From an uncultured Rhodospirillaceae bacterium (GTDB lineage: Bacteria; Pseudomonadota; Alphaproteobacteria; Rhodospirillales; Magnetospirillaceae), in the NCBI GenBank assembly GCA_903941105.1, contig CAJANL010000174.1, positions 1 to 56,758 on the forward strand: a stretch of 56,758 nt of DNA, read 5' to 3'. The notes under the pieces are model-generated. The model had not been told where the DNA came from. It worked only from the letters and a program-made list of their open reading frames with translations, and did not search any database. This document shows, piece by piece, positions 1-56,758 of the stretch (position 1 is its first letter; each line of letters opens with the position of its first letter). The translations under genes were made by a program, and so were the position numbers.

Positions 1-385
1 GCACATAGTCATAGGCATCCAGGGTCTCGGCCAGGGCCTCGCGCAGCCGCATCTCGCGGCGCGGCATCTCCACCAGCTCGATCTCGGCGCCCGACAGGTC
101 GACGCCCGACGGCACCACGGACAGGCCGGGGATCTCGGTGGGCAGTACCGAATCGGTCAGTTTCGCCTCGCCGATCAGCACATGGTAGGAATTCACCGCC
201 CGGGCCAAACGGTCGATGCCCAGGCCGGTGCTGGCGTTACCCTGCGGGTCGAGATCGATGATCAGCACCGACTTGCGCGTCGCCGCCATGGCGGTGGCCA
301 GGTTGATGGCGGTGGTGGTCTTGCCCACCCCGCCCTTCTGGTTGGCAATGGCGATGACGCGGGTGGCTTTGCTAGGCTCGACCAC
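1..385 (-). CDS. parA: ParA chromosome-partitioning ATPase (5' part; gene runs off the window)
   Basis: ParA-family ATPases pair with ParB-parS to segregate newly replicated origins. The 128 visible codons show the deviant Walker A motif KGGVGKTT (residues 17-24) and the DLDPQGN box (44-50), both diagnostic of chromosomal ParA/Soj. I start it at a GTG at 385-383, preceded by AAAGAGGT at good ribosome-binding distance; no better ATG lies in frame. The start overlaps the end of rsmG by 14 bp, so the two are probably co-translated. The C-terminal half and the expected parB lie beyond base 1. Three parS sites within 2.9 kb support the assignment. Confidence 0.95.
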   Translation of the reverse strand, partial: MVEPSKATRVIAIANQKGGVGKTTTAINLATAMAATRKSVLIIDLDPQGNASTGLGIDRLARAVNSYHVLIGEAKLTDSVLPTEIPGLSVVPSGVDLSGAEIELVEMPRREMRLREALAETLDAYDYV

Positions 386-983
386 GACAGACCTCTTTCA
401 GGTAAAGGATGATTCCGGAGGGGTCCGAAACGGAGGGGACCCGGTCGAGGGTGATATTCCAATCTTTCGATGCCTGGGTCAATTCGTCTTCGCAGCCGCG
501 GCCCTTGAGAAACAGGCAAATCGCCCCCGCAGCGAGATGCGGCACCGCCCAATCCAGCAATTTCGACAACGGCGCCAGGGCGCGGGCGGTCACCACGTCG
601 GCGGCCAGCGGCGGCACCTGCTCGATGCGGCGGTTGATCACCGTCACCGTGGTACCGCTGACCCGGGCGGCCTCGCGCAGGAAGGCGCATTTGCGGGCGT
701 CGCTCTCCACCAGATGTACATCGGGCGCTCCCAGCACCGCCAGCACCAGGCCGGGGAAACCGGCGCCGCTGCCGAGATCCACCACCCGGCGAGCGGTGGG
801 CGGAATCAGCTCCAGCAACTGCGCCGAGTCGAGCATATGCCGCTGCCACAGCCGCGGCAGGGTATCGGGGCCGACCAGATTGATACGGGCCTGCCATCTG
901 ACCAGCAGGTCGGCATAGGCCGTCAGGCGCTCGATTGTTTCACGTGAAACACCAAGTGTGGTGGCAAACTCATCGGGGTCCAC
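372..983 (-). CDS. rsmG: 16S rRNA (guanine-N7) methyltransferase RsmG
   Basis: Methylates N7 of a guanine in the 530 loop of 16S rRNA, using S-adenosylmethionine. The 203-residue length is normal for the family. The SAM-binding motif DLGSGAGFPG is at residues 69-78, after the typical N-terminal NLVG segment (35-38). The GTG start at 983 has GGAG seven bases upstream. The DNA coding for residues 12-16 (VSRET) is itself a perfect parS site, a known quirk of this gene in several bacteria. It lies between mnmG and parA on the same strand and overlaps parA by 14 bp. Confidence 0.96.
   Translation of the reverse strand: MDPDEFATTLGVSRETIERLTAYADLLVRWQARINLVGPDTLPRLWQRHMLDSAQLLELIPPTARRVVDLGSGAGFPGLVLAVLGAPDVHLVESDARKCAFLREAARVSGTTVTVINRRIEQVPPLAADVVTARALAPLSKLLDWAVPHLAAGAICLFLKGRGCEDELTQASKDWNITLDRVPSVSDPSGIILYLKEVCRGRA
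936..951. other. parS centromere site 1 (inside rsmG)
   Basis: A perfect 16-bp palindrome TGTTTCACGTGAAACA, identical to the well-known ParB-binding consensus. It is embedded in the 5' coding part of rsmG, where it encodes VSRET. Confidence 0.95.
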
Positions 984-1007
984 AAGTCACTCCGCTATGA
1001 TGTGGTC

Positions 1008-1023
1008 TGTTTCACGTGAAACA
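1008..1023. other. parS centromere site 2 (upstream of rsmG)
   Basis: A second perfect copy of TGTTTCACGTGAAACA in the short mnmG-rsmG gap, 56 bp from site 1. It lies just upstream of the rsmG ribosome-binding site, so ParB spreading could also affect rsmG-parA expression (inference). Confidence 0.95.
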
Positions 1024-1060
1024 CCATCCGTAGGAGAACGGGTCCAGGCCCCTGCCCCAC

Positions 1061-2902
1061 CTACGCCGCCGCCCCCTTCTTCACATGCGCCAGCAACGCC
1101 GTCAACGCCGCCGGCGTCACGCCGGGGATGCGCCCCGCCGCCGCCAGGGTCGCCGGCACCGCCGCCTTCAGCTTGGCCCGCACCTCGTTGGACAGGGAAC
1201 AGATGGCGTCGTAATCCACCGCGGAGCCCAGCAGCAGCCCCTCCTCGCGGCGATAGGCGCGAATGTCGGCCTCCTGACGGCCGAGATAGCCGGCATAGCG
1301 CGCCTCGATTTCCAGTTGCTCCGCCACATCCGACGCGAACCCACCCAGCCCCGGCCAGACCTGCGCCAAGCGGACAAGATCGATGCCGGGATAGCCCAGC
1401 ACGTCGAAGGCACTGCGCACCACCCCGTCACGGTTGACCTCCAGCCCGGCGCGGCCCAGCACGGTGGGTGAGGCCCGCAACTCCCGCAGCAGTTGGCGCG
1501 CCGCCTCCAGGGCGGTGGATTTCTTGCGGAAGCGGTCCGATCGCAGCCCCCCGACACAGCCCACCGCCTCGCCCCGGGCGGTCAGCCGCAGGTCGGCGTT
1601 GTCGGCACGCAGCAACAGACGGTACTCGGCGCGCGAAGTGAACATGCGATAGGGTTCCACCGTCCCCAGCGTCACCAGATCGTCCACCAGCACCCCCATA
1701 TAGGCGTCGGCGCGGTCCAGGGTCAGGTTCCCCCTTGCCGCATTGACCCCCGCCAGCACCCCCTGCGCCGCCGCTTCCTCGTAGCCGGTGGTGCCGTTGA
1801 TCTGGCCGGCGAGGAACAGGCCCGGCACCCGACGGGTCTCCAGGGTGGGGTCAAGCTCGCGCGGATCGACGAAATCGTACTCGATGGCATAGCCCGGACG
1901 AATGATCTCCACCCGCTCCAGCCCGGGGATGGTGGCGATCATCGCCCGCTGCACCTCTTCCGGCAGCGAGGTCGAAATACCGTTGGGATAGACGGTGTGG
2001 TCGTCGAGCCCCTCGGGCTCCAGGAAGATCTGGTGCCGGTCACGCTCGGCGAAGCGCACCACCTTGTCCTCGATGCTGGGGCAATAGCGCGGCCCGGTGC
2101 TGGTGATCTGACCGGAATACATGGGCGCCCGCCCCAGATTGGCGCGGATGATGGCGTGGGTCGCCGCCGTTGTGGCGGTGATGCCACAAGCGACCTGCGG
2201 CGTGGTGATGCGGTCGGTGAGGAACGAGAACGGCCGTGGCGGCTGGTCGCCCTGCTGCATTTCCAGGCTGGCCCAATCGATGGTGCGGCCGTCGAGCCGC
2301 GCCGGGGTGCCGGTCTTGAGGCGGCCCAGCGCGAAGCCGCAGCGCTCCAGCGTCGCCGACAGGCCGGTGGAGGGCGCGTCGCCCATGCGGCCGGCCGGCC
2401 AGGTCCGTTCACCGAGATGGATCAAGCCGCGCAGGAAGGTGCCGGTAGTCAGCACCACCGCGCCGCAACCGATGCGGCGGCCGTCGGCCAGCACCACCGC
2501 CGCCACCCGCCCCTCCGCAAGCTCGATGTCCTCCACCGAAGCCGCCAGCAGGTCGAGATTGTCCTGCTCGTCGAGCAGCGCCCGCATGGCCTGGCGATAG
2601 AGTTTGCGGTCGGCCTGGGCGCGCGGCCCCTGCACCGCCGGTCCCTTGCTGCGGTTGAGCATACGGAACTGGATGCCGGCCCGATCGATGACGCGGCCCA
2701 TCAGCCCGTCGAGGGCGTCGATCTCGCGCACCAACTGCCCCTTGGCGAGGCCGCCGATGGCCGGGTTGCACGACATCTCGCCCACCGTCTCCAGCCGCTG
2801 GGTGACCAGCAGGGTGCGCGCCCCCATGCGTGCCGCGGCGGCTGCCGCCTCGCAGCCAGCATGCCCCGCCCCCACCACGATGACGTCGACGAATTGTTTC
2901 AC
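1061..2902 (-). CDS. mnmG: tRNA uridine-5-carboxymethylaminomethyl modification enzyme MnmG (GidA)
   Basis: FAD-dependent subunit of the MnmE-MnmG complex, which installs the (carboxymethyl)aminomethyl group on wobble uridine 34 of several tRNAs. The dinucleotide-binding motif GAGHAG is at residues 11-16, in the family-typical start [15 protein letters not shown]. The 613-residue length is close to the usual ~620-630. The start codon is GTG at 2902, and this codon and its flanks form part of a parS site, so initiation and ParB binding share bases. Its partner gene mnmE lies upstream, separated by 116 bp; rsmG and parA follow. Confidence 0.97.
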
Positions 2903-2910
2903 GTGAAACT
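2895..2910. other. parS centromere site 3 (overlapping the mnmG start)
   Basis: TGTTTCACGTGAAACT, one end base different from sites 1 and 2. The core palindrome TTTCACGTGAAA is intact. It covers the GTG start codon of mnmG (2900-2902). Confidence 0.9.
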
Positions 2911-3018
2911 ACCCCGGATGACTGACCGGCGGCACCATGCCCTAGCGGGGGGTATCGATACAAGGGACACGGATCAACACGCGGGGACCCGGATATCCGT
3001 GTCTCATGAAAAGGCGCG

Positions 3019-4311
3019 TCATTTCCCGATGCAGAACTCGGCGAACACCACGTCGAGCACCTCTTCGACGTCGATGCGGCCGGTGATGCGGCCCAGGGCG
3101 CGCGCCGCCAGACGCAGGTCCTCGGCGGCCAGCTCCATCCCCCGGGAGGGATCGAAACGCCGCAGTGCCGCGAGGCAGTCCTCGACCGCCGACCGATGGC
3201 GGGCGCGGGTCAACACGGCGGGGGCACCAGCCGCCATGCGCGCGGCGACCTCCTGCTCCAGCCGCGCCACCAGGGCCTCGACGCCCTCGCCGCTGCGGGC
3301 CGAGACCGGCAGCATGCCGGCGGGCGGCGGGCCGGCGGCGGCGTCGATCTTATTGATCAGCGACAGGGTGGCGGCATCGACCACCGCCAGCGTGTGGGCG
3401 TCAAGCTCGGGCAACCGCCCGGCGTCGAACACCGCCAGCTTGAGGTCGGCGGTCTCGGCGCGGGCCAGGGCGCGACGGATGCCCTCGGCCTCGACCTCCT
3501 CACCGGCCTCGCGCAGACCGGCGGTATCGGCGACCACCACCGGCCAGCCACCCAGGTCGAGATGAACCTCCACCACATCGCGGGTGGTGCCGGCGTGGTG
3601 CGAGACGATGGCGGCATCACGGCCGGCCAGCCGATTCAGCAGGCTGGACTTGCCGGCGTTGGGCGCCCCCAGGATGGCGATGTGGAAACCGTCACGCAGC
3701 CGCTCCCCCCGATGGCCATCGGCGAGATGGCCGGCAAGTTCACCGGCCAACCCCGCCACCTCCGCCGTCGCCTGAGCCAGCACGGTGTCGGGAATGCCCT
3801 CGTCGGCGAAGTCGATCACCGCCTCAAGATGGGCCAGGGCCGCCACCAGTCGCGTCCGCCAGCCCTCGGTCACCCGGGCCAGGGCGCCGTCCATCTGCCG
3901 CAGCGCCTGACGCCGCTGGGCGGCGGTCTCGGCCGCCACCAGATCGGCGATGGCCTCGGCGCGGGTGAGATCGAGCTTGTCGTTGAGAAAAGCGCGCCGG
4001 CTGAACTCGCCGGGCTCGGCGGGGCGCAGGCCCAGGGCGTTCAGCGCCTCGGCCAGGGCGCTGGCGACGGCGCGGCCACCGTGCAGCTGCAACTCTGCCA
4101 CATCCTCGCCGGTGAAGCTGTGGGGGGCGGGAAACCACAACGCCAGGCCGTCGTCGATGTCGCCGAGGCGGACCCGGGTGGCAAAGCGGGGCCGCGGCAG
4201 CCGTCCGGTGAGATGTTCGAGGGCGGCACCGGCCAGCGGCCCCGACAGCCGCCACACCGCCACTCCGGCCCGGCCGGCACCGCTGGCGAGGGCGTAGATG
4301 GTGGCCGTCAC
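3019..4311 (-). CDS. mnmE: tRNA modification GTPase MnmE (TrmE)
   Basis: GTPase partner of MnmG in U34 tRNA modification. It has an N-terminal tetrahydrofolate-binding domain (about residues 1-115), then a G domain with Walker A GAPNAGKS at 215-222, DTAG and NKID boxes, and the invariant C-terminal CIGK (427-430) that carries the catalytic-site cysteine. At 430 residues it is slightly shorter than the usual ~445-455. The GTG start at 4311 lies 6 bp after the ferredoxin gene stop, so the two are probably cotranscribed. Confidence 0.97.
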   Translation of the reverse strand: MTATIYALASGAGRAGVAVWRLSGPLAGAALEHLTGRLPRPRFATRVRLGDIDDGLALWFPAPHSFTGEDVAELQLHGGRAVASALAEALNALGLRPAEPGEFSRRAFLNDKLDLTRAEAIADLVAAETAAQRRQALRQMDGALARVTEGWRTRLVAALAHLEAVIDFADEGIPDTVLAQATAEVAGLAGELAGHLADGHRGERLRDGFHIAILGAPNAGKSSLLNRLAGRDAAIVSHHAGTTRDVVEVHLDLGGWPVVVADTAGLREAGEEVEAEGIRRALARAETADLKLAVFDAGRLPELDAHTLAVVDAATLSLINKIDAAAGPPPAGMLPVSARSGEGVEALVARLEQEVAARMAAGAPAVLTRARHRSAVEDCLAALRRFDPSRGMELAAEDLRLAARALGRITGRIDVEEVLDVVFAEFCIGK

Positions 4312-4317
4312 CGCTGA

Positions 4318-4659
4318 CTACACCGCCGGCCGGGCGTCGGGTTGCAGCATCAGCCGCTCGACCCGGCCGCCCTCCACCAGGTGGACCCGCAGGATCTCGT
4401 CCACATCGGCACTGGAGCGATAGGCGTACCAGACGCCCTCGGGATAGATCACCATCACCGGCCCCAGCTCGCAGCGGTCGAGGCAGCCGGCGGAATTGAT
4501 GCGGACGCCCTTGAGGCCGAGCTCCTTGGCCCGCGCCTTCATGTAGTCGCGCAACGCCTCGGAGCCACGCTCGGCGCAGGAGCCACGGGCGTGGCCGTCG
4601 GGGCGACGATTGGTGCAGGCGAAAACGTGGATGCGATAGAACGGCGCCGGATCGATCAT
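4318..4659 (-). CDS. Thioredoxin-like (2Fe-2S) ferredoxin domain protein
   Basis: A 113-residue protein with the four-cysteine pattern of thioredoxin-fold [2Fe-2S] ferredoxins (NuoE-like/Shethna type): Cys14 and Cys28 near the N-terminus, then CLDRC (59-63) in the AGCLDRCELGP segment. It is likely an electron carrier or iron-sulfur regulatory protein; the partner is unknown. The ATG at 4659 shares one base with the stop of the upstream DUF6489 gene (TGATG overlap), indicating coupled translation. A longer in-frame opening exists upstream but would overlap that gene in another frame, so I reject it. Confidence 0.85.
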   Translation of the reverse strand: MIDPAPFYRIHVFACTNRRPDGHARGSCAERGSEALRDYMKARAKELGLKGVRINSAGCLDRCELGPVMVIYPEGVWYAYRSSADVDEILRVHLVEGGRVERLMLQPDARPAV

Positions 4660-4910
4660 CACGAAGTTTCGCGCTTGCGAGTGACACCGGCGAATTGAGC
4701 CCAGAACATCTTCTGAATCTGCTCCATTCCCTGCACCCCGGCCGGCAGCCAGGTCTTGATCATGGTCTCGGGGTCCATGGCGTGCAAGTTGGCGGTCATG
4801 CGATCCTGGATCTCCTTCATGACCGCATCCTGCATCGGCTTGACGTCGGGCAGGCCGAAGAAAGATCTCGCCTCTTCCGGGGTGCAGTCCACATCCAGAG
4901 TGATCTTCAT
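4659..4910 (-). CDS. DUF6489-type small conserved protein
   Basis: An 83-residue protein starting MKITLDVDCTPEEARSFFG and containing a WLPAG segment and a C-terminal MFWAQF motif. It resembles a small alphaproteobacterial family of unknown function (DUF6489, recalled from memory). The ATG at 4910 has GGAGAGG in ribosome-binding position. There is no signal peptide or membrane segment. It is the first gene of the leftward run into the ferredoxin, mnmE and mnmG, and is divergent from the YyaL-like gene across a 102-bp promoter gap. Function unknown. Confidence 0.75.
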   Translation of the reverse strand: MKITLDVDCTPEEARSFFGLPDVKPMQDAVMKEIQDRMTANLHAMDPETMIKTWLPAGVQGMEQIQKMFWAQFAGVTRKRETS

Positions 4911-5012
4911 GGCGTCCTCTCCCTGCCGTTCCATTCTTGTCATTCGACCTCGGCAACCCAAACTAAGCCTTTGAACCCTTACGCGCAACGCCCGCCCAAC
5001 CGAGGTATCCCT

Positions 5013-7028
<2,016 letters not shown>

Positions 7029-7037
7029 AGTCACGCC

Positions 7038-7487
7038 ATGCCACAGCTCGCCTTCAACAGCCCTGTCGGGCCCCTCACCCTGTCCGAAGAGGACGGCGTC
7101 ATCGTTTCGTTGGACTGGGGCTGGCCGCCCGACAGTGAGGAAACCCCTCTGCTGCTGAAGGCCCGCGACCAGCTGGAGGAGTATTTCGACGGCCGACGGC
7201 AGGCGTTCGACCTGCCGCTGGGCCCGTTCGGCACCGCCTTCCAGAAGCGGGTCTGGCAGGCCCTGGCCGCCATTCCCTTCGGTTCCATCCGCACCTATGG
7301 CGCACTGGCGGCCGAGCTGGGAACTGCGGCGCGTGCCCTGGGCGGCGCCTGCGGCCGCAATCCCATTCCCATCCTCATCCCCTGCCACCGCGTCCTGGCC
7401 ACCAATGGCGGCCTCGGCGGCTATTCCGGCATGGATGGGGTGGAGACCAAGCAGTTCCTGCTTCGACTGGAGGGGAAAACACCATGA
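7038..7487 (+). CDS. ogt: Methylated-DNA--protein-cysteine S-methyltransferase (Ogt type)
   Basis: Suicide repair enzyme that moves alkyl groups from O6-alkylguanine to its own cysteine. The active-site PCHR motif is at residues 115-118 (acceptor Cys116), preceded by NPIPILI and followed by the GGLGGYSGG-like segment. The helix-turn-helix region FGSIRTYGALA (81-91) is present. At 149 residues it is at the short end, with a reduced N-terminal domain. It lies 9 bp after the YyaL-like gene, and its stop overlaps the next start by ATGA, suggesting one transcript. Confidence 0.93.
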   Translation: MPQLAFNSPVGPLTLSEEDGVIVSLDWGWPPDSEETPLLLKARDQLEEYFDGRRQAFDLPLGPFGTAFQKRVWQALAAIPFGSIRTYGALAAELGTAARALGGACGRNPIPILIPCHRVLATNGGLGGYSGMDGVETKQFLLRLEGKTP

Positions 7488-8458
7488 CCAAGGCCATCCG
7501 CATCCACGACTTCGGCGGCCCCGAGGTCATGCGCTGGGAGGAGGTCGCCCTCGGCCACCCCGGCCCCGGCGAGGCGCTGGTGCGCCACACCGCGGTGGGG
7601 CTCAACTTCATCGACGTCTATCACCGCAGCGGCCTCTATCCCCTGCCCCTGCCCGCCACCCTGGGCATGGAGGGGGCTGGTGTGGTCGAGGCGGTGGGCG
7701 ATGGCGTCGGCGAGGTCCGCATAGGCGACCGCGTCGCCTATGCCAATCCGCCGCCCGGCTCCTATGCCGAGCGCCGCCTGATGCCGGCCCATCGTCTGGT
7801 GGTCCTGCCCAAGGACATCGACGACCGCCAGGCCGCCGCCATGATGCTGCAGGGCATGACCGCCCAATACCTGCTGCGCCGCACCTATCGGGTCGAGGCC
7901 GGCGAGACCATCCTGGTGCACGCCGCGGCCGGTGGCGTCGGCCTGATGATGTGCCAATGGGCCAAGCATCTCGGCGTCACGGTGATCGGTACCGTCGGCT
8001 CGGATGAAAAGGCCGAGCTGGCCCGTGCCCACGGCTGCGCCCATGCCATCGTCTACAGCCGCGAGAACTTCGTCGACCGGGTGCGCGAGCTGACTGAGGG
8101 CGCCATGGTGCCGGTGGTCTATGATTCGGTGGGCAAGGACACCTTCATGGGCAGCCTCGACTGCCTGCGACCGCTGGGCATGCTGGTATCGTTCGGCCAG
8201 TCATCGGGCAAGGTTCCGCCGCTGGATACCGGCCTGCTGGCGGCCAAGGGCTCGCTGTTCCTGACCCGCCCCAGCCTGATGACCTACACCGCCAAGCGCG
8301 AGGACCTGGTGGCCTCGGCGGCCGAGTTGTTCGACATGGTCGAGCGCGGCTTCGTGCGGGTCGAGGTCAACCAGACCTATCCCCTGGCGGAGGCCGCCCA
8401 GGCCCATCGCGACCTGGAGGGCCGCAGGACGACCGGTTCGACCGTGCTGTTGCCCTAG
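7484..8458 (+). CDS. Zinc-independent NADPH:quinone oxidoreductase
   Basis: A medium-chain dehydrogenase of the QorA/zeta-crystallin class, 324 residues. It shows the NADPH-binding motif AAGGVG (148-153), the VGLNFIDVYHRSGLYP segment typical of quinone reductases, and GMEGAGVV in place of the zinc-ligand region. It probably reduces quinones or related carbonyls with NADPH in the cytoplasm. The start overlaps ogt by 4 bp. Assignment to the family is firm; the natural substrate is not known. Confidence 0.93.
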   Translation: MTKAIRIHDFGGPEVMRWEEVALGHPGPGEALVRHTAVGLNFIDVYHRSGLYPLPLPATLGMEGAGVVEAVGDGVGEVRIGDRVAYANPPPGSYAERRLMPAHRLVVLPKDIDDRQAAAMMLQGMTAQYLLRRTYRVEAGETILVHAAAGGVGLMMCQWAKHLGVTVIGTVGSDEKAELARAHGCAHAIVYSRENFVDRVRELTEGAMVPVVYDSVGKDTFMGSLDCLRPLGMLVSFGQSSGKVPPLDTGLLAAKGSLFLTRPSLMTYTAKREDLVASAAELFDMVERGFVRVEVNQTYPLAEAAQAHRDLEGRRTTGSTVLLP

Positions 8459-8526
8459 CCAGCCGCTGGTTCCCGTATTAGACTTCCTCCGGGACGGAGT
8501 CAGGTGGGGACCCGAGGGAGGCAGGA

Positions 8527-8940
8527 ATGGACAGGCGCGTGCGCGAAACCGCGCGATGGGCGATAACGGCGGCCAGCCTGATATGGATGGCCTATGCCGG
8601 CTGGTGGCAGTTCTCGGCCATTCCCGAGCACGAGATCCAGACACACTCCTCGGCCGATGTGCAGGATCGTCTCCGCGACTGCGAGGGCAGCTTCAAGAAG
8701 CGCTATGAGTGCAAGGAAGCCATCGTCATCAAGACGGGCCGCGACACCTTCTACAATCTGATCGAGCGGCTGGCCATCGTGGTGGTACCGGCGATCATGG
8801 GCGGCGTGGCCTTTGCCTATTTCTTCCCGCAGCGGCTGGTGACCCGGAAGAAGGAACCGGTGGAAGACCCCGACGCCTGGAAGCGCCGCGCCGAACGCCA
8901 CACCCGCACCAAACCCCCCACCGATCAGGACGAGGGATAG
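8527..8940 (+). CDS. Small two-helix membrane protein of unknown function
   Basis: A 137-residue protein with hydrophobic segments at about 10-30 and 82-100, joined by a ~50-residue loop containing two cysteines (52 and 62) and many charged residues. The C-terminus is a highly charged tail (KKEPVEDPDAWKRRAERHTR). The topology suggests both ends in the cytoplasm and a periplasmic loop that could form a disulfide. A GAGGGAGGC ribosome-binding stretch precedes the ATG. I recognise no family. It is the last rightward gene before the MITE and rho. Confidence 0.7.
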   Translation: MDRRVRETARWAITAASLIWMAYAGWWQFSAIPEHEIQTHSSADVQDRLRDCEGSFKKRYECKEAIVIKTGRDTFYNLIERLAIVVVPAIMGGVAFAYFFPQRLVTRKKEPVEDPDAWKRRAERHTRTKPPTDQDEG

Positions 8941-9076
8941 ACGAATAGCGCTGGAGCGCAGGCGTCTCGCGTGCATACAGCGTGCTGCCCTCAATGTGCA
9001 TCACACTTTAGCCTTTATGAATGAGCCCTCACCGGGCGGGCGCCTTCATGCCCTGGGCCGCTCGCTCAATGCTCGC

Positions 9077-9114
9077 AAGAGTACCGCGTTTCATATTTTA
9101 GGCGCGGCACTCTT
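9077..9114. repeat. Inverted repeat/hairpin beside MITE copy 1
   Basis: Arms AAGAGTACCGCG (9077-9088) and CGCGGCACTCTT (9103-9114) pair with one mismatch around a 14-nt AT-rich loop. It may act as a transcription terminator between convergent genes, but there is no clear T-run. Confidence 0.5.
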
Positions 9115-9116
9115 AG

Positions 9117-9286
9117 CAGGGTGCGGAAAAACTCGACTTTTCTTTCGTCATTCCCGCGAAGGCGGGAATCCATGCGTCCGGCAACACAGCATATGGGGGC
9201 AAATGCCAGTCCTTGCCCCAACATGGACCCCGCCTTCGCGGAGGTGACGAGATGAAGGGCGGCGGGAAGAGTTTTTCCGCACCCTG
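9117..9286. mobile_element. MITE-like element, copy 1
   Basis: A 170-bp non-coding element with perfect 18-bp terminal inverted repeats (CAGGGTGCGGAAAAACTC and its complement), flanked by TTAG on both sides (9113-9116 and 9287-9290). Internally it has the palindrome ATTCCCGCGAAGGCGGGAAT (9150-9169), and further inward inverted segments make nearly the whole element self-complementary. A ~93%-identical copy is at 43111-43281. The YTAR-type 4-bp target resembles that of IS5-family transposases (inference), which would have to act in trans. Confidence 0.85.
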
Positions 9287-9328
9287 TTAGAGAGAAGCGG
9301 GCGAGACGCCAAAACTCCCACGTATTCC

Positions 9329-10585
9329 TTACGAATTCATCGCCTCGAAGAAGTCGCTGTTGCTTTTCGACTGCTTCAGCTTGTCCACCAGGAACTCCAT
9401 GGCGTCGACCACGCCCATGGGCATCAGGATGCGACGCAGCACCCACATCTTGGACAACACACCCTTATCCACCAGCAGTTCTTCCTTGCGGGTGCCGGAG
9501 CGGGTGATGTCGATGGCCGGGAAGGTACGTTTGTCCGACAGCTTGCGGTCGAGAATGATTTCCGAGTTACCGGTGCCCTTGAATTCCTCGAAGATCACCT
9601 CGTCCATGCGGCTGCCGGTGTCGATCAGCGCGGTGGCCATGATGGTGAGGCTGCCGCCCTCCTCGATGTTGCGGGCGGCACCGAAGAAGCGCTTGGGCCG
9701 CTGCAGCGCGTTGGCGTCGACACCGCCGGTCAGCACCTTGCCCGAGGACGGCACCACGGTATTGTAGGCCCGCGCCAGGCGGGTGATGGAGTCCAGCAGG
9801 ATCACCACGTCGCGCTTGTGCTCGACCAGGCGCTTGGCCTTTTCGAGCACCATCTCGGTGACCTGGACGTGGCGCGAGGCCGGCTCGTCGAAGGTCGAGC
9901 TGATGACCTCGCCCTTGACCGAGCGGGCCATGTCGGTGACCTCCTCGGGGCGCTCGTCGATGAGCAGCACGATGAGGTAGACTTCGGGATGATTGGCGGC
10001 GATGGCGTGCGCCACGTTCTGCAGCATCACGGTCTTACCGGTGCGCGGCGGCGCCACGATCAACGCGCGCTGGCCCTTGCCGCAGGGTGCCACCAGATCG
10101 ATCACCCGGGTGGTGAGGTCCTTCTTGGTGGGGTCTTCCAGTTCGAGCCGGAGCTTCTCGTCGGGATAGAGCGGCGTCAGGTTGTCGAAGTTGATGCGAT
10201 GCCGCACGTTTTCCGGCGGCTCGAAGTTGATGGTGTTGACCTTCAGCATGGCGAAATAGCGCTCGCCATCCTTGGGCGAACGAATCTGGCCCTCGACGGT
10301 GTCGCCGGTGCGCAGGCTGAAGCGCCGCACCTGGCTGGGCGAGACGTAGATGTCGTCGGGACCGGGCAGGTAGTTGGCCTCCGGCGAACGCAGGAACCCG
10401 AAGCCGTCCTGCAGGATCTCCAGCACGCCGTCGCCATAGATGGGCGTATCGTTGTCGGCCAGTTGCTTCAGGATCGCGAACATCATGTCCTGCTTCCTGA
10501 GCGTGCTGGCGTTCTCGATCTGCAGCTCCTCGGCGAAGCCAAGCAGTTCGGCCGGGGTTTTTTTCTTGAGATCCTGAAGGTGCAT
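9329..10585 (-). CDS. rho: Transcription termination factor Rho
   Basis: Hexameric RNA-dependent ATPase/translocase that ends transcription. At 418 residues it has the standard length. The N-terminus [15 protein letters not shown] is the family opening. The RNA-binding cold-shock domain includes GFGFLRS (61-67), Walker A APPRTGKT is at 178-185, and [10 protein letters not shown] follows. The ATG at 10585 matches the conserved N-terminus; an in-frame upstream extension is unsupported. No good Shine-Dalgarno is visible upstream of the ATG. The 203-bp leader up to hemJ could host Rho autoregulation, which is known in other bacteria but not shown here. Confidence 0.97.
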
Positions 10586-10788
10586 GGAGGGTGTCCGTTT
10601 GGGAGGTATGGCGCCCGGATGGCCGGCATCGTTGCGGCTGTGTCCAGCCTGATGCCGATTGTCGGAGGACGGATGTCGTGATCCGGCGCGGGTGCGGGAA
10701 ACTGGGAAAATCGGGCGGCTGCCCAAGTCTTCGGCAACCTTTAGCCAAAGGCCCGTCCCCTGTCAAACGCCAAAATGACCTGATCCGT

Positions 10789-11226
10789 CTAGAACGCCTT
10801 GGTGATCACCAGGATGACGACGCCGATCATCAACAGGGTAGGGACCTCGTTGACCATGCGGTAGAATTTCTCGCTGTGCCGATTGCGGTCGGCGGCGAAA
10901 TCGTTCTTACAGCGCACCAGAAAGACATGGCTGAGGGTCATCAGGACCACCAGCAGCAGTTTGACGTGGAACCAATGGGCGGCAAACAGGCCACCCTCCA
11001 CCGCCATCACCAGCCCCAGCGCCCAGGCCACGATCGCCGCCGGCGTCATGATCGCCTTGAGCAGACGGCGCTCCATCACCTTGAACAGCTCGGATGCCTC
11101 GGACCGCCTCGCCACTTGGGTGTGGTAGACGAACAGACGCGGCAGGTAGAGCATCCCGGCCATCCACGAGATCACCGCGATGACATGCAGGGCCTTCAGC
11201 CACAGATAGGTATCGCTGGACAGCAT
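10789..11226 (-). CDS. hemJ: Protoporphyrinogen oxidase HemJ
   Basis: A 145-residue integral membrane protein of the HemJ/UPF0093 family, which oxidises protoporphyrinogen IX to protoporphyrin IX in many alphaproteobacteria and cyanobacteria. It shows the typical N-terminal helix LWLKALHVIAVISWMAGMLYLPRLFVYH, containing the conserved His14, and three more hydrophobic segments (about 59-77, 85-105, 130-143). The ATG at 11226 overlaps the hemH stop by one base (TGATG). Its place directly after hemE-hemH puts it in the same terminal part of the haem pathway. Confidence 0.93.
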   Translation of the reverse strand: MLSSDTYLWLKALHVIAVISWMAGMLYLPRLFVYHTQVARRSEASELFKVMERRLLKAIMTPAAIVAWALGLVMAVEGGLFAAHWFHVKLLLVVLMTLSHVFLVRCKNDFAADRNRHSEKFYRMVNEVPTLLMIGVVILVITKAF

Positions 11227-12236
11227 CACCCCGGCTCCACCGGACAGCCGCACCCCAGCGTCCGGCACATCCTGCCGCCACCGCCGCCGGACGACCGCGC
11301 CACCTCGGCCAGGCCCGCGATGAAGCTGGAATGGCACCCCACCGCCGGCACCCGCACATAGGCGGGCACCCCCATCTCCACCGCCCGCTGCCGGTATTCG
11401 ATGTCGAGTTCCACCAGAGTCTCGGAATGTTCGGACACGAAAGCCACCGGCACCACCACCACCGGCACGCCATCGCGGCCGGCACGCTCCAGCTCTTTCT
11501 CAATGGAGGGGCCGATCCATTCCAGCGGTCCGACCCGACTCTGATAGCACACCACCCAATCCAGAAGAGGGATACCGGTCGCCGCCGCCACCGCAGCCGC
11601 GGTGCGTTCCACCTGCCGCTGATAGGGATCGCCGCGCTCGATCACCTTCTTGGGAAGTCCATGGGCGGAGAACAACACCCGTGGCCGTCCGCTATGGGCC
11701 GCCGCCTCATGACCGCTGCGCGCCAGTTCCGCCATGGCCGCCACCAAGCCATCCTGTTCGGGATAGCAGCACGCCACTTGCGTCGGTAATTCCAGCCCGC
11801 TCTGCCGCGCCGCCTCGGTCCACGCCTTGATCGAAGACCCGGAGGTGGTGGTGGAGAATTGGGGATAGAGCGGTAGCAAAATCACCCGATCGGCGCCCCA
11901 ATGCTTGACCGCCCATACCGCTTCCTCGGTCAATGGATGCCAATAGCGCATGGCGATGAAGCAGCGCCAATCGGTTCCCAACATCGCTTCCAGGGCGCGT
12001 GCCTGCGCCACCGTTTCCGCCAGCAGGGGCGAACGGCCGCCGATACGGGCATAAATCTTGCGGGCGACGGGAGCACGACGTTTGGATATCAGCTTGGCGA
12101 TCAGCCAGCGGATGGGCTGCGGTACGCCGATGATGGCCGGATCGGAAAACAGGTTGAACAGGAACGGCTCGACCGCCTCGGGGCTGTCCGGCCCACCAAG
12201 ATTGAAAAGAACAACGGCAGTTTTCACCCCCGCCAT
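11226..12236 (-). CDS. hemH: Ferrochelatase
   Basis: Inserts ferrous iron into protoporphyrin IX, the last step of haem b synthesis. The family signature FSAHGLPKK carries His192, the presumed metal-path residue, and [11 protein letters not shown] (268-278) holds the second catalytic acid. Length 336. The C-terminus ends with a cysteine-rich MCRTLGCGC (Cys324, 329, 331), with another Cys301 in VGCHSS. Some alphaproteobacterial ferrochelatases carry a [2Fe-2S] cluster, and these residues could be its ligands (inference). It overlaps the hemE end by 13 bp. Confidence 0.96.
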
Positions 12237-13312
12237 CCTTTGACCCGTTCAGCCAGCCGGGCCACGTTCTCCGGCGGCGTCTGCGGTACGATGCCATGGC
12301 CGAGGTTGAAGATGAAGGGGCCATGGCCCAGCGTCCGCAGGATGTGATCGATACCGGCGTCGAGCGCCGCACCGCCGGCCACCAGCAGGATGGGGTCGAG
12401 ATTGCCCTGCACCGTGCATTTCGGCTGCAAGCGTTCCGCCGCCCAAGCCAGCGGGACCGACGAATCCAGCGAAATGCCGTCGACGCCGGTTTCGGTGACG
12501 TAGCGCTCGTAGAGGATGCCGGCCTGGCGCGGGAATCCCACCACCGGGATACCGGGCCGTTCGCTCCGGATGCGCTCGACCAGGGTCCGCATGGGGGCGA
12601 TGGCCCACCGTTCGAATTGGTCCTCGGGCAGCGTCCCGGCCCAGGTGTCGAACACCTGGATCGCTTCGGCGCCGTGATCGATCTGCCGGATCAGGTAATC
12701 GCCGGTGGCGGTGGTCAGCAGCTCCATCATCCGGGCGAAGATTTCCGGCTCGGACCACATCAGGCGCTTGGTATGGGCGAAGTCCTTGGAGCCACCCCCT
12801 TCGACCATATAGGTCGCCACCGTCCAGGGCGCCCCGGCGAAGCCGATCAGGGCGGTGGTGGGGGGGATGGCCTTGGACAAGGTCTTGACGGTCTCGTAGA
12901 CCGGTGCGAGGTGCTGGTGCAGGCCCGAGATGGTGAGACCATTCAGATCACTTGCCGAGCGAATGGGCGTCAACGCCGGTCCTTCGCCCTCGCGGAAGGT
13001 GACCTTCTGGCCGAGCGCGTCGGGAACCACCAGAATGTCGCTGAACAGGATGGCGGCGTCGAAGTCGTAGCGCCGCAGTGGCTGCAGGGTGACCTCGGTG
13101 GCCAGGGCGGGATTGTAACACACATCGAGGAAGCTGCCGGCGCGTGTCCGGGTCTCGCGGTATTCCGGCAAATAGCGACCTGCCTGACGCATCAGCCAGA
13201 AGGGTGGGGGGGTCAAGGTCTCGCCGGCCAGGGCGCGGAGATAACGCTTCGTCGGTGGGGAGCGATCGGTCACGGGGAGCCTCTGGGCCGGGGGTTTTCC
13301 GGTGACCGTCAT
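12224..13312 (-). CDS. hemE: Uroporphyrinogen decarboxylase
   Basis: Decarboxylates the four acetate chains of uroporphyrinogen III. The signature [15 protein letters not shown] appears near the N-terminus, with [14 protein letters not shown] and the [20 protein letters not shown] active-site segment downstream. From the ATG at 13312 it has 362 residues, slightly long. A GTG at 13273, with AGAGG seven bases upstream, would give 349 residues, nearer the family norm, so the true start may be there. It is first of the hemE-hemH-hemJ operon and borders the putative replication origin, as in Caulobacter and other alphaproteobacteria. Confidence 0.95.
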
Positions 13313-13438
13313 ACAGTCTTTAGTTCTTTTAGGAAAGATTGCTGTATTTAGTGGATGGCTGTGGAAGGTGGGGATTGGCCATTGTCCCCATGTTTTCCCC
13401 TGTCTCATCCCAAAGTGTCGGGGGATGGTGTTCTCGCG

Positions 13439-13447
13439 TGTGGAAAA
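13439..13447 (-). promoter_or_regulatory. DnaA-box-like nonamer
   Basis: TGTGGAAAA on the plus strand (TTTTCCACA on the minus), one mismatch from the consensus TTATCCACA, inside the hemE/DUF299 gap. Confidence 0.5.
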
Positions 13448-13674
13448 CCTGGAGTCACCACCGTCAATACCCTGACCCGTCTCCCGAAAGCCATAGCCTG
13501 AAAGGCGGGATAAGTCGGGGGAAATCGGGTGTCATACCCGGTGATTCACGCTATCCTTCCCTCGGTGACCTCCGGTTTTGGACAGGGGGGCACCCATGTT
13601 CATCGCCGGGACACGGATGGGGACGGAATTTGGCCCTTCCCCGCCGACCCCCCGGTTATCCCCGGAATTGCGAC

Positions 13675-13683
13675 TTACCCACA
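13675..13683 (+). promoter_or_regulatory. DnaA-box-like nonamer near the DUF299 start
   Basis: TTACCCACA, one mismatch from TTATCCACA, ending four bases before the DUF299 ATG. It could link DnaA binding to expression of that gene (inference). Confidence 0.5.
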
Positions 13684-13687
13684 GGCC

Positions 13688-14515
13688 ATGACCAGCTTCC
13701 ACCTCCATCTCGTCTCCGACGCCACCGGTGAGACCGTCGCCTCGGTGGCCCGTGCCTGTATGGCTCAGTTCGAGGGTGTCCACCCCATCCAGCACAACTG
13801 GTGGTTGGTGCGCACCCAGGCCCAGGCCGAGCGTGTCATCGCCGGCATCGAGGAGCATCCCGGCATCGTGCTGTTCACCGTGGTGGATGGCGGCGTGCGT
13901 GGCGTGCTGGAGGAGGCCTGCCGTCATCTCAAGGTGCCGTGCATCCCCCTGCTCGATCCCGCCATGGCGGCGCTGGCCGGCCATCTCGGTGTCGAGATGC
14001 AGCACAAGCCCGGCCGGCAGTACCAACTCGATGCCGAGTATTTCCGCCGCATCGACGCCATGCAGTTCACCCTGGCCCATGACGACGGCCAGTTGATGGA
14101 GGACATCGAGGATGCCGACATCGTGCTGGTGGGGGTGTCGCGCACCTCGAAGACGCCGACCTGCATGTACATCGCCAACCGTGGGCTGAAATGCGCCAAT
14201 TATCCGCTGGTTCCCGGCGTGCCGTTGCCGCCGCAGCTGGAAGCCGTCAAGGCGCCGCTGGTGATCGGGTTGACCAAGGACCCCAAGAGCCTGTCGGAAA
14301 TCCGCCGCGCCCGGCTGCGTCTGCTCAACGAGCGTGAAGAGACCGAATACGCCCAATTCGAGAAGGTCAAGGAGGAGGTGCAGCAGGCTCGCCGCCTGTT
14401 CTCCCGCCATGGCTGGCCGGTGGTGGACGTCACCCGCCGCTCCATCGAGGAGGCCTCGGCCACCATCATCCAGCTCTATGCCCAGCACGCCGGGCTGGAG
14501 TCGAGCTCGTCGTGA
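13688..14515 (+). CDS. Bifunctional kinase/pyrophosphorylase regulating pyruvate phosphate dikinase (DUF299)
   Basis: Family enzymes phosphorylate (with ADP) and dephosphorylate pyruvate, phosphate dikinase or PEP synthase, switching it off and on. The start FHLHLVSDATGET and the P-loop GVSRTSKTP (149-157) are the family hallmarks; 275 residues is normal. I start at ATG 13688 because the conserved N-terminus begins there; the open frame continues upstream into the putative origin without family similarity. It is the first rightward gene from the origin, followed by maf with a one-base stop/start overlap. Confidence 0.94.
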   Translation: MTSFHLHLVSDATGETVASVARACMAQFEGVHPIQHNWWLVRTQAQAERVIAGIEEHPGIVLFTVVDGGVRGVLEEACRHLKVPCIPLLDPAMAALAGHLGVEMQHKPGRQYQLDAEYFRRIDAMQFTLAHDDGQLMEDIEDADIVLVGVSRTSKTPTCMYIANRGLKCANYPLVPGVPLPPQLEAVKAPLVIGLTKDPKSLSEIRRARLRLLNEREETEYAQFEKVKEEVQQARRLFSRHGWPVVDVTRRSIEEASATIIQLYAQHAGLESSSS

Positions 14516-15108
14516 TGATTCTGGCGTCGGCCAGCGCGGCGCGGCGCCGCCTGCTGGAGGAGGCCGGCGTCGCCGTGGCCGTCGAGGCGGCGGCGGCGGC
14601 GGTGGACGAGACGGCGGTCAAGCTGGCCGTCCGCGCCGAAACCAATCCTCCCGCCCGCGCCGCCGAGGCCCTGGCCGAGCTGAAGGCCATGCGGGTGTCG
14701 GCCCGCCATCCCGGCGCCATGGTGCTGGGCTGTGACCAGATGCTCGACTGCGATGGCCGCTGGTTCGACAAGCCGTCCGACCTCGCCGAGGCCCGCGCCC
14801 ATCTGCTGGCCCTGAAGGGGCGCCGTCACCGGCTGACCAGCGCGGTGGCCGCCGTGCGTGACGGTCGCCTGCTGTGGCACCACACCGAGGTGGCGACCCT
14901 GACCATGCGGAATTTTTCCGATGCCTTTCTCGACGGCTATCTGGCGGCGGCGGGAGAGGCCGCCTTGGGCTCGGTGGGGGCCTATCAGCTGGAGGGCCTA
15001 GGCGCTCAGCTGTTCGTGATGGTGGAGGGTGACTTCTTCACCGTCCTTGGCCTGCCGCTGCTGGCGGTGCTCGATTTCCTGCGCGAGAACGGGGAGTTGC
15101 CCCCATGA
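14515..15108 (+). CDS. maf: Maf-like nucleoside triphosphate pyrophosphatase
   Basis: Maf proteins hydrolyse dTTP/UTP or modified nucleotides to monophosphates and influence septum formation. The N-terminal signature ILASASAARRRLLEEAG is followed by the conserved GCDQM, here in the position of the usual GADT, and by KP and YQLEG segments later. Length is 197 from the ATG at 14515, which shares one base with the preceding stop; a GTG three bases upstream is an alternative. The exact substrate (Maf, YhdE or YceF class) cannot be read off securely. Confidence 0.92.
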   Translation: MILASASAARRRLLEEAGVAVAVEAAAAAVDETAVKLAVRAETNPPARAAEALAELKAMRVSARHPGAMVLGCDQMLDCDGRWFDKPSDLAEARAHLLALKGRRHRLTSAVAAVRDGRLLWHHTEVATLTMRNFSDAFLDGYLAAAGEAALGSVGAYQLEGLGAQLFVMVEGDFFTVLGLPLLAVLDFLRENGELPP

Positions 15109-15935
15109 TATCCGGCAAGGCGAAATTGGCGGGGGTGATCGGCTGGCCGGTAGGCCATTCGCGCTCGCCCCGGCTGCACGGCTTCTGGCTGGAGCGGTTC
15201 GGCATCGACGGCGCCTATGTGCCGCTGGCGGTGAAGCCCGAGGATTTCCCCGATGTCATCCGTGCCCTGCCCCTGATGGGCTTCCGTGGCGCCAATCTTA
15301 CCGTGCCGCACAAGGAGATGGCGGTGGGCCTGGTGGACGTGGTGGAGCCGCTGGCCTGGCGCATCGGCGCCGTCAACACCCTGGTCATCCGCGACGACGG
15401 CAGCATCGAGGGCCGCAACACCGATGCCTTCGGTTTCCTCGAAAACCTGCGGCGCGGCGCCCCCGGCTGGGTGCCGGCCAGCGGCCCGGCGGTAGTGGTG
15501 GGGGCCGGCGGCGCCGCCCGCGCCGTCTGCGTCGCCCTCCAGGACGCCGGGGTGACCGAGATCCGTCTGGTCAACCGTACCGAGGAGCGGGCACAGGCGC
15601 TGGCCGACGCCCTGGGGACCGGTATGGTGGTGCCATGGGCCGAGCGTGCCGTGGCACTGGCCGGCGCCGCCCTGCTGGTCAACACCACCCCCCTGGGCAT
15701 GACCGGCCAGCCGCCCCTCGACCTCGACCTCACCGCCCTGCCGCCGACGGCAGTGGTCAACGATATCGTCTACGCGCCGCTGGAGACCGACCTGCTGGCC
15801 CGGGCCCGGGCGCGCGGCAACGTCGTCGTCGATGGCCTCGGCATGCTGCTGTGGCAGGCGGTGCCGGCGTTCGAGGCTTGGTTCGGGCAGCGGCCGGCGG
15901 TGACGGAGGAGCTGCGTCGATACGTCCTGGCTTGA
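15105..15935 (+). CDS. aroE: Shikimate 5-dehydrogenase
   Basis: Reduces 3-dehydroshikimate with NADPH in the aromatic amino acid pathway. The substrate site GWPVGHSRSPRLH is at residues 13-25, and the catalytic-lysine segment NLTVPHK at 64-70. The NADP-binding GAGGAARAV follows, with the NRT clamp after it. 276 residues is standard. The start overlaps maf by 4 bp (ATGA), so maf-aroE-coaE form one operon. Confidence 0.96.
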   Translation: MISGKAKLAGVIGWPVGHSRSPRLHGFWLERFGIDGAYVPLAVKPEDFPDVIRALPLMGFRGANLTVPHKEMAVGLVDVVEPLAWRIGAVNTLVIRDDGSIEGRNTDAFGFLENLRRGAPGWVPASGPAVVVGAGGAARAVCVALQDAGVTEIRLVNRTEERAQALADALGTGMVVPWAERAVALAGAALLVNTTPLGMTGQPPLDLDLTALPPTAVVNDIVYAPLETDLLARARARGNVVVDGLGMLLWQAVPAFEAWFGQRPAVTEELRRYVLA

Positions 15936-15954
15936 GATTCGGGTGGACAAGGCC

Positions 15955-16554
15955 ATGAACATCCTCGGCCTCACCGGCTCCATCGGCATGGGCAAGAGCA
16001 CCGCCGCCGCCATGCTGCGGCGGCTGGGGGTGCCGGTGCATGATGCCGATGCGGTGGTGCACTGCCTGTTCGCGCGGGGCGGTGCCGCCGTGGCCGGGGT
16101 GGCGGCGGCGTTTCCCGGTGTGATACAGGATAGCCGCGTCGACCGTGTCGCGCTGGGCCGGCGGGTGTTCGGCGACCCGGCCGCCCTGGCCCGCCTGGAG
16201 GCCATCGTCCATCCCCTGGTGCGTGCCGCCGAGCGCCGGTTTCTCCAGATCCACCGTCGGCGCGGCACCCCCTTGGTGGTGCTCGATATTCCGCTGCTGT
16301 TCGAAACCGGCGGCGAGCGGCGGGTGGACCGGGTGGTGGTGGTGAGCTGCCCCGGCTTTCTCCAGGCGCAGCGGGTGCTGAAGCGCCCCGGCATGACCCC
16401 GGAGCGCTTTGCCGTCATCCGTGCCAAGCAGATGCCCGACGCCGAAAAGCGCAAACGCGCCGATTTCGTCGTTCCCACCGGCTGTGGCCGCCGCGAGACC
16501 TTGCGCCGGCTGCGTGCCGTCGTCACACTGATGTCATGCGCGAGATCGTCCTAG
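15955..16554 (+). CDS. coaE: Dephospho-CoA kinase
   Basis: Catalyses the last step of coenzyme A synthesis. The P-loop GSIGMGKS is at residues 8-15 of a 199-residue protein beginning MNILGLTG. The ATG at 15955 is preferred over an in-frame GTG four codons upstream because the family starts at this position, although the GTG cannot be excluded. The D-A-D motif (HDADAVVH) and the VVVVSC strand are family features. It overlaps the dnaQ start by 19 bp. Confidence 0.94.
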   Translation: MNILGLTGSIGMGKSTAAAMLRRLGVPVHDADAVVHCLFARGGAAVAGVAAAFPGVIQDSRVDRVALGRRVFGDPAALARLEAIVHPLVRAAERRFLQIHRRRGTPLVVLDIPLLFETGGERRVDRVVVVSCPGFLQAQRVLKRPGMTPERFAVIRAKQMPDAEKRKRADFVVPTGCGRRETLRRLRAVVTLMSCARSS

Positions 16555-17210
16555 ACACCGAGACCACCGGCTTCGACCCGCTATCCGGCCACCGCATCGC
16601 CGAAATCGGCTGTGTCGAGCTGCTGAACCACCTGCCCACCGGCCGGGTGTTCCACAAATACGTCAATCCCGAGCGCGACATGCCCGCGGAGGCCTTCAAG
16701 GTCCACGGGCTGTCGGCCGATTTCCTGTCAAAACACGCCATTTTCGCTGAGGTGGCGGTCGAATTCCTCGCCTTCATCGAGGACTCGCCGTTGATCATCC
16801 ACAACGCCGAATTCGACATGAAGTTCATCAATGCCGAGTTGGTGCGCTGCGGCCTTGCCACCCTGCCCATGAGCCGGGCGGTGGATACCGTGCCGATCGC
16901 CCGGCGCAAGTTCCCCGGCGCCCAGGCCAGCCTCGACGCCCTGTGCCGCCGCTTCGAGATCGACAACGCCCACCGCACCCGGCACGGCGCCCTGCTCGAT
17001 TCGGAATTGCTGGCCGAGGTCTATCTGCAGCTGATCGGCGGCCGTCAGCCAGGGCTGGAGCTGGCGGCGGGCAAATCCGCCGCCCAGGCCGTCGCCGTGG
17101 TGAAGCGTGAACCCCGCCCGGCTCGGCCGCATGCCGCCAGCGACGCCGAGCAGGCCGCTCACGCTGGTTTCGTCGCCAAGCTCAAGAATGCGGTGTGGGT
17201 GCGCGAGTGA
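16536..17210 (+). CDS. dnaQ: DNA polymerase III epsilon subunit (3'-5' proofreading exonuclease)
   Basis: Proofreading subunit of the replicative polymerase. It has all five DEDDh residues: Asp7 and Glu9 in VLDTETTGFD, Asp94 in HNAEFD, and His150/Asp155 in RHGALLD. At 224 residues it has a C-terminal tail able to bind the polymerase alpha subunit. The coaE-dnaQ-secB neighbourhood is conserved in alphaproteobacteria, which supports dnaQ over a generic exonuclease. Its end faces secB across a REP-like repeat. Confidence 0.95.
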   Translation: MREIVLDTETTGFDPLSGHRIAEIGCVELLNHLPTGRVFHKYVNPERDMPAEAFKVHGLSADFLSKHAIFAEVAVEFLAFIEDSPLIIHNAEFDMKFINAELVRCGLATLPMSRAVDTVPIARRKFPGAQASLDALCRRFEIDNAHRTRHGALLDSELLAEVYLQLIGGRQPGLELAAGKSAAQAVAVVKREPRPARPHAASDAEQAAHAGFVAKLKNAVWVRE

Positions 17211-17220
17211 TCGCCACCAT

Positions 17221-17302
17221 CGTCGTCCCCCCCGGACTTGATCCGGGGGTCCATGGCGATGCGGCACCGCACGGATGGCCGGGTCACCCCCCGGCCATGA
17301 CG
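17221..17302. repeat. REP-like double hairpin between dnaQ and secB
   Basis: Two stems: CCCCCGGA/TCCGGGGG (17229-17236 with 17242-17249, 5-nt loop) and ATGGCCGGG/CCCGGCCAT (17275-17283 with 17290-17298). The outer ends CGTCGT and ATGACG are also inverted. This layout matches the extragenic palindromes common in alphaproteobacterial genomes. It lies between convergent stop codons and may also end transcription. Confidence 0.75.
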
Positions 17303-17319
17303 GAAAAGATTGGTTCTTC

Positions 17320-17805
17320 TTACGCCGTCTCGGTGGTGTCCGCGCCCTCATTCGCCACCATCTGCTCAAGGCGCGAGCGATAGAGCTGGACGAAGTCGAG
17401 CGGCTGGATCATCAGCGGCGGGAAGCCGCCGTCGCGGGTCAGGTCGGCGACCAGATTGCGGGCGAAGGGGAACAGCAGCCGCGGGCATTCCACCAGCAGC
17501 ACCGCCTGCACATGCTCTTCGGGGACATTGAGGATGAACACGCCGGCATAGGCCAGCTCGGCAATGAACACCGGCTTGTTGCCCGGCAGCGAGGCCTCGA
17601 CCCGCAGGTGCAGCACCACCTCATAGGCATTGTCGCCCAGCTTGTTGGCATCGATGTCGACGTGGATGGGGATCTCGGGGTTCTGGCCCTGCATCTCGTG
17701 GAAAATCATCGGCGCGCCGGGGACCTCGAACGACAGATCCTTGATGTACTGCCCGTTGACCGTCAGGGGCGGCTGGGTGTGTTCGGCGGTGTTGGTGTCG
17801 CTCAT
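17320..17805 (-). CDS. secB: Protein-export chaperone SecB
   Basis: Holds preproteins unfolded and passes them to SecA. The 161-residue protein shows the family core QYIKDLSFEVPGAP near residue 20, with EVVLHLRVEA and the FPFARNLVADLTRDGGFPPLMIQPLDFVQLY block in the second half. The ATG at 17805 has a strong AAGGAG site. It lies next to fxsA on the same strand, with 34 bp between the genes. Confidence 0.97.
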   Translation of the reverse strand: MSDTNTAEHTQPPLTVNGQYIKDLSFEVPGAPMIFHEMQGQNPEIPIHVDIDANKLGDNAYEVVLHLRVEASLPGNKPVFIAELAYAGVFILNVPEEHVQAVLLVECPRLLFPFARNLVADLTRDGGFPPLMIQPLDFVQLYRSRLEQMVANEGADTTETA

Positions 17806-17839
17806 CTGACTCTCCTTGAGGCGTGCGGTTGACGGGGTA

Positions 17840-18286
17840 TCATGGATCGTCGCGCGGCACAACCGGCCGATCCGGAGGGATTTCGTGGAAGTCCCCCTCT
17901 ATGACCATCGGCCCACGGCGCGGCGGCGTCGCAACCTTGACACGGGTGCTCAGCCAGCGCCGCAGCAGGGCCCGAACCGGCGGCAGCAGCAGCAGCAGCG
18001 CCAGCACATCCGAGAAGAAGCCCGGCAGCAGCAGTAACCCGCCGGCCACGGCCAGGCAGAGCCCGTCGAAGGCCTCGGCCAGCGGTGGCTCGCCGCGTTC
18101 CACCTGCGCCCGCACCGCCCGGGCGGTGGCGAGACCCTGGCGGCGCAGCACCGCCATGCCGACCATGCCGGCCGCGATGGCTGCGACGATGGTGGGCAGC
18201 ACACCGAAGGTGGTGGCCGCCTGCACGAACAGGGTGATCTCGATCACCGGGAAGGCCAGTATGGCCCCCAACATCAACCATCCCAT
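17840..18286 (-). CDS. fxsA: FxsA family membrane protein
   Basis: A 148-residue inner-membrane protein. FxsA of E. coli counteracts F-plasmid exclusion of phage T7; the native role is unclear. The N-terminal hydrophobic segments (about 3-24 and 28-47) and the GLCLAVAGGLLLLPGFFSDVLALLLLLPPVR block (about 74-104) are the family signature. The C-terminus is a soluble acidic tail. It is divergent from the Tim44-like gene across 96 bp. Confidence 0.9.
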   Translation of the reverse strand: MGWLMLGAILAFPVIEITLFVQAATTFGVLPTIVAAIAAGMVGMAVLRRQGLATARAVRAQVERGEPPLAEAFDGLCLAVAGGLLLLPGFFSDVLALLLLLPPVRALLRRWLSTRVKVATPPRRGPMVIEGDFHEIPPDRPVVPRDDP

Positions 18287-18382
18287 GCTTGCTCTTTCCC
18301 CTTCGGCGGCTTATCTGTTGGGTTCAGGCGTTACGGCGCGACGTTACCGCCGCCCTTGCCCGGTTTCAGGATAATAAGGCCT

Positions 18383-19081
18383 ATGAACGACGGCTTCCAT
18401 TTCCTCGATATCGTCTTCTTCGCCATGGTGGCGGCGTTCCTGGTGCTGCGCCTGCGCAGCGTGCTGGGCAAGCGCACCGGCCAGGAGCGGCGTCCCGACC
18501 AGTGGCAGGCCGCCCCTCCGGTCAAGCCGGCGGCCAAGCCCGCCGACGCTGCCGCGGGTGACAACGTCATCGAGCTGCCCCGTGCGCGGCGCTCGGCCGC
18601 CGAGCCGTCCCCCTCGACGCCGGCCGGGGCCGGCATCGCCGCCATCCGCGCCGCCGATCCCGATTTCGACACCGATGGCTTCCTGGCCGGCGCCCGCGCC
18701 GCCTTCGAGATGATCGTCACCGCCTATGCCGCCGGTGACAAGGCGGCGTTGCAGCCGCTGTTGAGCCCCGAGGTGTTCCGTCAGTTCAGCGACGCCATCG
18801 AGGCCCGCCGCCGTGCCGGCGAGTCGCTGGAGACCGAGCTGGTCGGCATCAAGGGGCTCGAAATCGTCGAGGCCCGCATGGAGGGCACTCACGCGCTGGT
18901 GACGCTGCGCTTCACCAGCGAGCAGACCAACGTGGTGCGCGATTCCCACGGCGCCATCGTCGAAGGTGACCCGACCCTGGTCGCCGGGGTGGTGGACGAG
19001 TGGAGTTTCCGCCGTGACACCAGTACGCGTGACCCCAACTGGGCGCTGGTCGCCACCCGCACCCCCGATCCGGAACGCTGA
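18383..19081 (+). CDS. Tim44/TimA-like inner-membrane protein
   Basis: A 232-residue protein with an N-terminal membrane anchor (about residues 6-24), a low-complexity Ala/Pro linker (about 45-90) and a C-terminal Tim44-like domain (from about 100, DPDFDTDGFLAGARAAFEMIVTAYAAGD). In alphaproteobacteria such proteins are the bacterial relatives of the mitochondrial import component Tim44; their own role is not settled. The ATG at 18383 follows AAGG. It is followed closely by mltA, an arrangement seen in related genomes. Confidence 0.88.
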   Translation: MNDGFHFLDIVFFAMVAAFLVLRLRSVLGKRTGQERRPDQWQAAPPVKPAAKPADAAAGDNVIELPRARRSAAEPSPSTPAGAGIAAIRAADPDFDTDGFLAGARAAFEMIVTAYAAGDKAALQPLLSPEVFRQFSDAIEARRRAGESLETELVGIKGLEIVEARMEGTHALVTLRFTSEQTNVVRDSHGAIVEGDPTLVAGVVDEWSFRRDTSTRDPNWALVATRTPDPER

Positions 19082-19088
19082 TCCTCCC

Positions 19089-20270
19089 ATGCGCCTCCCG
19101 TCCGCTCTCCTGCTGGCGGCGATGGTTTGCGGCTGCGGGCCGGCCCAGCCGCCGGCCCCGACGGTGCCCTCTGGCGCCGACCGCCTGACGCTGTGGCCCG
19201 CCACCTTCGAGCAGCTGCCGGGCTGGCAGCAGGATGCCGCCGCCGCCGCCTTGCCCGCCCTGCTAAAGTCTTGCGAGCGCTTCGTGCGTCTGCCGCTGGA
19301 CCGCTCCATCGGCCTCGACGGCCTCGGTGGCGTCGCCGGTGACTGGTACGGCCCCTGCTCCGCTGCCGGCAAGGTGGCGCCCGGTGACCATGGCGCGGCA
19401 CGGAGCTATTTCGAGCAGTGGTTCGCGCCGCATCAGGCCAGCAACAACGGCAACCCCGATGGCCTCTTCACTGGTTATTTCGAGCCCGAGATCCGGGGCT
19501 CGAAACACCGCCAGGGCCGCTTTACCGTACCGATCCACGGCAAGCCGACCGACGCGGTCAACATCGATCTTGGCCGCTTCCGCTCCGAATGGCAGGGCGA
19601 ACAACTGGTGGGCCGCCTCAACGGCGGCCGCCTCGACCCCTATCCCAGCCGGGCCGATATCGAGGCCGGCGCCGTCGAGGGCAAGGCGCCGGTGCTGCTG
19701 TGGACCGACGATGCGGTCGACCTGCACATCATGCACATCCAGGGCTCCGGCCGGGTCCGGCTGGACGACGGCAGCGTGGTGCGCCTGGGTGTCGCCGGCA
19801 GCAACGGCCATAAATTCGTCGGCGTCGGCCGCGTGCTGAAGGAACAGGGCCGCCTCGACGACCTCTCCATGCCGGCCATCCGTGCCTGGCTGAAGGCTCA
19901 TCCGGCCGATGCCGCCGCCGTGCTGGCGAAGAATCCACGCTATATCTTCTATGCCGCCAATGCCGGTGAGGGTCCGGTGGGCACGGAAGGGGTTGCGCTG
20001 ACGGCGGAACGCTCGCTGGCGGTGGACCAGAAGTTCATCCCCCTCGGCCTGCCGCTGTGGCTGGACACCGTCGATCCCGCCGGCAAGCCGTTGCGCCGGG
20101 TGATGGTGGCGCAGGATACCGGCTCGGCCATCAAGGGTCCGGTGCGCGGCGATTTCTTCTGGGGCTTCGGCGAGGCCGCCTTCGACCAGGCCGGCCGCAT
20201 GAAGAGTCGCGGTCACTATTACCTGTTGCTGCCGCGCCAGCGCTCGCCGCGGCTGGCGGCGGCAGGGTAA
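19089..20270 (+). CDS. mltA: Membrane-bound lytic murein transglycosylase A
   Basis: Cleaves peptidoglycan glycan strands to 1,6-anhydro products. The 393-residue precursor has a short signal ending in a lipobox-like VCGC (residues 13-16, Cys16 probably lipidated), followed by the MltA barwin-like region (FTGYFEPEIRGS; YPSRADIEAGAVEGKAPVLLW) and a C-terminal 3D domain with the aspartates of AQDTGSAIKGPVRGDFFWG. It begins 7 bp after the Tim44-like gene and ends at a strong bidirectional terminator. Confidence 0.94.
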   Translation: MRLPSALLLAAMVCGCGPAQPPAPTVPSGADRLTLWPATFEQLPGWQQDAAAAALPALLKSCERFVRLPLDRSIGLDGLGGVAGDWYGPCSAAGKVAPGDHGAARSYFEQWFAPHQASNNGNPDGLFTGYFEPEIRGSKHRQGRFTVPIHGKPTDAVNIDLGRFRSEWQGEQLVGRLNGGRLDPYPSRADIEAGAVEGKAPVLLWTDDAVDLHIMHIQGSGRVRLDDGSVVRLGVAGSNGHKFVGVGRVLKEQGRLDDLSMPAIRAWLKAHPADAAAVLAKNPRYIFYAANAGEGPVGTEGVALTAERSLAVDQKFIPLGLPLWLDTVDPAGKPLRRVMVAQDTGSAIKGPVRGDFFWGFGEAAFDQAGRMKSRGHYYLLLPRQRSPRLAAAG

Positions 20271-20273
20271 AAG

Positions 20274-20298
20274 CCCCCCTCCCCGCCGGGGAGGGGGG
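20274..20298. terminator. Bidirectional intrinsic terminator
   Basis: Perfect 11-bp GC-only stem (CCCCCCTCCCC / GGGGAGGGGGG) with a 3-nt GCC loop, starting 3 bp after the mltA stop and ending 7 bp before the convergent cytochrome c stop. Short A and T tracts flank it. Confidence 0.8.
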
Positions 20299-20305
20299 TC
20301 TTGCC

Positions 20306-21067
20306 TCAATCCCGGCCCATCAGCGAGATATGGGCGTAGATGTTCTTCCAGTCCTCGGCCGTCTTGCCCTTCATCAGCTCGTCGAAGTCCTCGTGGTTGC
20401 GCCGGCCGGTGAAGAACAGCTCGATCTGGGCGCGCAGATACTTCATATGCTGCAGCGCCAGCGGCGGCTTCTTGACGCGGCCCTGGCCCTGCTTGCCGTG
20501 GCATTCGGCGCAGTCGGCGTCGTAGAGCTTCTTGCCCACAAGGATGTCGCCCGGCTCGCGCGGGATCTGGATCACCTGCTTCATCTTCATCAGGCGGGCA
20601 TGGGCGTCCATGGGCTCGTCCTCGCGCGGCGGCTTGGTGGTGAGGGTGATGCCGGATAGATAGGTGGTGATGTCGCGTACGTCGCGTTCCGGCAGCTCGC
20701 GTTCATTGGCGAAAGGGATCATGGGGATGTTCTCGCGCTCGCGGCTCTTGAACTTGCGCACCTGCTCGGCGAGGTAATCCTTGTTGAGCCCGGCTAGCCG
20801 CGGATAGACGCCGCCGCCGCCGCCCTCGCCGAACTCGCCGTGGCAGGCGGCGCAGACCCGGTTGAGGTCGCGCGCCGCGGCCTCGTCGTATTTGTAGGCG
20901 GTGCCGTCCACCATATCGGCACTGTTGGCCGGAGGGGGGGCGGCGACGACGGGCGCGGCCGCCGGGGGCGGGGGCGCCGGCACGGCCTTCTTCGGCTTTT
21001 CCGCCGCGGCGGCGCCGGCCGTCCACAGCAAGGCCACCGTCACCGCAATCACCGTCGCCCGTGCCAT
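20306..21067 (-). CDS. Dihaem c-type cytochrome (cytochrome c4-like), periplasmic
   Basis: A 253-residue precursor with a cleavable signal (about 1-22) and a Pro/Ala-rich linker (28-48). Two covalent haem sites are CAACH (72-76) and CAECH (186-190), and later methionines could be axial ligands. The two-domain layout resembles cytochrome c4 or soluble dihaem electron carriers. It probably shuttles electrons in the periplasm; the donor and oxidase are not in the window. It is convergent with mltA. Confidence 0.88.
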   Translation of the reverse strand: MARATVIAVTVALLWTAGAAAAEKPKKAVPAPPPPAAAPVVAAPPPANSADMVDGTAYKYDEAAARDLNRVCAACHGEFGEGGGGGVYPRLAGLNKDYLAEQVRKFKSRERENIPMIPFANERELPERDVRDITTYLSGITLTTKPPREDEPMDAHARLMKMKQVIQIPREPGDILVGKKLYDADCAECHGKQGQGRVKKPPLALQHMKYLRAQIELFFTGRRNHEDFDELMKGKTAEDWKNIYAHISLMGRD

Positions 21068-21140
21068 ATTTCGTCTCGCTTCAAGGGTGAAGGAAAGTCC
21101 GACCGTTAGCGCCCCTTCCGGCTTTTCGCCTTGAGCGTCG

Positions 21141-21677
21141 TCAAGTGGCCTTGGGCCGGAAGGCCTTGCACACCGCTGGATCGGTTTCGAGGAAGGCGCC
21201 GTCGATCAAATCGATGCAATACGGTACCGCCGGCATCACCGCCACCAGGCAGTCGGCGATGGCAGAGGGCTTGCCCGGCAGGTTGATGATCAGGCTCTGG
21301 CCGCGAATGCCGGCGGTCTGGCGCGACAGGATGGCGGTGGGCACCACCTTGAGGCTGACCGCCCGCATCAATTCACCGAAACCCGGCATCATCTTGTCGC
21401 ACACCGCCTCGGTGGCCTCGGGGGTGACGTCGCGCGGCGCCGGGCCGGTGCCGCCGGTGGTGACGATCAGCGAACAACCCTCGCGGTCGGCCAACTCGAT
21501 CAGGGTGGCCTCGATGACCGCCCGCTCGTCCGGGATGACGCGGGCCACCGGGTGCCAGGGGGAGGTGAGGTATCGCGTCAGCTCGTCGACGATGGCGGGA
21601 CCGCCCTTGTCCTCATAGACGCCGCGGCTGGCCCGGTCCGAGACGGTGAGGATGCCGATGGGGACGGAATTACTCAT
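21141..21677 (-). CDS. mog: Molybdopterin adenylyltransferase
   Basis: Adenylylates molybdopterin before molybdate insertion. The 178-residue protein has the MoCF/Mog signature [17 protein letters not shown] (73-89), an N-terminal [12 protein letters not shown], and a C-terminal NLPGKPSA. The ATG at 21677 is the family start; a longer opening reaching back over the divergent YbjQ-like gene is rejected. A similar fold occurs in MoaB, but [12 protein letters not shown] favours Mog. Confidence 0.92.
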
Positions 21678-21741
21678 GGATGGGTTCTCCTGCTCGTCGG
21701 GGGCGGCTATGATGCCGCATCCAGGGGCCAGGAGGAATGCC

Positions 21742-22065
21742 ATGATCGTCACCACCACCGACGGCGTCGAGGGACGCCGCATCACAGCCTATCTCGGCGT
21801 CGTCTCGGGTGACGCGGTGATGGGCACCAACCTGTTCCGCGACATGTTCGCCGCCGTGCGCGACGTGGTCGGTGGCCGCGCCGGTGGCTACGAAAAGGCG
21901 CTGCAGGAAGCCAAGCAGGCGGCGCTGGCCGATCTGGAGGCGCAGGCCCAGGCGTTGGGCGCCGATGCCGTGGTGGCGGTGGACCTCGACTACGAGGTCA
22001 TTGGCGGCGATTCCAAGACCATGCTGATGGTCAGCGCCAATGGAACGGCGGTCAAGTTGGGTTAA
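21742..22065 (+). CDS. YbjQ/DUF74 family protein
   Basis: A 107-residue protein of the YbjQ family (putative heavy-metal-binding pentamer). It starts [14 protein letters not shown], has the conserved [18 protein letters not shown] segment, and ends with the [14 protein letters not shown] strand. An excellent AGGAGG site precedes the ATG at 21742. Metal binding is a family annotation from structure, not proven function. It is divergent from mog. Confidence 0.9.
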
Positions 22066-22124
22066 CGCCGTCTTAACCGGCGGTAATCTAGAACGGGCAG
22101 GGCGCATCTATTGGATAGCAGCCC

Positions 22125-22781
22125 TTGTCCGTTCGTGTTGTCCTCGCCGTGGTTCTGCTGGCTGGCCTGTGCGGCTGTGCGCCGCCGCGGCCGCGTGTGG
22201 TCGCGCTCCCGCCGTTACCCGCCCCCTCCCCGTTGATTGATCCCTACACCGCCTGTCTCAAGGACTTGCGGGACAGTCGCGTCGCCTTTGAACCGGTCGG
22301 CGAATATGAAACCGGGGGTTCGTGCGGCATCGCCAATCCGGTCCGGGTCAGCGCCGCCCCGGTCGACTGGAACAAGCCCGGCGTGATGTCGTGCGAAATG
22401 GCGCGGACGGTGGCCCGCTTCGAGGCCGAGGTGGTGCAGCCGCTGGCGCTGCGCCATTTCGGCCAGCGGGTGGTGCGCCTCAATCATATGGGGACCTACG
22501 ACTGCCGTACCCAGAGGACCACCAAGGCGGCCACCGCCGGCCGCATCTCCGAGCATTCCAAGGGCCAGGCGCTCGATCTCGGCGGTTTCGGACTGGCCGA
22601 CGGCACCGTGGTCTCGGTCAAGAAGGACTGGCGCGGCGCCGGGCAGAAAAGCGAGTTCCTGCAGGCGGTGGCGCAGGCCTCGTGCCAGACCTTCAACGTG
22701 GTCCTGACGCCCAATCACGACCGCCTGCATCAGGATCATCTTCACCTGGACATAGGCCCGCATAGGCTTTGCGGCTACTGA
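22125..22781 (+). CDS. Extensin-like C-terminal domain lipoprotein
   Basis: A 218-residue envelope protein with an N-terminal hydrophobic segment and possible lipobox LCGC (15-18), then a Pro-rich linker and an extensin-like_C domain. Motifs HSKGQALD (144-151) and HQDHLHLD (202-209) give the His/Asp/His pattern of LAS-type zinc peptidases (M15 fold), suggesting a peptidoglycan D,D-carboxypeptidase-like role (inference). Four or more cysteines may form disulfides. The start is TTG at 22125, the least certain part; no better start is in frame before the signal segment. Confidence 0.85.
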   Translation: MSVRVVLAVVLLAGLCGCAPPRPRVVALPPLPAPSPLIDPYTACLKDLRDSRVAFEPVGEYETGGSCGIANPVRVSAAPVDWNKPGVMSCEMARTVARFEAEVVQPLALRHFGQRVVRLNHMGTYDCRTQRTTKAATAGRISEHSKGQALDLGGFGLADGTVVSVKKDWRGAGQKSEFLQAVAQASCQTFNVVLTPNHDRLHQDHLHLDIGPHRLCGY

Positions 22782-22836
22782 GGGTCCGCCCTCCGTCCGA
22801 TGGACTCCATGACCGCGATTGCTGAACTCTGCCGTC

Positions 22837-23403
22837 ATGAACGGCAAGATGATCCCCATCGCCGTGGCGGCCCTGGCAGCGGTGACAAGTCCATCGCTTC
22901 CGGCCGCCGCCCCCCCGCCCTCGACGGCAGCCGTCGCGGCGTTTCAGGTCAGCCGCCCGCCCGCCCCCAGGGTGCTGACGGTCGCCGCCGCCCAACTCAC
23001 CTGCCTGGCGCTCAACGTCTATTGGGAGGCCCGTGGCGAGCTGCTGGCCGGACAGGCGGCGGTGGCCCATGTCACCCTCAACCGGGTGGGTTCGCCGGAT
23101 TTCCCCAACTCCATTTGCGGCGTGGTGATGCAGACCGGCGCCGATGGCTCGTGCCAATTCGGTTGGTGGTGCAGCAGCAGACGCACTCCGGCCGACCCGG
23201 CGGCGTGGCAGCGGTCGCAGGAGGTGGCCCGGCGAGCCCTGGCCGGCAGCCCCGATCCCACCGGCGGCGCCCTCTACTTCCACCATGTGAACGAGCGCCC
23301 GAGCTTTGCCATCGGTCGTTATGCGGGTGACGTCCGCATCGGTGATCATCTGTTTTTCCGCCTTGCCGGGAAGGCAACTTCCTCACAGATGGTGAGACAC
23401 TGA
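22837..23403 (+). CDS. SleB-type cell wall hydrolase
   Basis: A 188-residue secreted enzyme with a signal-like N-terminus (about 1-25), an Ala/Pro linker and a SleB/Hydrolase_2 domain. The catalytic glutamate lies in NVYWEARGE (Glu64, matching the family YxEARGE), and the QFGWWC and FHHVNERP-type segments follow. It is predicted to act as a peptidoglycan lytic transglycosylase in the periplasm. The ATG at 22837 starts the signal peptide. It lies beside another wall-active gene. Confidence 0.88.
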   Translation: MNGKMIPIAVAALAAVTSPSLPAAAPPPSTAAVAAFQVSRPPAPRVLTVAAAQLTCLALNVYWEARGELLAGQAAVAHVTLNRVGSPDFPNSICGVVMQTGADGSCQFGWWCSSRRTPADPAAWQRSQEVARRALAGSPDPTGGALYFHHVNERPSFAIGRYAGDVRIGDHLFFRLAGKATSSQMVRH

Positions 23404-23794
23404 CAAACCCTGGGTTGCTCGTTCATTCTGGGCCAATCTGGGATATGTCATCATTCATGAATGGACGGACTGGTTCCCCCAGTCCTCGGTCCGTCCCTAC
23501 AGCACCGCCCGCAATCGCTTGCCGCCCAGCCGGTCCGCTCGCCGTAAGGGCGTAGTGGATGGGCGCGTGGGTGTCTCGGCTCGATCGGGTCGTCGCAACG
23601 AGGAACCCCTCCCCGGACAGTCGCAGGAAAACCCCTAGTCAACCACGGCGCGTTTTGTCGACAACATTTAGTGCCGTCACAACAATGTCACACCAGGGGA
23701 AGGAAGTAGCGATGATGTCGTGACGAGTGCATTGCCGCCATGCCCCGAAGTCCCCATAACAATAGGGGGAACCACTTCCGAGAGGGGCCGCGCC
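23404..23794. other. Gene-free interval upstream of the glutamate dehydrogenase
   Basis: 391 bp with no credible gene. It contains a 12-bp perfect palindrome CATTCATGAATG (23452-23463), directly followed by two mutually exclusive hairpins (23463-23496). TTGTCGACAA (23658-23667) is another palindrome. It probably contains the gdh promoter and the terminator of the hydrolase gene. Confidence 0.6.
23463..23496 (+). terminator. Alternative hairpins after the SleB-type gene
   Basis: GGACGGAC (23463-23470) can pair with GTCCGTCC (23489-23496), while GGACTGG (23467-23473) pairs with CCAGTCC (23479-23485) around TTCCC. The stems share bases and so compete. No long T-run follows, so terminator versus attenuator is open. 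Confidence 0.4.
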
Positions 23795-26700
23795 ATGGTT
23801 GCCAGCTTGAAGGATCGCCTTGCCTCGGACATCGCCGGGCGGGCACAGCGGCGAATGGGCGAGGCGGCGGCCGAGCTGGCGCGGGCCTTCGTCACCGGAA
23901 TGCCGGCGGGCGATCTGGAAAGCGCCAACCCCGACACCTTGACGGCGGCGACGCTGGGGCTGTTCGCCTTCATGCGCCTGCGGCCGCCGGGCGAGGTGGC
24001 GCTGCGCGCCTTCAATCCCATCCCGGGCCAGGACGGTTGGCTCAGTGCCCATTCGGTGGTGGAGATCATCAACGACGACATGCCGTTCCTGGTGGACTCG
24101 GTGGCGGCCGAGTTGGCCCGGCGCGGCATTACCATCCATCTGCTGGTGCATCCGGTATTGCCGGTGCGGCGCGATGCGGCGGGACTGCTGTCGACCCTGT
24201 CGCCGGAAGGCCGCGCCGAGTCGGTGATGCATATCGAGATCGACCGCCAGGATGCGCGGGCCCTCGCGGTGTTGACGGCGGCGCTGGGGGAGGTGCTGGC
24301 TCAGGTTCGCCTGGCGGTAGGCGCCTGGACGGCCATGCGCGGCAGTCTGCGCGAGGCGACGGCCGAATTGGCCGGCTCGAAGGCGCGCATGCCGGCGGAT
24401 GAGCTGGCCGAGGCGGTGGCGTTCCTCGACTGGCTGCACGATGATCATTTCACTTTCCTGGGCAGCCGCAGCTTCGATTTTTCCGCCGACGGCACCATCA
24501 CAACCACACCGGACAGTGGCATGGGGATTCTGAGGGATCCGACCCAGCGGGTGTTCGACGATGCCATGGCGCTGGCCGATCTGCCGCCCGAACTGAAGTC
24601 GTTCCTGATGCGGCCCAGCCTGCTGCTGGTCACCAAGTCGGGCCGCCGCGCCACGGTGCACCGGCCGGTCCATATGGACGTCATCGGCGTCAAGCGCTTC
24701 GGCCGTGGCGGCGAGGTGGTGGGAATGCAGGTCTTCCTCGGCCTGTTCACCTCGGCCGCCTATACCCGCAGCCCGGCGCAGATTCCGCTGTTGCGGCGCA
24801 AGGTGACGACGGTGGCGGCACGGGCCGGCTTCTCGCCCAATTCCCACGACGGCAAGGCGTTGGCCGCCATCCTCGACAGCTATCCCCGCGATGAGCTGTT
24901 TCAGATTTCCGAGGAGGCGCTGTTCCACACCGCGCTGGGGGTGCTCGACATCCTCGACCGGCCGCGGCCGGCGCTGTTCGTGCGCCTGGACGAATTCGAG
25001 CGCTTTGCCTCCTGTTTGGTCTATGTGCCACGCGACCGCTATGACACACCCTTGCGGCTGGCGGTGGTGGCGCTGCTGGAACAGGCGTTCGAGGGCCGGC
25101 TGGAAGCCTACTTCACTCAGGTGGCCGATCAGCCGCTGGCCCGGTTGCACATCCTGATCCGGGTCAAGCCGGGACGGCTGCCGGTGGTCAACCTCAAATC
25201 GCTGGAAACCGCCATCGCCGGCGTCACCCGTTCGTGGCCGGAGCAGTTGCAGCACGCCCTGGTGCAGGCCCATGGCGAGGGCGAAGGCGTCGGGCTGGCG
25301 CGGCGCTATGCCCAGGCCTTTCCCGCCTCGTACCGCGAGCGCGATACCGCCGCCGCCGCCGTGGCCGACATCGAGCATGTGGATGCGGTGGTGCGTGGCG
25401 GCGACCTCGCCCTCGACCTGTGCCGGCGACCCGAAGCGGCGCCGCACGAGGGCCGCCTCAAGGTCTACCGGCTGGGGCGGCCGGTGCCGTTGTCCGACGT
25501 GTTGCCCATGCTGGAGGCCATGGGGCTGCGGGTCATCGCCGAGGTGCCGCACGAAATCATCGCGGCGGGTGATATCTCGGAGCCGGTGTGGATTCACGAT
25601 TTCACGGTGGAGACCGCCGATGGCTCGGTCATGGATGTCGCCGGCCGGCGCGGAGCGTTCCAGGAGGCGCTGGCAGCGGCATGGCGGGGCGAGGCGGAAA
25701 GCGACGGCTTCAACCGTCTGGTGCTGGCCGCCGGCCTGGACTGGCGCGAGGTGGCCATCCTGCGCACCTATGCCAAGTACCTGCGCCAGGCCGGCTCCGC
25801 CTACAGCCAGGCCTATATGGAGCGCGCCCTGGTCGACAATCCGGTCGCCACTGCCGCCCTCGTGGCGCTGTTCCGTGCCCGATTCGATCCCGCCGGCTCG
25901 GGCGAGGCGGATGCGGCGGACGCCGCTGTGGCAACGGTGCTCGACAAGGTGGCGGGCGCCGACGACGACCGCATTCTGCGCCGCTTCCTCAACCTGATCC
26001 GCGCCACCCTGCGCACCAATTGGTTCCTCGGCCGCACCGCCATCGCGGTCAAGCTCGACAGCCGCGCCATCGACGAGCTGCCCGCCCCCCGTCCCCTGGT
26101 GGAGGTGTTCGTCTGCTCACCGGCGGTGGAGGCGGTGCATCTGCGCGGCGGCAAGGTGGCGCGCGGCGGTATCCGCTGGTCGGATCGCCGCGAGGATTTC
26201 CGGACCGAGGTGCTGGGCCTGATGAAGGCGCAGATGGTCAAGAATGCGGTGATCGTGCCGGTGGGGGCCAAGGGCGGCTTCGTGGTCAAGCGCCAGCCGG
26301 CCAGCCGCGACGAGGCCATCGCCTGCTACCGGACCTTCATCGGCGCCCTGCTCGATCTCACCGACAACCTGGACGGCGCCCGGGTGGTGCCGCCCGAGGG
26401 CGTGCGGCGCCGCGACGGCGACGATCCCTATCTGGTGGTGGCGGCCGACAAGGGCACCGCCAGCTTCTCCGACATCGCCAACGCCATTTCGGTGGAACGC
26501 GGCTTCTGGCTGGGTGACGCTTTCGCCAGCGGCGGCAGCCACGGCTACGACCACAAGGGCATGGGCATTACCGCCCGTGGCGCCTGGGAGGCGGTCAAGC
26601 GCCACTTCCGCGAGCTGGGTTCGGACGTGCAGGCCGAGGACTTCACCGTCGCCGGGGTGGGTGACATGGCCGGCGACGTGTTCGGCAACGCCATGCTGTG

Positions 26701-28510
26701 CTCGCCCCATATCCGGCTGGTGGCGGCCTTCAACCACAGCCACATCTTCGTCGATCCCGATCCCCACCCCGAACGCAGCTTCGTCGAGCGGCAGCGGCTG
26801 TTTCGCGAGACCCGTGCCTGGCCCGATTACGACCTGACGCTGATTTCCGAGGGCGGCGGTGTATGGTCGCGCGCGGCCAAGTCGATCCCGATCTCGTCCG
26901 CCATGCAGGCCCGCTTCGCCATCACGGCCACCAGCCTGACCCCCACCGAGCTGATCCGGGCCATCCTTCAGGCGCCGGTCGACCTGCTGTTCTTCGGCGG
27001 CATCGGCACCGTGGTCAAGGCGCGGACCGAGAGTCATGCCGAGGTCGGCGACCGTGCCAACGACGCCATCCGGGTCGATGCCCGCACCCTCAAGGCCCGG
27101 GTGGTCGGCGAGGGCGCCAATCTGGCGGTCACCCAGTTGGGGCGCATCGAATACGCCCTGACCGGCGGCCGCCTCAATACCGACGCCATCGACAATTCGG
27201 CCGGAGTCGACACCTCGGACCACGAGGTCAACATCAAGATCCTGCTGGACGAGCCGGTGCGGGCCGGCGAGATGACCGGCAAGCAGCGCGACCGCCTGCT
27301 AGGCGAGATGACCGACGACGTCGCCGCCCTGGTGCTGGGCGACAATTACCTGCAGACCCAGGCCATCTCCATGCTGGAGGCGCAGGGGCCGGATATCCTC
27401 GACGCCGAGGCTCGCTTCATGCGGCTGCTGGAAAAGGCGGGGCGACTCGACCGTGGCCTGGAATTCCTGCCCGCCGACGAGACCCTGACCGAACGCGCCG
27501 CCCACAAGACCGGCTTGACGCGGCCCGAGCTGGCGGTGCTGCTGGCCTATGGCAAGATCTGGCTCTACGAGCACGTGCTGCACTCCGACCTGCCCGACGA
27601 TCCCTTTACCGCCGCCGATCTGGCGCGATATTTCCCCGGCGCGCTGCAAAGCCGCTTCGCCGCCGACATCCCCCGTCACCGCCTGCGCCGCGAGATCGTC
27701 GCCACGGTGGTGACCAACAGCATCGTCAACCGGGTCGGCGGCGCCTTCGTCGCCGACGTCATGGAGCGCAGCGGCCACTTGCCGGCCCAGGTGGCGCGGG
27801 CCTATATCGTCGCCCGCGACGCCTTCTCCCTGCGTGAGGTGTGGCAGGCGATCGAGGCGCTCGACGGCAGCGTGCCGGCCGCCGCCCAGACCGCCATGGC
27901 CATCGAGACCAACCGGCTGGTGGAGCGAGCCACCCTGTGGGTGCTGCGTTCGGTGCCGTCGCCGTTCTCGCTCTCCGCCGCCATCGCCGAGCTGGCTCCC
28001 GGCGTCGCCGCCCTGGCCGGCGCGCTGCCGGCGGTGCTGCCGGCCGACGCCGCCGCCGCGGTGGCGGCCCGTGTCGCCCAGTTCGTGGCGCAAGGGGTGC
28101 CCGAGGCCATGGCGCAGCGGGTGGGCAACCTGATCGTGCTGGCCTCGGCCGCCGACATCGTGCGCATCGCCGGCCGTACCGAACTGGCGGTGGAGGCGGC
28201 CGGTCAGTTGTATTTCACCGTGGGGGCGCGGCTCGGCCTCGGCTGGCTGCGTGCCTCGGCCGAACGGCTGTCGGGGCGCGGCCACTGGCAGAAGCTGGCG
28301 GCGGCGGCGGCCATCGAGGATCTCTACGGCCACCAGCGCGACCTGACCCTGGCGGTGGCGGCGGCGGGCTCCATCGAGGCCTGGAGCGACACCCGCCGCG
28401 CCGCCATGGACCGCGCCGACTCCCTGGTGGCCGAGATCAAGGCGGCGCCGCATATCGACCTCGCCATGATCACGGTGGCCAACCGGCAGCTACGGACGCT
28501 GCTGGATTGA
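23795..28510 (+). CDS. NAD-dependent glutamate dehydrogenase, large (~180 kDa) type
   Basis: Converts glutamate to 2-oxoglutarate and ammonia with NAD+, typically catabolic. The 1571-residue protein matches the L_180 class: a long N-terminal regulatory region with ACT-like parts (NDDMPFLVDS near residue 90, IHLLVHPVLPVRRD), then the catalytic domain with VRGGIRWSDR-like (ARGGIRWSDRREDFRTEVLGL) and GAKGGFVVK (around residue 823), and a helical C-terminal region. The ATG at 23795 has GAGAGGGG upstream; a GTG at 23720 is less likely. It stands alone, with its own upstream region. Confidence 0.96.
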   Translation: MVASLKDRLASDIAGRAQRRMGEAAAELARAFVTGMPAGDLESANPDTLTAATLGLFAFMRLRPPGEVALRAFNPIPGQDGWLSAHSVVEIINDDMPFLVDSVAAELARRGITIHLLVHPVLPVRRDAAGLLSTLSPEGRAESVMHIEIDRQDARALAVLTAALGEVLAQVRLAVGAWTAMRGSLREATAELAGSKARMPADELAEAVAFLDWLHDDHFTFLGSRSFDFSADGTITTTPDSGMGILRDPTQRVFDDAMALADLPPELKSFLMRPSLLLVTKSGRRATVHRPVHMDVIGVKRFGRGGEVVGMQVFLGLFTSAAYTRSPAQIPLLRRKVTTVAARAGFSPNSHDGKALAAILDSYPRDELFQISEEALFHTALGVLDILDRPRPALFVRLDEFERFASCLVYVPRDRYDTPLRLAVVALLEQAFEGRLEAYFTQVADQPLARLHILIRVKPGRLPVVNLKSLETAIAGVTRSWPEQLQHALVQAHGEGEGVGLARRYAQAFPASYRERDTAAAAVADIEHVDAVVRGGDLALDLCRRPEAAPHEGRLKVYRLGRPVPLSDVLPMLEAMGLRVIAEVPHEIIAAGDISEPVWIHDFTVETADGSVMDVAGRRGAFQEALAAAWRGEAESDGFNRLVLAAGLDWREVAILRTYAKYLRQAGSAYSQAYMERALVDNPVATAALVALFRARFDPAGSGEADAADAAVATVLDKVAGADDDRILRRFLNLIRATLRTNWFLGRTAIAVKLDSRAIDELPAPRPLVEVFVCSPAVEAVHLRGGKVARGGIRWSDRREDFRTEVLGLMKAQMVKNAVIVPVGAKGGFVVKRQPASRDEAIACYRTFIGALLDLTDNLDGARVVPPEGVRRRDGDDPYLVVAADKGTASFSDIANAISVERGFWLGDAFASGGSHGYDHKGMGITARGAWEAVKRHFRELGSDVQAEDFTVAGVGDMAGDVFGNAMLCSPHIRLVAAFNHSHIFVDPDPHPERSFVERQRLFRETRAWPDYDLTLISEGGGVWSRAAKSIPISSAMQARFAITATSLTPTELIRAILQAPVDLLFFGGIGTVVKARTESHAEVGDRANDAIRVDARTLKARVVGEGANLAVTQLGRIEYALTGGRLNTDAIDNSAGVDTSDHEVNIKILLDEPVRAGEMTGKQRDRLLGEMTDDVAALVLGDNYLQTQAISMLEAQGPDILDAEARFMRLLEKAGRLDRGLEFLPADETLTERAAHKTGLTRPELAVLLAYGKIWLYEHVLHSDLPDDPFTAADLARYFPGALQSRFAADIPRHRLRREIVATVVTNSIVNRVGGAFVADVMERSGHLPAQVARAYIVARDAFSLREVWQAIEALDGSVPAAAQTAMAIETNRLVERATLWVLRSVPSPFSLSAAIAELAPGVAALAGALPAVLPADAAAAVAARVAQFVAQGVPEAMAQRVGNLIVLASAADIVRIAGRTELAVEAAGQLYFTVGARLGLGWLRASAERLSGRGHWQKLAAAAAIEDLYGHQRDLTLAVAAAGSIEAWSDTRRAAMDRADSLVAEIKAAPHIDLAMITVANRQLRTLLD

Positions 28511-28587
28511 GGGGGCGCGCACATTTTTTGTCGTGCCCCTACCGTCTTGGCGGTAAAACCATTCTGTCACCGCCATCGGAGCCCGCC

Positions 28588-29181
28588 ATGGATGCCGCCC
28601 AGTTCCTTGATGCCCAGTTCTCCGAGCATGCCGAGCTGGTCGACCGGACCCGGCTGGCGGTGCGCGAGCCGTTCATCCGGCTGGTGGGCGCCTGTGTCGC
28701 CTGCCTCGACATGGGCGGCAAGATCCTGCTGTTCGGCAATGGCGGCAGCGCCGCCGATGCCCAGCATCTGGCGGCCGAGCTGGTGGTGCGCTATCGCCGT
28801 AACCGCAAGGCCCTGGCGGCGCTGGCCCTGACCACCGACACCTCGACGCTGACCGCCTGTTCCAACGATTTCACCTACGAGGACATCTTCGCCCGTCAGG
28901 TCGAGGCCCTGGCCAAGCCGGGCGACGTCTGCATCGGCATCTCGACCTCGGGCAAGAGCCCCAACGTCCTGAAGGCCCTGAAGGCCGCCCGCGAGATCGG
29001 GGCCATTGCCGGCGGCATGACCGGTGGCACCGGCGCCCTGATGGTGGGTCTCGCCGACCCCCTGCTGGTGGTTCCTTCGCCGGTCACCGCCCGCGTCCAG
29101 GAAATGCACATCCTGCTCGGCCACGCGCTGTGCGACCTGATCGAGCAATTGGCGGCACCGGGTGCCGCACTGGCGCATTAG
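28588..29181 (+). CDS. gmhA: D-sedoheptulose 7-phosphate isomerase
   Basis: Converts sedoheptulose 7-phosphate to D-glycero-D-manno-heptose 7-phosphate, the first step to LPS heptoses. The SIS-domain motif GNGGSAADAQHLAAEL (50-65) includes the metal/substrate His60, and TACSNDFTYEDIFARQ and HILLGHALCDLIE complete the GmhA pattern. 197 residues. Starting here, gmhA-cysQ-SxtJ-DUF5989-carbamoyltransferase run in the same direction, with cysQ 2 bp downstream. DiaA is a related fold, but these motifs favour GmhA. Confidence 0.9.
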   Translation: MDAAQFLDAQFSEHAELVDRTRLAVREPFIRLVGACVACLDMGGKILLFGNGGSAADAQHLAAELVVRYRRNRKALAALALTTDTSTLTACSNDFTYEDIFARQVEALAKPGDVCIGISTSGKSPNVLKALKAAREIGAIAGGMTGGTGALMVGLADPLLVVPSPVTARVQEMHILLGHALCDLIEQLAAPGAALAH

Positions 29182-29183
29182 GG

Positions 29184-29954
29184 ATGGACGACCTCGTCAC
29201 CCTTCTGCCGCCGCTGGAAGATCTGGCGCGGCGGGCCGGCGCCGTCATCATGGAAATTTACGGCACCGATTTCGTCGCCCGCGCCAAGGCCGACGCCTCG
29301 CCGGTCACCGAGGCGGACGAGCGGGCCGAGGCCATCATCCTGCCCGAACTGGCCCGCCTCGCCCCCGGCATCGCCATCGTCTCGGAGGAGGCATCGGCGG
29401 CGGGCCACACCCCCGACATCGACGGCGCCCAGCCGTTCTGGCTGGTGGACCCGCTGGACGGCACCAAGGAATTCGTCAAGCGCAACGGCGACTTCACCGT
29501 CAATATCGGGCTGATCATCGGCGGCAGTCCCGCCTTGGGCGTGGTGCTGGCACCGGCGCGCGGGCTGCTGTGGTCGGGCGCCGGCCGGGGCACCGCCTCG
29601 GCGGTGGATGCCCATGGCTCGCGCCGGGCCATCGCCTGCCGGCCGCGGCCGGCGCGCGGTGCCGTGGTGGTGACCAGCCGCTCGCACAACAATCCCGCGG
29701 CCCTGGCAGCCTGGATGGCGGCCTTTCCCGAGGCGACGCTGGATTTCGCCGGCTCGTCGCTGAAGTTCTGCAAGGTGGCCGAGGGCAGCGCCGACTTCTA
29801 CCCCCGCTTCGGCCCCACCTGCGAGTGGGACACCGCCGCCGGCCACGCCGTGCTGCTGGCGGCCGGTGGCCACATCGAGACCTTTGGCGGCAAGCCGCTG
29901 GCCTATGCCAAGCCGGGGTTCCTCAACCCCGATTTCCTGGCCTGCGGCGGATAG
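29184..29954 (+). CDS. cysQ: 3'(2'),5'-bisphosphate nucleotidase CysQ-like
   Basis: A Mg-dependent phosphatase of the inositol monophosphatase superfamily that removes the 3'-phosphate of PAP/PAPS. It has SPVTEADERAE (39-49), SEEAS (67-71), the metal site VDPLDGTKEF (88-97) and CEWDTAAGHAVL. The ATG at 29184 is 2 bp after gmhA. In polysaccharide clusters CysQ relatives can support sulfation by recycling PAP, but no sulfotransferase is visible here. It could also act on a sugar phosphate. Confidence 0.9.
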   Translation: MDDLVTLLPPLEDLARRAGAVIMEIYGTDFVARAKADASPVTEADERAEAIILPELARLAPGIAIVSEEASAAGHTPDIDGAQPFWLVDPLDGTKEFVKRNGDFTVNIGLIIGGSPALGVVLAPARGLLWSGAGRGTASAVDAHGSRRAIACRPRPARGAVVVTSRSHNNPAALAAWMAAFPEATLDFAGSSLKFCKVAEGSADFYPRFGPTCEWDTAAGHAVLLAAGGHIETFGGKPLAYAKPGFLNPDFLACGG

Positions 29955-30024
29955 TCGTCCGTCTTGGTGTTTGCCGAGCCCTATGCTAGAAGTCCCGCGT
30001 CATCTCCCACTCCCTGGACCACCG

Positions 30025-30459
30025 ATGAGCTCGCCGCAAGGCTCCCCCGAAGCACAGTCCCATGGTCGCAAGGTCGAGATGGGCTCCGATCGTTCGTTCG
30101 GGGTGGTGTTCGCCGCCGTGTTCGCCGTGGTGGCGCTGTGGCCGCTGAAGGATGGCGGCGAGCCGCGGCTGTGGGCCGGCGGTGTCGCGGCCTTGTTCCT
30201 GGCGGTGGCCTTCGTCCGGCCCGCCCTGCTGAAGCCGCTGAACCGGTTGTGGTTCCTGGTGGGGATGGTCCTGCATCACGTGGTGACGCCGCTGATGATG
30301 GGGCTGCTGTTCTTCCTTACCGTCACCCCCGTCGCCCTGGTGATGCGGGCGCGCGGCCACGACCTGCTGCGGCTCAGGCGTGATCCCGCCGCGACCAGCT
30401 ACTGGATCCACCGCCAGCCACCCGGCCCCCCGCCCGAAACCATGCGGCGGCAGTTCTAG
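30025..30459 (+). CDS. SxtJ-family membrane protein
   Basis: A 144-residue protein with membrane segments at about 25-41, 49-66 and 76-108, and the conserved end-of-helix pattern PVALVMRARGHDLLRLRRDPAATSYW. SxtJ was named in saxitoxin clusters; relatives occur widely beside NodU/SxtI-type carbamoyltransferases in surface-glycan loci. The function is unknown. The ATG at 30025 is chosen; an upstream start would add only a non-conserved stretch. It is 12 bp before the DUF5989 gene. Confidence 0.8.
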   Translation: MSSPQGSPEAQSHGRKVEMGSDRSFGVVFAAVFAVVALWPLKDGGEPRLWAGGVAALFLAVAFVRPALLKPLNRLWFLVGMVLHHVVTPLMMGLLFFLTVTPVALVMRARGHDLLRLRRDPAATSYWIHRQPPGPPPETMRRQF

Positions 30460-30471
30460 GAGGGTTCGTCC

Positions 30472-30621
30472 ATGTCATTCCTCGTCGAGCTGTGGGCGTT
30501 CCTGCGCGAGCGCAAGAAGTTCTGGCTGCTGCCCATCCTGGTGATGATGGTGGTGTTCGGCGGGCTGATCGTGCTGTCGCAGGGTTCGGCGGTGGCACCG
30601 TTCATCTACACCCTGTTCTAG
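30472..30621 (+). CDS. DUF5989 (SxtK-like) single-helix protein
   Basis: A 49-residue protein, MSFLVELWAFLRERKKFWLLP then a hydrophobic helix (about 17-37) ending FIYTLF. A perfect AGGAGG site precedes the ATG. The sequence matches the tiny DUF5989 proteins found between SxtJ and carbamoyltransferases. It is 7 bp before the carbamoyltransferase, so it is likely co-expressed and may anchor it to the membrane (inference). It is easily missed because it is short. Confidence 0.85.
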   Translation: MSFLVELWAFLRERKKFWLLPILVMMVVFGGLIVLSQGSAVAPFIYTLF

Positions 30622-30628
30622 GGCTGGC

Positions 30629-32467
30629 ATGCGCATCCTCGGTCTCTCGGCCCTCTATCACGACAGTGCCGCCGCCCTGGTCGAGGACGGCCGCATCGTC
30701 GCCGCCGCGCAGGAGGAGCGCTTCACCCGCAAGAAGCACGACGCTGCTTTTCCCGAGAAGGCGGTCGCCTATTGCCTCGGCGCCGCCGGCATCACGCTGG
30801 AGCAGGTGGACTTCGTCGTGTTCTACGACAAGCCGTTCATCAAGTTCGAGCGCCTGCTGGAGACTTACGTCGCCTTCGCGCCCAGGGGCTTCACGTCGTT
30901 CAAGACCGCCATGCCGGTCTGGCTGAAGGAAAAGCTGTTCCAGAAGGACCTGCTGGCCAAGGAACTCAAGCGTTTCGCCCCCAAGTTCGACTGGATGAAC
31001 CGGCTGCTGTTCGCCGAGCACCATCTCAGCCATGCCGCCTCGGCCTTCTTCCCCTCGCCGTTCGAGGACGCCGCCGTGCTGACCATGGACGGGGTCGGCG
31101 AATGGACCACATCGTCCCTGGCCATGGGCTCCGGCAACCGCCTCGACATTCACCGCGAGCTGCACTTCCCCCACTCGCTGGGCCTGCTCTATTCCGCCTT
31201 CACCTACTACACCGGCTTTCGGGTCAACTCGGGCGAGTACAAGGTGATGGGGCTGGCGCCCTATGGCGAGCCGAAATACGCCCAGACCATCCTCGACCAT
31301 GTCATCGACGTCAAACCGGACGGTAGTTTCCACCTCGACCAGTCGTATTTCGACTACTGCACCGGCCTGACCATGACCAACGACAAGTTCGCCGCCCTGT
31401 TCGGCCAGCCGGTGCGCCGCCCCGATCGCGACAAGCTGACCCAGTTTCACATGGACATTGCCGCCTCGGTGCAGGCGGTGACCGAAGAGGTGGTGCTGCG
31501 GCTGGCGCGCTCCATCCGGGTCGAGACCGGGGCGAGGAACCTGTGCCTGGCCGGCGGCGTGGCGCTCAACTGCGTTGCCAACGGCAAGGTGCTGCGGGCC
31601 GGCATTTTCGACGACATCTGGATTCAGCCGGCGGCCGGCGATGCCGGCGGAGCGCTCGGCGCCGCCCTGGCCGGCCATTATCTGTTCAAGGACCAGCCGC
31701 GTAGCGTGACCAAGGGCAAGGATGCCATGCGCGGCTCCTATCTCGGGCCGGAATTCGCCCAGGCCGACATCGAGCAGCGGCTGACGGCGGCCGGCGCCCG
31801 CTTCACCGTGCTGACCGAGGACGAGATCACCGCCAGCACCGCCCAGGCCCTGGCCGACGAGAAGGCGGTGGGCTGGATGCAGGGCCGCATGGAATTCGGT
31901 CCGCGCGCCCTGGGCGGGCGGTCGATCCTGGGCGACCCGCGCTCGGCCACCATGCAGAAGGTGCTGAATCTCAAGGTGAAATACCGCGAGAGCTTCCGCC
32001 CCTTCGCCCCTTCGGTGCTGCGGGAGGACGTGGCCGAGTGGTTCGAGCTGGACGGCGACTCGCCCTACATGCTGCTGGTGGCACCGGTGAGCCCGGATCG
32101 CCGCCGCGCCATGACGGCCGAGGAAGAGGCGCTATTCGGCATCGACAAGCTGAACGTGCCGCGCTCGGACATCCCGGCGGTGACCCACGTGGATTATTCC
32201 GCTCGCGTACAGACCGTCCACGCCGACACCAATCCGCGCTATCACGCGCTGATCAGCCGCTTCAAGGCCCTGACCGGCTGTCCGGTGGTGGTCAACACCA
32301 GCTTCAATGTGCGCGGCGAGCCCATCGTCTGCGGCCCGGAGGACGCCTTCCGCTGCTTCATGGGCAGCGAGATCGAGGTGCTGGTGGTGGGCAACTGTTA
32401 TCTGGTCAAGGAGGAGCAGGACCCGGCCCTCAAGCTCGACTACAAGAACGCCTTCGAGCTGGACTGA
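30629..32467 (+). CDS. Carbamoyltransferase (NodU/SxtI/CmcH type)
   Basis: Transfers a carbamoyl group from carbamoyl phosphate, via an adenylate, to a sugar or other hydroxyl. The 612-residue protein has an N-terminal Kae1/YrdC-like domain with GLSALYHDSAAALVEDG (5-21) and the metal-binding HHLSHAASAF (131-140). A C-terminal carbamoyltransferase domain (from about 380) includes MEFGPRALGGRSILGDPR and VNTSFNVRGEPIVCGPEDA. With SxtJ and DUF5989 it forms a compact cassette; given the locus, the acceptor is probably a surface-glycan sugar. Its stop lies 1 bp from the convergent exonuclease stop. Confidence 0.93.
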   Translation: MRILGLSALYHDSAAALVEDGRIVAAAQEERFTRKKHDAAFPEKAVAYCLGAAGITLEQVDFVVFYDKPFIKFERLLETYVAFAPRGFTSFKTAMPVWLKEKLFQKDLLAKELKRFAPKFDWMNRLLFAEHHLSHAASAFFPSPFEDAAVLTMDGVGEWTTSSLAMGSGNRLDIHRELHFPHSLGLLYSAFTYYTGFRVNSGEYKVMGLAPYGEPKYAQTILDHVIDVKPDGSFHLDQSYFDYCTGLTMTNDKFAALFGQPVRRPDRDKLTQFHMDIAASVQAVTEEVVLRLARSIRVETGARNLCLAGGVALNCVANGKVLRAGIFDDIWIQPAAGDAGGALGAALAGHYLFKDQPRSVTKGKDAMRGSYLGPEFAQADIEQRLTAAGARFTVLTEDEITASTAQALADEKAVGWMQGRMEFGPRALGGRSILGDPRSATMQKVLNLKVKYRESFRPFAPSVLREDVAEWFELDGDSPYMLLVAPVSPDRRRAMTAEEEALFGIDKLNVPRSDIPAVTHVDYSARVQTVHADTNPRYHALISRFKALTGCPVVVNTSFNVRGEPIVCGPEDAFRCFMGSEIEVLVVGNCYLVKEEQDPALKLDYKNAFELD

Positions 32468-32468
32468 C

Positions 32469-33020
32469 TCACGCACCCCTTTGCCACAGCACCTTCAGCG
32501 TTCCCGCCACGGCGCGGGCGTCGGCAAGGGCGTCATGGCCGCGGGCGTCGCCGGGCAGGCCGAACAGGCCGGGCAGTTCGGCGCTGTGCGGCCGGCGCCC
32601 CACCGCCGCCGCGATGCGGTGCTCCACATTGATCCAGCGGCCGGGGCAGGGGTCGGGCAGCCGGGCCAAGCCGCAGTTTTCGGTGATGATTTCTGAATCG
32701 ATACCATTGGAGGCTAGCGGCAGGTCCGGCGCCGCGAAGGCGGCCAGCCGGGCGAAGGCCTCGGCGATGTCGACCCCCTCGGCGTCCAGGCGGGCCTGGC
32801 TGAGGCCGGTCAGCGCCATGATATAGGGCGACAGCAGCGGATTGATGCGCGGCCGCACCACCACGTCGATCGCCGCCAGCTCGGTGAAATCGGCGGAAAG
32901 CCGCACCGCGCCGATCTGGATGATCTCGCGATGCTCGCCGGGTCCGCTCCATCCCCGCGCCCAGGAGCCCTCCCAGGCGGTGTACTCAAGGTCGTAGACC
33001 ACCAAGGTTGCTTTTTTCAT
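32469..33020 (-). CDS. DEDDh-type 3'-5' exonuclease domain protein
   Basis: A 183-residue ribonuclease-H-like exonuclease. The acidic residues are Asp10 and Glu12 in VVYDLEYTAW, Asp108 in SNGIDSE, and His162/Asp167 in GHDALADA. The LEYTAWEGS start resembles the ERI-1/KapD-like group of short exonucleases (RNA or DNA substrate unknown). It lies on the minus strand between the carbamoyltransferase and manC, and may be an unrelated gene in a glycan cluster. Confidence 0.85.
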   Translation of the reverse strand: MKKATLVVYDLEYTAWEGSWARGWSGPGEHREIIQIGAVRLSADFTELAAIDVVVRPRINPLLSPYIMALTGLSQARLDAEGVDIAEAFARLAAFAAPDLPLASNGIDSEIITENCGLARLPDPCPGRWINVEHRIAAAVGRRPHSAELPGLFGLPGDARGHDALADARAVAGTLKVLWQRGA

Positions 33021-33080
33021 TGCGCCCCTCGCCGGGCGCGGGCATCCGCCCGCTTGGCCGCCGCCGCAATGGCGGCCGGT

Positions 33081-34487
33081 TCAGCCATCGACCCGGCCGT
33101 AGACGTCGTCCATGCGCACGATGTCGTCCTCGCCGACATACTCGCCCGATTGAACCTCGATCATCCTGAGCGGCAGCTTGCCGGGGTTCTCGACCCGGTG
33201 CACCGTGCCGGCCGGGATGAAGGTCGACTCGTTCTCGCGCAGCTGGAAGCGGTCGTCGCCGCGGGTGACCAGCGCGGTGCCGGTGACCACCACCCAATGC
33301 TCGCTGCGATGCCAATGCTTCTGCAGGGATAGTTTCGCCCCCGCATCGACCTGGATGTGTTTGACGCGGAAACGCGGGCCTTCGTCGATGGTCTGGAACC
33401 AGCCCCACGGCCGCCAGGTGCGTGAGCCCTGGCTGGCTTCGGGGCGGCGTTTCGACTTGAGCGCCTCGACGATGGCCTTGACGTCCTGGTCGTGCGCCTT
33501 GTCGGCCACCAGCACCGCGTCGTCGGTGGCGACCACCACCAGATTGTCGAGCCCGACGGCGGCCACCAGACGGCCTTCACTGCGGAGGTAGGAGTTGCGG
33601 CTACCTACCGCGATGACGTCGCCCAGCACCACGTTGCCGTCGCCGTCCTGCGGGCTTTCCTGCCACAGGGCCGACCATGAGCCGATGTCCGACCAGCCCA
33701 TCTCCACCGGCACCACGGCGGCGCGGTCGGTGTGTTCCATCACCGCGTAATCGATGGACTGGCCCTTGAGCCCGGCGAAGGCGGCCTCGCCCAGGCGGAA
33801 GAAGAACAGGTCGCGGGCGCCCTCGGTCAGGGCGCGGCGGCAGCCCTCCACCATCTCGGGATTGCGGGCGGCCAGTTCGTCGAGATAGAGCCGGGCGGGG
33901 AACAGGAAGATGCCGCTGTTCCAGGTGTAGTCGCCCGAGGCGACATAGGCCTCGGCGGTGGCGAGGTCGGGCTTCTCGACGAAGCGGTCGACGACGAAGC
34001 CATCCCCCAGCGCCGCGCCGCGCTTGATGTAGCCGTAGCCGGTGTTGGGGCCGGTGGGGCGGATGCCGAAGGTGACCAGGCGGCCCTGGCGTGCCAGGGG
34101 CACCGCCGCCTCCACCGCGCGGGCGAAGGCCGCGTCGTCGCGCACCATGTGGTCGGACGGCATCACCAGCATCAGGGCGTCGGCCTCGTCCGCCAGCAGC
34201 AGGGCCGAGACCGCCGCCGCCGGGGCGGTGTTGCGGCCCACCGGCTCGATCACCACGGCGCGCGGTTCGACGCCGATCTCGCGCATCTGCTCGGCGACGA
34301 TGAACCGGTGCTCGTGGTTGCACACCACGATGGGGGCGGTGCCGACCCGCCGGGCGGTATCCTGCAACAGGGTGCGCTCGGAATAGAGCGGCAGCAGTTG
34401 TTTGGGCCGCAGCTCGCGCGACAGCGGCCATAGACGGGTGCCGGCGCCGCCCGACAGGATGACGGGAACGATGTCGGCCTTAACCAT
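33081..34487 (-). CDS. manC: Mannose-1-phosphate guanylyltransferase / mannose-6-phosphate isomerase
   Basis: Makes GDP-mannose. The 468-residue bifunctional protein starts IVPVILSGGAGTRLWPLSRE with the nucleotide-binding motif at 11-21; the C-terminal cupin carries QKHWHRSEHWVVVTGTA and IPAGTVHRVENPG. I use the ATG at 34487, where the family begins; it overlaps the end of fcl by 8 bp, so the two are coupled. The product feeds GDP-fucose or other GDP-sugars. Confidence 0.95.
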   Translation of the reverse strand: MVKADIVPVILSGGAGTRLWPLSRELRPKQLLPLYSERTLLQDTARRVGTAPIVVCNHEHRFIVAEQMREIGVEPRAVVIEPVGRNTAPAAAVSALLLADEADALMLVMPSDHMVRDDAAFARAVEAAVPLARQGRLVTFGIRPTGPNTGYGYIKRGAALGDGFVVDRFVEKPDLATAEAYVASGDYTWNSGIFLFPARLYLDELAARNPEMVEGCRRALTEGARDLFFFRLGEAAFAGLKGQSIDYAVMEHTDRAAVVPVEMGWSDIGSWSALWQESPQDGDGNVVLGDVIAVGSRNSYLRSEGRLVAAVGLDNLVVVATDDAVLVADKAHDQDVKAIVEALKSKRRPEASQGSRTWRPWGWFQTIDEGPRFRVKHIQVDAGAKLSLQKHWHRSEHWVVVTGTALVTRGDDRFQLRENESTFIPAGTVHRVENPGKLPLRMIEVQSGEYVGEDDIVRMDDVYGRVDG

Positions 34488-35412
34488 GGTGTTCGACGTA
34501 CCAGTCATAGGCCTGCTTCATCCCGTCCTTGAGGGGGGTGGCGGCGCGCCAGCCCATCCGGTCCATGCCGCCGATGTCCATTACCTTGCGGGGCGTGCCA
34601 TCGGGCTTGGACGTGTCGAAAACGAAACGGCCCTTCCATCCCGCCACCTCGGCGATCAGTTCGCCCAGCTGGCGGATGGAGGTCTCGCGGCCGGTGCCGA
34701 TATTGACGTGTGGCTCGCCCGAGTAATGGGTCATCAGGAACACCAGCCCGTCGGCGAGGTCCTCCGAGTAGAGGAACTCGCGCAAGGGGGTGCCGCTGCC
34801 CCACAGCTCGACGGTGGCGGCGTTGGCCAGCCTGGCGGCGTGGATCTTCATGATCAGCGCCGCCACCACATGACCCTGGGTCAGGTCGTAGCGGTCGCCC
34901 AGGCCGTAGAGGTTGGTGGGCATGGCGGAGATGAAATCGCAGCCGTATTGCCGGCGGTAGGCCTGGCACAGCTTGATGCCGGCGATCTTGGCCACCGCAT
35001 ACCACTCGTTGGAGGGCTCCAGCGGGCCGGTGAGCAGCTGATCCTCGGTCATCGGCTGCGGCGCCATGCGGGGATAGATGCAGGATGAGCCGAGAAACAG
35101 CAGCTTTTCCACGCCCGTTTTCCAGGCGGAATGAACGATGTTGGTCTCGATGGCCAGATTGTCGTAAAGAAATTCCGCCGGCCGGGTGGAGTTGGCCAGG
35201 ATGCCCCCCACCGTGGCGGCGGCGACGAACACCGCCTGCGGCCGCTGGGCCGCCATCCAGGCTTCGACCTCGGCCTGGCGGGTGAGGTCGAGGTCGGCGT
35301 GGCTGGCGGTGATGATGTCGCAGCCTTCGCCGGCCAGGCGGCGGACGATGGCCGATCCCGCCATGCCGCGATGGCCCGCCACCCAAACCCGCTTGCCCTT
35401 CAGGGAATACAT
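34480..35412 (-). CDS. fcl: GDP-L-fucose synthase
   Basis: Epimerase/reductase converting GDP-4-keto-6-deoxymannose to GDP-L-fucose. It has GHRGMAG (13-19), SSCIYP (109-114), catalytic Tyr138xxxLys142 (YAVAK) and NLYG. 310 residues from the ATG at 35412, with GAGGA eight bases upstream; the same frame opens 27 bp earlier. The partner gmd (GDP-mannose 4,6-dehydratase) is not in the window. It overlaps manC. Confidence 0.94.
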   Translation of the reverse strand: MYSLKGKRVWVAGHRGMAGSAIVRRLAGEGCDIITASHADLDLTRQAEVEAWMAAQRPQAVFVAAATVGGILANSTRPAEFLYDNLAIETNIVHSAWKTGVEKLLFLGSSCIYPRMAPQPMTEDQLLTGPLEPSNEWYAVAKIAGIKLCQAYRRQYGCDFISAMPTNLYGLGDRYDLTQGHVVAALIMKIHAARLANAATVELWGSGTPLREFLYSEDLADGLVFLMTHYSGEPHVNIGTGRETSIRQLGELIAEVAGWKGRFVFDTSKPDGTPRKVMDIGGMDRMGWRAATPLKDGMKQAYDWYVEHHG

Positions 35413-35435
35413 CTCGACCGTCCTCGCCGTTGACG

Positions 35436-36404
35436 TCATGGTGGGTAGATCACCCCTCGGCCCCTGTCAAGCGAGGCCGCCATTTCCGCCAGCCCGTGGT
35501 CGAGCCCGACCGGCGGCACCCAGCCCAAGGTCTGCCGCGTCGGCCCGTCGTCCACCTGGAGCGAGCCCAGCAGGCGGGCCACCGCCGCAGTCCTGCCGGT
35601 GAGGGTTCCCGCCAGCCGCAGCAGGGCGGGCGGCACCGGCAGCAGGCGGGCGCGGCGGCCCATGGCGCGGGCGATGCGGCGGATCAGTTCAGGGGTCGAG
35701 ACATCCTCGCCGTCGCGCACCAGGAAGGTGTGGCCGGTGGCGGCCGGGTGCTCGACGCAGACCCGCAGCAGGTCGGCCAGGTTGGCCAGGCCCACCAGGC
35801 TGCGGCGGTTGTCCACCAGTCCCAGCGGCAGCGGGATGCCACGGATCACCGCCTTGGTCAATACGGCGAGATTGCCCTTGGCACCGGGGCCGTGCACCAG
35901 CGGCGGCCGCACCACCACCAGTTCCAGGCCGGTGCGGGCGGCGATGGCGGCCAGGGCGACCTCGGCCTCGGCCTTGGCGACGCCGTAGGGGTCCTCGGGG
36001 GCGGGAGCGTCGTCGGCACGGAAGGGGCGTCCCGGCGGGGTGGCCTCGCCGTTGACCTTGATGGAGCTGACGAACACCAGCCGCCTCACCCCGGCGGCGG
36101 CGGCCTCTTCGGCCAGCCGGACGGTGCCGTCGCGATTGACGCGGCGGAACACGGCGGCGGGGTCGGTCTCGGTCTCGTCCATGACATGGGCGCGGGCGGC
36201 GAGGTGAACCACCGCTTCCACGTGGTCGAGCGCCTCGGTCCAGTCGGTGTGCGGCCCCAGCTCGGCCACCCGCACCGGGCAGACGGCGGCGGGCAGGGCG
36301 ACGTCGCGGCGCACGGCGGCCACCACCTGATGTCCGGCGGTGGCCAGGGCGTGGGTGGCGGCGGCGCCGACGAAACCGCTGGCGCCGGTGACCAATATCT
36401 TCAT
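35436..36404 (-). CDS. NAD-dependent sugar epimerase/dehydratase
   Basis: A 322-residue extended short-chain dehydrogenase with GASGFVG (7-13) and the catalytic Tyr140xxxLys144 (YGVAK). Relatives next to WecA-like transferases include UDP-GlcNAc or UDP-GalNAc 4-epimerases and undecaprenyl-linked sugar reductases. The exact substrate cannot be told. It lies directly downstream of the polyprenyl sugar-phosphate transferase; the two frames overlap by a few bases at 36401-36404, supporting a shared step. Confidence 0.88.
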   Translation of the reverse strand: MKILVTGASGFVGAAATHALATAGHQVVAAVRRDVALPAAVCPVRVAELGPHTDWTEALDHVEAVVHLAARAHVMDETETDPAAVFRRVNRDGTVRLAEEAAAAGVRRLVFVSSIKVNGEATPPGRPFRADDAPAPEDPYGVAKAEAEVALAAIAARTGLELVVVRPPLVHGPGAKGNLAVLTKAVIRGIPLPLGLVDNRRSLVGLANLADLLRVCVEHPAATGHTFLVRDGEDVSTPELIRRIARAMGRRARLLPVPPALLRLAGTLTGRTAAVARLLGSLQVDDGPTRQTLGWVPPVGLDHGLAEMAASLDRGRGVIYPP

Positions 36405-37396
36405 CGCCCGGCTCCCCTCGACCAGTGTTGCAGCAGGGCCAGCAGGCCCGCCACCATTAGGCCGGCCGCCGCGAGGCCGGCCGTTGCGTGCGTCACCGAC
36501 AGCATCGCCGCGCCGATCAGCAGCAGATTGGCCACCAGCACCGCCCACGCAACCTGATCATGTCGCCGCCCCCCCTGGACGGCGCGCTGGTAGAAATGGC
36601 GGCGGTGGGGCTGCCAGATCTTCTCTCCGTCCTTGAGCCGCCAGAGCAGGGTGATAGTCGCGTCGGCCAGGTAATAGGCCGGCAGGATCACGGCGGCGGC
36701 CAGTTCCCCGGCGCAGGCGAGCTGGATCAGCAGCCCGCCCAGCAGGAAGCCCAGCGGCACGCTGCCGGAATCGCCCAGGAAGATTCGCGCCGGATGCCAG
36801 TTCCACACCAGGAACCCCACGGCGGCGGCGGTGCAGGCCAGGGCCAGGGGCACGATCGCCAGGGCGGTGCCCTCCACTACGACCACGACCACGATGCCGG
36901 TCCCGATGCTGGCGGTCTCGACGCCGCTGATGCCGTCGATGCCGTCCATGAAATTGAACAGGTTGATGAACCACACCCAGCCCAAGCCCGCCAGCACGCG
37001 GTCGGCCCACAGCGGCAGGGCGCCGTGGAACACCGTCACCGCGTCGGGCAGCATGACCAATGCGCCGCCCGCCACCACGGCATGGGCCAGCAGGCGTGGC
37101 CCCGGCGGCAGGGTGTGGCGGTCGTCGAGCCATGACGCCAGCAACAGCACCAGCCCTCCGGCCAGCATCACCCAGATCCAGCCGGCCAGCGGGCCCGCCG
37201 TCACGGCGACGAAGGCCCAGGCCAGCAGCAGGGCTGGCGTCAACGCCAGTCCGCCACCGCGTGGCGTCGGCAGGTGGTGGCTGGAGCGTTCGTTGGGGTG
37301 GTCGAGGATCTCGCGGCGATGCAGCCACGCCAGCAGCGGCTTGACGCCCAGGGCGGTGCCGAGGAAGGCGATGGCGGCGGCGCCGGCGGCGATCAT
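36401..37396 (-). CDS. Polyprenyl-phosphate sugar-1-phosphate transferase (WecA/WbpL family, GT4)
   Basis: An integral membrane enzyme (331 residues, ~10 hydrophobic segments) that transfers a sugar 1-phosphate from a UDP-sugar to undecaprenyl phosphate, starting glycan-unit assembly. Motifs: DHPNERSSHHLPTPRGGG (32-49), the Asp pair LDDR (91-92), NFMDGIDG (148-155), and the cytoplasmic PHRRHFYQR loop near 270. It resembles WbpL/WecA more than MraY. It starts with ATG at 37396, 7 bp from the bi-domain dehydrogenase. Confidence 0.92.
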   Translation of the reverse strand: MIAAGAAAIAFLGTALGVKPLLAWLHRREILDHPNERSSHHLPTPRGGGLALTPALLLAWAFVAVTAGPLAGWIWVMLAGGLVLLLASWLDDRHTLPPGPRLLAHAVVAGGALVMLPDAVTVFHGALPLWADRVLAGLGWVWFINLFNFMDGIDGISGVETASIGTGIVVVVVVEGTALAIVPLALACTAAAVGFLVWNWHPARIFLGDSGSVPLGFLLGGLLIQLACAGELAAAVILPAYYLADATITLLWRLKDGEKIWQPHRRHFYQRAVQGGRRHDQVAWAVLVANLLLIGAAMLSVTHATAGLAAAGLMVAGLLALLQHWSRGAGR

Positions 37397-37403
37397 GGCC
37401 TGT

Positions 37404-39551
37404 TCACAGCACCACCCGCCGCCCTTCGCGCAAGGAATCCAGCACGGCGATGGTGGCGAGCGAGGTTTCCACCAGCTCGGCCTCGTCCACCGGCGCCGGG
37501 CCGCCGGCCGCCACGGCGGCGACGAAGGCCTCCAGCTCGGCGCGGTGGCCCTTGTCCTGCCCCAGCTTGGCCTTCTCGACCCGGGTGCGGCCGCCCTCGG
37601 TGACCGAGAGGCTGAGGAAGTTGTCGATGCCGACCACCGTTCCGCCCGCGAAACACTCGAAGCGTTCCTTGGAATGGGACGAATCGCCCAGCGCGGTGTA
37701 GACGATGGTGGCCAGCCCGCCATCGGCGAAGGAGAGCGTCACGGTGAGGTCGTCGCAGCCGCCATGGGTGGCGCGCGCCGCATCGGCCTGCACCGCCGTG
37801 ATGGCGCTGCCCGAGAGGGTGCGGGCGAGATCGATGAAGTGGCAGACCTCGCCCAGGATGCGGCCGCCGCCCTCTTCGGCGGCATTGACCCAGCTCTCGG
37901 CCGGCAGCGCCCCGGCATTGACCCGCAGCAGCAGCATCTTCGGTCCGGCATGACGGGTGAGCAGGCCCTTGGCCTTGACCGTCATGGGGGCGAAGCGGCG
38001 GTTGAAGCCCACCAGGAAGAACCCGGCCGAGACAGTGCGCGCCTCGATCACCTGGGCGAGTTGGGCGCGGTCGAGCGCCAGCGGCTTCTCGACGATCACC
38101 GACTTGCCGGCGGCCAGGGCGCGGGCGGTCAGCTCGGCGTGGTTGGAGTGCCGCGTCGCCACCAGCACCGCGTTGATGGCGGGGTCGGCCAGCAGCTCGC
38201 CGAGATCGGTGGTGCAATGGCCGAAGCCGAAGGCGCTCTTGGCGTGCTCGGCGGTCTGGCCCCGGGTGGTGCAGATGGTGCGCAGCTCGACCGCCGGCAG
38301 GCGCTTGAGTTCCGGCAGCAGCACGGTGCGGGCGAACGATCCCGCCCCCACCACGCCCAGCACGCAACGGCCGGCGGCGGGGCGCGCCTGGGGCAGCACG
38401 GTGCGGGCCGGCTTCGTTGCGCCATCGTAACGTAGCACCACGCCCAGGCAGGGCTCGCCGCCGGTGACCAGGCCATAGGCGGCCTCGGCGTCGTCGAAGG
38501 CGAAGCGGTGGGTGATCAGGGCGCCGATGTCGAGGTGCCGGCGCAGGGCGGGGTCCATCAGCCGGACGCATTCCCGGAGGTTCTCCGCCTCGGTCCAGCG
38601 CACCCAGCCCGTGGGATACTTGACGCCGCGTCCCTCGAAATCATCGTCGTAGCGCCCGGGGCCGTAGGAGCGCGACACCATCAGCCGCAGCTCCTTCTTC
38701 ATGAAGGCGGCGTAGGGGAATTCGGTGCCGGTCTTGCCGACCATGACCACGGCGGCACGGTCGCGCGCCAGCTCGGCCGCCAGCTCCAGGGGTTCCGACG
38801 AGTCGGTGGCGGCGGCGATCAGGATGCCGTCGCAGCCCAAGCCGCCGGTCAGGGCCGCCACCGCCTCGGGCAGGCCGGGCTCGCCCAGCCTCCAGGTCAG
38901 CTCGGCGCCGGTCTTGCGGGCGAGGTCGAGGCGGGCGGGGTTGACGTCGACGGCGATGACGCGGACGCCCGACAGGCTCAGCAACTGGGCCGCCAACTGG
39001 CCCACCAGCCCGACCCCCAGCACCGCCACGGTGTCGCCCAGCTGGGGCGCCAGATTGCGCACTCCCGCCATGGCGATGGCGGCCAGGGTGCCGAAACAGG
39101 CCTGCTCGTCGGGCACGCCATCGGGAATCGGGGCGGCGAGGTTGCGCGGCACCACGTTCAGCTCGGCATGGTTGGCGAGCCCGGCCCCGGCCATGGCGAC
39201 GCGCTGGCCGACCTGGAAGGCGCCCTCCAGCCCGGCCCCCACGGCGACCACCTCGCCGGCGGCGGAATAGCCCAGCGGCAGCGGCTCGTCGAGGCGGGCC
39301 ATCACCGCCTTGAAGGTGGACATCAGGCCGTCGCGGCGGGCCTTGTCGAGCACCTTGCGCACCAGATCGGGGCGCTCCTTGGCCTTGCCGGCGAGGCTCT
39401 TCTTGGCGAAGTCGATGACCATGCGCTCGGTGCCGGCCGAAATCAGCGACGCTCGCGTTGCCACCAGCAACGAGCCACCCTTGGCACGCGGTTCCGGCAC
39501 CTCCTTGAGGGCCAGCTTGCCCGACTTCGCGCTCTGGATGACCTGTTTCAT
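37404..39551 (-). CDS. Bi-domain oxidoreductase: alcohol-dehydrogenase-like + Gfo/Idh/MocA
   Basis: A 715-residue fusion. Residues ~1-385 form a medium-chain zinc-type dehydrogenase with GVGLVGQLAAQLL nucleotide binding and GYSAAGEVVAVG; residues ~400-715 form a Gfo/Idh/MocA dehydrogenase with GVVGAGSFA and VEKPLAL. Such fusions occur in surface-polysaccharide clusters beside asparagine-synthase-type amidotransferases; their reaction is not established. The ATG at 39551 matches the usual MKQVIQSAKSGKL start. It is divergent from asnB (39622) across 70 bp. Confidence 0.9.
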   Translation of the reverse strand: MKQVIQSAKSGKLALKEVPEPRAKGGSLLVATRASLISAGTERMVIDFAKKSLAGKAKERPDLVRKVLDKARRDGLMSTFKAVMARLDEPLPLGYSAAGEVVAVGAGLEGAFQVGQRVAMAGAGLANHAELNVVPRNLAAPIPDGVPDEQACFGTLAAIAMAGVRNLAPQLGDTVAVLGVGLVGQLAAQLLSLSGVRVIAVDVNPARLDLARKTGAELTWRLGEPGLPEAVAALTGGLGCDGILIAAATDSSEPLELAAELARDRAAVVMVGKTGTEFPYAAFMKKELRLMVSRSYGPGRYDDDFEGRGVKYPTGWVRWTEAENLRECVRLMDPALRRHLDIGALITHRFAFDDAEAAYGLVTGGEPCLGVVLRYDGATKPARTVLPQARPAAGRCVLGVVGAGSFARTVLLPELKRLPAVELRTICTTRGQTAEHAKSAFGFGHCTTDLGELLADPAINAVLVATRHSNHAELTARALAAGKSVIVEKPLALDRAQLAQVIEARTVSAGFFLVGFNRRFAPMTVKAKGLLTRHAGPKMLLLRVNAGALPAESWVNAAEEGGGRILGEVCHFIDLARTLSGSAITAVQADAARATHGGCDDLTVTLSFADGGLATIVYTALGDSSHSKERFECFAGGTVVGIDNFLSLSVTEGGRTRVEKAKLGQDKGHRAELEAFVAAVAAGGPAPVDEAELVETSLATIAVLDSLREGRRVVL

Positions 39552-39621
39552 GGAATCCCGCCTAGCCCAACCGCCTCCCCAAAGGCTATATACGGTCAAC
39601 TCTGGTCCAGGGGAAAGTCAC

Positions 39622-41364
39622 ATGTGCGGCCTGGCCGCCATTCTCGCCGCCGCCACAGCCCCCCGGCCCGTCGATGCCGCCGAGCTGGTGCGCATCCGCG
39701 ACCGCATGACGGCGCGCGGACCGGACGGCGCCGGGCTGTGGCTGGCCGAGGATGGCCGGGTCGGGCTGGCGCATCGCCGCCTTTCCATCATCGACCTGTC
39801 CGATGCCGGCACCCAGCCGCTGGCCAGCACCTGCGGGCGATATCGCATCGTCTTCAACGGCGAGATCTATAATTACCGCGCGCTGCGCGCCGAGCTGGAG
39901 GCGGCGGGGGTGGCCTTCCACTCCCACACCGACACCGAGGTGGTGCTCGAACTCTATCGTCGCCACGGCCGCGACTGCCTCGGCCGGCTGCGCGGCATGT
40001 TTGCCTTTGCCCTGTGGGACGCGGACCGGGGCGGCCTGTTGCTGGCCCGTGACCCGTTCGGCATCAAGCCGCTCTATATCGCCGACGATGGCAAGACGCT
40101 GCGCGTCGCCTCGCAGGTCAAGGCGCTGCTCGCCGGCGGCGCGGTCGATACCGCGTCCGACCCGGCCGGTCATGCCGGCTTCTTTCTGTGGGGCCACGTT
40201 CCCGAGCCGCACACGCTTTATCGCGGCATCCGTGCCCTGCCGGCCGGATCGTGGCTGTGGGCGGGGGCGGCGGGCGAGCGAACCGAGGGGCGCTTCTTCG
40301 ACCTGCGGGCCGAGCTGGCAGCCTGTTCCGGCCCCGTAACGGATCTGGGCGAGGCCCTGCGCGACAGTATGCGGCATCATCTGGTCGCCGACGTGCCGGT
40401 GGGGGTGTTCCTGTCGTCGGGGCTGGATTCCACCCTGCTGGCGGCGCTGGCGGCGGAGCTGTCTCCACAGCCGCCGCGCAGCGTGACGCTGGGCTTCGCC
40501 GAATTCGCCGGCACCGCCAAGGATGAGGTACCGCTAGCCGAGGCGGTGGCGGCGCATTACGGCACCACGCACGCCACCGTGCGGGTGACGGCGGCCGATT
40601 TCGCCGCCGCCAGGTCGCAGATCCTCGACGACATGGACCAGCCTTCGGTGGACGGCGTCAACACCTGGTTCGTGGCGCGTGCCGCCCGGCAGCAGGGCCT
40701 CAAGGTGGCGCTGTCGGGCCTGGGCGGCGACGAGCTGTTCGCCGGCTACATGGATTTCCGGCAAATCCCCAGGCTGGCCCACGCCGTGGCGCCGCTGCGG
40801 CTGTTGCCCGGGCTGGGCAAGGCGGTGCGCATGGCGACCGCGCCGTGGATCGGGCGGGTCGCCTCGCCCAAGCTGGCCGGGGTGCTGGAGTGGGGCGGCA
40901 GCTTCGGCGGTGCCTACCTGCTCAGGCGTGGCATGTTCATGCCGTGGGAGCTCGACCGGGTGCTCGACCCCGACATGGCCCGCGCGGGCTGGCGGGAGTT
41001 GAAGACGGCGGCGACCCTGGGCGGCGCGGTGGACGGCATCGGCTCGGACCGGCTCAAGGTGACGGCGCTGGAGACGGCGTTCTATATGCGCAACCAGTTG
41101 CTGCGCGATTCCGACTGGGCCGGCATGGCGCATTCGCTGGAAATCCGCACCCCCCTGGTGGATGTCGGCCTGTTCCGCGCCGTGATTGCCGCCACACCCC
41201 TCCCCGGCAAGCGGGACATGGCCGCCACCGCGCGGCCGGCTCTGCCCCCGGCGGTGATGGAAAAGCCCAAGACGGGCTTCTTCGTTCCTGTAGCGGAATG
41301 GCTTGGCGAGGCCAATTTGCGTGGTTGGGCCCGCCGGGTGCACACTGAATTTGCGAGCCGTTGA
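39622..41364 (+). CDS. asnB: Asparagine synthase-like glutamine amidotransferase 1
   Basis: A class II glutamine amidotransferase (580 residues). The catalytic Cys2 follows the initiator (MCGLAAI), the N-terminal domain has FNGEIYNYRAL, and the ATP-pyrophosphatase loop is SSGLDS (265-270), where typical AsnB has SGGxDS. In O-antigen/EPS loci these proteins (WbpS type) amidate uronic acids or other sugar carboxylates rather than aspartate (inference). The next gene, a SIS protein, is 22 bp downstream. A second paralogue lies at 44543-46405. Confidence 0.93.
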   Translation: MCGLAAILAAATAPRPVDAAELVRIRDRMTARGPDGAGLWLAEDGRVGLAHRRLSIIDLSDAGTQPLASTCGRYRIVFNGEIYNYRALRAELEAAGVAFHSHTDTEVVLELYRRHGRDCLGRLRGMFAFALWDADRGGLLLARDPFGIKPLYIADDGKTLRVASQVKALLAGGAVDTASDPAGHAGFFLWGHVPEPHTLYRGIRALPAGSWLWAGAAGERTEGRFFDLRAELAACSGPVTDLGEALRDSMRHHLVADVPVGVFLSSGLDSTLLAALAAELSPQPPRSVTLGFAEFAGTAKDEVPLAEAVAAHYGTTHATVRVTAADFAAARSQILDDMDQPSVDGVNTWFVARAARQQGLKVALSGLGGDELFAGYMDFRQIPRLAHAVAPLRLLPGLGKAVRMATAPWIGRVASPKLAGVLEWGGSFGGAYLLRRGMFMPWELDRVLDPDMARAGWRELKTAATLGGAVDGIGSDRLKVTALETAFYMRNQLLRDSDWAGMAHSLEIRTPLVDVGLFRAVIAATPLPGKRDMAATARPALPPAVMEKPKTGFFVPVAEWLGEANLRGWARRVHTEFASR

Positions 41365-41386
41365 AAATATTGGTAACAACGAGGCC

Positions 41387-42007
41387 ATGAGCTTTCCCGA
41401 CCGCCCCTACGACTCCATCGCCGGCTTCTTCGATGCCTATGCCGGTCAATTGGCCGCCGCCGCCGCCTCGGTATCCCGCGAGGCGCTCGACCGGGCGCAG
41501 GCCCTGCTGGGCGAGGCCATCGGCCGTGACGCCCACGTTTATGCCTGCGGCAACGGCGGCTCGGCCGCCATCTCCAATCATCTGGTGTGCGACCACGCCC
41601 GCGGCGTCTCGGCCGATACCGGCCTGCGGCCCCGGGTGCACAGCCTGTCGGCGACGGTGGAAATTCTCACCGCCATCGCCAACGACGTCGACTACGCCGA
41701 GGTCTTCGCCCACCAGCTCAAGCTGCTGGCGCGGCCGGGCGACGTGCTGGTGACCATCAGCTCGTCGGGCAATTCCGAGAATGTGGTGCGGGCGGTGGAG
41801 TGGGCGCGTGCCAACGGCATGGCCACCATCGCCATGACCGGCTTCGGCGGCGGGCGCACCGCCGCCCTGGCCGACGTCAACCTGCACGTCGCCGCCGACA
41901 ATTACGGCGTGGTCGAGGACCTGCACCAGTCGCTGATGCATGTGCTGGCCCAATACATCCGCCTGGCCCGCATGCCGGCGGCGCTGGTTTCCGAGCGGAA
42001 CTTCTGA
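41387..42007 (+). CDS. SIS-domain sugar-phosphate isomerase (GmhA-like)
   Basis: A 206-residue SIS protein with ACGNGGSAAISNHLVCDHARG (core 54-68) and TISSSGNSENVV. It is a GmhA relative but lacks GmhA's exact AQHLAAE segment, so it may act on a different heptose or ketose phosphate. The ATG at 41387 is within 22 bp of asnB and 2 bp before wecB at its other end, so asnB-SIS-wecB are one operon. Substrate inferred only from fold. Confidence 0.82.
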   Translation: MSFPDRPYDSIAGFFDAYAGQLAAAAASVSREALDRAQALLGEAIGRDAHVYACGNGGSAAISNHLVCDHARGVSADTGLRPRVHSLSATVEILTAIANDVDYAEVFAHQLKLLARPGDVLVTISSSGNSENVVRAVEWARANGMATIAMTGFGGGRTAALADVNLHVAADNYGVVEDLHQSLMHVLAQYIRLARMPAALVSERNF

Positions 42008-42009
42008 CC

Positions 42010-43110
42010 ATGGCGATCCGCTCGGTGCTCTGCGTGGTGGGGGCGAGGCCCAACTTCATGAAAGTGGGGCCGCTGATTCCGGCGCTCGCCGCCCGTGGTC
42101 TGGCGGCGCCCCTGGTTCATACCGGCCAGCACTACGACGTGGCCATGAACGACCGCTTCTTCGCCGAACTCGGTCTGCCGCAGCCCGACGTCAATCTCGA
42201 AGTCGGCTCGGGCAGCCACGCGGTGCAGACCGGTGAGATCATGCGCCGCTTTGAGACGGTGCTGGACGAGCGGGCGCCGACGGCGGTCCTGGTGGTGGGA
42301 GACGTTAATTCCACCATCGCCTGCGCCCTGGTGGCGGCCAAGAAGGGCATCATCGTGGTGCATGTGGAGGCCGGCCTGCGCAGCTATGACCGCACCATGC
42401 CGGAAGAGATCAACCGGGTGCTGACCGACCAGATCTCCGATTTCCTCTTCACCACCGAGGCCGGCGCGCTGGCCAATCTGGTGCGCGAGGGCATCGACCC
42501 CGCCCGGGTGTTCCTGGTCGGCAATGTGATGATCGACACTCTGGTGGCCAATCTCGACAATGCGCTACCCGCTGCCGCGACCCTGGCGGCGCACGGGGCG
42601 GCATTTTCAAGCGGCTACGTCCTGGTGACGCTGCATCGGCCGTCCAATGTGGACGATCCGGTGGCGCTGGCCGGATTGGTGGACTGCCTGGCGGAGATGG
42701 CGGCCGAGGCGCCGGTGGCGTTCCCCATGCATCCCCGCACCCGCGCCCGTATCGCGGCGGCGGGGCTGTCGGACCGGCTGTCCGGACCCTCCATCGCCTT
42801 GCTGCCTCCCGCCGGCTATCTGGAAATGCTGGGTCTGATGCGCTCCGCCCGGATGGTGGTGACCGATTCGGGCGGTATCCAGGAAGAGACCACCGCGCTG
42901 GGGGTTCCCTGCCTGACGGTGCGCGACAACACCGAGCGCCCCATCACCGTCACCGACGGCACCAACACCCTGGTGGGCACCGATCCGGCCCGGGTGCTGG
43001 CGGCGTTCCGTCATACCCTCGCCACCGGCGGCAAGGCCGGCCGCGTCCCTCATCTGTGGGACGGCCATTCCGCCTCGCGCATCGCCGCCGTACTGGCCGA
43101 GAAGCTTTAG
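42010..43110 (+). CDS. wecB: UDP-N-acetylglucosamine 2-epimerase (non-hydrolysing)
   Basis: Interconverts UDP-GlcNAc and UDP-ManNAc. The 366-residue protein has GARPNFMKVGPLI (11-23), GDVNST, VEAGLRSYDRTMPEEINR and SGGIQEETTALGVP, all typical of WecB. It starts 2 bp after the SIS gene. Its TAG stop (43108-43110) lies in the TTAG flank of MITE copy 2, so the stop codon belongs to the target duplication. Confidence 0.94.
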   Translation: MAIRSVLCVVGARPNFMKVGPLIPALAARGLAAPLVHTGQHYDVAMNDRFFAELGLPQPDVNLEVGSGSHAVQTGEIMRRFETVLDERAPTAVLVVGDVNSTIACALVAAKKGIIVVHVEAGLRSYDRTMPEEINRVLTDQISDFLFTTEAGALANLVREGIDPARVFLVGNVMIDTLVANLDNALPAAATLAAHGAAFSSGYVLVTLHRPSNVDDPVALAGLVDCLAEMAAEAPVAFPMHPRTRARIAAAGLSDRLSGPSIALLPPAGYLEMLGLMRSARMVVTDSGGIQEETTALGVPCLTVRDNTERPITVTDGTNTLVGTDPARVLAAFRHTLATGGKAGRVPHLWDGHSASRIAAVLAEKL

Positions 43111-43281
43111 CCGGGTGCGGAAAAACTCAACTTTCCTTTCGTCATTCCCGCGAAGGCGGGAATCCATGCGTCCGGCAGCACAGCATATGGCGGCAAATGC
43201 CAGTCCTTGCCCCAACATGGACCCGCGCCTTCGCGGGGGTGACGAGAAGAAGGATGGTGGGAAGAGTTTTTCCGCACCCTG
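43111..43281. mobile_element. MITE-like element, copy 2
   Basis: 171 bp, about 93% identical to copy 1, with 18-bp terminal inverted repeats (left end with one mismatch, CCGGGTGCGG...) and TTAG flanks at 43107-43110 and 43282-43285. It is non-coding, with the same internal palindrome ATTCCCGCGAAGGCGGGAAT. It sits exactly between the stop codons of wecB and the O-antigen ligase-like gene. Confidence 0.88.
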
Positions 43282-44541
43282 TTAGCCGGCCGGGTTGCTC
43301 CCAGCCGGTTTATGCAACGCCAGCACCAGAAACGCGGCGGTGAGCCACAGCGCGGTCTGCCACCAGCTCTGCCAGAAGCCGTAGGACACCACCGAGACGC
43401 AGAAGGTGCCGGCCAGCACCGCCGCGGCGGCACCCCTCGGCAGGCGTCCCTCAAGCCGGTCGATGCGCCGCATGAGCACCAGCAGGAACGCCACCAGCGC
43501 CGCCACGCCGGGCAGGCCCAGTTCCAGCCAGACCTGCATCACCGCGTTGTGGGGATGCAGCGGCAGCATGGATTCGATGACCTCGACCGCGACGCTGCCG
43601 TCGGGAGCGATCCGCTTGAGCCGCACCTCGTCGTCGGCCCCCGGCATGGTGCGCGAGGCGTCCATGCCCCAGCCGCGCCAGGGATGCTCGGCGATGCGCT
43701 GGGCGGTGAAGCTCCAGATGGTCAGGCGGTGATGGGCCGAGTTGGGCACCCAGGTCCAGTTCTGCAGGGTGTGTTGCGGCGGCGGAACCTCGCGCATGGC
43801 GGTGGGCAGGGCCACCGCCATCATCACTACCAGCACCGCCAGGGCACGCAATGCCAGGCGCGGTGCCACCGCCATGGCGCCGGCCATGGCGGCGGCGGCG
43901 AGCACCGCCAGGCGGGTCGAGGTGCTGTCGCTGAGCAGCAGCAGCAGCATGGCCACTCCGGTCAGCAGGACGGTCGGCAGGGTGCGAAGGCGCCCTGCCA
44001 GCAGCAGGGCGATGGGCCAGGCGACGATGGCCACCACGGTGGCGCCCCGGTTGAGATGGCTCTTCTGCCCGACCATGGGGTCGCCCTTGAGGGCCAGGAC
44101 GGCGTGGGTGACGCTGAGATGAATGGCGTAATCCAGCGTCAGCACCACCACCATGGCGGCCGTCGCGACGCTCAGGGCCTGCCCGATCCGCCGTCGTTGC
44201 CCGGCGGTCACCGCCATGGCCGCCGTCACCGTCGCGGCGCCGAGCACGGCGGTGGTCGCCAGCTTGGCCGCTCCCTTTACCGCTTGGGTCGGGTCAAGCG
44301 CCCAGGCGGCGCTGATCAGGGCCCACAGGCACAGCAGCAGCGGTCCGGCGGCCAGCGGCCAGTCGACGCGCCGCCACGAGCGCCGCCGCAACAATTGCGG
44401 CAGGGTGGCGAGGCCGGTGGCGGCGCCGAGCGGCGCCACCCCGAGGGGGGCGAATACCGCCGCCACCGGCAACAGGGCGGCCGCCACCGTCAATGCCCAG
44501 GCCGCCAGCGAATCTTCCCAGGCCGAGCCGTCCGCCGTCAT
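43282..44541 (-). CDS. O-antigen ligase/polymerase-like membrane protein
   Basis: A 419-residue polytopic protein (about 10-12 hydrophobic segments) of the WaaL/Wzy/RfaL superfamily. The periplasmic signature HPHNAVMQVWLELGLPG lies near residue 330, preceded by the HPWRGWGMDASR segment. It joins O-antigen to lipid A core or polymerises repeat units. Its TAA stop (43282-43284) lies in the TTAG flank of MITE copy 2. It follows the second asnB by one base and is probably co-transcribed. Confidence 0.88.
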   Translation of the reverse strand: MTADGSAWEDSLAAWALTVAAALLPVAAVFAPLGVAPLGAATGLATLPQLLRRRSWRRVDWPLAAGPLLLCLWALISAAWALDPTQAVKGAAKLATTAVLGAATVTAAMAVTAGQRRRIGQALSVATAAMVVVLTLDYAIHLSVTHAVLALKGDPMVGQKSHLNRGATVVAIVAWPIALLLAGRLRTLPTVLLTGVAMLLLLLSDSTSTRLAVLAAAAMAGAMAVAPRLALRALAVLVVMMAVALPTAMREVPPPQHTLQNWTWVPNSAHHRLTIWSFTAQRIAEHPWRGWGMDASRTMPGADDEVRLKRIAPDGSVAVEVIESMLPLHPHNAVMQVWLELGLPGVAALVAFLLVLMRRIDRLEGRLPRGAAAAVLAGTFCVSVVSYGFWQSWWQTALWLTAAFLVLALHKPAGSNPAG

Positions 44542-44542
44542 C

Positions 44543-46405
44543 CTATCGTCCCTGTCCCCGCTGCCACGCTTCGAGCACCAGCAGCGCCCAAATCTTCAAG
44601 GAATGGTCCCGCCGCCCGCCGGCCTGCTCGGCCAGCAATCGCGCCACCGGCGCCCACTCCAGCCCCAGCTCGGTCAGGCGCGGCCTGGTCAGGCGTTGCG
44701 CCACCAGACCCTTCAGCTCGCCCTGCAGCCACACCCCCATGGGCGGGTTGAAGCCCAGCTTGGGGCGGTCGACGATGGCGGCGGGCAGCAGACGGCGTGC
44801 CGCCGCTTTCAGCAGGGTCTTCTTTCCGTGGGCGAAGCGCAAGGCCGGCGACAGCTTGCCCACCGCCTCAACCAGCCGGTGGTCGAGCAGGGGCAGCCGC
44901 AGTTCGAGCGCCACCGCCATGCTCATGGCGTCGCCATAGGCCAGCAGGTTGCCGGGCAGGAATGATTCCAGGTCGGTCTGCTGCATGGCGTCGAGCGGCT
45001 GGGCCGAAGGCGAGCGGCGGTAGAGTTCGGCGATGGGCCGTGGCGGCGGGTGCGGCAGCCCCAGCAGTTCGGCGCGCTCGGCGGGGTCGAAATACTCCAC
45101 CCAGGAGGCATAGCGCTCCGGCGCCGGCAGGGCACCGGCGGCGAGGAACTCGCGGGCGCGGCGCAGGCCGTGGCGGCCACGGCTGCTCTCGGGGATCAGC
45201 CCGGCGGCGGTGGCGGCGGCGGCCCGCAGCGGACGGGGAACCAGACGGGCGTACCGCTCGGCCCACAGGCCGCCCTGATAGCGGGGATAGCCGCCGAACA
45301 CCTCGTCGCCGGCATCGCCCACCAGGGCGACAGTGACATGTTGCCGAGCCTTGGCCGACAGGTCGTGGATCAAGAGCGCGGTGGGATTGCCGAACGGCTC
45401 GCCGAAATGGCGCACCATGTCGTCGAGCAGTCGCGCCGCCTCGGGCCGGGCGGGCAGTTCGGTGTGGGTCGAGCCGATATGGGCCGCCACCGCCGCCGCG
45501 GCGTCGCGCTCGTCATAGGCGGCCTCGTCGAAGGTCATGGTGAAGGTGCGCGGTGGCGGCGCTCCCTCGGCGCGGCGCTGCTCCGCCATTAGGGCGGCGA
45601 TCACCGAGCTGTCGATGCCGCCGGACAGGAAGCATCCCACCTCGACGTCGGCCACCAGCCGGGCGGCCACCGCCTGCTTCAGCAGCGGCATCAGTTCCTC
45701 CACCGCCTCGTCGAGGGAGGGGGAACGCTCGCCGGTGTAGCGGGGCCGCCACCAGCGGCCGGTCTCGACGCGGCCGTCCTGCCAGGTCAGCCAGCAGCCG
45801 GGCTCCAGCTTGGAGATGCCGCCATGCAGGGTGCGCGGCGCCGGCACGTAGAGGCAGGCGAGGTATTCGGACAGCGCCTGGCGGTCGGGGGCGAGGTCGA
45901 TGCCGGGATGGGCGCGCAGGGCATGGATCTCCGAGGCGAAGGCCAGGCCTCCGCCGGGGAGTGGCGCATAGACCAGCGGCTTGACCCCCAGCCGGTCGCG
46001 CACCAGGGTCAAGCGGCGCTGGGCGCGGTCCCACAGCGCGAAGGCGAACATTCCCAGCAGGCGGTCGAGCGCCGCCAGTCCATGGCGGGCCAGCAGGCGC
46101 AGCAGCACCTCGGTGTCTGAAGAGGAGCCGAAGCTCTCGCCCGCCGCCTCAAGCTCGGCCCTCAGGGCACGGTAATTGTAGATTTCGCCGTTGAAGGCGA
46201 TGACGAAGCGGCCGCATGGACTTTGCATCGGCTGGGCGCCGCCGCTGGACAGGTCGATTACCGCCAGCCGGGTATGCACCAGCCCGCAGCCGCCCTCGGG
46301 ATCGCTCCATTGTCCGTGGCCGTCGGGGCCGCGATGGGCGAGGCGGGCGGCCATCTCCGCCAGAAGGTCGGTGGATGCCCCGGTGCTGCCGGCGATGCCG
46401 CACAT
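44543..46405 (-). CDS. asnB: Asparagine synthase-like glutamine amidotransferase 2
   Basis: A 620-residue class II amidotransferase: Cys2 in MCGIAGSTG, RGPDGHG, FNGEIYNYRAL, and the canonical pyrophosphate loop SGGIDS (261-266). It is closer to regular AsnB than paralogue 1. The ATG at 46405 is needed to expose Cys2. It may amidate a glycan carboxylate or make asparagine. One base separates it from the O-antigen ligase-like gene; it is divergent from the GT2 gene. Confidence 0.93.
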   Translation of the reverse strand: MCGIAGSTGASTDLLAEMAARLAHRGPDGHGQWSDPEGGCGLVHTRLAVIDLSSGGAQPMQSPCGRFVIAFNGEIYNYRALRAELEAAGESFGSSSDTEVLLRLLARHGLAALDRLLGMFAFALWDRAQRRLTLVRDRLGVKPLVYAPLPGGGLAFASEIHALRAHPGIDLAPDRQALSEYLACLYVPAPRTLHGGISKLEPGCWLTWQDGRVETGRWWRPRYTGERSPSLDEAVEELMPLLKQAVAARLVADVEVGCFLSGGIDSSVIAALMAEQRRAEGAPPPRTFTMTFDEAAYDERDAAAAVAAHIGSTHTELPARPEAARLLDDMVRHFGEPFGNPTALLIHDLSAKARQHVTVALVGDAGDEVFGGYPRYQGGLWAERYARLVPRPLRAAAATAAGLIPESSRGRHGLRRAREFLAAGALPAPERYASWVEYFDPAERAELLGLPHPPPRPIAELYRRSPSAQPLDAMQQTDLESFLPGNLLAYGDAMSMAVALELRLPLLDHRLVEAVGKLSPALRFAHGKKTLLKAAARRLLPAAIVDRPKLGFNPPMGVWLQGELKGLVAQRLTRPRLTELGLEWAPVARLLAEQAGGRRDHSLKIWALLVLEAWQRGQGR

Positions 46406-46553
46406 GGACGCTGGACCCACCCCGTTGCTGACGACTCCTGCCTTCTACACGCTGCCCCGTTTAAAACCAAGTGCTTATGCCGCGAGGGATTGGTATTGGA
46501 CCGGGCATGGCGGACGGGCTATAGATCGTGCGGATTCGCGCAGGAAGGTACGG

Positions 46554-47357
46554 ATGGGCAAGAGAGGTCTTTCGATCGTTATCCCGGCGTTCAACGAGGA
46601 ACGACGCCTGCCGCCGACCATCCGCGAGGTGATGGACTGGGCGGCGGCGACGGCGGTGTTCGACGTCGAGCTGATCATCGTCGACGACGGCAGCGCCGAC
46701 GCCACCTGCGACATCGTGCGCGAGATGGCCAGGACGGAGCCGCGCCTGCGGCTGGTGGAGGAACCCCATGTGGGGGCCATGAACGCCATCCTGTCCGGCT
46801 TTCGCCACGCCCGCCACGAGCTGGTGGGCAACATGGATGCCGACTGCGCCGTCCATCCGCGCGAGTTCGAGCGCCTGCTGCCCCATGTCGGCGAGAAGGG
46901 TTGCGCCATCGGCTCGCGCATCCTGCGCGGCGACCTGCCGCCGGTGGAGGGCAAGTCGGCGGCGCGCAGCCTGATCTCGTGGATCATGTCGACCCTGTTC
47001 GTGGTGCTGTTCCCCATGGGGGTGCGCGACCCGCAGATCGGCTTCAAGCTTTATGATCGCAAGGCGGTGCTGGGCGTGGTGCCGAAGATGCGCCTGAAGC
47101 ACGATGGCCTCAAGCACGCCGAGATCATCGTCCGCGCGCACGGGCTGGGCATGACGGTGACCGAACTGCCGGTGCCCTATATCCACGACGACGATTCGCG
47201 TTGCGTCCCCAAGGCACCGCTGAAGGCGCTCAAGACCACCATGCGCGCCGGGCTGGCGGTGTTCGAAATCTGGATCCAGTGCAGCCTCGACTATCGCCGC
47301 GGCCTGTTGCCGCGCTGCCCCACCCGCGGCAGCATTCTGTTCGTGCCCTTCGCATGA
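46554..47357 (+). CDS. Family 2 glycosyltransferase (DPM1-like)
   Basis: A 267-residue GT-A enzyme with SIVIPAFNEERRLPPTI (7-23), the VDDGSADAT motif (43-51), and NMDADCAVHP as the DXD-like site. The internal hydrophobic stretch SWIMSTLFVVLFPMG and DPQIGFKLYDR resemble dolichyl/polyprenyl-phosphate sugar synthases. It adds a sugar to a lipid carrier or growing unit. A GGAAGG site precedes the ATG. The next gene overlaps by ATGA. Confidence 0.88.
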   Translation: MGKRGLSIVIPAFNEERRLPPTIREVMDWAAATAVFDVELIIVDDGSADATCDIVREMARTEPRLRLVEEPHVGAMNAILSGFRHARHELVGNMDADCAVHPREFERLLPHVGEKGCAIGSRILRGDLPPVEGKSAARSLISWIMSTLFVVLFPMGVRDPQIGFKLYDRKAVLGVVPKMRLKHDGLKHAEIIVRAHGLGMTVTELPVPYIHDDDSRCVPKAPLKALKTTMRAGLAVFEIWIQCSLDYRRGLLPRCPTRGSILFVPFA

Positions 47358-48043
47358 AGGCGGTGCTGCTGGCGGCCGGCAAGGGCGAGCGCCTGGGCGC
47401 GGTCACCCAGGCCATTCCGAAGCCCATGGTGGCGATCAACGGCAAGCCGGTCATCGAGTGGAATGTCGAATTGTGCCGCCGCCACGGCGTCGAGCGTCTG
47501 TTCGTCAATCTTCATCACCTGCCCGAGGCCATTCCGGCCCATCTCGGCGATGGCAGCCGCTACGGGCTGGCCATCGACTACGCGGTCGAGCCGGAATTGC
47601 TCGGCACCGCCGGCGGCGTCAAGCAGTTCGCTCCGGGGCTGGGGGACGAGCCGTTCTTCGTGGTCTATGCCGACAACTACTCGGACTACGATCTGGGCCG
47701 GCTGTACCGTGCCCATAGGGCGGCCGGCGCCGACATGACCATCGCCCTGTTCCATCTCGACGACGTGCGCCTGAGCGGCGTCGCCATGCTGGAGGCCGAC
47801 GGCACCATCCGTGGTTTCGTGGAAAAGCCCCAGGGCGAGCCGCCCAGCCATTGGGTCAACGCCGGCATCTATGTGGTGAACGCATCGGTGCTGGCCGAGA
47901 TTCCCCAGGGTTTCAGCGATTTCGGCCGCGACGTCATCCCCGCCCTGCTGGCCGCCGGCCGCAAGCTGTCGGGCGTGACCTTCGGCGAGAAGGTCACCGC
48001 CATCGACACCCCCGAACTGCTGCGCCGGGCACAGGAGGGTTAG
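47354..48043 (+). CDS. Sugar nucleotidyltransferase (HddC-like)
   Basis: A 229-residue NTP-transferase with LAAGKGERLG (6-15), PKPM (22-25) and VYADNYSDYD around the metal site. It belongs to the mannose-1-phosphate guanylyltransferase/HddC group and would activate a sugar 1-phosphate. Next to a GHMP heptose-kinase-like gene it could make GDP- or UDP-heptose (inference). It overlaps the GT2 gene by 4 bp. Its stop abuts the stop of the convergent flavoprotein with no gap. Confidence 0.87.
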   Translation: MKAVLLAAGKGERLGAVTQAIPKPMVAINGKPVIEWNVELCRRHGVERLFVNLHHLPEAIPAHLGDGSRYGLAIDYAVEPELLGTAGGVKQFAPGLGDEPFFVVYADNYSDYDLGRLYRAHRAAGADMTIALFHLDDVRLSGVAMLEADGTIRGFVEKPQGEPPSHWVNAGIYVVNASVLAEIPQGFSDFGRDVIPALLAAGRKLSGVTFGEKVTAIDTPELLRRAQEG

Positions 48044-49135
48044 CTATCCCCGGATCGCCGCCGCGATGCTGCGGGCGTTGGCCTCGCAGGTGATGATCTT
48101 GGCGGCGAAGATGGACCAGCAGCCCTGGCCATGGGTGGTGACCTCGGTCAGGCGGGCGTCGGTGGCCGACTGGGCGGCGTCCACCACCCGGTCCACCAGG
48201 ATCGAGCGCACGTATTCGGCCCGCTTGATCACCGGAATATAGGGCGCGCTGACGTCCCGCACCCCGCACCAGTTGGTCTGGACGTTGAGCGAGCGGCTCA
48301 GCAGCGGCGTGGTGCCGCTGGAGACGTCGCGCACCAGCTGCGAGGCCTCGACATGGGCGAACAGGCAGCGGTTGCGCGAGAAGCCCAGCGGTAGGAACGA
48401 GGGGAACGGGCCGTCCTGGATGGTCATGCCGATGGGCTGGTCGACCGGCAGATCGATGACGCACAGCTCCTGCAGATTGTATTGCAGCAGCTTCTGCTCG
48501 AAACCCATCCAGCCGCAGAAGCGGTTGAAGTTGGCGTACATGGCGTTGACCACGTAGTCGAAGCGCTCGGTACGGCGCTCGCCGTTGCGGTCCTGCACCA
48601 CCAGCGTCTTGGCGCCCGAGGGCTCGATACCGGCGTCCACCACCAGCCGGCCGAAGCGGACATCGACGCCCGAGGCGCCGGCCAGCCGCTCCGCCACCAG
48701 ACGCTTGAGGATGGCGTAGTCGTAGACGCCTTCCTCGGTGCGCAGGCTCAGCGCGATGCGCGAGCGGTCCAGGATGCCCTCGGCCGGCCATTCCTCGCGC
48801 CACTTCAGCCCGACCTGGTCGCAGAAGCGGACATAGTCCTCGGGGGTGGTCTTGCTGTCGTCGCGGGCGACGCAGTAGTAGTTGGCGAAGGCGCGGTTGA
48901 CGCACTCGCCATAGATGGCCTCGAAGCTTTCGCGCGCCCCCAGGCATTGCAGCGCCGTCTCGGGGCTACGGGGATAGTGATAGCCGAAATGGTGGCGGTT
49001 GTGATTGGCCCAGGTGGCGCCGGTCAGGATGTCGTCGGCCTGCTCGAACACGGTGACGTCGTGGGTCTCACCGAGATGGATGGCGGTGGTCAGGCCGAAC
49101 AGCCCGCCGCCGATGATGCCGACACGGGGCTTCAT
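48044..49135 (-). CDS. FAD-dependent oxidoreductase (DAO type) in glycan locus
   Basis: A 363-residue flavoprotein with the Rossmann motif GGGLFG (9-14) and an acidic residue ending strand 2 (TVFE31). The active-site region has an unusual NHNRHHFGYHYPRS segment (about 45-58). Homologous DAO-like enzymes occur in surface-sugar clusters; the substrate is unknown. It follows the GHMP kinase gene within 5 bp on the same strand, so it may act on the same sugar. Confidence 0.82.
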   Translation of the reverse strand: MKPRVGIIGGGLFGLTTAIHLGETHDVTVFEQADDILTGATWANHNRHHFGYHYPRSPETALQCLGARESFEAIYGECVNRAFANYYCVARDDSKTTPEDYVRFCDQVGLKWREEWPAEGILDRSRIALSLRTEEGVYDYAILKRLVAERLAGASGVDVRFGRLVVDAGIEPSGAKTLVVQDRNGERRTERFDYVVNAMYANFNRFCGWMGFEQKLLQYNLQELCVIDLPVDQPIGMTIQDGPFPSFLPLGFSRNRCLFAHVEASQLVRDVSSGTTPLLSRSLNVQTNWCGVRDVSAPYIPVIKRAEYVRSILVDRVVDAAQSATDARLTEVTTHGQGCWSIFAAKIITCEANARSIAAAIRG

Positions 49136-49140
49136 GCGCG

Positions 49141-50130
49141 TCACAGCGAGTAGACGGCGGAGACGCCGGTGTCGCAGAAGCGCCATTCCATCTCGCGGCT
49201 GCCCAGCCGGGTCATGGCCTCGTCGAAGTCCACCAGCTTGGGGGTGGGCACATAGACCATCAGGAAGCCGCCGCCGCCGGCCCCCACCACCTTGCCGCCC
49301 AGGGCGCCGTGGGCCATGGCGTAGTCGTAGAGGGCGTCGATGGAGGGCGCCGACATGTTGCCGGACATGGACTTCTTCTCCAGCCAGTGCTCGTGCAGCA
49401 GGTGGCCGAAGCCGTCGGCGTCGCCCTTGAGCAGGCAGTCGCGCGACTCGTAGCCGATTTCCTGGATGCGGGTCATGGCCTCGACCGCGCTCTTGACCTT
49501 GCCGCCGAGATCGCGGTTCTGGAACTTCAGCACTTCCTCGGACTGCCGGGTGATGCCGGTGTGGTAGAGGCGGATGTTGTTGTTGAGATCGCGCAGGGTG
49601 CGGTTGCTGAGGGCCAGCGGCTCGACCTCGACATGGCCCTTCTTGTCCATGGTCATGGTGATGACGCCGCCGAAGGCCGCGACGTAGGGGTCCTGCTTGC
49701 CCGACGAGCGGCCCAGCTCCTCCATCTCGATCCTGCAGGCCAGGTCGGCGATCTCGTGGGTGCTGAGCGCCCGGCGCTCGACCTCGCACAGCAGCTTGAT
49801 CACCGCCACCAGGAAGGCTCCCGACGAGCCCAGGCCGGTGTTGCCGGGCAGTTCGGAGATGGAGTGCATCTCGAAGCCCAGCGGCACGGTGAACTTGGCC
49901 AGGCAGGCCTTGAACAGCTCGTGCTGGATGTCGGCGACCTGATCGCAGACCTCGACCTTGGAGTAGCTCAGCCAGATCTTCTCGTCATAGGACCGCCGCG
50001 AGCCGGTGACGTAAATGAACTTGTCCACCGCCGCCGCGACCAGGAAGCCGCCATGCTCGCGGTACCAGCCCGGCAGGTCGGTGCCGCCGCCTCCAAGGGT
50101 GATGCGAAGGGGGGCGCGAACGATCTTCAT
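49141..50130 (-). CDS. GHMP kinase, D-glycero-D-manno-heptose 7-phosphate kinase-like
   Basis: A 329-residue GHMP kinase resembling HddA. It has RAPLRITLGGGGTDLPGW at the start (5-22), the ATP-binding PGNTGLGSSGAF (95-106) and the C-terminal GAGGGGFLMVY. It probably phosphorylates C1 of a heptose 7-phosphate or a similar sugar. The ATG at 50130 is chosen; a GTG two codons earlier is possible. It lies 5 bp upstream of the flavoprotein gene. Confidence 0.87.
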   Translation of the reverse strand: MKIVRAPLRITLGGGGTDLPGWYREHGGFLVAAAVDKFIYVTGSRRSYDEKIWLSYSKVEVCDQVADIQHELFKACLAKFTVPLGFEMHSISELPGNTGLGSSGAFLVAVIKLLCEVERRALSTHEIADLACRIEMEELGRSSGKQDPYVAAFGGVITMTMDKKGHVEVEPLALSNRTLRDLNNNIRLYHTGITRQSEEVLKFQNRDLGGKVKSAVEAMTRIQEIGYESRDCLLKGDADGFGHLLHEHWLEKKSMSGNMSAPSIDALYDYAMAHGALGGKVVGAGGGGFLMVYVPTPKLVDFDEAMTRLGSREMEWRFCDTGVSAVYSL

Positions 50131-50209
50131 GGTCACATCCTATGCGGTGCCGCCCTGGCCGAATGGGCGGGGCGCACTCTAGCAAATGGCCCGGGCGGCG
50201 TACAGGCGG

Positions 50210-51751
50210 TCACGCCTTTTTGACGCCGGAGGGCCGCAGCCGGCGCCACAGGTCCCGCGCCCAGCCGGTGACGGTGTCGAGGCCACTGCCCTTGCGGGTC
50301 TGGAACAGGCCGTTGATGACGAACGACACCATGATGGCGCGCAGCCCCAGGTCCTTGGCCATGGTCAGCAGCGAGAAGCCGTAATAGAAGCTGCGGCCGG
50401 CCGGCAGGATGCGGTCCCAGCCCTTGTCGTACAGCTTCATCAGCAGCGGCCCCGGCAGCCAGTGGGCGAGCCGGATGCACAGCGCCCAGCGCACCTGCTG
50501 ATCCGACAGCTTGCGGTTGGTGATGGTGCCGCGATAGGACTGTTCGCCGATGTGCCGGTTGAGCAGGATCTCGTGGTAGAGGGCATCGTCCAGCACGCCC
50601 ATCTGATGGGCCTGATGGGTGATGCGGCTGTCGGGGAAGTAGTTGAGGAAGGCGATGTTCAGCCACTTGACGTTATTGTCGATGTAGAACGCCAACGAGG
50701 TGCGGATGTCGTCCCGTGTCTCACCCGGCAGGTTGAGAATGTGGTCGATGACGCATTCGATGCCACGGCTGTGCAGCAGTTCGATCACCGCCGCCACGCG
50801 CTCGTTGGCCTCGTGACGGTCGAGCACCTTGCGCTTGTAGGCCTCGGCGCCGGTCTGGAAGCCCATATAGACGGTCTCGCAGCCCGCCTTGACCAGCAGA
50901 TCGGCCATGTCCTCGTTGATGGAGGCGGGAAAGGCGATGCAGGAGAACGGCAGCCCGACGCGCACCGGGTATTTCTCGGCGAATTCCGCCGTCCATTCCC
51001 GACCATAGATGAAATAATCATCGTTGAAGTAGATGGTCTTGACGGTGGGTGTCTTGCGTACTGCCTGCTCGATCTCGTCCAGCACGTTGTCGACGCTGCG
51101 CTTGCGGATCAGCTTCATGCCGTCGGGGGTGACGAGGCGGGTGTGGCTGCCGGCCGAGCAATAGGTGCATTTCTGGACGCAGCCCCGGCCGGTCAGCATG
51201 GGCAGGACATGGGTGGTGTCGTAGGCTTCCTTGTCGTAATAGGGCAGGGCGTCGAGGTCATCCACCTTGTGGACCACCTCCGCCAGGTGGAAGCCATTTT
51301 CGGTGCGCCGGCACAGGTTGGGGACGGAGGTCGGGTCGCCGCTGACGATGGCCTCGAACAGGCGGCATACCTGGCCCTCGGCCTCGCCGCGATAGACATA
51401 GTCGACCTTGGTGTCGTCGAAGAACAGCTTGGCCGCCATGGTCGGCAGCACGCCGCCGGCCACCACCGGCAGGTCGGGCCGGCGCTGCTTGAGTTTGTCT
51501 ACCAGTTGCCGGAAGAACTGGTAATTGGCGCTGAGAACCGCACCACCGACCACATCGGGGGCGAACGCCAGAATCTCGTCGGCCAACTTGTCGAAGTTGT
51601 AATAGCGCTGCGGCTCGGAAAAGACCTTGGCCTGCCACTTCGAGAATGGATGGTTGAAGAAATGGGTATCGTGACCAGCCATCTTCAGTTCGGGCATCAA
51701 GTGGGCAATGCCGAAATTGAAGGCGAAGTTGTCGACGAAGGCGATTCTCAT
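50210..51751 (-). CDS. B12-binding-type radical SAM protein
   Basis: A 513-residue protein with an N-terminal cobalamin-binding-like fold (1-130; VDNFAFNFG, AGHDTHFFNH, VVAGGVLPT) and a radical SAM core with CxxxCxxC cysteines 191/195/198 (GRGCVQKCTYCSAG), GFQTGAEAYKRKVLDR and the HILNLPGET segment. It could catalyse a radical methylation or C-C modification of a glycan or lipid intermediate; the substrate is unknown. It is upstream of the GHMP kinase on the same strand and divergent from the YfhO-like gene. Confidence 0.9.
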   Translation of the reverse strand: MRIAFVDNFAFNFGIAHLMPELKMAGHDTHFFNHPFSKWQAKVFSEPQRYYNFDKLADEILAFAPDVVGGAVLSANYQFFRQLVDKLKQRRPDLPVVAGGVLPTMAAKLFFDDTKVDYVYRGEAEGQVCRLFEAIVSGDPTSVPNLCRRTENGFHLAEVVHKVDDLDALPYYDKEAYDTTHVLPMLTGRGCVQKCTYCSAGSHTRLVTPDGMKLIRKRSVDNVLDEIEQAVRKTPTVKTIYFNDDYFIYGREWTAEFAEKYPVRVGLPFSCIAFPASINEDMADLLVKAGCETVYMGFQTGAEAYKRKVLDRHEANERVAAVIELLHSRGIECVIDHILNLPGETRDDIRTSLAFYIDNNVKWLNIAFLNYFPDSRITHQAHQMGVLDDALYHEILLNRHIGEQSYRGTITNRKLSDQQVRWALCIRLAHWLPGPLLMKLYDKGWDRILPAGRSFYYGFSLLTMAKDLGLRAIMVSFVINGLFQTRKGSGLDTVTGWARDLWRRLRPSGVKKA

Positions 51752-51901
51752 GAACGGGGTACCTCCCGTCTCGGCTCCCGGGCCAGACCGGCGGCAAAGT
51801 ACGCGTCCTTCCCTCGCCGATCAAGGTTTTCGGCCCTTCGTTGACCCGGTGGGAAATCCCGGCGTAAGGTGACCGCCGCGTTGCCAGGCCAGGAGTATCG
51901 G

Positions 51902-54049
51902 ATGTTTTGGGCGGCGGTAAACGGGCTGTCGTGGCTGGCCGCGGCCGCCGCGTTCCTCCTCTTTCCAGTCCGGTCCGACCATTTGTCGCGCCGAGCCGCC
52001 TGGATCATCGGCCTCGGTTGGGTTCTGGCGGCGTCCGCCCAATACTGGATTGCCGGCCCATGGTCCTTCGCGCTGCAGGCGGTGGATCTCAACCAGTCGA
52101 TGCCGGCCGATCTCTATCAGGCGAAGTGGCAGCAGGGGATGTTCGGCCACGCCTTCGCCGGTGGCCAGGATGTGCTGGCCATGGGTCTCAACAGCGGGCA
52201 GGCGCTGTCGCTGGAGCGGGGCCTGTTGCTGGTGCTGCCGGTGTGGCTGGCGTCGGCACTGCACCAGCTGCTGATCACCACGGTCTGCGTCGTGGGCGCC
52301 TATCTGGCAGCGCGTCGCCTGTTTCGGGCGCCGCGCGCCGGTGCTCTGGCGGTGGCCTGTTTCTTCTCGCTGGCGCATGAGGCCTACACCCACTACTCGT
52401 GGACCGGCGGCCTCGGCTATGCCGCCATGCCGCTGGCCGCCTATCTGATCGTCGGGCGTCAGGAGCGGCGCTGGTACTGGAGCGGGGTGGCCGCCTTCGC
52501 CGCCGTCCATGCCCTCAGCATGACCATCACCCATTCCTTCATCGCCCTGGCTCCGGCGGTGGGATTCGCCTCCCTGCTGGCCGGACGCCGCACCTGGCCG
52601 CGCACCCTGGCGGCCATCGCCATCCTGACGGTGGTGGCCCTGGCCAACTGGCACGAATCGCTGTTCGCCAAGGTGATGCTGGCGCCGTGGTCGTTCCGCG
52701 GCTCCGTCGACGTCGCCCGGCCGTTCTGGGAGGCGGTCGCCAGCCTGACCGGGCGGCTGAGCGGTGCCACGCTTCTCGCCGTCCTGGCCTGCCTGTTCGC
52801 GCTGTGGCACGACCGCCGCCGCGCCGTGCTGGTGGCGGTGGCGGCGGCCTCGCTGCTGCTGGGTCCGCTGCTGTTGGCGGTGCCGTGGGCCGCCCTCGGG
52901 CTGGCGCCGCTCAAGGGGTTCAACTTCCTTTATGCCTCGGACGGCATCGTCGCGGTGGCGGTGTTCGTGGCGGCGGCGGCCATGGCCGGGCGGCCGTCCA
53001 GCCGGCTGCCGGTCCGCCTGGTGGCCGCCATGGCGGTCTATCACTTGGTGTGGTTCAAGGCGGTCGACCTGCCCACCTGGCTGGCCGAGGGCGGCATCAC
53101 CGCCATGTCCGGCGGCATGGCGGCGGTGGATTCGGTGCGGGACAGCCTGGGCGAGGACCGCTCGGTGGTGGTGCCCTATCGCCTGCCCGAGAACCTGCTG
53201 CCGGCGGCGGGCCGCGACTCCTTCGACGGCAAGTTCAATGTGGTTCCCCGTCCCTACGCCACCTATTGGCAGAAGGGCATCCTGGCGCCGGTGCAAAGCC
53301 GCACCGGCCATGGCGTCAGTGTCGCCGACGGTGAAATCACCCTGGAGATGGCCGGGCTGGACTACAAGTGCTGCGAATCGTACCGCTTCGCCCAGATGGC
53401 CGATGCCGACCTCCTGCGCATCGCCAATGTGGGCACCGTGCTGTCGGCGCTGCCGCTGACCGGCCCCGAGCTGGAGAAGGTGGCCGGCTCCGATGCGGTG
53501 CCGACCCGCAACACCCTGCCGGCGGGCCGCCGCATTGCCGGCTATGTCCACGACCTGACGGCGCCGTTGCCGCTGAAGGTCTACCGTCTTGCCCCGCCGC
53601 TGCCGCGGGTGTTCGCCGCCGCCCGGCTGGAGGTGGTGCCGCCGGGCCTGTCGGACGAGGAATTCCTGGCGGTGGTGCGCCGCGAGGCCTTGGCCGGGGC
53701 GGCGGTGGTGCGGGCCGAGGACGTCGGGACGCTGGTGCCGCCGCCGGGGCTGGCGGCGGTGTCGAATTACCGCCAGGTGTGCGACGGAATGGTGGCCGAG
53801 CTGGCCGAGGGCGGCCCGGGCGGGCTGGTGGTATTCAACATCAACCCGACGCCGTTCTGGACGGCGGCGGTGGACGGCCGCCCGGCGCCAGTGGTGCCGG
53901 CCAACATGATCCACATGACGGTGCCGGTGCCGGCGGGGGCGCGCCGGGTCGAGTTGCGCTATGAACGCCCGCTGTTGCGGCAGAAGCTGGCGGCGGCCCT
54001 GGGCCTGCCCGCCGCCGCCTGGGGACTGTGCCCCGTCAGGGTACCGTGA
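51902..54049 (+). CDS. YfhO-like polytopic membrane protein
   Basis: A 715-residue protein with about 11 hydrophobic segments in the first ~400 residues, then a soluble C-terminal half ending WTAAVDGRPAPVV...VPAGARRVELRYERP, which resembles the C-terminal domain of YfhO/GT-C type glycosyl-modification proteins. A role in transferring a lipid-linked sugar outside the membrane is inferred. The ATG at 51902 has an AGGAG site. Its end overlaps the transaldolase-like stop by 14 bp in convergent orientation. Confidence 0.72.
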   Translation: MFWAAVNGLSWLAAAAAFLLFPVRSDHLSRRAAWIIGLGWVLAASAQYWIAGPWSFALQAVDLNQSMPADLYQAKWQQGMFGHAFAGGQDVLAMGLNSGQALSLERGLLLVLPVWLASALHQLLITTVCVVGAYLAARRLFRAPRAGALAVACFFSLAHEAYTHYSWTGGLGYAAMPLAAYLIVGRQERRWYWSGVAAFAAVHALSMTITHSFIALAPAVGFASLLAGRRTWPRTLAAIAILTVVALANWHESLFAKVMLAPWSFRGSVDVARPFWEAVASLTGRLSGATLLAVLACLFALWHDRRRAVLVAVAAASLLLGPLLLAVPWAALGLAPLKGFNFLYASDGIVAVAVFVAAAAMAGRPSSRLPVRLVAAMAVYHLVWFKAVDLPTWLAEGGITAMSGGMAAVDSVRDSLGEDRSVVVPYRLPENLLPAAGRDSFDGKFNVVPRPYATYWQKGILAPVQSRTGHGVSVADGEITLEMAGLDYKCCESYRFAQMADADLLRIANVGTVLSALPLTGPELEKVAGSDAVPTRNTLPAGRRIAGYVHDLTAPLPLKVYRLAPPLPRVFAAARLEVVPPGLSDEEFLAVVRREALAGAAVVRAEDVGTLVPPPGLAAVSNYRQVCDGMVAELAEGGPGGLVVFNINPTPFWTAAVDGRPAPVVPANMIHMTVPVPAGARRVELRYERPLLRQKLAAALGLPAAAWGLCPVRVP

Positions 54050-54776
54050 AGCCCGAGGCGATGGCGTCGGTGCGGAACATCTTCACCGTGTCCAGCGAGT
54101 ACTCGTCGAGGTCGCGGCCGACCAGCGACAGCTTCTTCAGGATGTCGTTGGTGACGGTGATGACCTGGCAGCCGATGGCGTCGGCCTGGAAGATGTTGAG
54201 CAGCTCGCGCGGGCTGGCCCAGATCAGTTCCAGGTTGGTCCCGTGCTTGGCCAGCACGCGGACCGCGTCGGACATGACCGGCAGCGGGTCGACACCGGTG
54301 TCGGCGACGCGGCCGGCGAACACCGAAATGTAGCAGGGCGCGCCGCCTCCGGCGGCCTCGGCCACCGTCTTGACCTGGGCCAGGGTGGTCAGGGCGGTGA
54401 CGTTGAGGTTCACCCCCTGGCGCGACAGCCGGTGCACGATGGCGGCGGTGGATTCGCCCAGGGTGGTGGTGACGGGGATCTTGACGTTGACGTTCTTGCC
54501 CCAGCGGCTGATGGCCAGCGCCTGGCGCTCCATTTCGGGCAGATCGTCGGCCAGCACCTCGAACGAGATCGGCCGGTCGGGAATGGCCTGCACCACCTCG
54601 GCGGCGAAGGCGGCGTAGTCGGCGATGCCGGCCTTGCACATCAGCGTCGGATTGGTGGTGAAGCCCTTGATCAGCGGATTGGGGTACATCTCCAGCATGC
54701 CGGAAATATCGGCGCCGTCGGCGAAGATGGCGACCTTGAGGTCGGAGACGGCGGGACGCTTGGACTGGACATGCAT
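54036..54776 (-). CDS. Transaldolase-like enzyme
   Basis: A 246-residue aldolase of the transaldolase family: Asp20 in IFADGAD, TTNPT (40-44), Schiff-base Lys99 in NVKIPVTTT, NVTALTTLAQ, and SVFAGRVADTG. It could move a dihydroxyacetone unit, or cleave/make a C6-C8 ketose phosphate. At 246 it is shorter than TalB (~316), nearer the FSA/TalC class. It is the last gene in an operon behind the SIS, Gfo/Idh and epimerase genes, suggesting a special sugar rather than central metabolism. Confidence 0.88.
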   Translation of the reverse strand: MHVQSKRPAVSDLKVAIFADGADISGMLEMYPNPLIKGFTTNPTLMCKAGIADYAAFAAEVVQAIPDRPISFEVLADDLPEMERQALAISRWGKNVNVKIPVTTTLGESTAAIVHRLSRQGVNLNVTALTTLAQVKTVAEAAGGGAPCYISVFAGRVADTGVDPLPVMSDAVRVLAKHGTNLELIWASPRELLNIFQADAIGCQVITVTNDILKKLSLVGRDLDEYSLDTVKMFRTDAIASGFTVP

Positions 54777-54794
54777 GGCGGGGACTCTCTCCTG

Positions 54795-55391
54795 TTACCG
54801 CACCGTTTCCCATTTGGTCGGAGCGGCCTTCAGCAGCGGATGCGACACCAGCAGGTGCCACACCACCGCCTGGAAGGCTTCGGCGTGGGGGGTGGTGTTG
54901 ACCGGATTGACCACCGGCACCAGCACCGCCACGTCGGCAACCTTGGCGGTGTAGCCGCCGTCGCGCGACACGATGCCATAGATGCCGGCGCCGATTTCCT
55001 TGGCGAAGGCCAGCGCCTTGACCAGATTGGGGCTGACATTGCGCTCGGCGTCGCCGCCGCCCACCGACAGCACCAGCACGGCGTCGGCGGCCGACAGGCG
55101 GCTGGTGCGCAGCCACTCGGCGAAGATGGAATCCCAGCCCTCGTCATTGGCGCGGGCGGTCAGTTCCGAAACATTGTCGGTGGGGGCATAGGCCTCGAAG
55201 CCGGCGATCTTGCGGAAGTCGTTGACCGCGTGCGAGCAGTTGGCGGCGCTGCCGCCGACGCCCAGGAAGAACAGCCGCCCGCCGCGCTCGCGCACCGCCG
55301 CCAGACCTTCCGCCATGGCCTCGATGCGGCCGGCGTCCAGCTTCTGGACCACTTCGATGGTCTCGCGCAGGTGCTGTTCGGTATAGGACAT
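54795..55391 (-). CDS. SIS-domain sugar-phosphate isomerase
   Basis: A 198-residue SIS protein with LGVGGSAANCSHAVNDFRK (core 43-60) and LSVGGGDAERNVS. It resembles GmhA/KdsD-type isomerases. It is 18 bp from the transaldolase gene and upstream of it, so the two probably act in sequence: aldol formation and aldose/ketose isomerisation. It is the third SIS protein in the window. Confidence 0.84.
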   Translation of the reverse strand: MSYTEQHLRETIEVVQKLDAGRIEAMAEGLAAVRERGGRLFFLGVGGSAANCSHAVNDFRKIAGFEAYAPTDNVSELTARANDEGWDSIFAEWLRTSRLSAADAVLVLSVGGGDAERNVSPNLVKALAFAKEIGAGIYGIVSRDGGYTAKVADVAVLVPVVNPVNTTPHAEAFQAVVWHLLVSHPLLKAAPTKWETVR

Positions 55392-55445
55392 GGTCACCGC
55401 ACTCCTGAATCGACGCCGTTCAATACACCACCGCCGGCTTCGATG

Positions 55446-56324
55446 TTAAGACGAAAGTTCCATGCGGCAGTCCGCCAGCAGACGCACCACCGCGACACCC
55501 AGGTCGAGACTGGCGGTGTCGAACCGCTTCCCGGCCACCGCCGCGGCGAATTCGCCCACCGCCACCGTCAGCGGCGGGTCGGCATCGAGGGGCACCGGCC
55601 GGCCGTCGAGAGTCAGCCTGGCGGCCGCCTGATCGTCATAGGCCAGCCGGCCGCCCTGGCAGGTGACGGCGAAGCGGCGGGTCTTGGTGGGCAGGGTGCC
55701 CAGGGTGATCTCGGCCGTGACGGCGCCGAAGGACAGCCGCAACCGCACCGTGTCAGCCGCGCTCGCCGCCGTGGCGGAGTCGGGGGCGCCGCCGAGCAGG
55801 TCGAGGCACATGGCGGCGTCGTGCGGTCCCCAGTCCCACAGGATGGGGGTGTCCGAGCTGCGCGGACCGGGATTGCCGGCCTGGCCCTCGATGGCCAGCA
55901 CCGGCCCCAGCCCGGCGGCGAGGCGCTTCAACTGGCGCCAGGCGGGGCTGAACAGGTGGACGTGGTCGACCATGACGGTGAGCCGCGCCCGTTCGGCGGC
56001 GGCGCGGATGGCCTCGGCCTCGGCCGGGTCCATGGTCAGCGGCTTCTCGACCAGGACGGGGAGGCCGGCGGCCAGCGCGGCGATGGTGATCTCGGCATGG
56101 CTGGCGGGCGGCGTCGCGACGATGACGCCGTCGAGGCCACCCGCCGCCAGCAGGGTGCGCCAGTCGGAAACCAGCGCGGTACCGGGCGGCAACAGCGCCC
56201 GGGTCTCAGGATTGGAGCTGGCCACCGCCGCCAGCTCGACGCCGGGAGCGGCGCCGATGGTGCGGATGAAGATGCGCCCCCAGCGGCCGGCGCCGATCAG
56301 GCCGAGGCGGACGCCGTCGCTCAC
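55446..56324 (-). CDS. Gfo/Idh/MocA-family NAD(P)-dependent oxidoreductase
   Basis: A 292-residue dehydrogenase with GAGRWG (11-16) for NAD(P) and VEKPL (92-96), as in sugar 3-dehydrogenases (WlbA type). It would oxidise or reduce a nucleotide sugar. It uses a GTG start at 56324 overlapping the upstream epimerase stop (GTGA), indicating coupling. Between the epimerase and SIS genes it fits a nucleotide-sugar pathway; substrate unknown. Confidence 0.87.
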   Translation of the reverse strand: MSDGVRLGLIGAGRWGRIFIRTIGAAPGVELAAVASSNPETRALLPPGTALVSDWRTLLAAGGLDGVIVATPPASHAEITIAALAAGLPVLVEKPLTMDPAEAEAIRAAAERARLTVMVDHVHLFSPAWRQLKRLAAGLGPVLAIEGQAGNPGPRSSDTPILWDWGPHDAAMCLDLLGGAPDSATAASAADTVRLRLSFGAVTAEITLGTLPTKTRRFAVTCQGGRLAYDDQAAARLTLDGRPVPLDADPPLTVAVGEFAAAVAGKRFDTASLDLGVAVVRLLADCRMELSS

Positions 56325-56758
56325 TGCTCGCCCGTATAGACCTTGTCCGCCCAGCCGAAGAAGCGCTTCAAGCCGTCTTCCAGCTCGACCGAGGGCTCGA
56401 ACTTCAACTGCAGCTTGGACTTGCGGATGTCGGGGCAGCGGCGGTTGGGCTCGTCGGCGGGGTAGCTGTCGGGATACTCGATGATGTTGTGCGCCACCTT
56501 CTTGCCCAGCACCTTCTCGATGCGGTGCACCAGCTCGACCATGGAGATTTCCGGCTTGGGGTTGCCGATGTTGTAGGGCTCGCCCGGCACGCCGCGCAGC
56601 ACCACCAGCAGGAAGCCGACCATGGCGTCGGTGATGTAGCAGAAGGTGCGGGTCTGGTTGCCCGAACCGTAGACGTTCAGCGGCTGGCCCGCCTTGATGC
56701 GGCTGGCGAAGTTGGGCAGCACGCGGTAGTCGGTCTCCTGCATGCCGGGGCCGAAGAC
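56321..56758 (-). CDS. NAD-dependent nucleotide-sugar epimerase/dehydratase (C-terminal part; gene runs off the window)
   Basis: The last 145 residues of an extended short-chain dehydrogenase. They begin VFGPGMQETD, then VYGSGNQTRTFCYITDAMVG and VPGEPYNIGNP, as in UDP-glucuronate decarboxylase/dTDP-glucose dehydratase-like enzymes. The NAD-binding and catalytic N-terminal part is outside the window, so the reaction cannot be decided. It is the upstream member of the operon with Gfo/Idh, SIS and transaldolase, and overlaps Gfo/Idh by 4 bp. Confidence 0.85.
   Translation of the reverse strand, partial: VFGPGMQETDYRVLPNFASRIKAGQPLNVYGSGNQTRTFCYITDAMVGFLLVVLRGVPGEPYNIGNPKPEISMVELVHRIEKVLGKKVAHNIIEYPDSYPADEPNRRCPDIRKSKLQLKFEPSVELEDGLKRFFGWADKVYTGEQ

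Follow-up and report, generated by a model that had tools for sequence, protein, structure and literature searches.

Two genes of the window, hemE and a DUF299 gene, diverge from a short gap, which raises the question of whether chromosome replication starts there, as a sequence-only reading of this DNA had proposed. The window is the whole stretch analysed, 56,758 nucleotides, and corresponds to contig C174 of a draft genome of 340 contigs and 4.48 Mb (99.75% complete, 6.31% contamination). With high confidence, the gap at 13274–13687 is the chromosomal origin, at which DnaA would be bound at both ends, the duplex is predicted to open on the hemE side and two forks would set out. The proposal is supported by the gene junction, an excess of DnaA boxes, a paired box module, unstable DNA and nearby parS-type sites, and it narrows the predicted Magnetospirillum-like origin to a 414-base gap with a short list of boxes.

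The hemE/DUF299 junction and its limits

Pfam searches identified hemE (URO-D), ferrochelatase, UPF0093 and Rho leftward from the gap, and DUF299/PPPase, Maf, AroE, CoaE and an RNase T exonuclease (dnaQ-type) rightward. This bears out the gene order originally read from the letters, with hemE running leftward and DUF299-maf-aroE-coaE-dnaQ rightward. MnmE, MnmG and RsmG/GidB lie farther left in the window. The mnmE–rho interval contains plus-strand genes at 4695–8458 for a DUF255/DsbH-like protein, an O6-methylguanine methyltransferase and a zinc alcohol dehydrogenase. The junction comprises the following features.

12224..13273, minus strand: hemE (URO-D; Pfam PF01208, E 6.6e-121), GTG start at 13273 preferred from conservation
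13274..13687, no strand: predicted oriC, the hemE/DUF299 intergenic gap, with divergent flanking genes and conserved blocks
13688..14515, plus strand: DUF299/kinase-PPPase gene (COG1806; Pfam PF03618, E 1.8e-94)

The gap had been given as 13313–13687. Its right limit holds, as the DUF299 start, the ATG at 13688, is backed by relatives; its left limit is probably better placed at 13274. The GTG at 13271–13273 appears likelier as the hemE start than the ATG at 13310–13312, because 13312–13377, in which elements resembling boxes and a track occur, is strongly conserved as DNA. The gap measures 414 bp with the GTG start and spans 13313–13687 with the upstream ATG. In tblastn searches with an hemE query lengthened upstream, the first matched residue varied between 2 and 53.

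Conservation of the junction in the class

A DUF299 protein search returned eight loci from named genomes, the six most similar being labelled Terasakiella, Magnetospirillum (three), Phaeospirillum and Rhodospirillaceae. Among the relatives with a DUF299 match, 32 of 33 in the family were included (G021 was left out), as were 17 of 21 in the order (G042, G047, G048 and G050 left out) and 68 of 97 other class genomes (29 left out); a DUF299 match was absent from 44 of the 143 class genomes searched. Three duplicates (L011, L013 and L020) were left out of the locus set. Divergent hemE and DUF299 were found at 117 of 123 distinct loci, comprising 53 of 55 in the family and order (including the window), 28 of 28 in the class and 36 of 40 in a further class set. 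The claim that alphaproteobacteria place oriC at this junction agrees with how widely the junction is kept. The other six loci (L008, L009, L182, L201, L202 and L207) had no hemE beside DUF299 within the available sequence. One of them, L008, is on a contig labelled Candidatus Marinimicrobia, and its DUF299 protein shares 58% identity with that of the window; the label may be wrong, and the 5.4 kb upstream of its DUF299 gene contain no hemE. The 117 gaps form three sets, 36 from the family, 17 from other families of the order and 64 from the class. Shuffled controls preserve dinucleotides and not relatedness, and the family gaps are mutually non-independent.

The closest described counterpart is Cori of Caulobacter crescentus, a region of ∼400 bp flanked by hemE and COG1806 with DnaA boxes and an AT-rich stretch (PMC1914354). 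Compared with this description, the window gap is alike in flanking genes, in its size of ∼400 bp, in its DnaA boxes and in its AT-rich stretch. The Rickettsia prowazekii origin is reported to share the hemE/COG1806 flanks, with a gap of 384 bp (PMC1914354). It is very likely that the window gap is an origin of this known hemE/COG1806 kind, one without CtrA sites.

Since hemE and DUF299 diverge, promoters are expected in the gap, and it could be a shared promoter only, with DnaA acting as a transcription factor and the origin lying elsewhere. The gap between the same two genes in Caulobacter, reported as an experimentally identified origin (PMC1914354), argues against this explanation, as does the evidence presented below.

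DnaA boxes are concentrated in the gap

Unless otherwise stated, a DnaA box was defined as a site with up to one mismatch from TTATCCACA. The boxes of the gap, including weaker and box-like sites, are the following.

13360..13368, minus strand: weak DnaA box CCTTCCACA, three mismatches, in a conserved block
13369..13377, minus strand: weak DnaA box CAATCCCCA, three mismatches, abutting the box at 13360..13368, in a conserved block
13382..13390, plus strand: weak DnaA box TTGTCCCCA, inverted relative to the box at 13369..13377
13439..13447, minus strand: DnaA box TTTTCCACA, one mismatch
13656..13664, plus strand: DnaA-like box TTATCCCCG, member of the DUF299-proximal pair
13675..13683, plus strand: DnaA box TTACCCACA, one mismatch, member of the DUF299-proximal pair, reading TTATCCACA in many relatives

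The two one-mismatch boxes predicted at 13439 and 13675 were both verified, and they exceed shuffles of the gap (mean 0.1), two boxes being reached in 0 of 200. The weak boxes that had been mentioned without positions were located at 13360..13368, 13369..13377 and 13382..13390; the first two are each three mismatches from TTATCCACA, and at the first the upper strand reads TGTGGATAA in many relatives. The whole window holds five boxes at one mismatch against 2.4 expected. The excess is far larger across relatives: 105 boxes in the 36 family gaps (shuffle mean 2.6, maximum 5 in 20 shuffles), 48 in the 17 order gaps (mean 3) and 158 in the 64 class gaps (mean 6, maximum 10 in 20 shuffles). Such an excess in family, order and class gaps alike speaks against a function as promoter only. 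The clustering is local, because TTWTNCACA shows no genome-wide enrichment in the window's own genome (37 sites, versus 43 for a reversed control). Cori is described as having weak G- and W-boxes (PMC4468827), whereas TTATCCACA occurs in many of the family gaps.

The strongest conserved box block is at the DUF299 end, where a paired module, TTATCCCCG-N10-TTATCCACA, is found. With up to three mismatches allowed, the module matches once in the window's own genome, in the window gap with one mismatch, and its reversed-pattern control does not match. A perfect copy is present in 20 of the 61 genomes searched, one per genome, and 19 of the 20 are inside the hemE/DUF299 gap; the sole copy elsewhere is that of an order relative (G037:C45:19761-19788). 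The spacing of the pair is 19 bp in 29 of the 36 family gaps and differs in the other seven, being 20 bp in two of these. The 19-bp pair is not class-wide, being present in 0 of 17 order gaps and 1 of 64 class gaps.

Unstable DNA lies on the hemE side

By nearest-neighbour energies, one stretch of the gap is the least stable among all 56,719 forty-mers of the window.

13311..13350, no strand: predicted DNA unwinding element, AT-rich and hemE-proximal, the least stable 40-mer

This forty-mer coincides with the AT-rich patch earlier noticed at 13313–13350. The arrangement is general, as the least stable 40-mer lies within the hemE-proximal third in 100 of the 117 gaps (26 of 36 family, 14 of 17 order and 60 of 64 class). 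A class-wide position of unstable DNA on the hemE side again argues against the promoter-only explanation.

parS-type sites, GC skew and the position of dnaA

Three palindromic parS-type sites were found to the left of the gap.

936..951, plus strand: parS-type site TGTTTCACGTGAAACA
1008..1023, plus strand: parS-type site TGTTTCACGTGAAACA
2895..2910, plus strand: parS-type site with one mismatch, at the start of mnmG

A scan of the window allowing up to three mismatches gave seven strand matches versus 0.15 expected, namely the three palindromes on both strands and one three-mismatch match at 10958. The parS sites earlier placed 10–13 kb away agree with these sites at 936, 1008 and 2895, which are 10–12 kb from the gap; in G018 and G027, two relatives with finished genomes, the corresponding distance is 9–12 kb, and ∼8 kb is reported for Caulobacter (PMC6399470).

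GC skew was sampled coarsely in the two finished relatives, with twenty 12-kb samples each. Its sign switches at 2.54–2.76 Mb in G018, bracketing the gap at 2.678 Mb, and at 3.10–3.30 Mb in G027, where the gap at 3.389 Mb is 89–289 kb off. A skew minimum elsewhere had been named as an observation that would speak against the origin. The cumulative minima are displaced: in the window the minimum is at 33,716, 20 kb right of the gap, and relative to the gap it is at +30 kb in G018 and at −133 kb in G027. All of them belong to flat plateaus that include the gap; in continuous 400-kb stretches the G018 plateau spans about −1 to +79 kb and that of G027 −141 to +39 kb. The flatness of these plateaus prevents finer placement of the origin by skew. 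The skew therefore agrees with an origin in the zone of the gap and does not single out the gap itself. With parS-type sites close by and the skew of both finished relatives fitting an origin in this zone, it is very improbable that the gap is a promoter only. KOPS-like octamers were considered as an independent replichore marker and rejected, being few and pointing away from the gap in both finished relatives (1.22–1.38 Mb in G018, 2.88–3.30 Mb in G027).

The dnaA gene of the window's own genome sits on another contig, C285. Origins linked to dnaA are common among bacteria, and the origin could likewise adjoin dnaA here. The distance from dnaA to the hemE gap is 2.0 Mb in G018 and 0.98 Mb in G027, off the skew switch in both. 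Consistently, dnaA is reported as non-conserved near the origin in Rhodospirillales (PMC8116508). A dnaA-adjoining origin thus has next to no likelihood. In G018 the gene (G018:C1:675493) is near the point opposite the gap on the 4.55-Mb chromosome.

CtrA, IHF and GANTC sites

Cori is described as containing five CtrA sites. In contrast, the TTAA-N7-TTAA site was found neither in the window gap nor in any of the 36 family or 17 order gaps, and 7 of the 64 class gaps have it. For a looser form the counts are 0 of 36 family, 6 of 17 order and 17 of 64 class gaps. Because none of the 36 family gaps carries TTAA-N7-TTAA, CtrA is predicted not to gate the origin in the gap. According to the remarks of one review, CtrA sites have not been seen in alphaproteobacterial origins besides Caulobacter and possibly Rickettsia (PMC4468827), so their absence does not count against an origin; it does count against Cori-like control of it. 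The IHF consensus, scanned in two forms as a consensus only, has no match in the window gap and matches in 1 and 4 of the 36 family gaps. The Rickettsia prowazekii origin, reported to be 82.5% AT with proposed CtrA and IHF sites, differs in this respect from the window gap, where neither was found.

The GANTC sites noticed from the letters are present at two positions.

13452..13456, plus strand: GANTC site
13543..13547, plus strand: GANTC site

Two such sites alone are unremarkable and lend the origin weak support. GANTC is strongly depleted over the whole window (82 versus 194 expected). It is enriched in the family gaps (91 versus 68 in shuffles, the maximum of 30 being 86) and in the class gaps (187 versus 126, maximum 144), with no clear enrichment in the order gaps (31 versus 27, maximum 37).

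A three-base track beside the hemE-side boxes

By eye, the class gaps show AT-rich DNA, then a run like AAAGGTAGTTGTAGT, then weak lower-strand DnaA boxes. Read 3′ to 5′ from the box, the run is a three-base repeat, G-x-T, which resembles the DnaA-trios of bacterial origins. The basal unwinding system of B. subtilis is described as a DnaA box, a spacer and DnaA-trios of 3′-GAT-5′, and a rule that demands a middle adenine predicts a DnaA-trio system in 1755 of 2070 origins (PMC8287927). In the B. subtilis trio the middle A is reported to be conserved and held by Asn187, with C replacing it well and G or T impairing function (PMC10721633).

The published rule was applied as a search for runs of three or more consecutive 3′-NAN-5′ trios, no farther than 16 bp from a DnaA box in which two mismatches were allowed. 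Such runs lie hemE-ward and DUF299-ward about equally often, in 9 and 10 of the 36 family gaps, 8 and 11 of the 17 order gaps and 23 and 25 of the 64 class gaps, respectively; shuffles have them in 2, 4 and 7 gaps, and the real gaps were higher on both sides. The rule was therefore dropped as a locator of the track, and scoring was switched to positions 1 and 3 only. The window gap has no such run in either direction, so the window is not assigned to the published DnaA-trio system.

The track scan scored runs of five adjacent triplets lying no more than 16 bases from a lower-strand box, boxes being defined against TTATCCACA, TTATCCCCA and TTATCCCCG. A G-x-T track scoring at least 8/10 was found hemE-ward in 67 of 117 gaps (19 of 36 family, 14 of 17 order and 34 of 64 class) and DUF299-ward in none, compared with about 1 of 117 in shuffled sequence. 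A full-GAT score of at least 11/15 was reached hemE-ward in 31 of 117 gaps, with none DUF299-ward and none in shuffles. In 56 of the 67 gaps with a G-x-T track, the least stable 30-mer is at the track or just hemE-ward of it. Two gaps of ∼880 bp, double the usual length (L168 and L169), had no track evident by eye in the printed stretch. Among the titles and abstract openings listed for alphaproteobacterial DnaA-trios, none described the G-x-T pattern.

The middle base of the triplet stands outside the selection criterion. Among 254 matching triplets it is A in 95, T in 90, G in 68 and C in 1, whereas in 1506 G-x-T contexts outside tracks it is A in 10%, T in 27%, G in 35% and C in 28%. Relative to this background, A is favoured and T slightly so, with G tolerated and C excluded. 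The Fisher value for the depletion of C, 5e-32, overstates certainty because the sequences share ancestry. In the class set alone, mostly with one or two genomes per family, the proportions among 131 middle bases are similar to these (A 40%, T 38%, G 21%, C 1%).

These tracks are like the B. subtilis system as described (PMC8287927, PMC10721633) in having a box, a short spacer, a three-base track, weak duplex and a single polarity. They also share the G and T positions of 3′-GAT-5′, and the middle A is favoured over background. They are unlike it in the middle base, which is A, T or G to the exclusion of C, a base reported as functional in B. subtilis (PMC10721633). By this analogy, opening of the gap probably resembles the DnaA-trio system with class-specific variation. 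The patterns suggest that duplex opening is sequence-directed in much of the class, with a base code unlike that of the B. subtilis model; a different code would explain why the middle-adenine rule does not discriminate between the two directions.

The gap could instead be an origin in which the track plays no part, with weak duplex and looping from the DUF299-side pair driving the opening and the track owing its form to some other constraint, for instance strand composition or the promoter of hemE. Several observations are in line with this: the window's own track is degenerate, G outnumbers A at the middle position of the family tracks, and the middle-adenine rule does no better hemE-ward than DUF299-ward. 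The prevalence of G at position 1 (91–94%) and T at position 3 (76–85%) is built in by the selection of the scan. The middle base, which was not selected, argues the other way, as C falls from 28% outside tracks to 1 of 254 inside them and A rises from 10% to 37%; so does the fixed polarity of 67 hemE-ward tracks against 0 DUF299-ward among 117 gaps. A track without a role is possible, if on the unlikely side.

The track of the window and a model for opening

The corresponding element of the window is as follows.

13337..13359, plus strand: degenerate DnaA-trio-like track GATTGCTGTATTTAGTGGATGGC, homologous to the tracks of relatives and weak in the window itself

Read 3′ to 5′ leftward from the box at 13360 in the homologous register, the track gives GTA GGT GAT, after which the register is lost. 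With no slip allowed, its score is equalled by 89 of 300 shuffles. Allowing a one-base slip raises the score to 10/12 (2 of 300 shuffles); this score was discarded as support because its register differs from the homologous one. The track is 23 bases long in ten Magnetospirillum-like gaps, those of the window and of L002–L004, L006, L007, L015, L016, L018 and L019, and 22 bases long in 19 family gaps. As an element of this genome, the window track is suggested by homology.

The steps of opening that follow box recognition are modelled on Cori and on the B. subtilis system. DnaA would first occupy the DUF299-side pair, whose 19-bp spacing is about two helical turns, and the hemE-side boxes at 13360–13390, and would also fill the scattered boxes of the gap. 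The oligomer on the hemE side would then extend toward hemE on the upper strand along the three-base track and melt 13311–13350, where the helicase would be loaded. Since the window track loses register after about two trios, DnaA may grip it loosely and depend more on the weak duplex.

DnaA residues and a possible base code of the track

The alphaproteobacterial DnaA proteins examined differ from that of B. subtilis at the residue that holds the middle base. The position aligned to B. subtilis Asn187 is aromatic in all 35 proteins examined (Tyr in 32, Phe in 3; L040–L044 and L215–L244), which are the best-scoring 30 of 57 matching class genomes and five others. In the best-scoring 28 DnaAs from other classes of Pseudomonadota (L245–L272), the position is Ala in 15, Gln in 10 and Thr in 3.

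A tentative reading is that the class uses its own version of the DnaA-trio, a 3′-G[A/T/G]T-5′ array on the hemE side that points toward hemE and is read by a DnaA with an aromatic residue in place of Asn187. If so, the middle base would be stacked on Tyr or Phe and no longer recognised via its amino group, and the aromatic residue would tolerate A, T and G and reject C, so that the B. subtilis preference is inverted. A joint change of code in the initiator and its single-stranded site would then date to the base of the class, and the array would have slipped register by one base in the Magnetospirillum branch, the window included. The proposed code is less stark than it would otherwise be, as A too is commoner at the middle of the track than in the background. 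Its value is that it ties one specific DnaA residue to one specific DNA position.

Upstream of dnaA in the 28 loci of the other classes, three of which had insufficient upstream DNA, two tracks scoring at least 8 were found, with no clear signal. Many of these comparator genomes may have their origin away from dnaA, so the link between residue 187 and the middle base rests on one class. It is a class-wide correlation that probably reflects a single evolutionary event and is no demonstration.

At the positions of B. subtilis Asn187, Arg202 and Glu228, the DnaA of the window's own genome has Tyr, Lys and Glu. All 35 alphaproteobacterial proteins have Lys at position 202 and Glu at position 228, and position 202 is also Lys in the best-scoring 28 proteins of the other classes.
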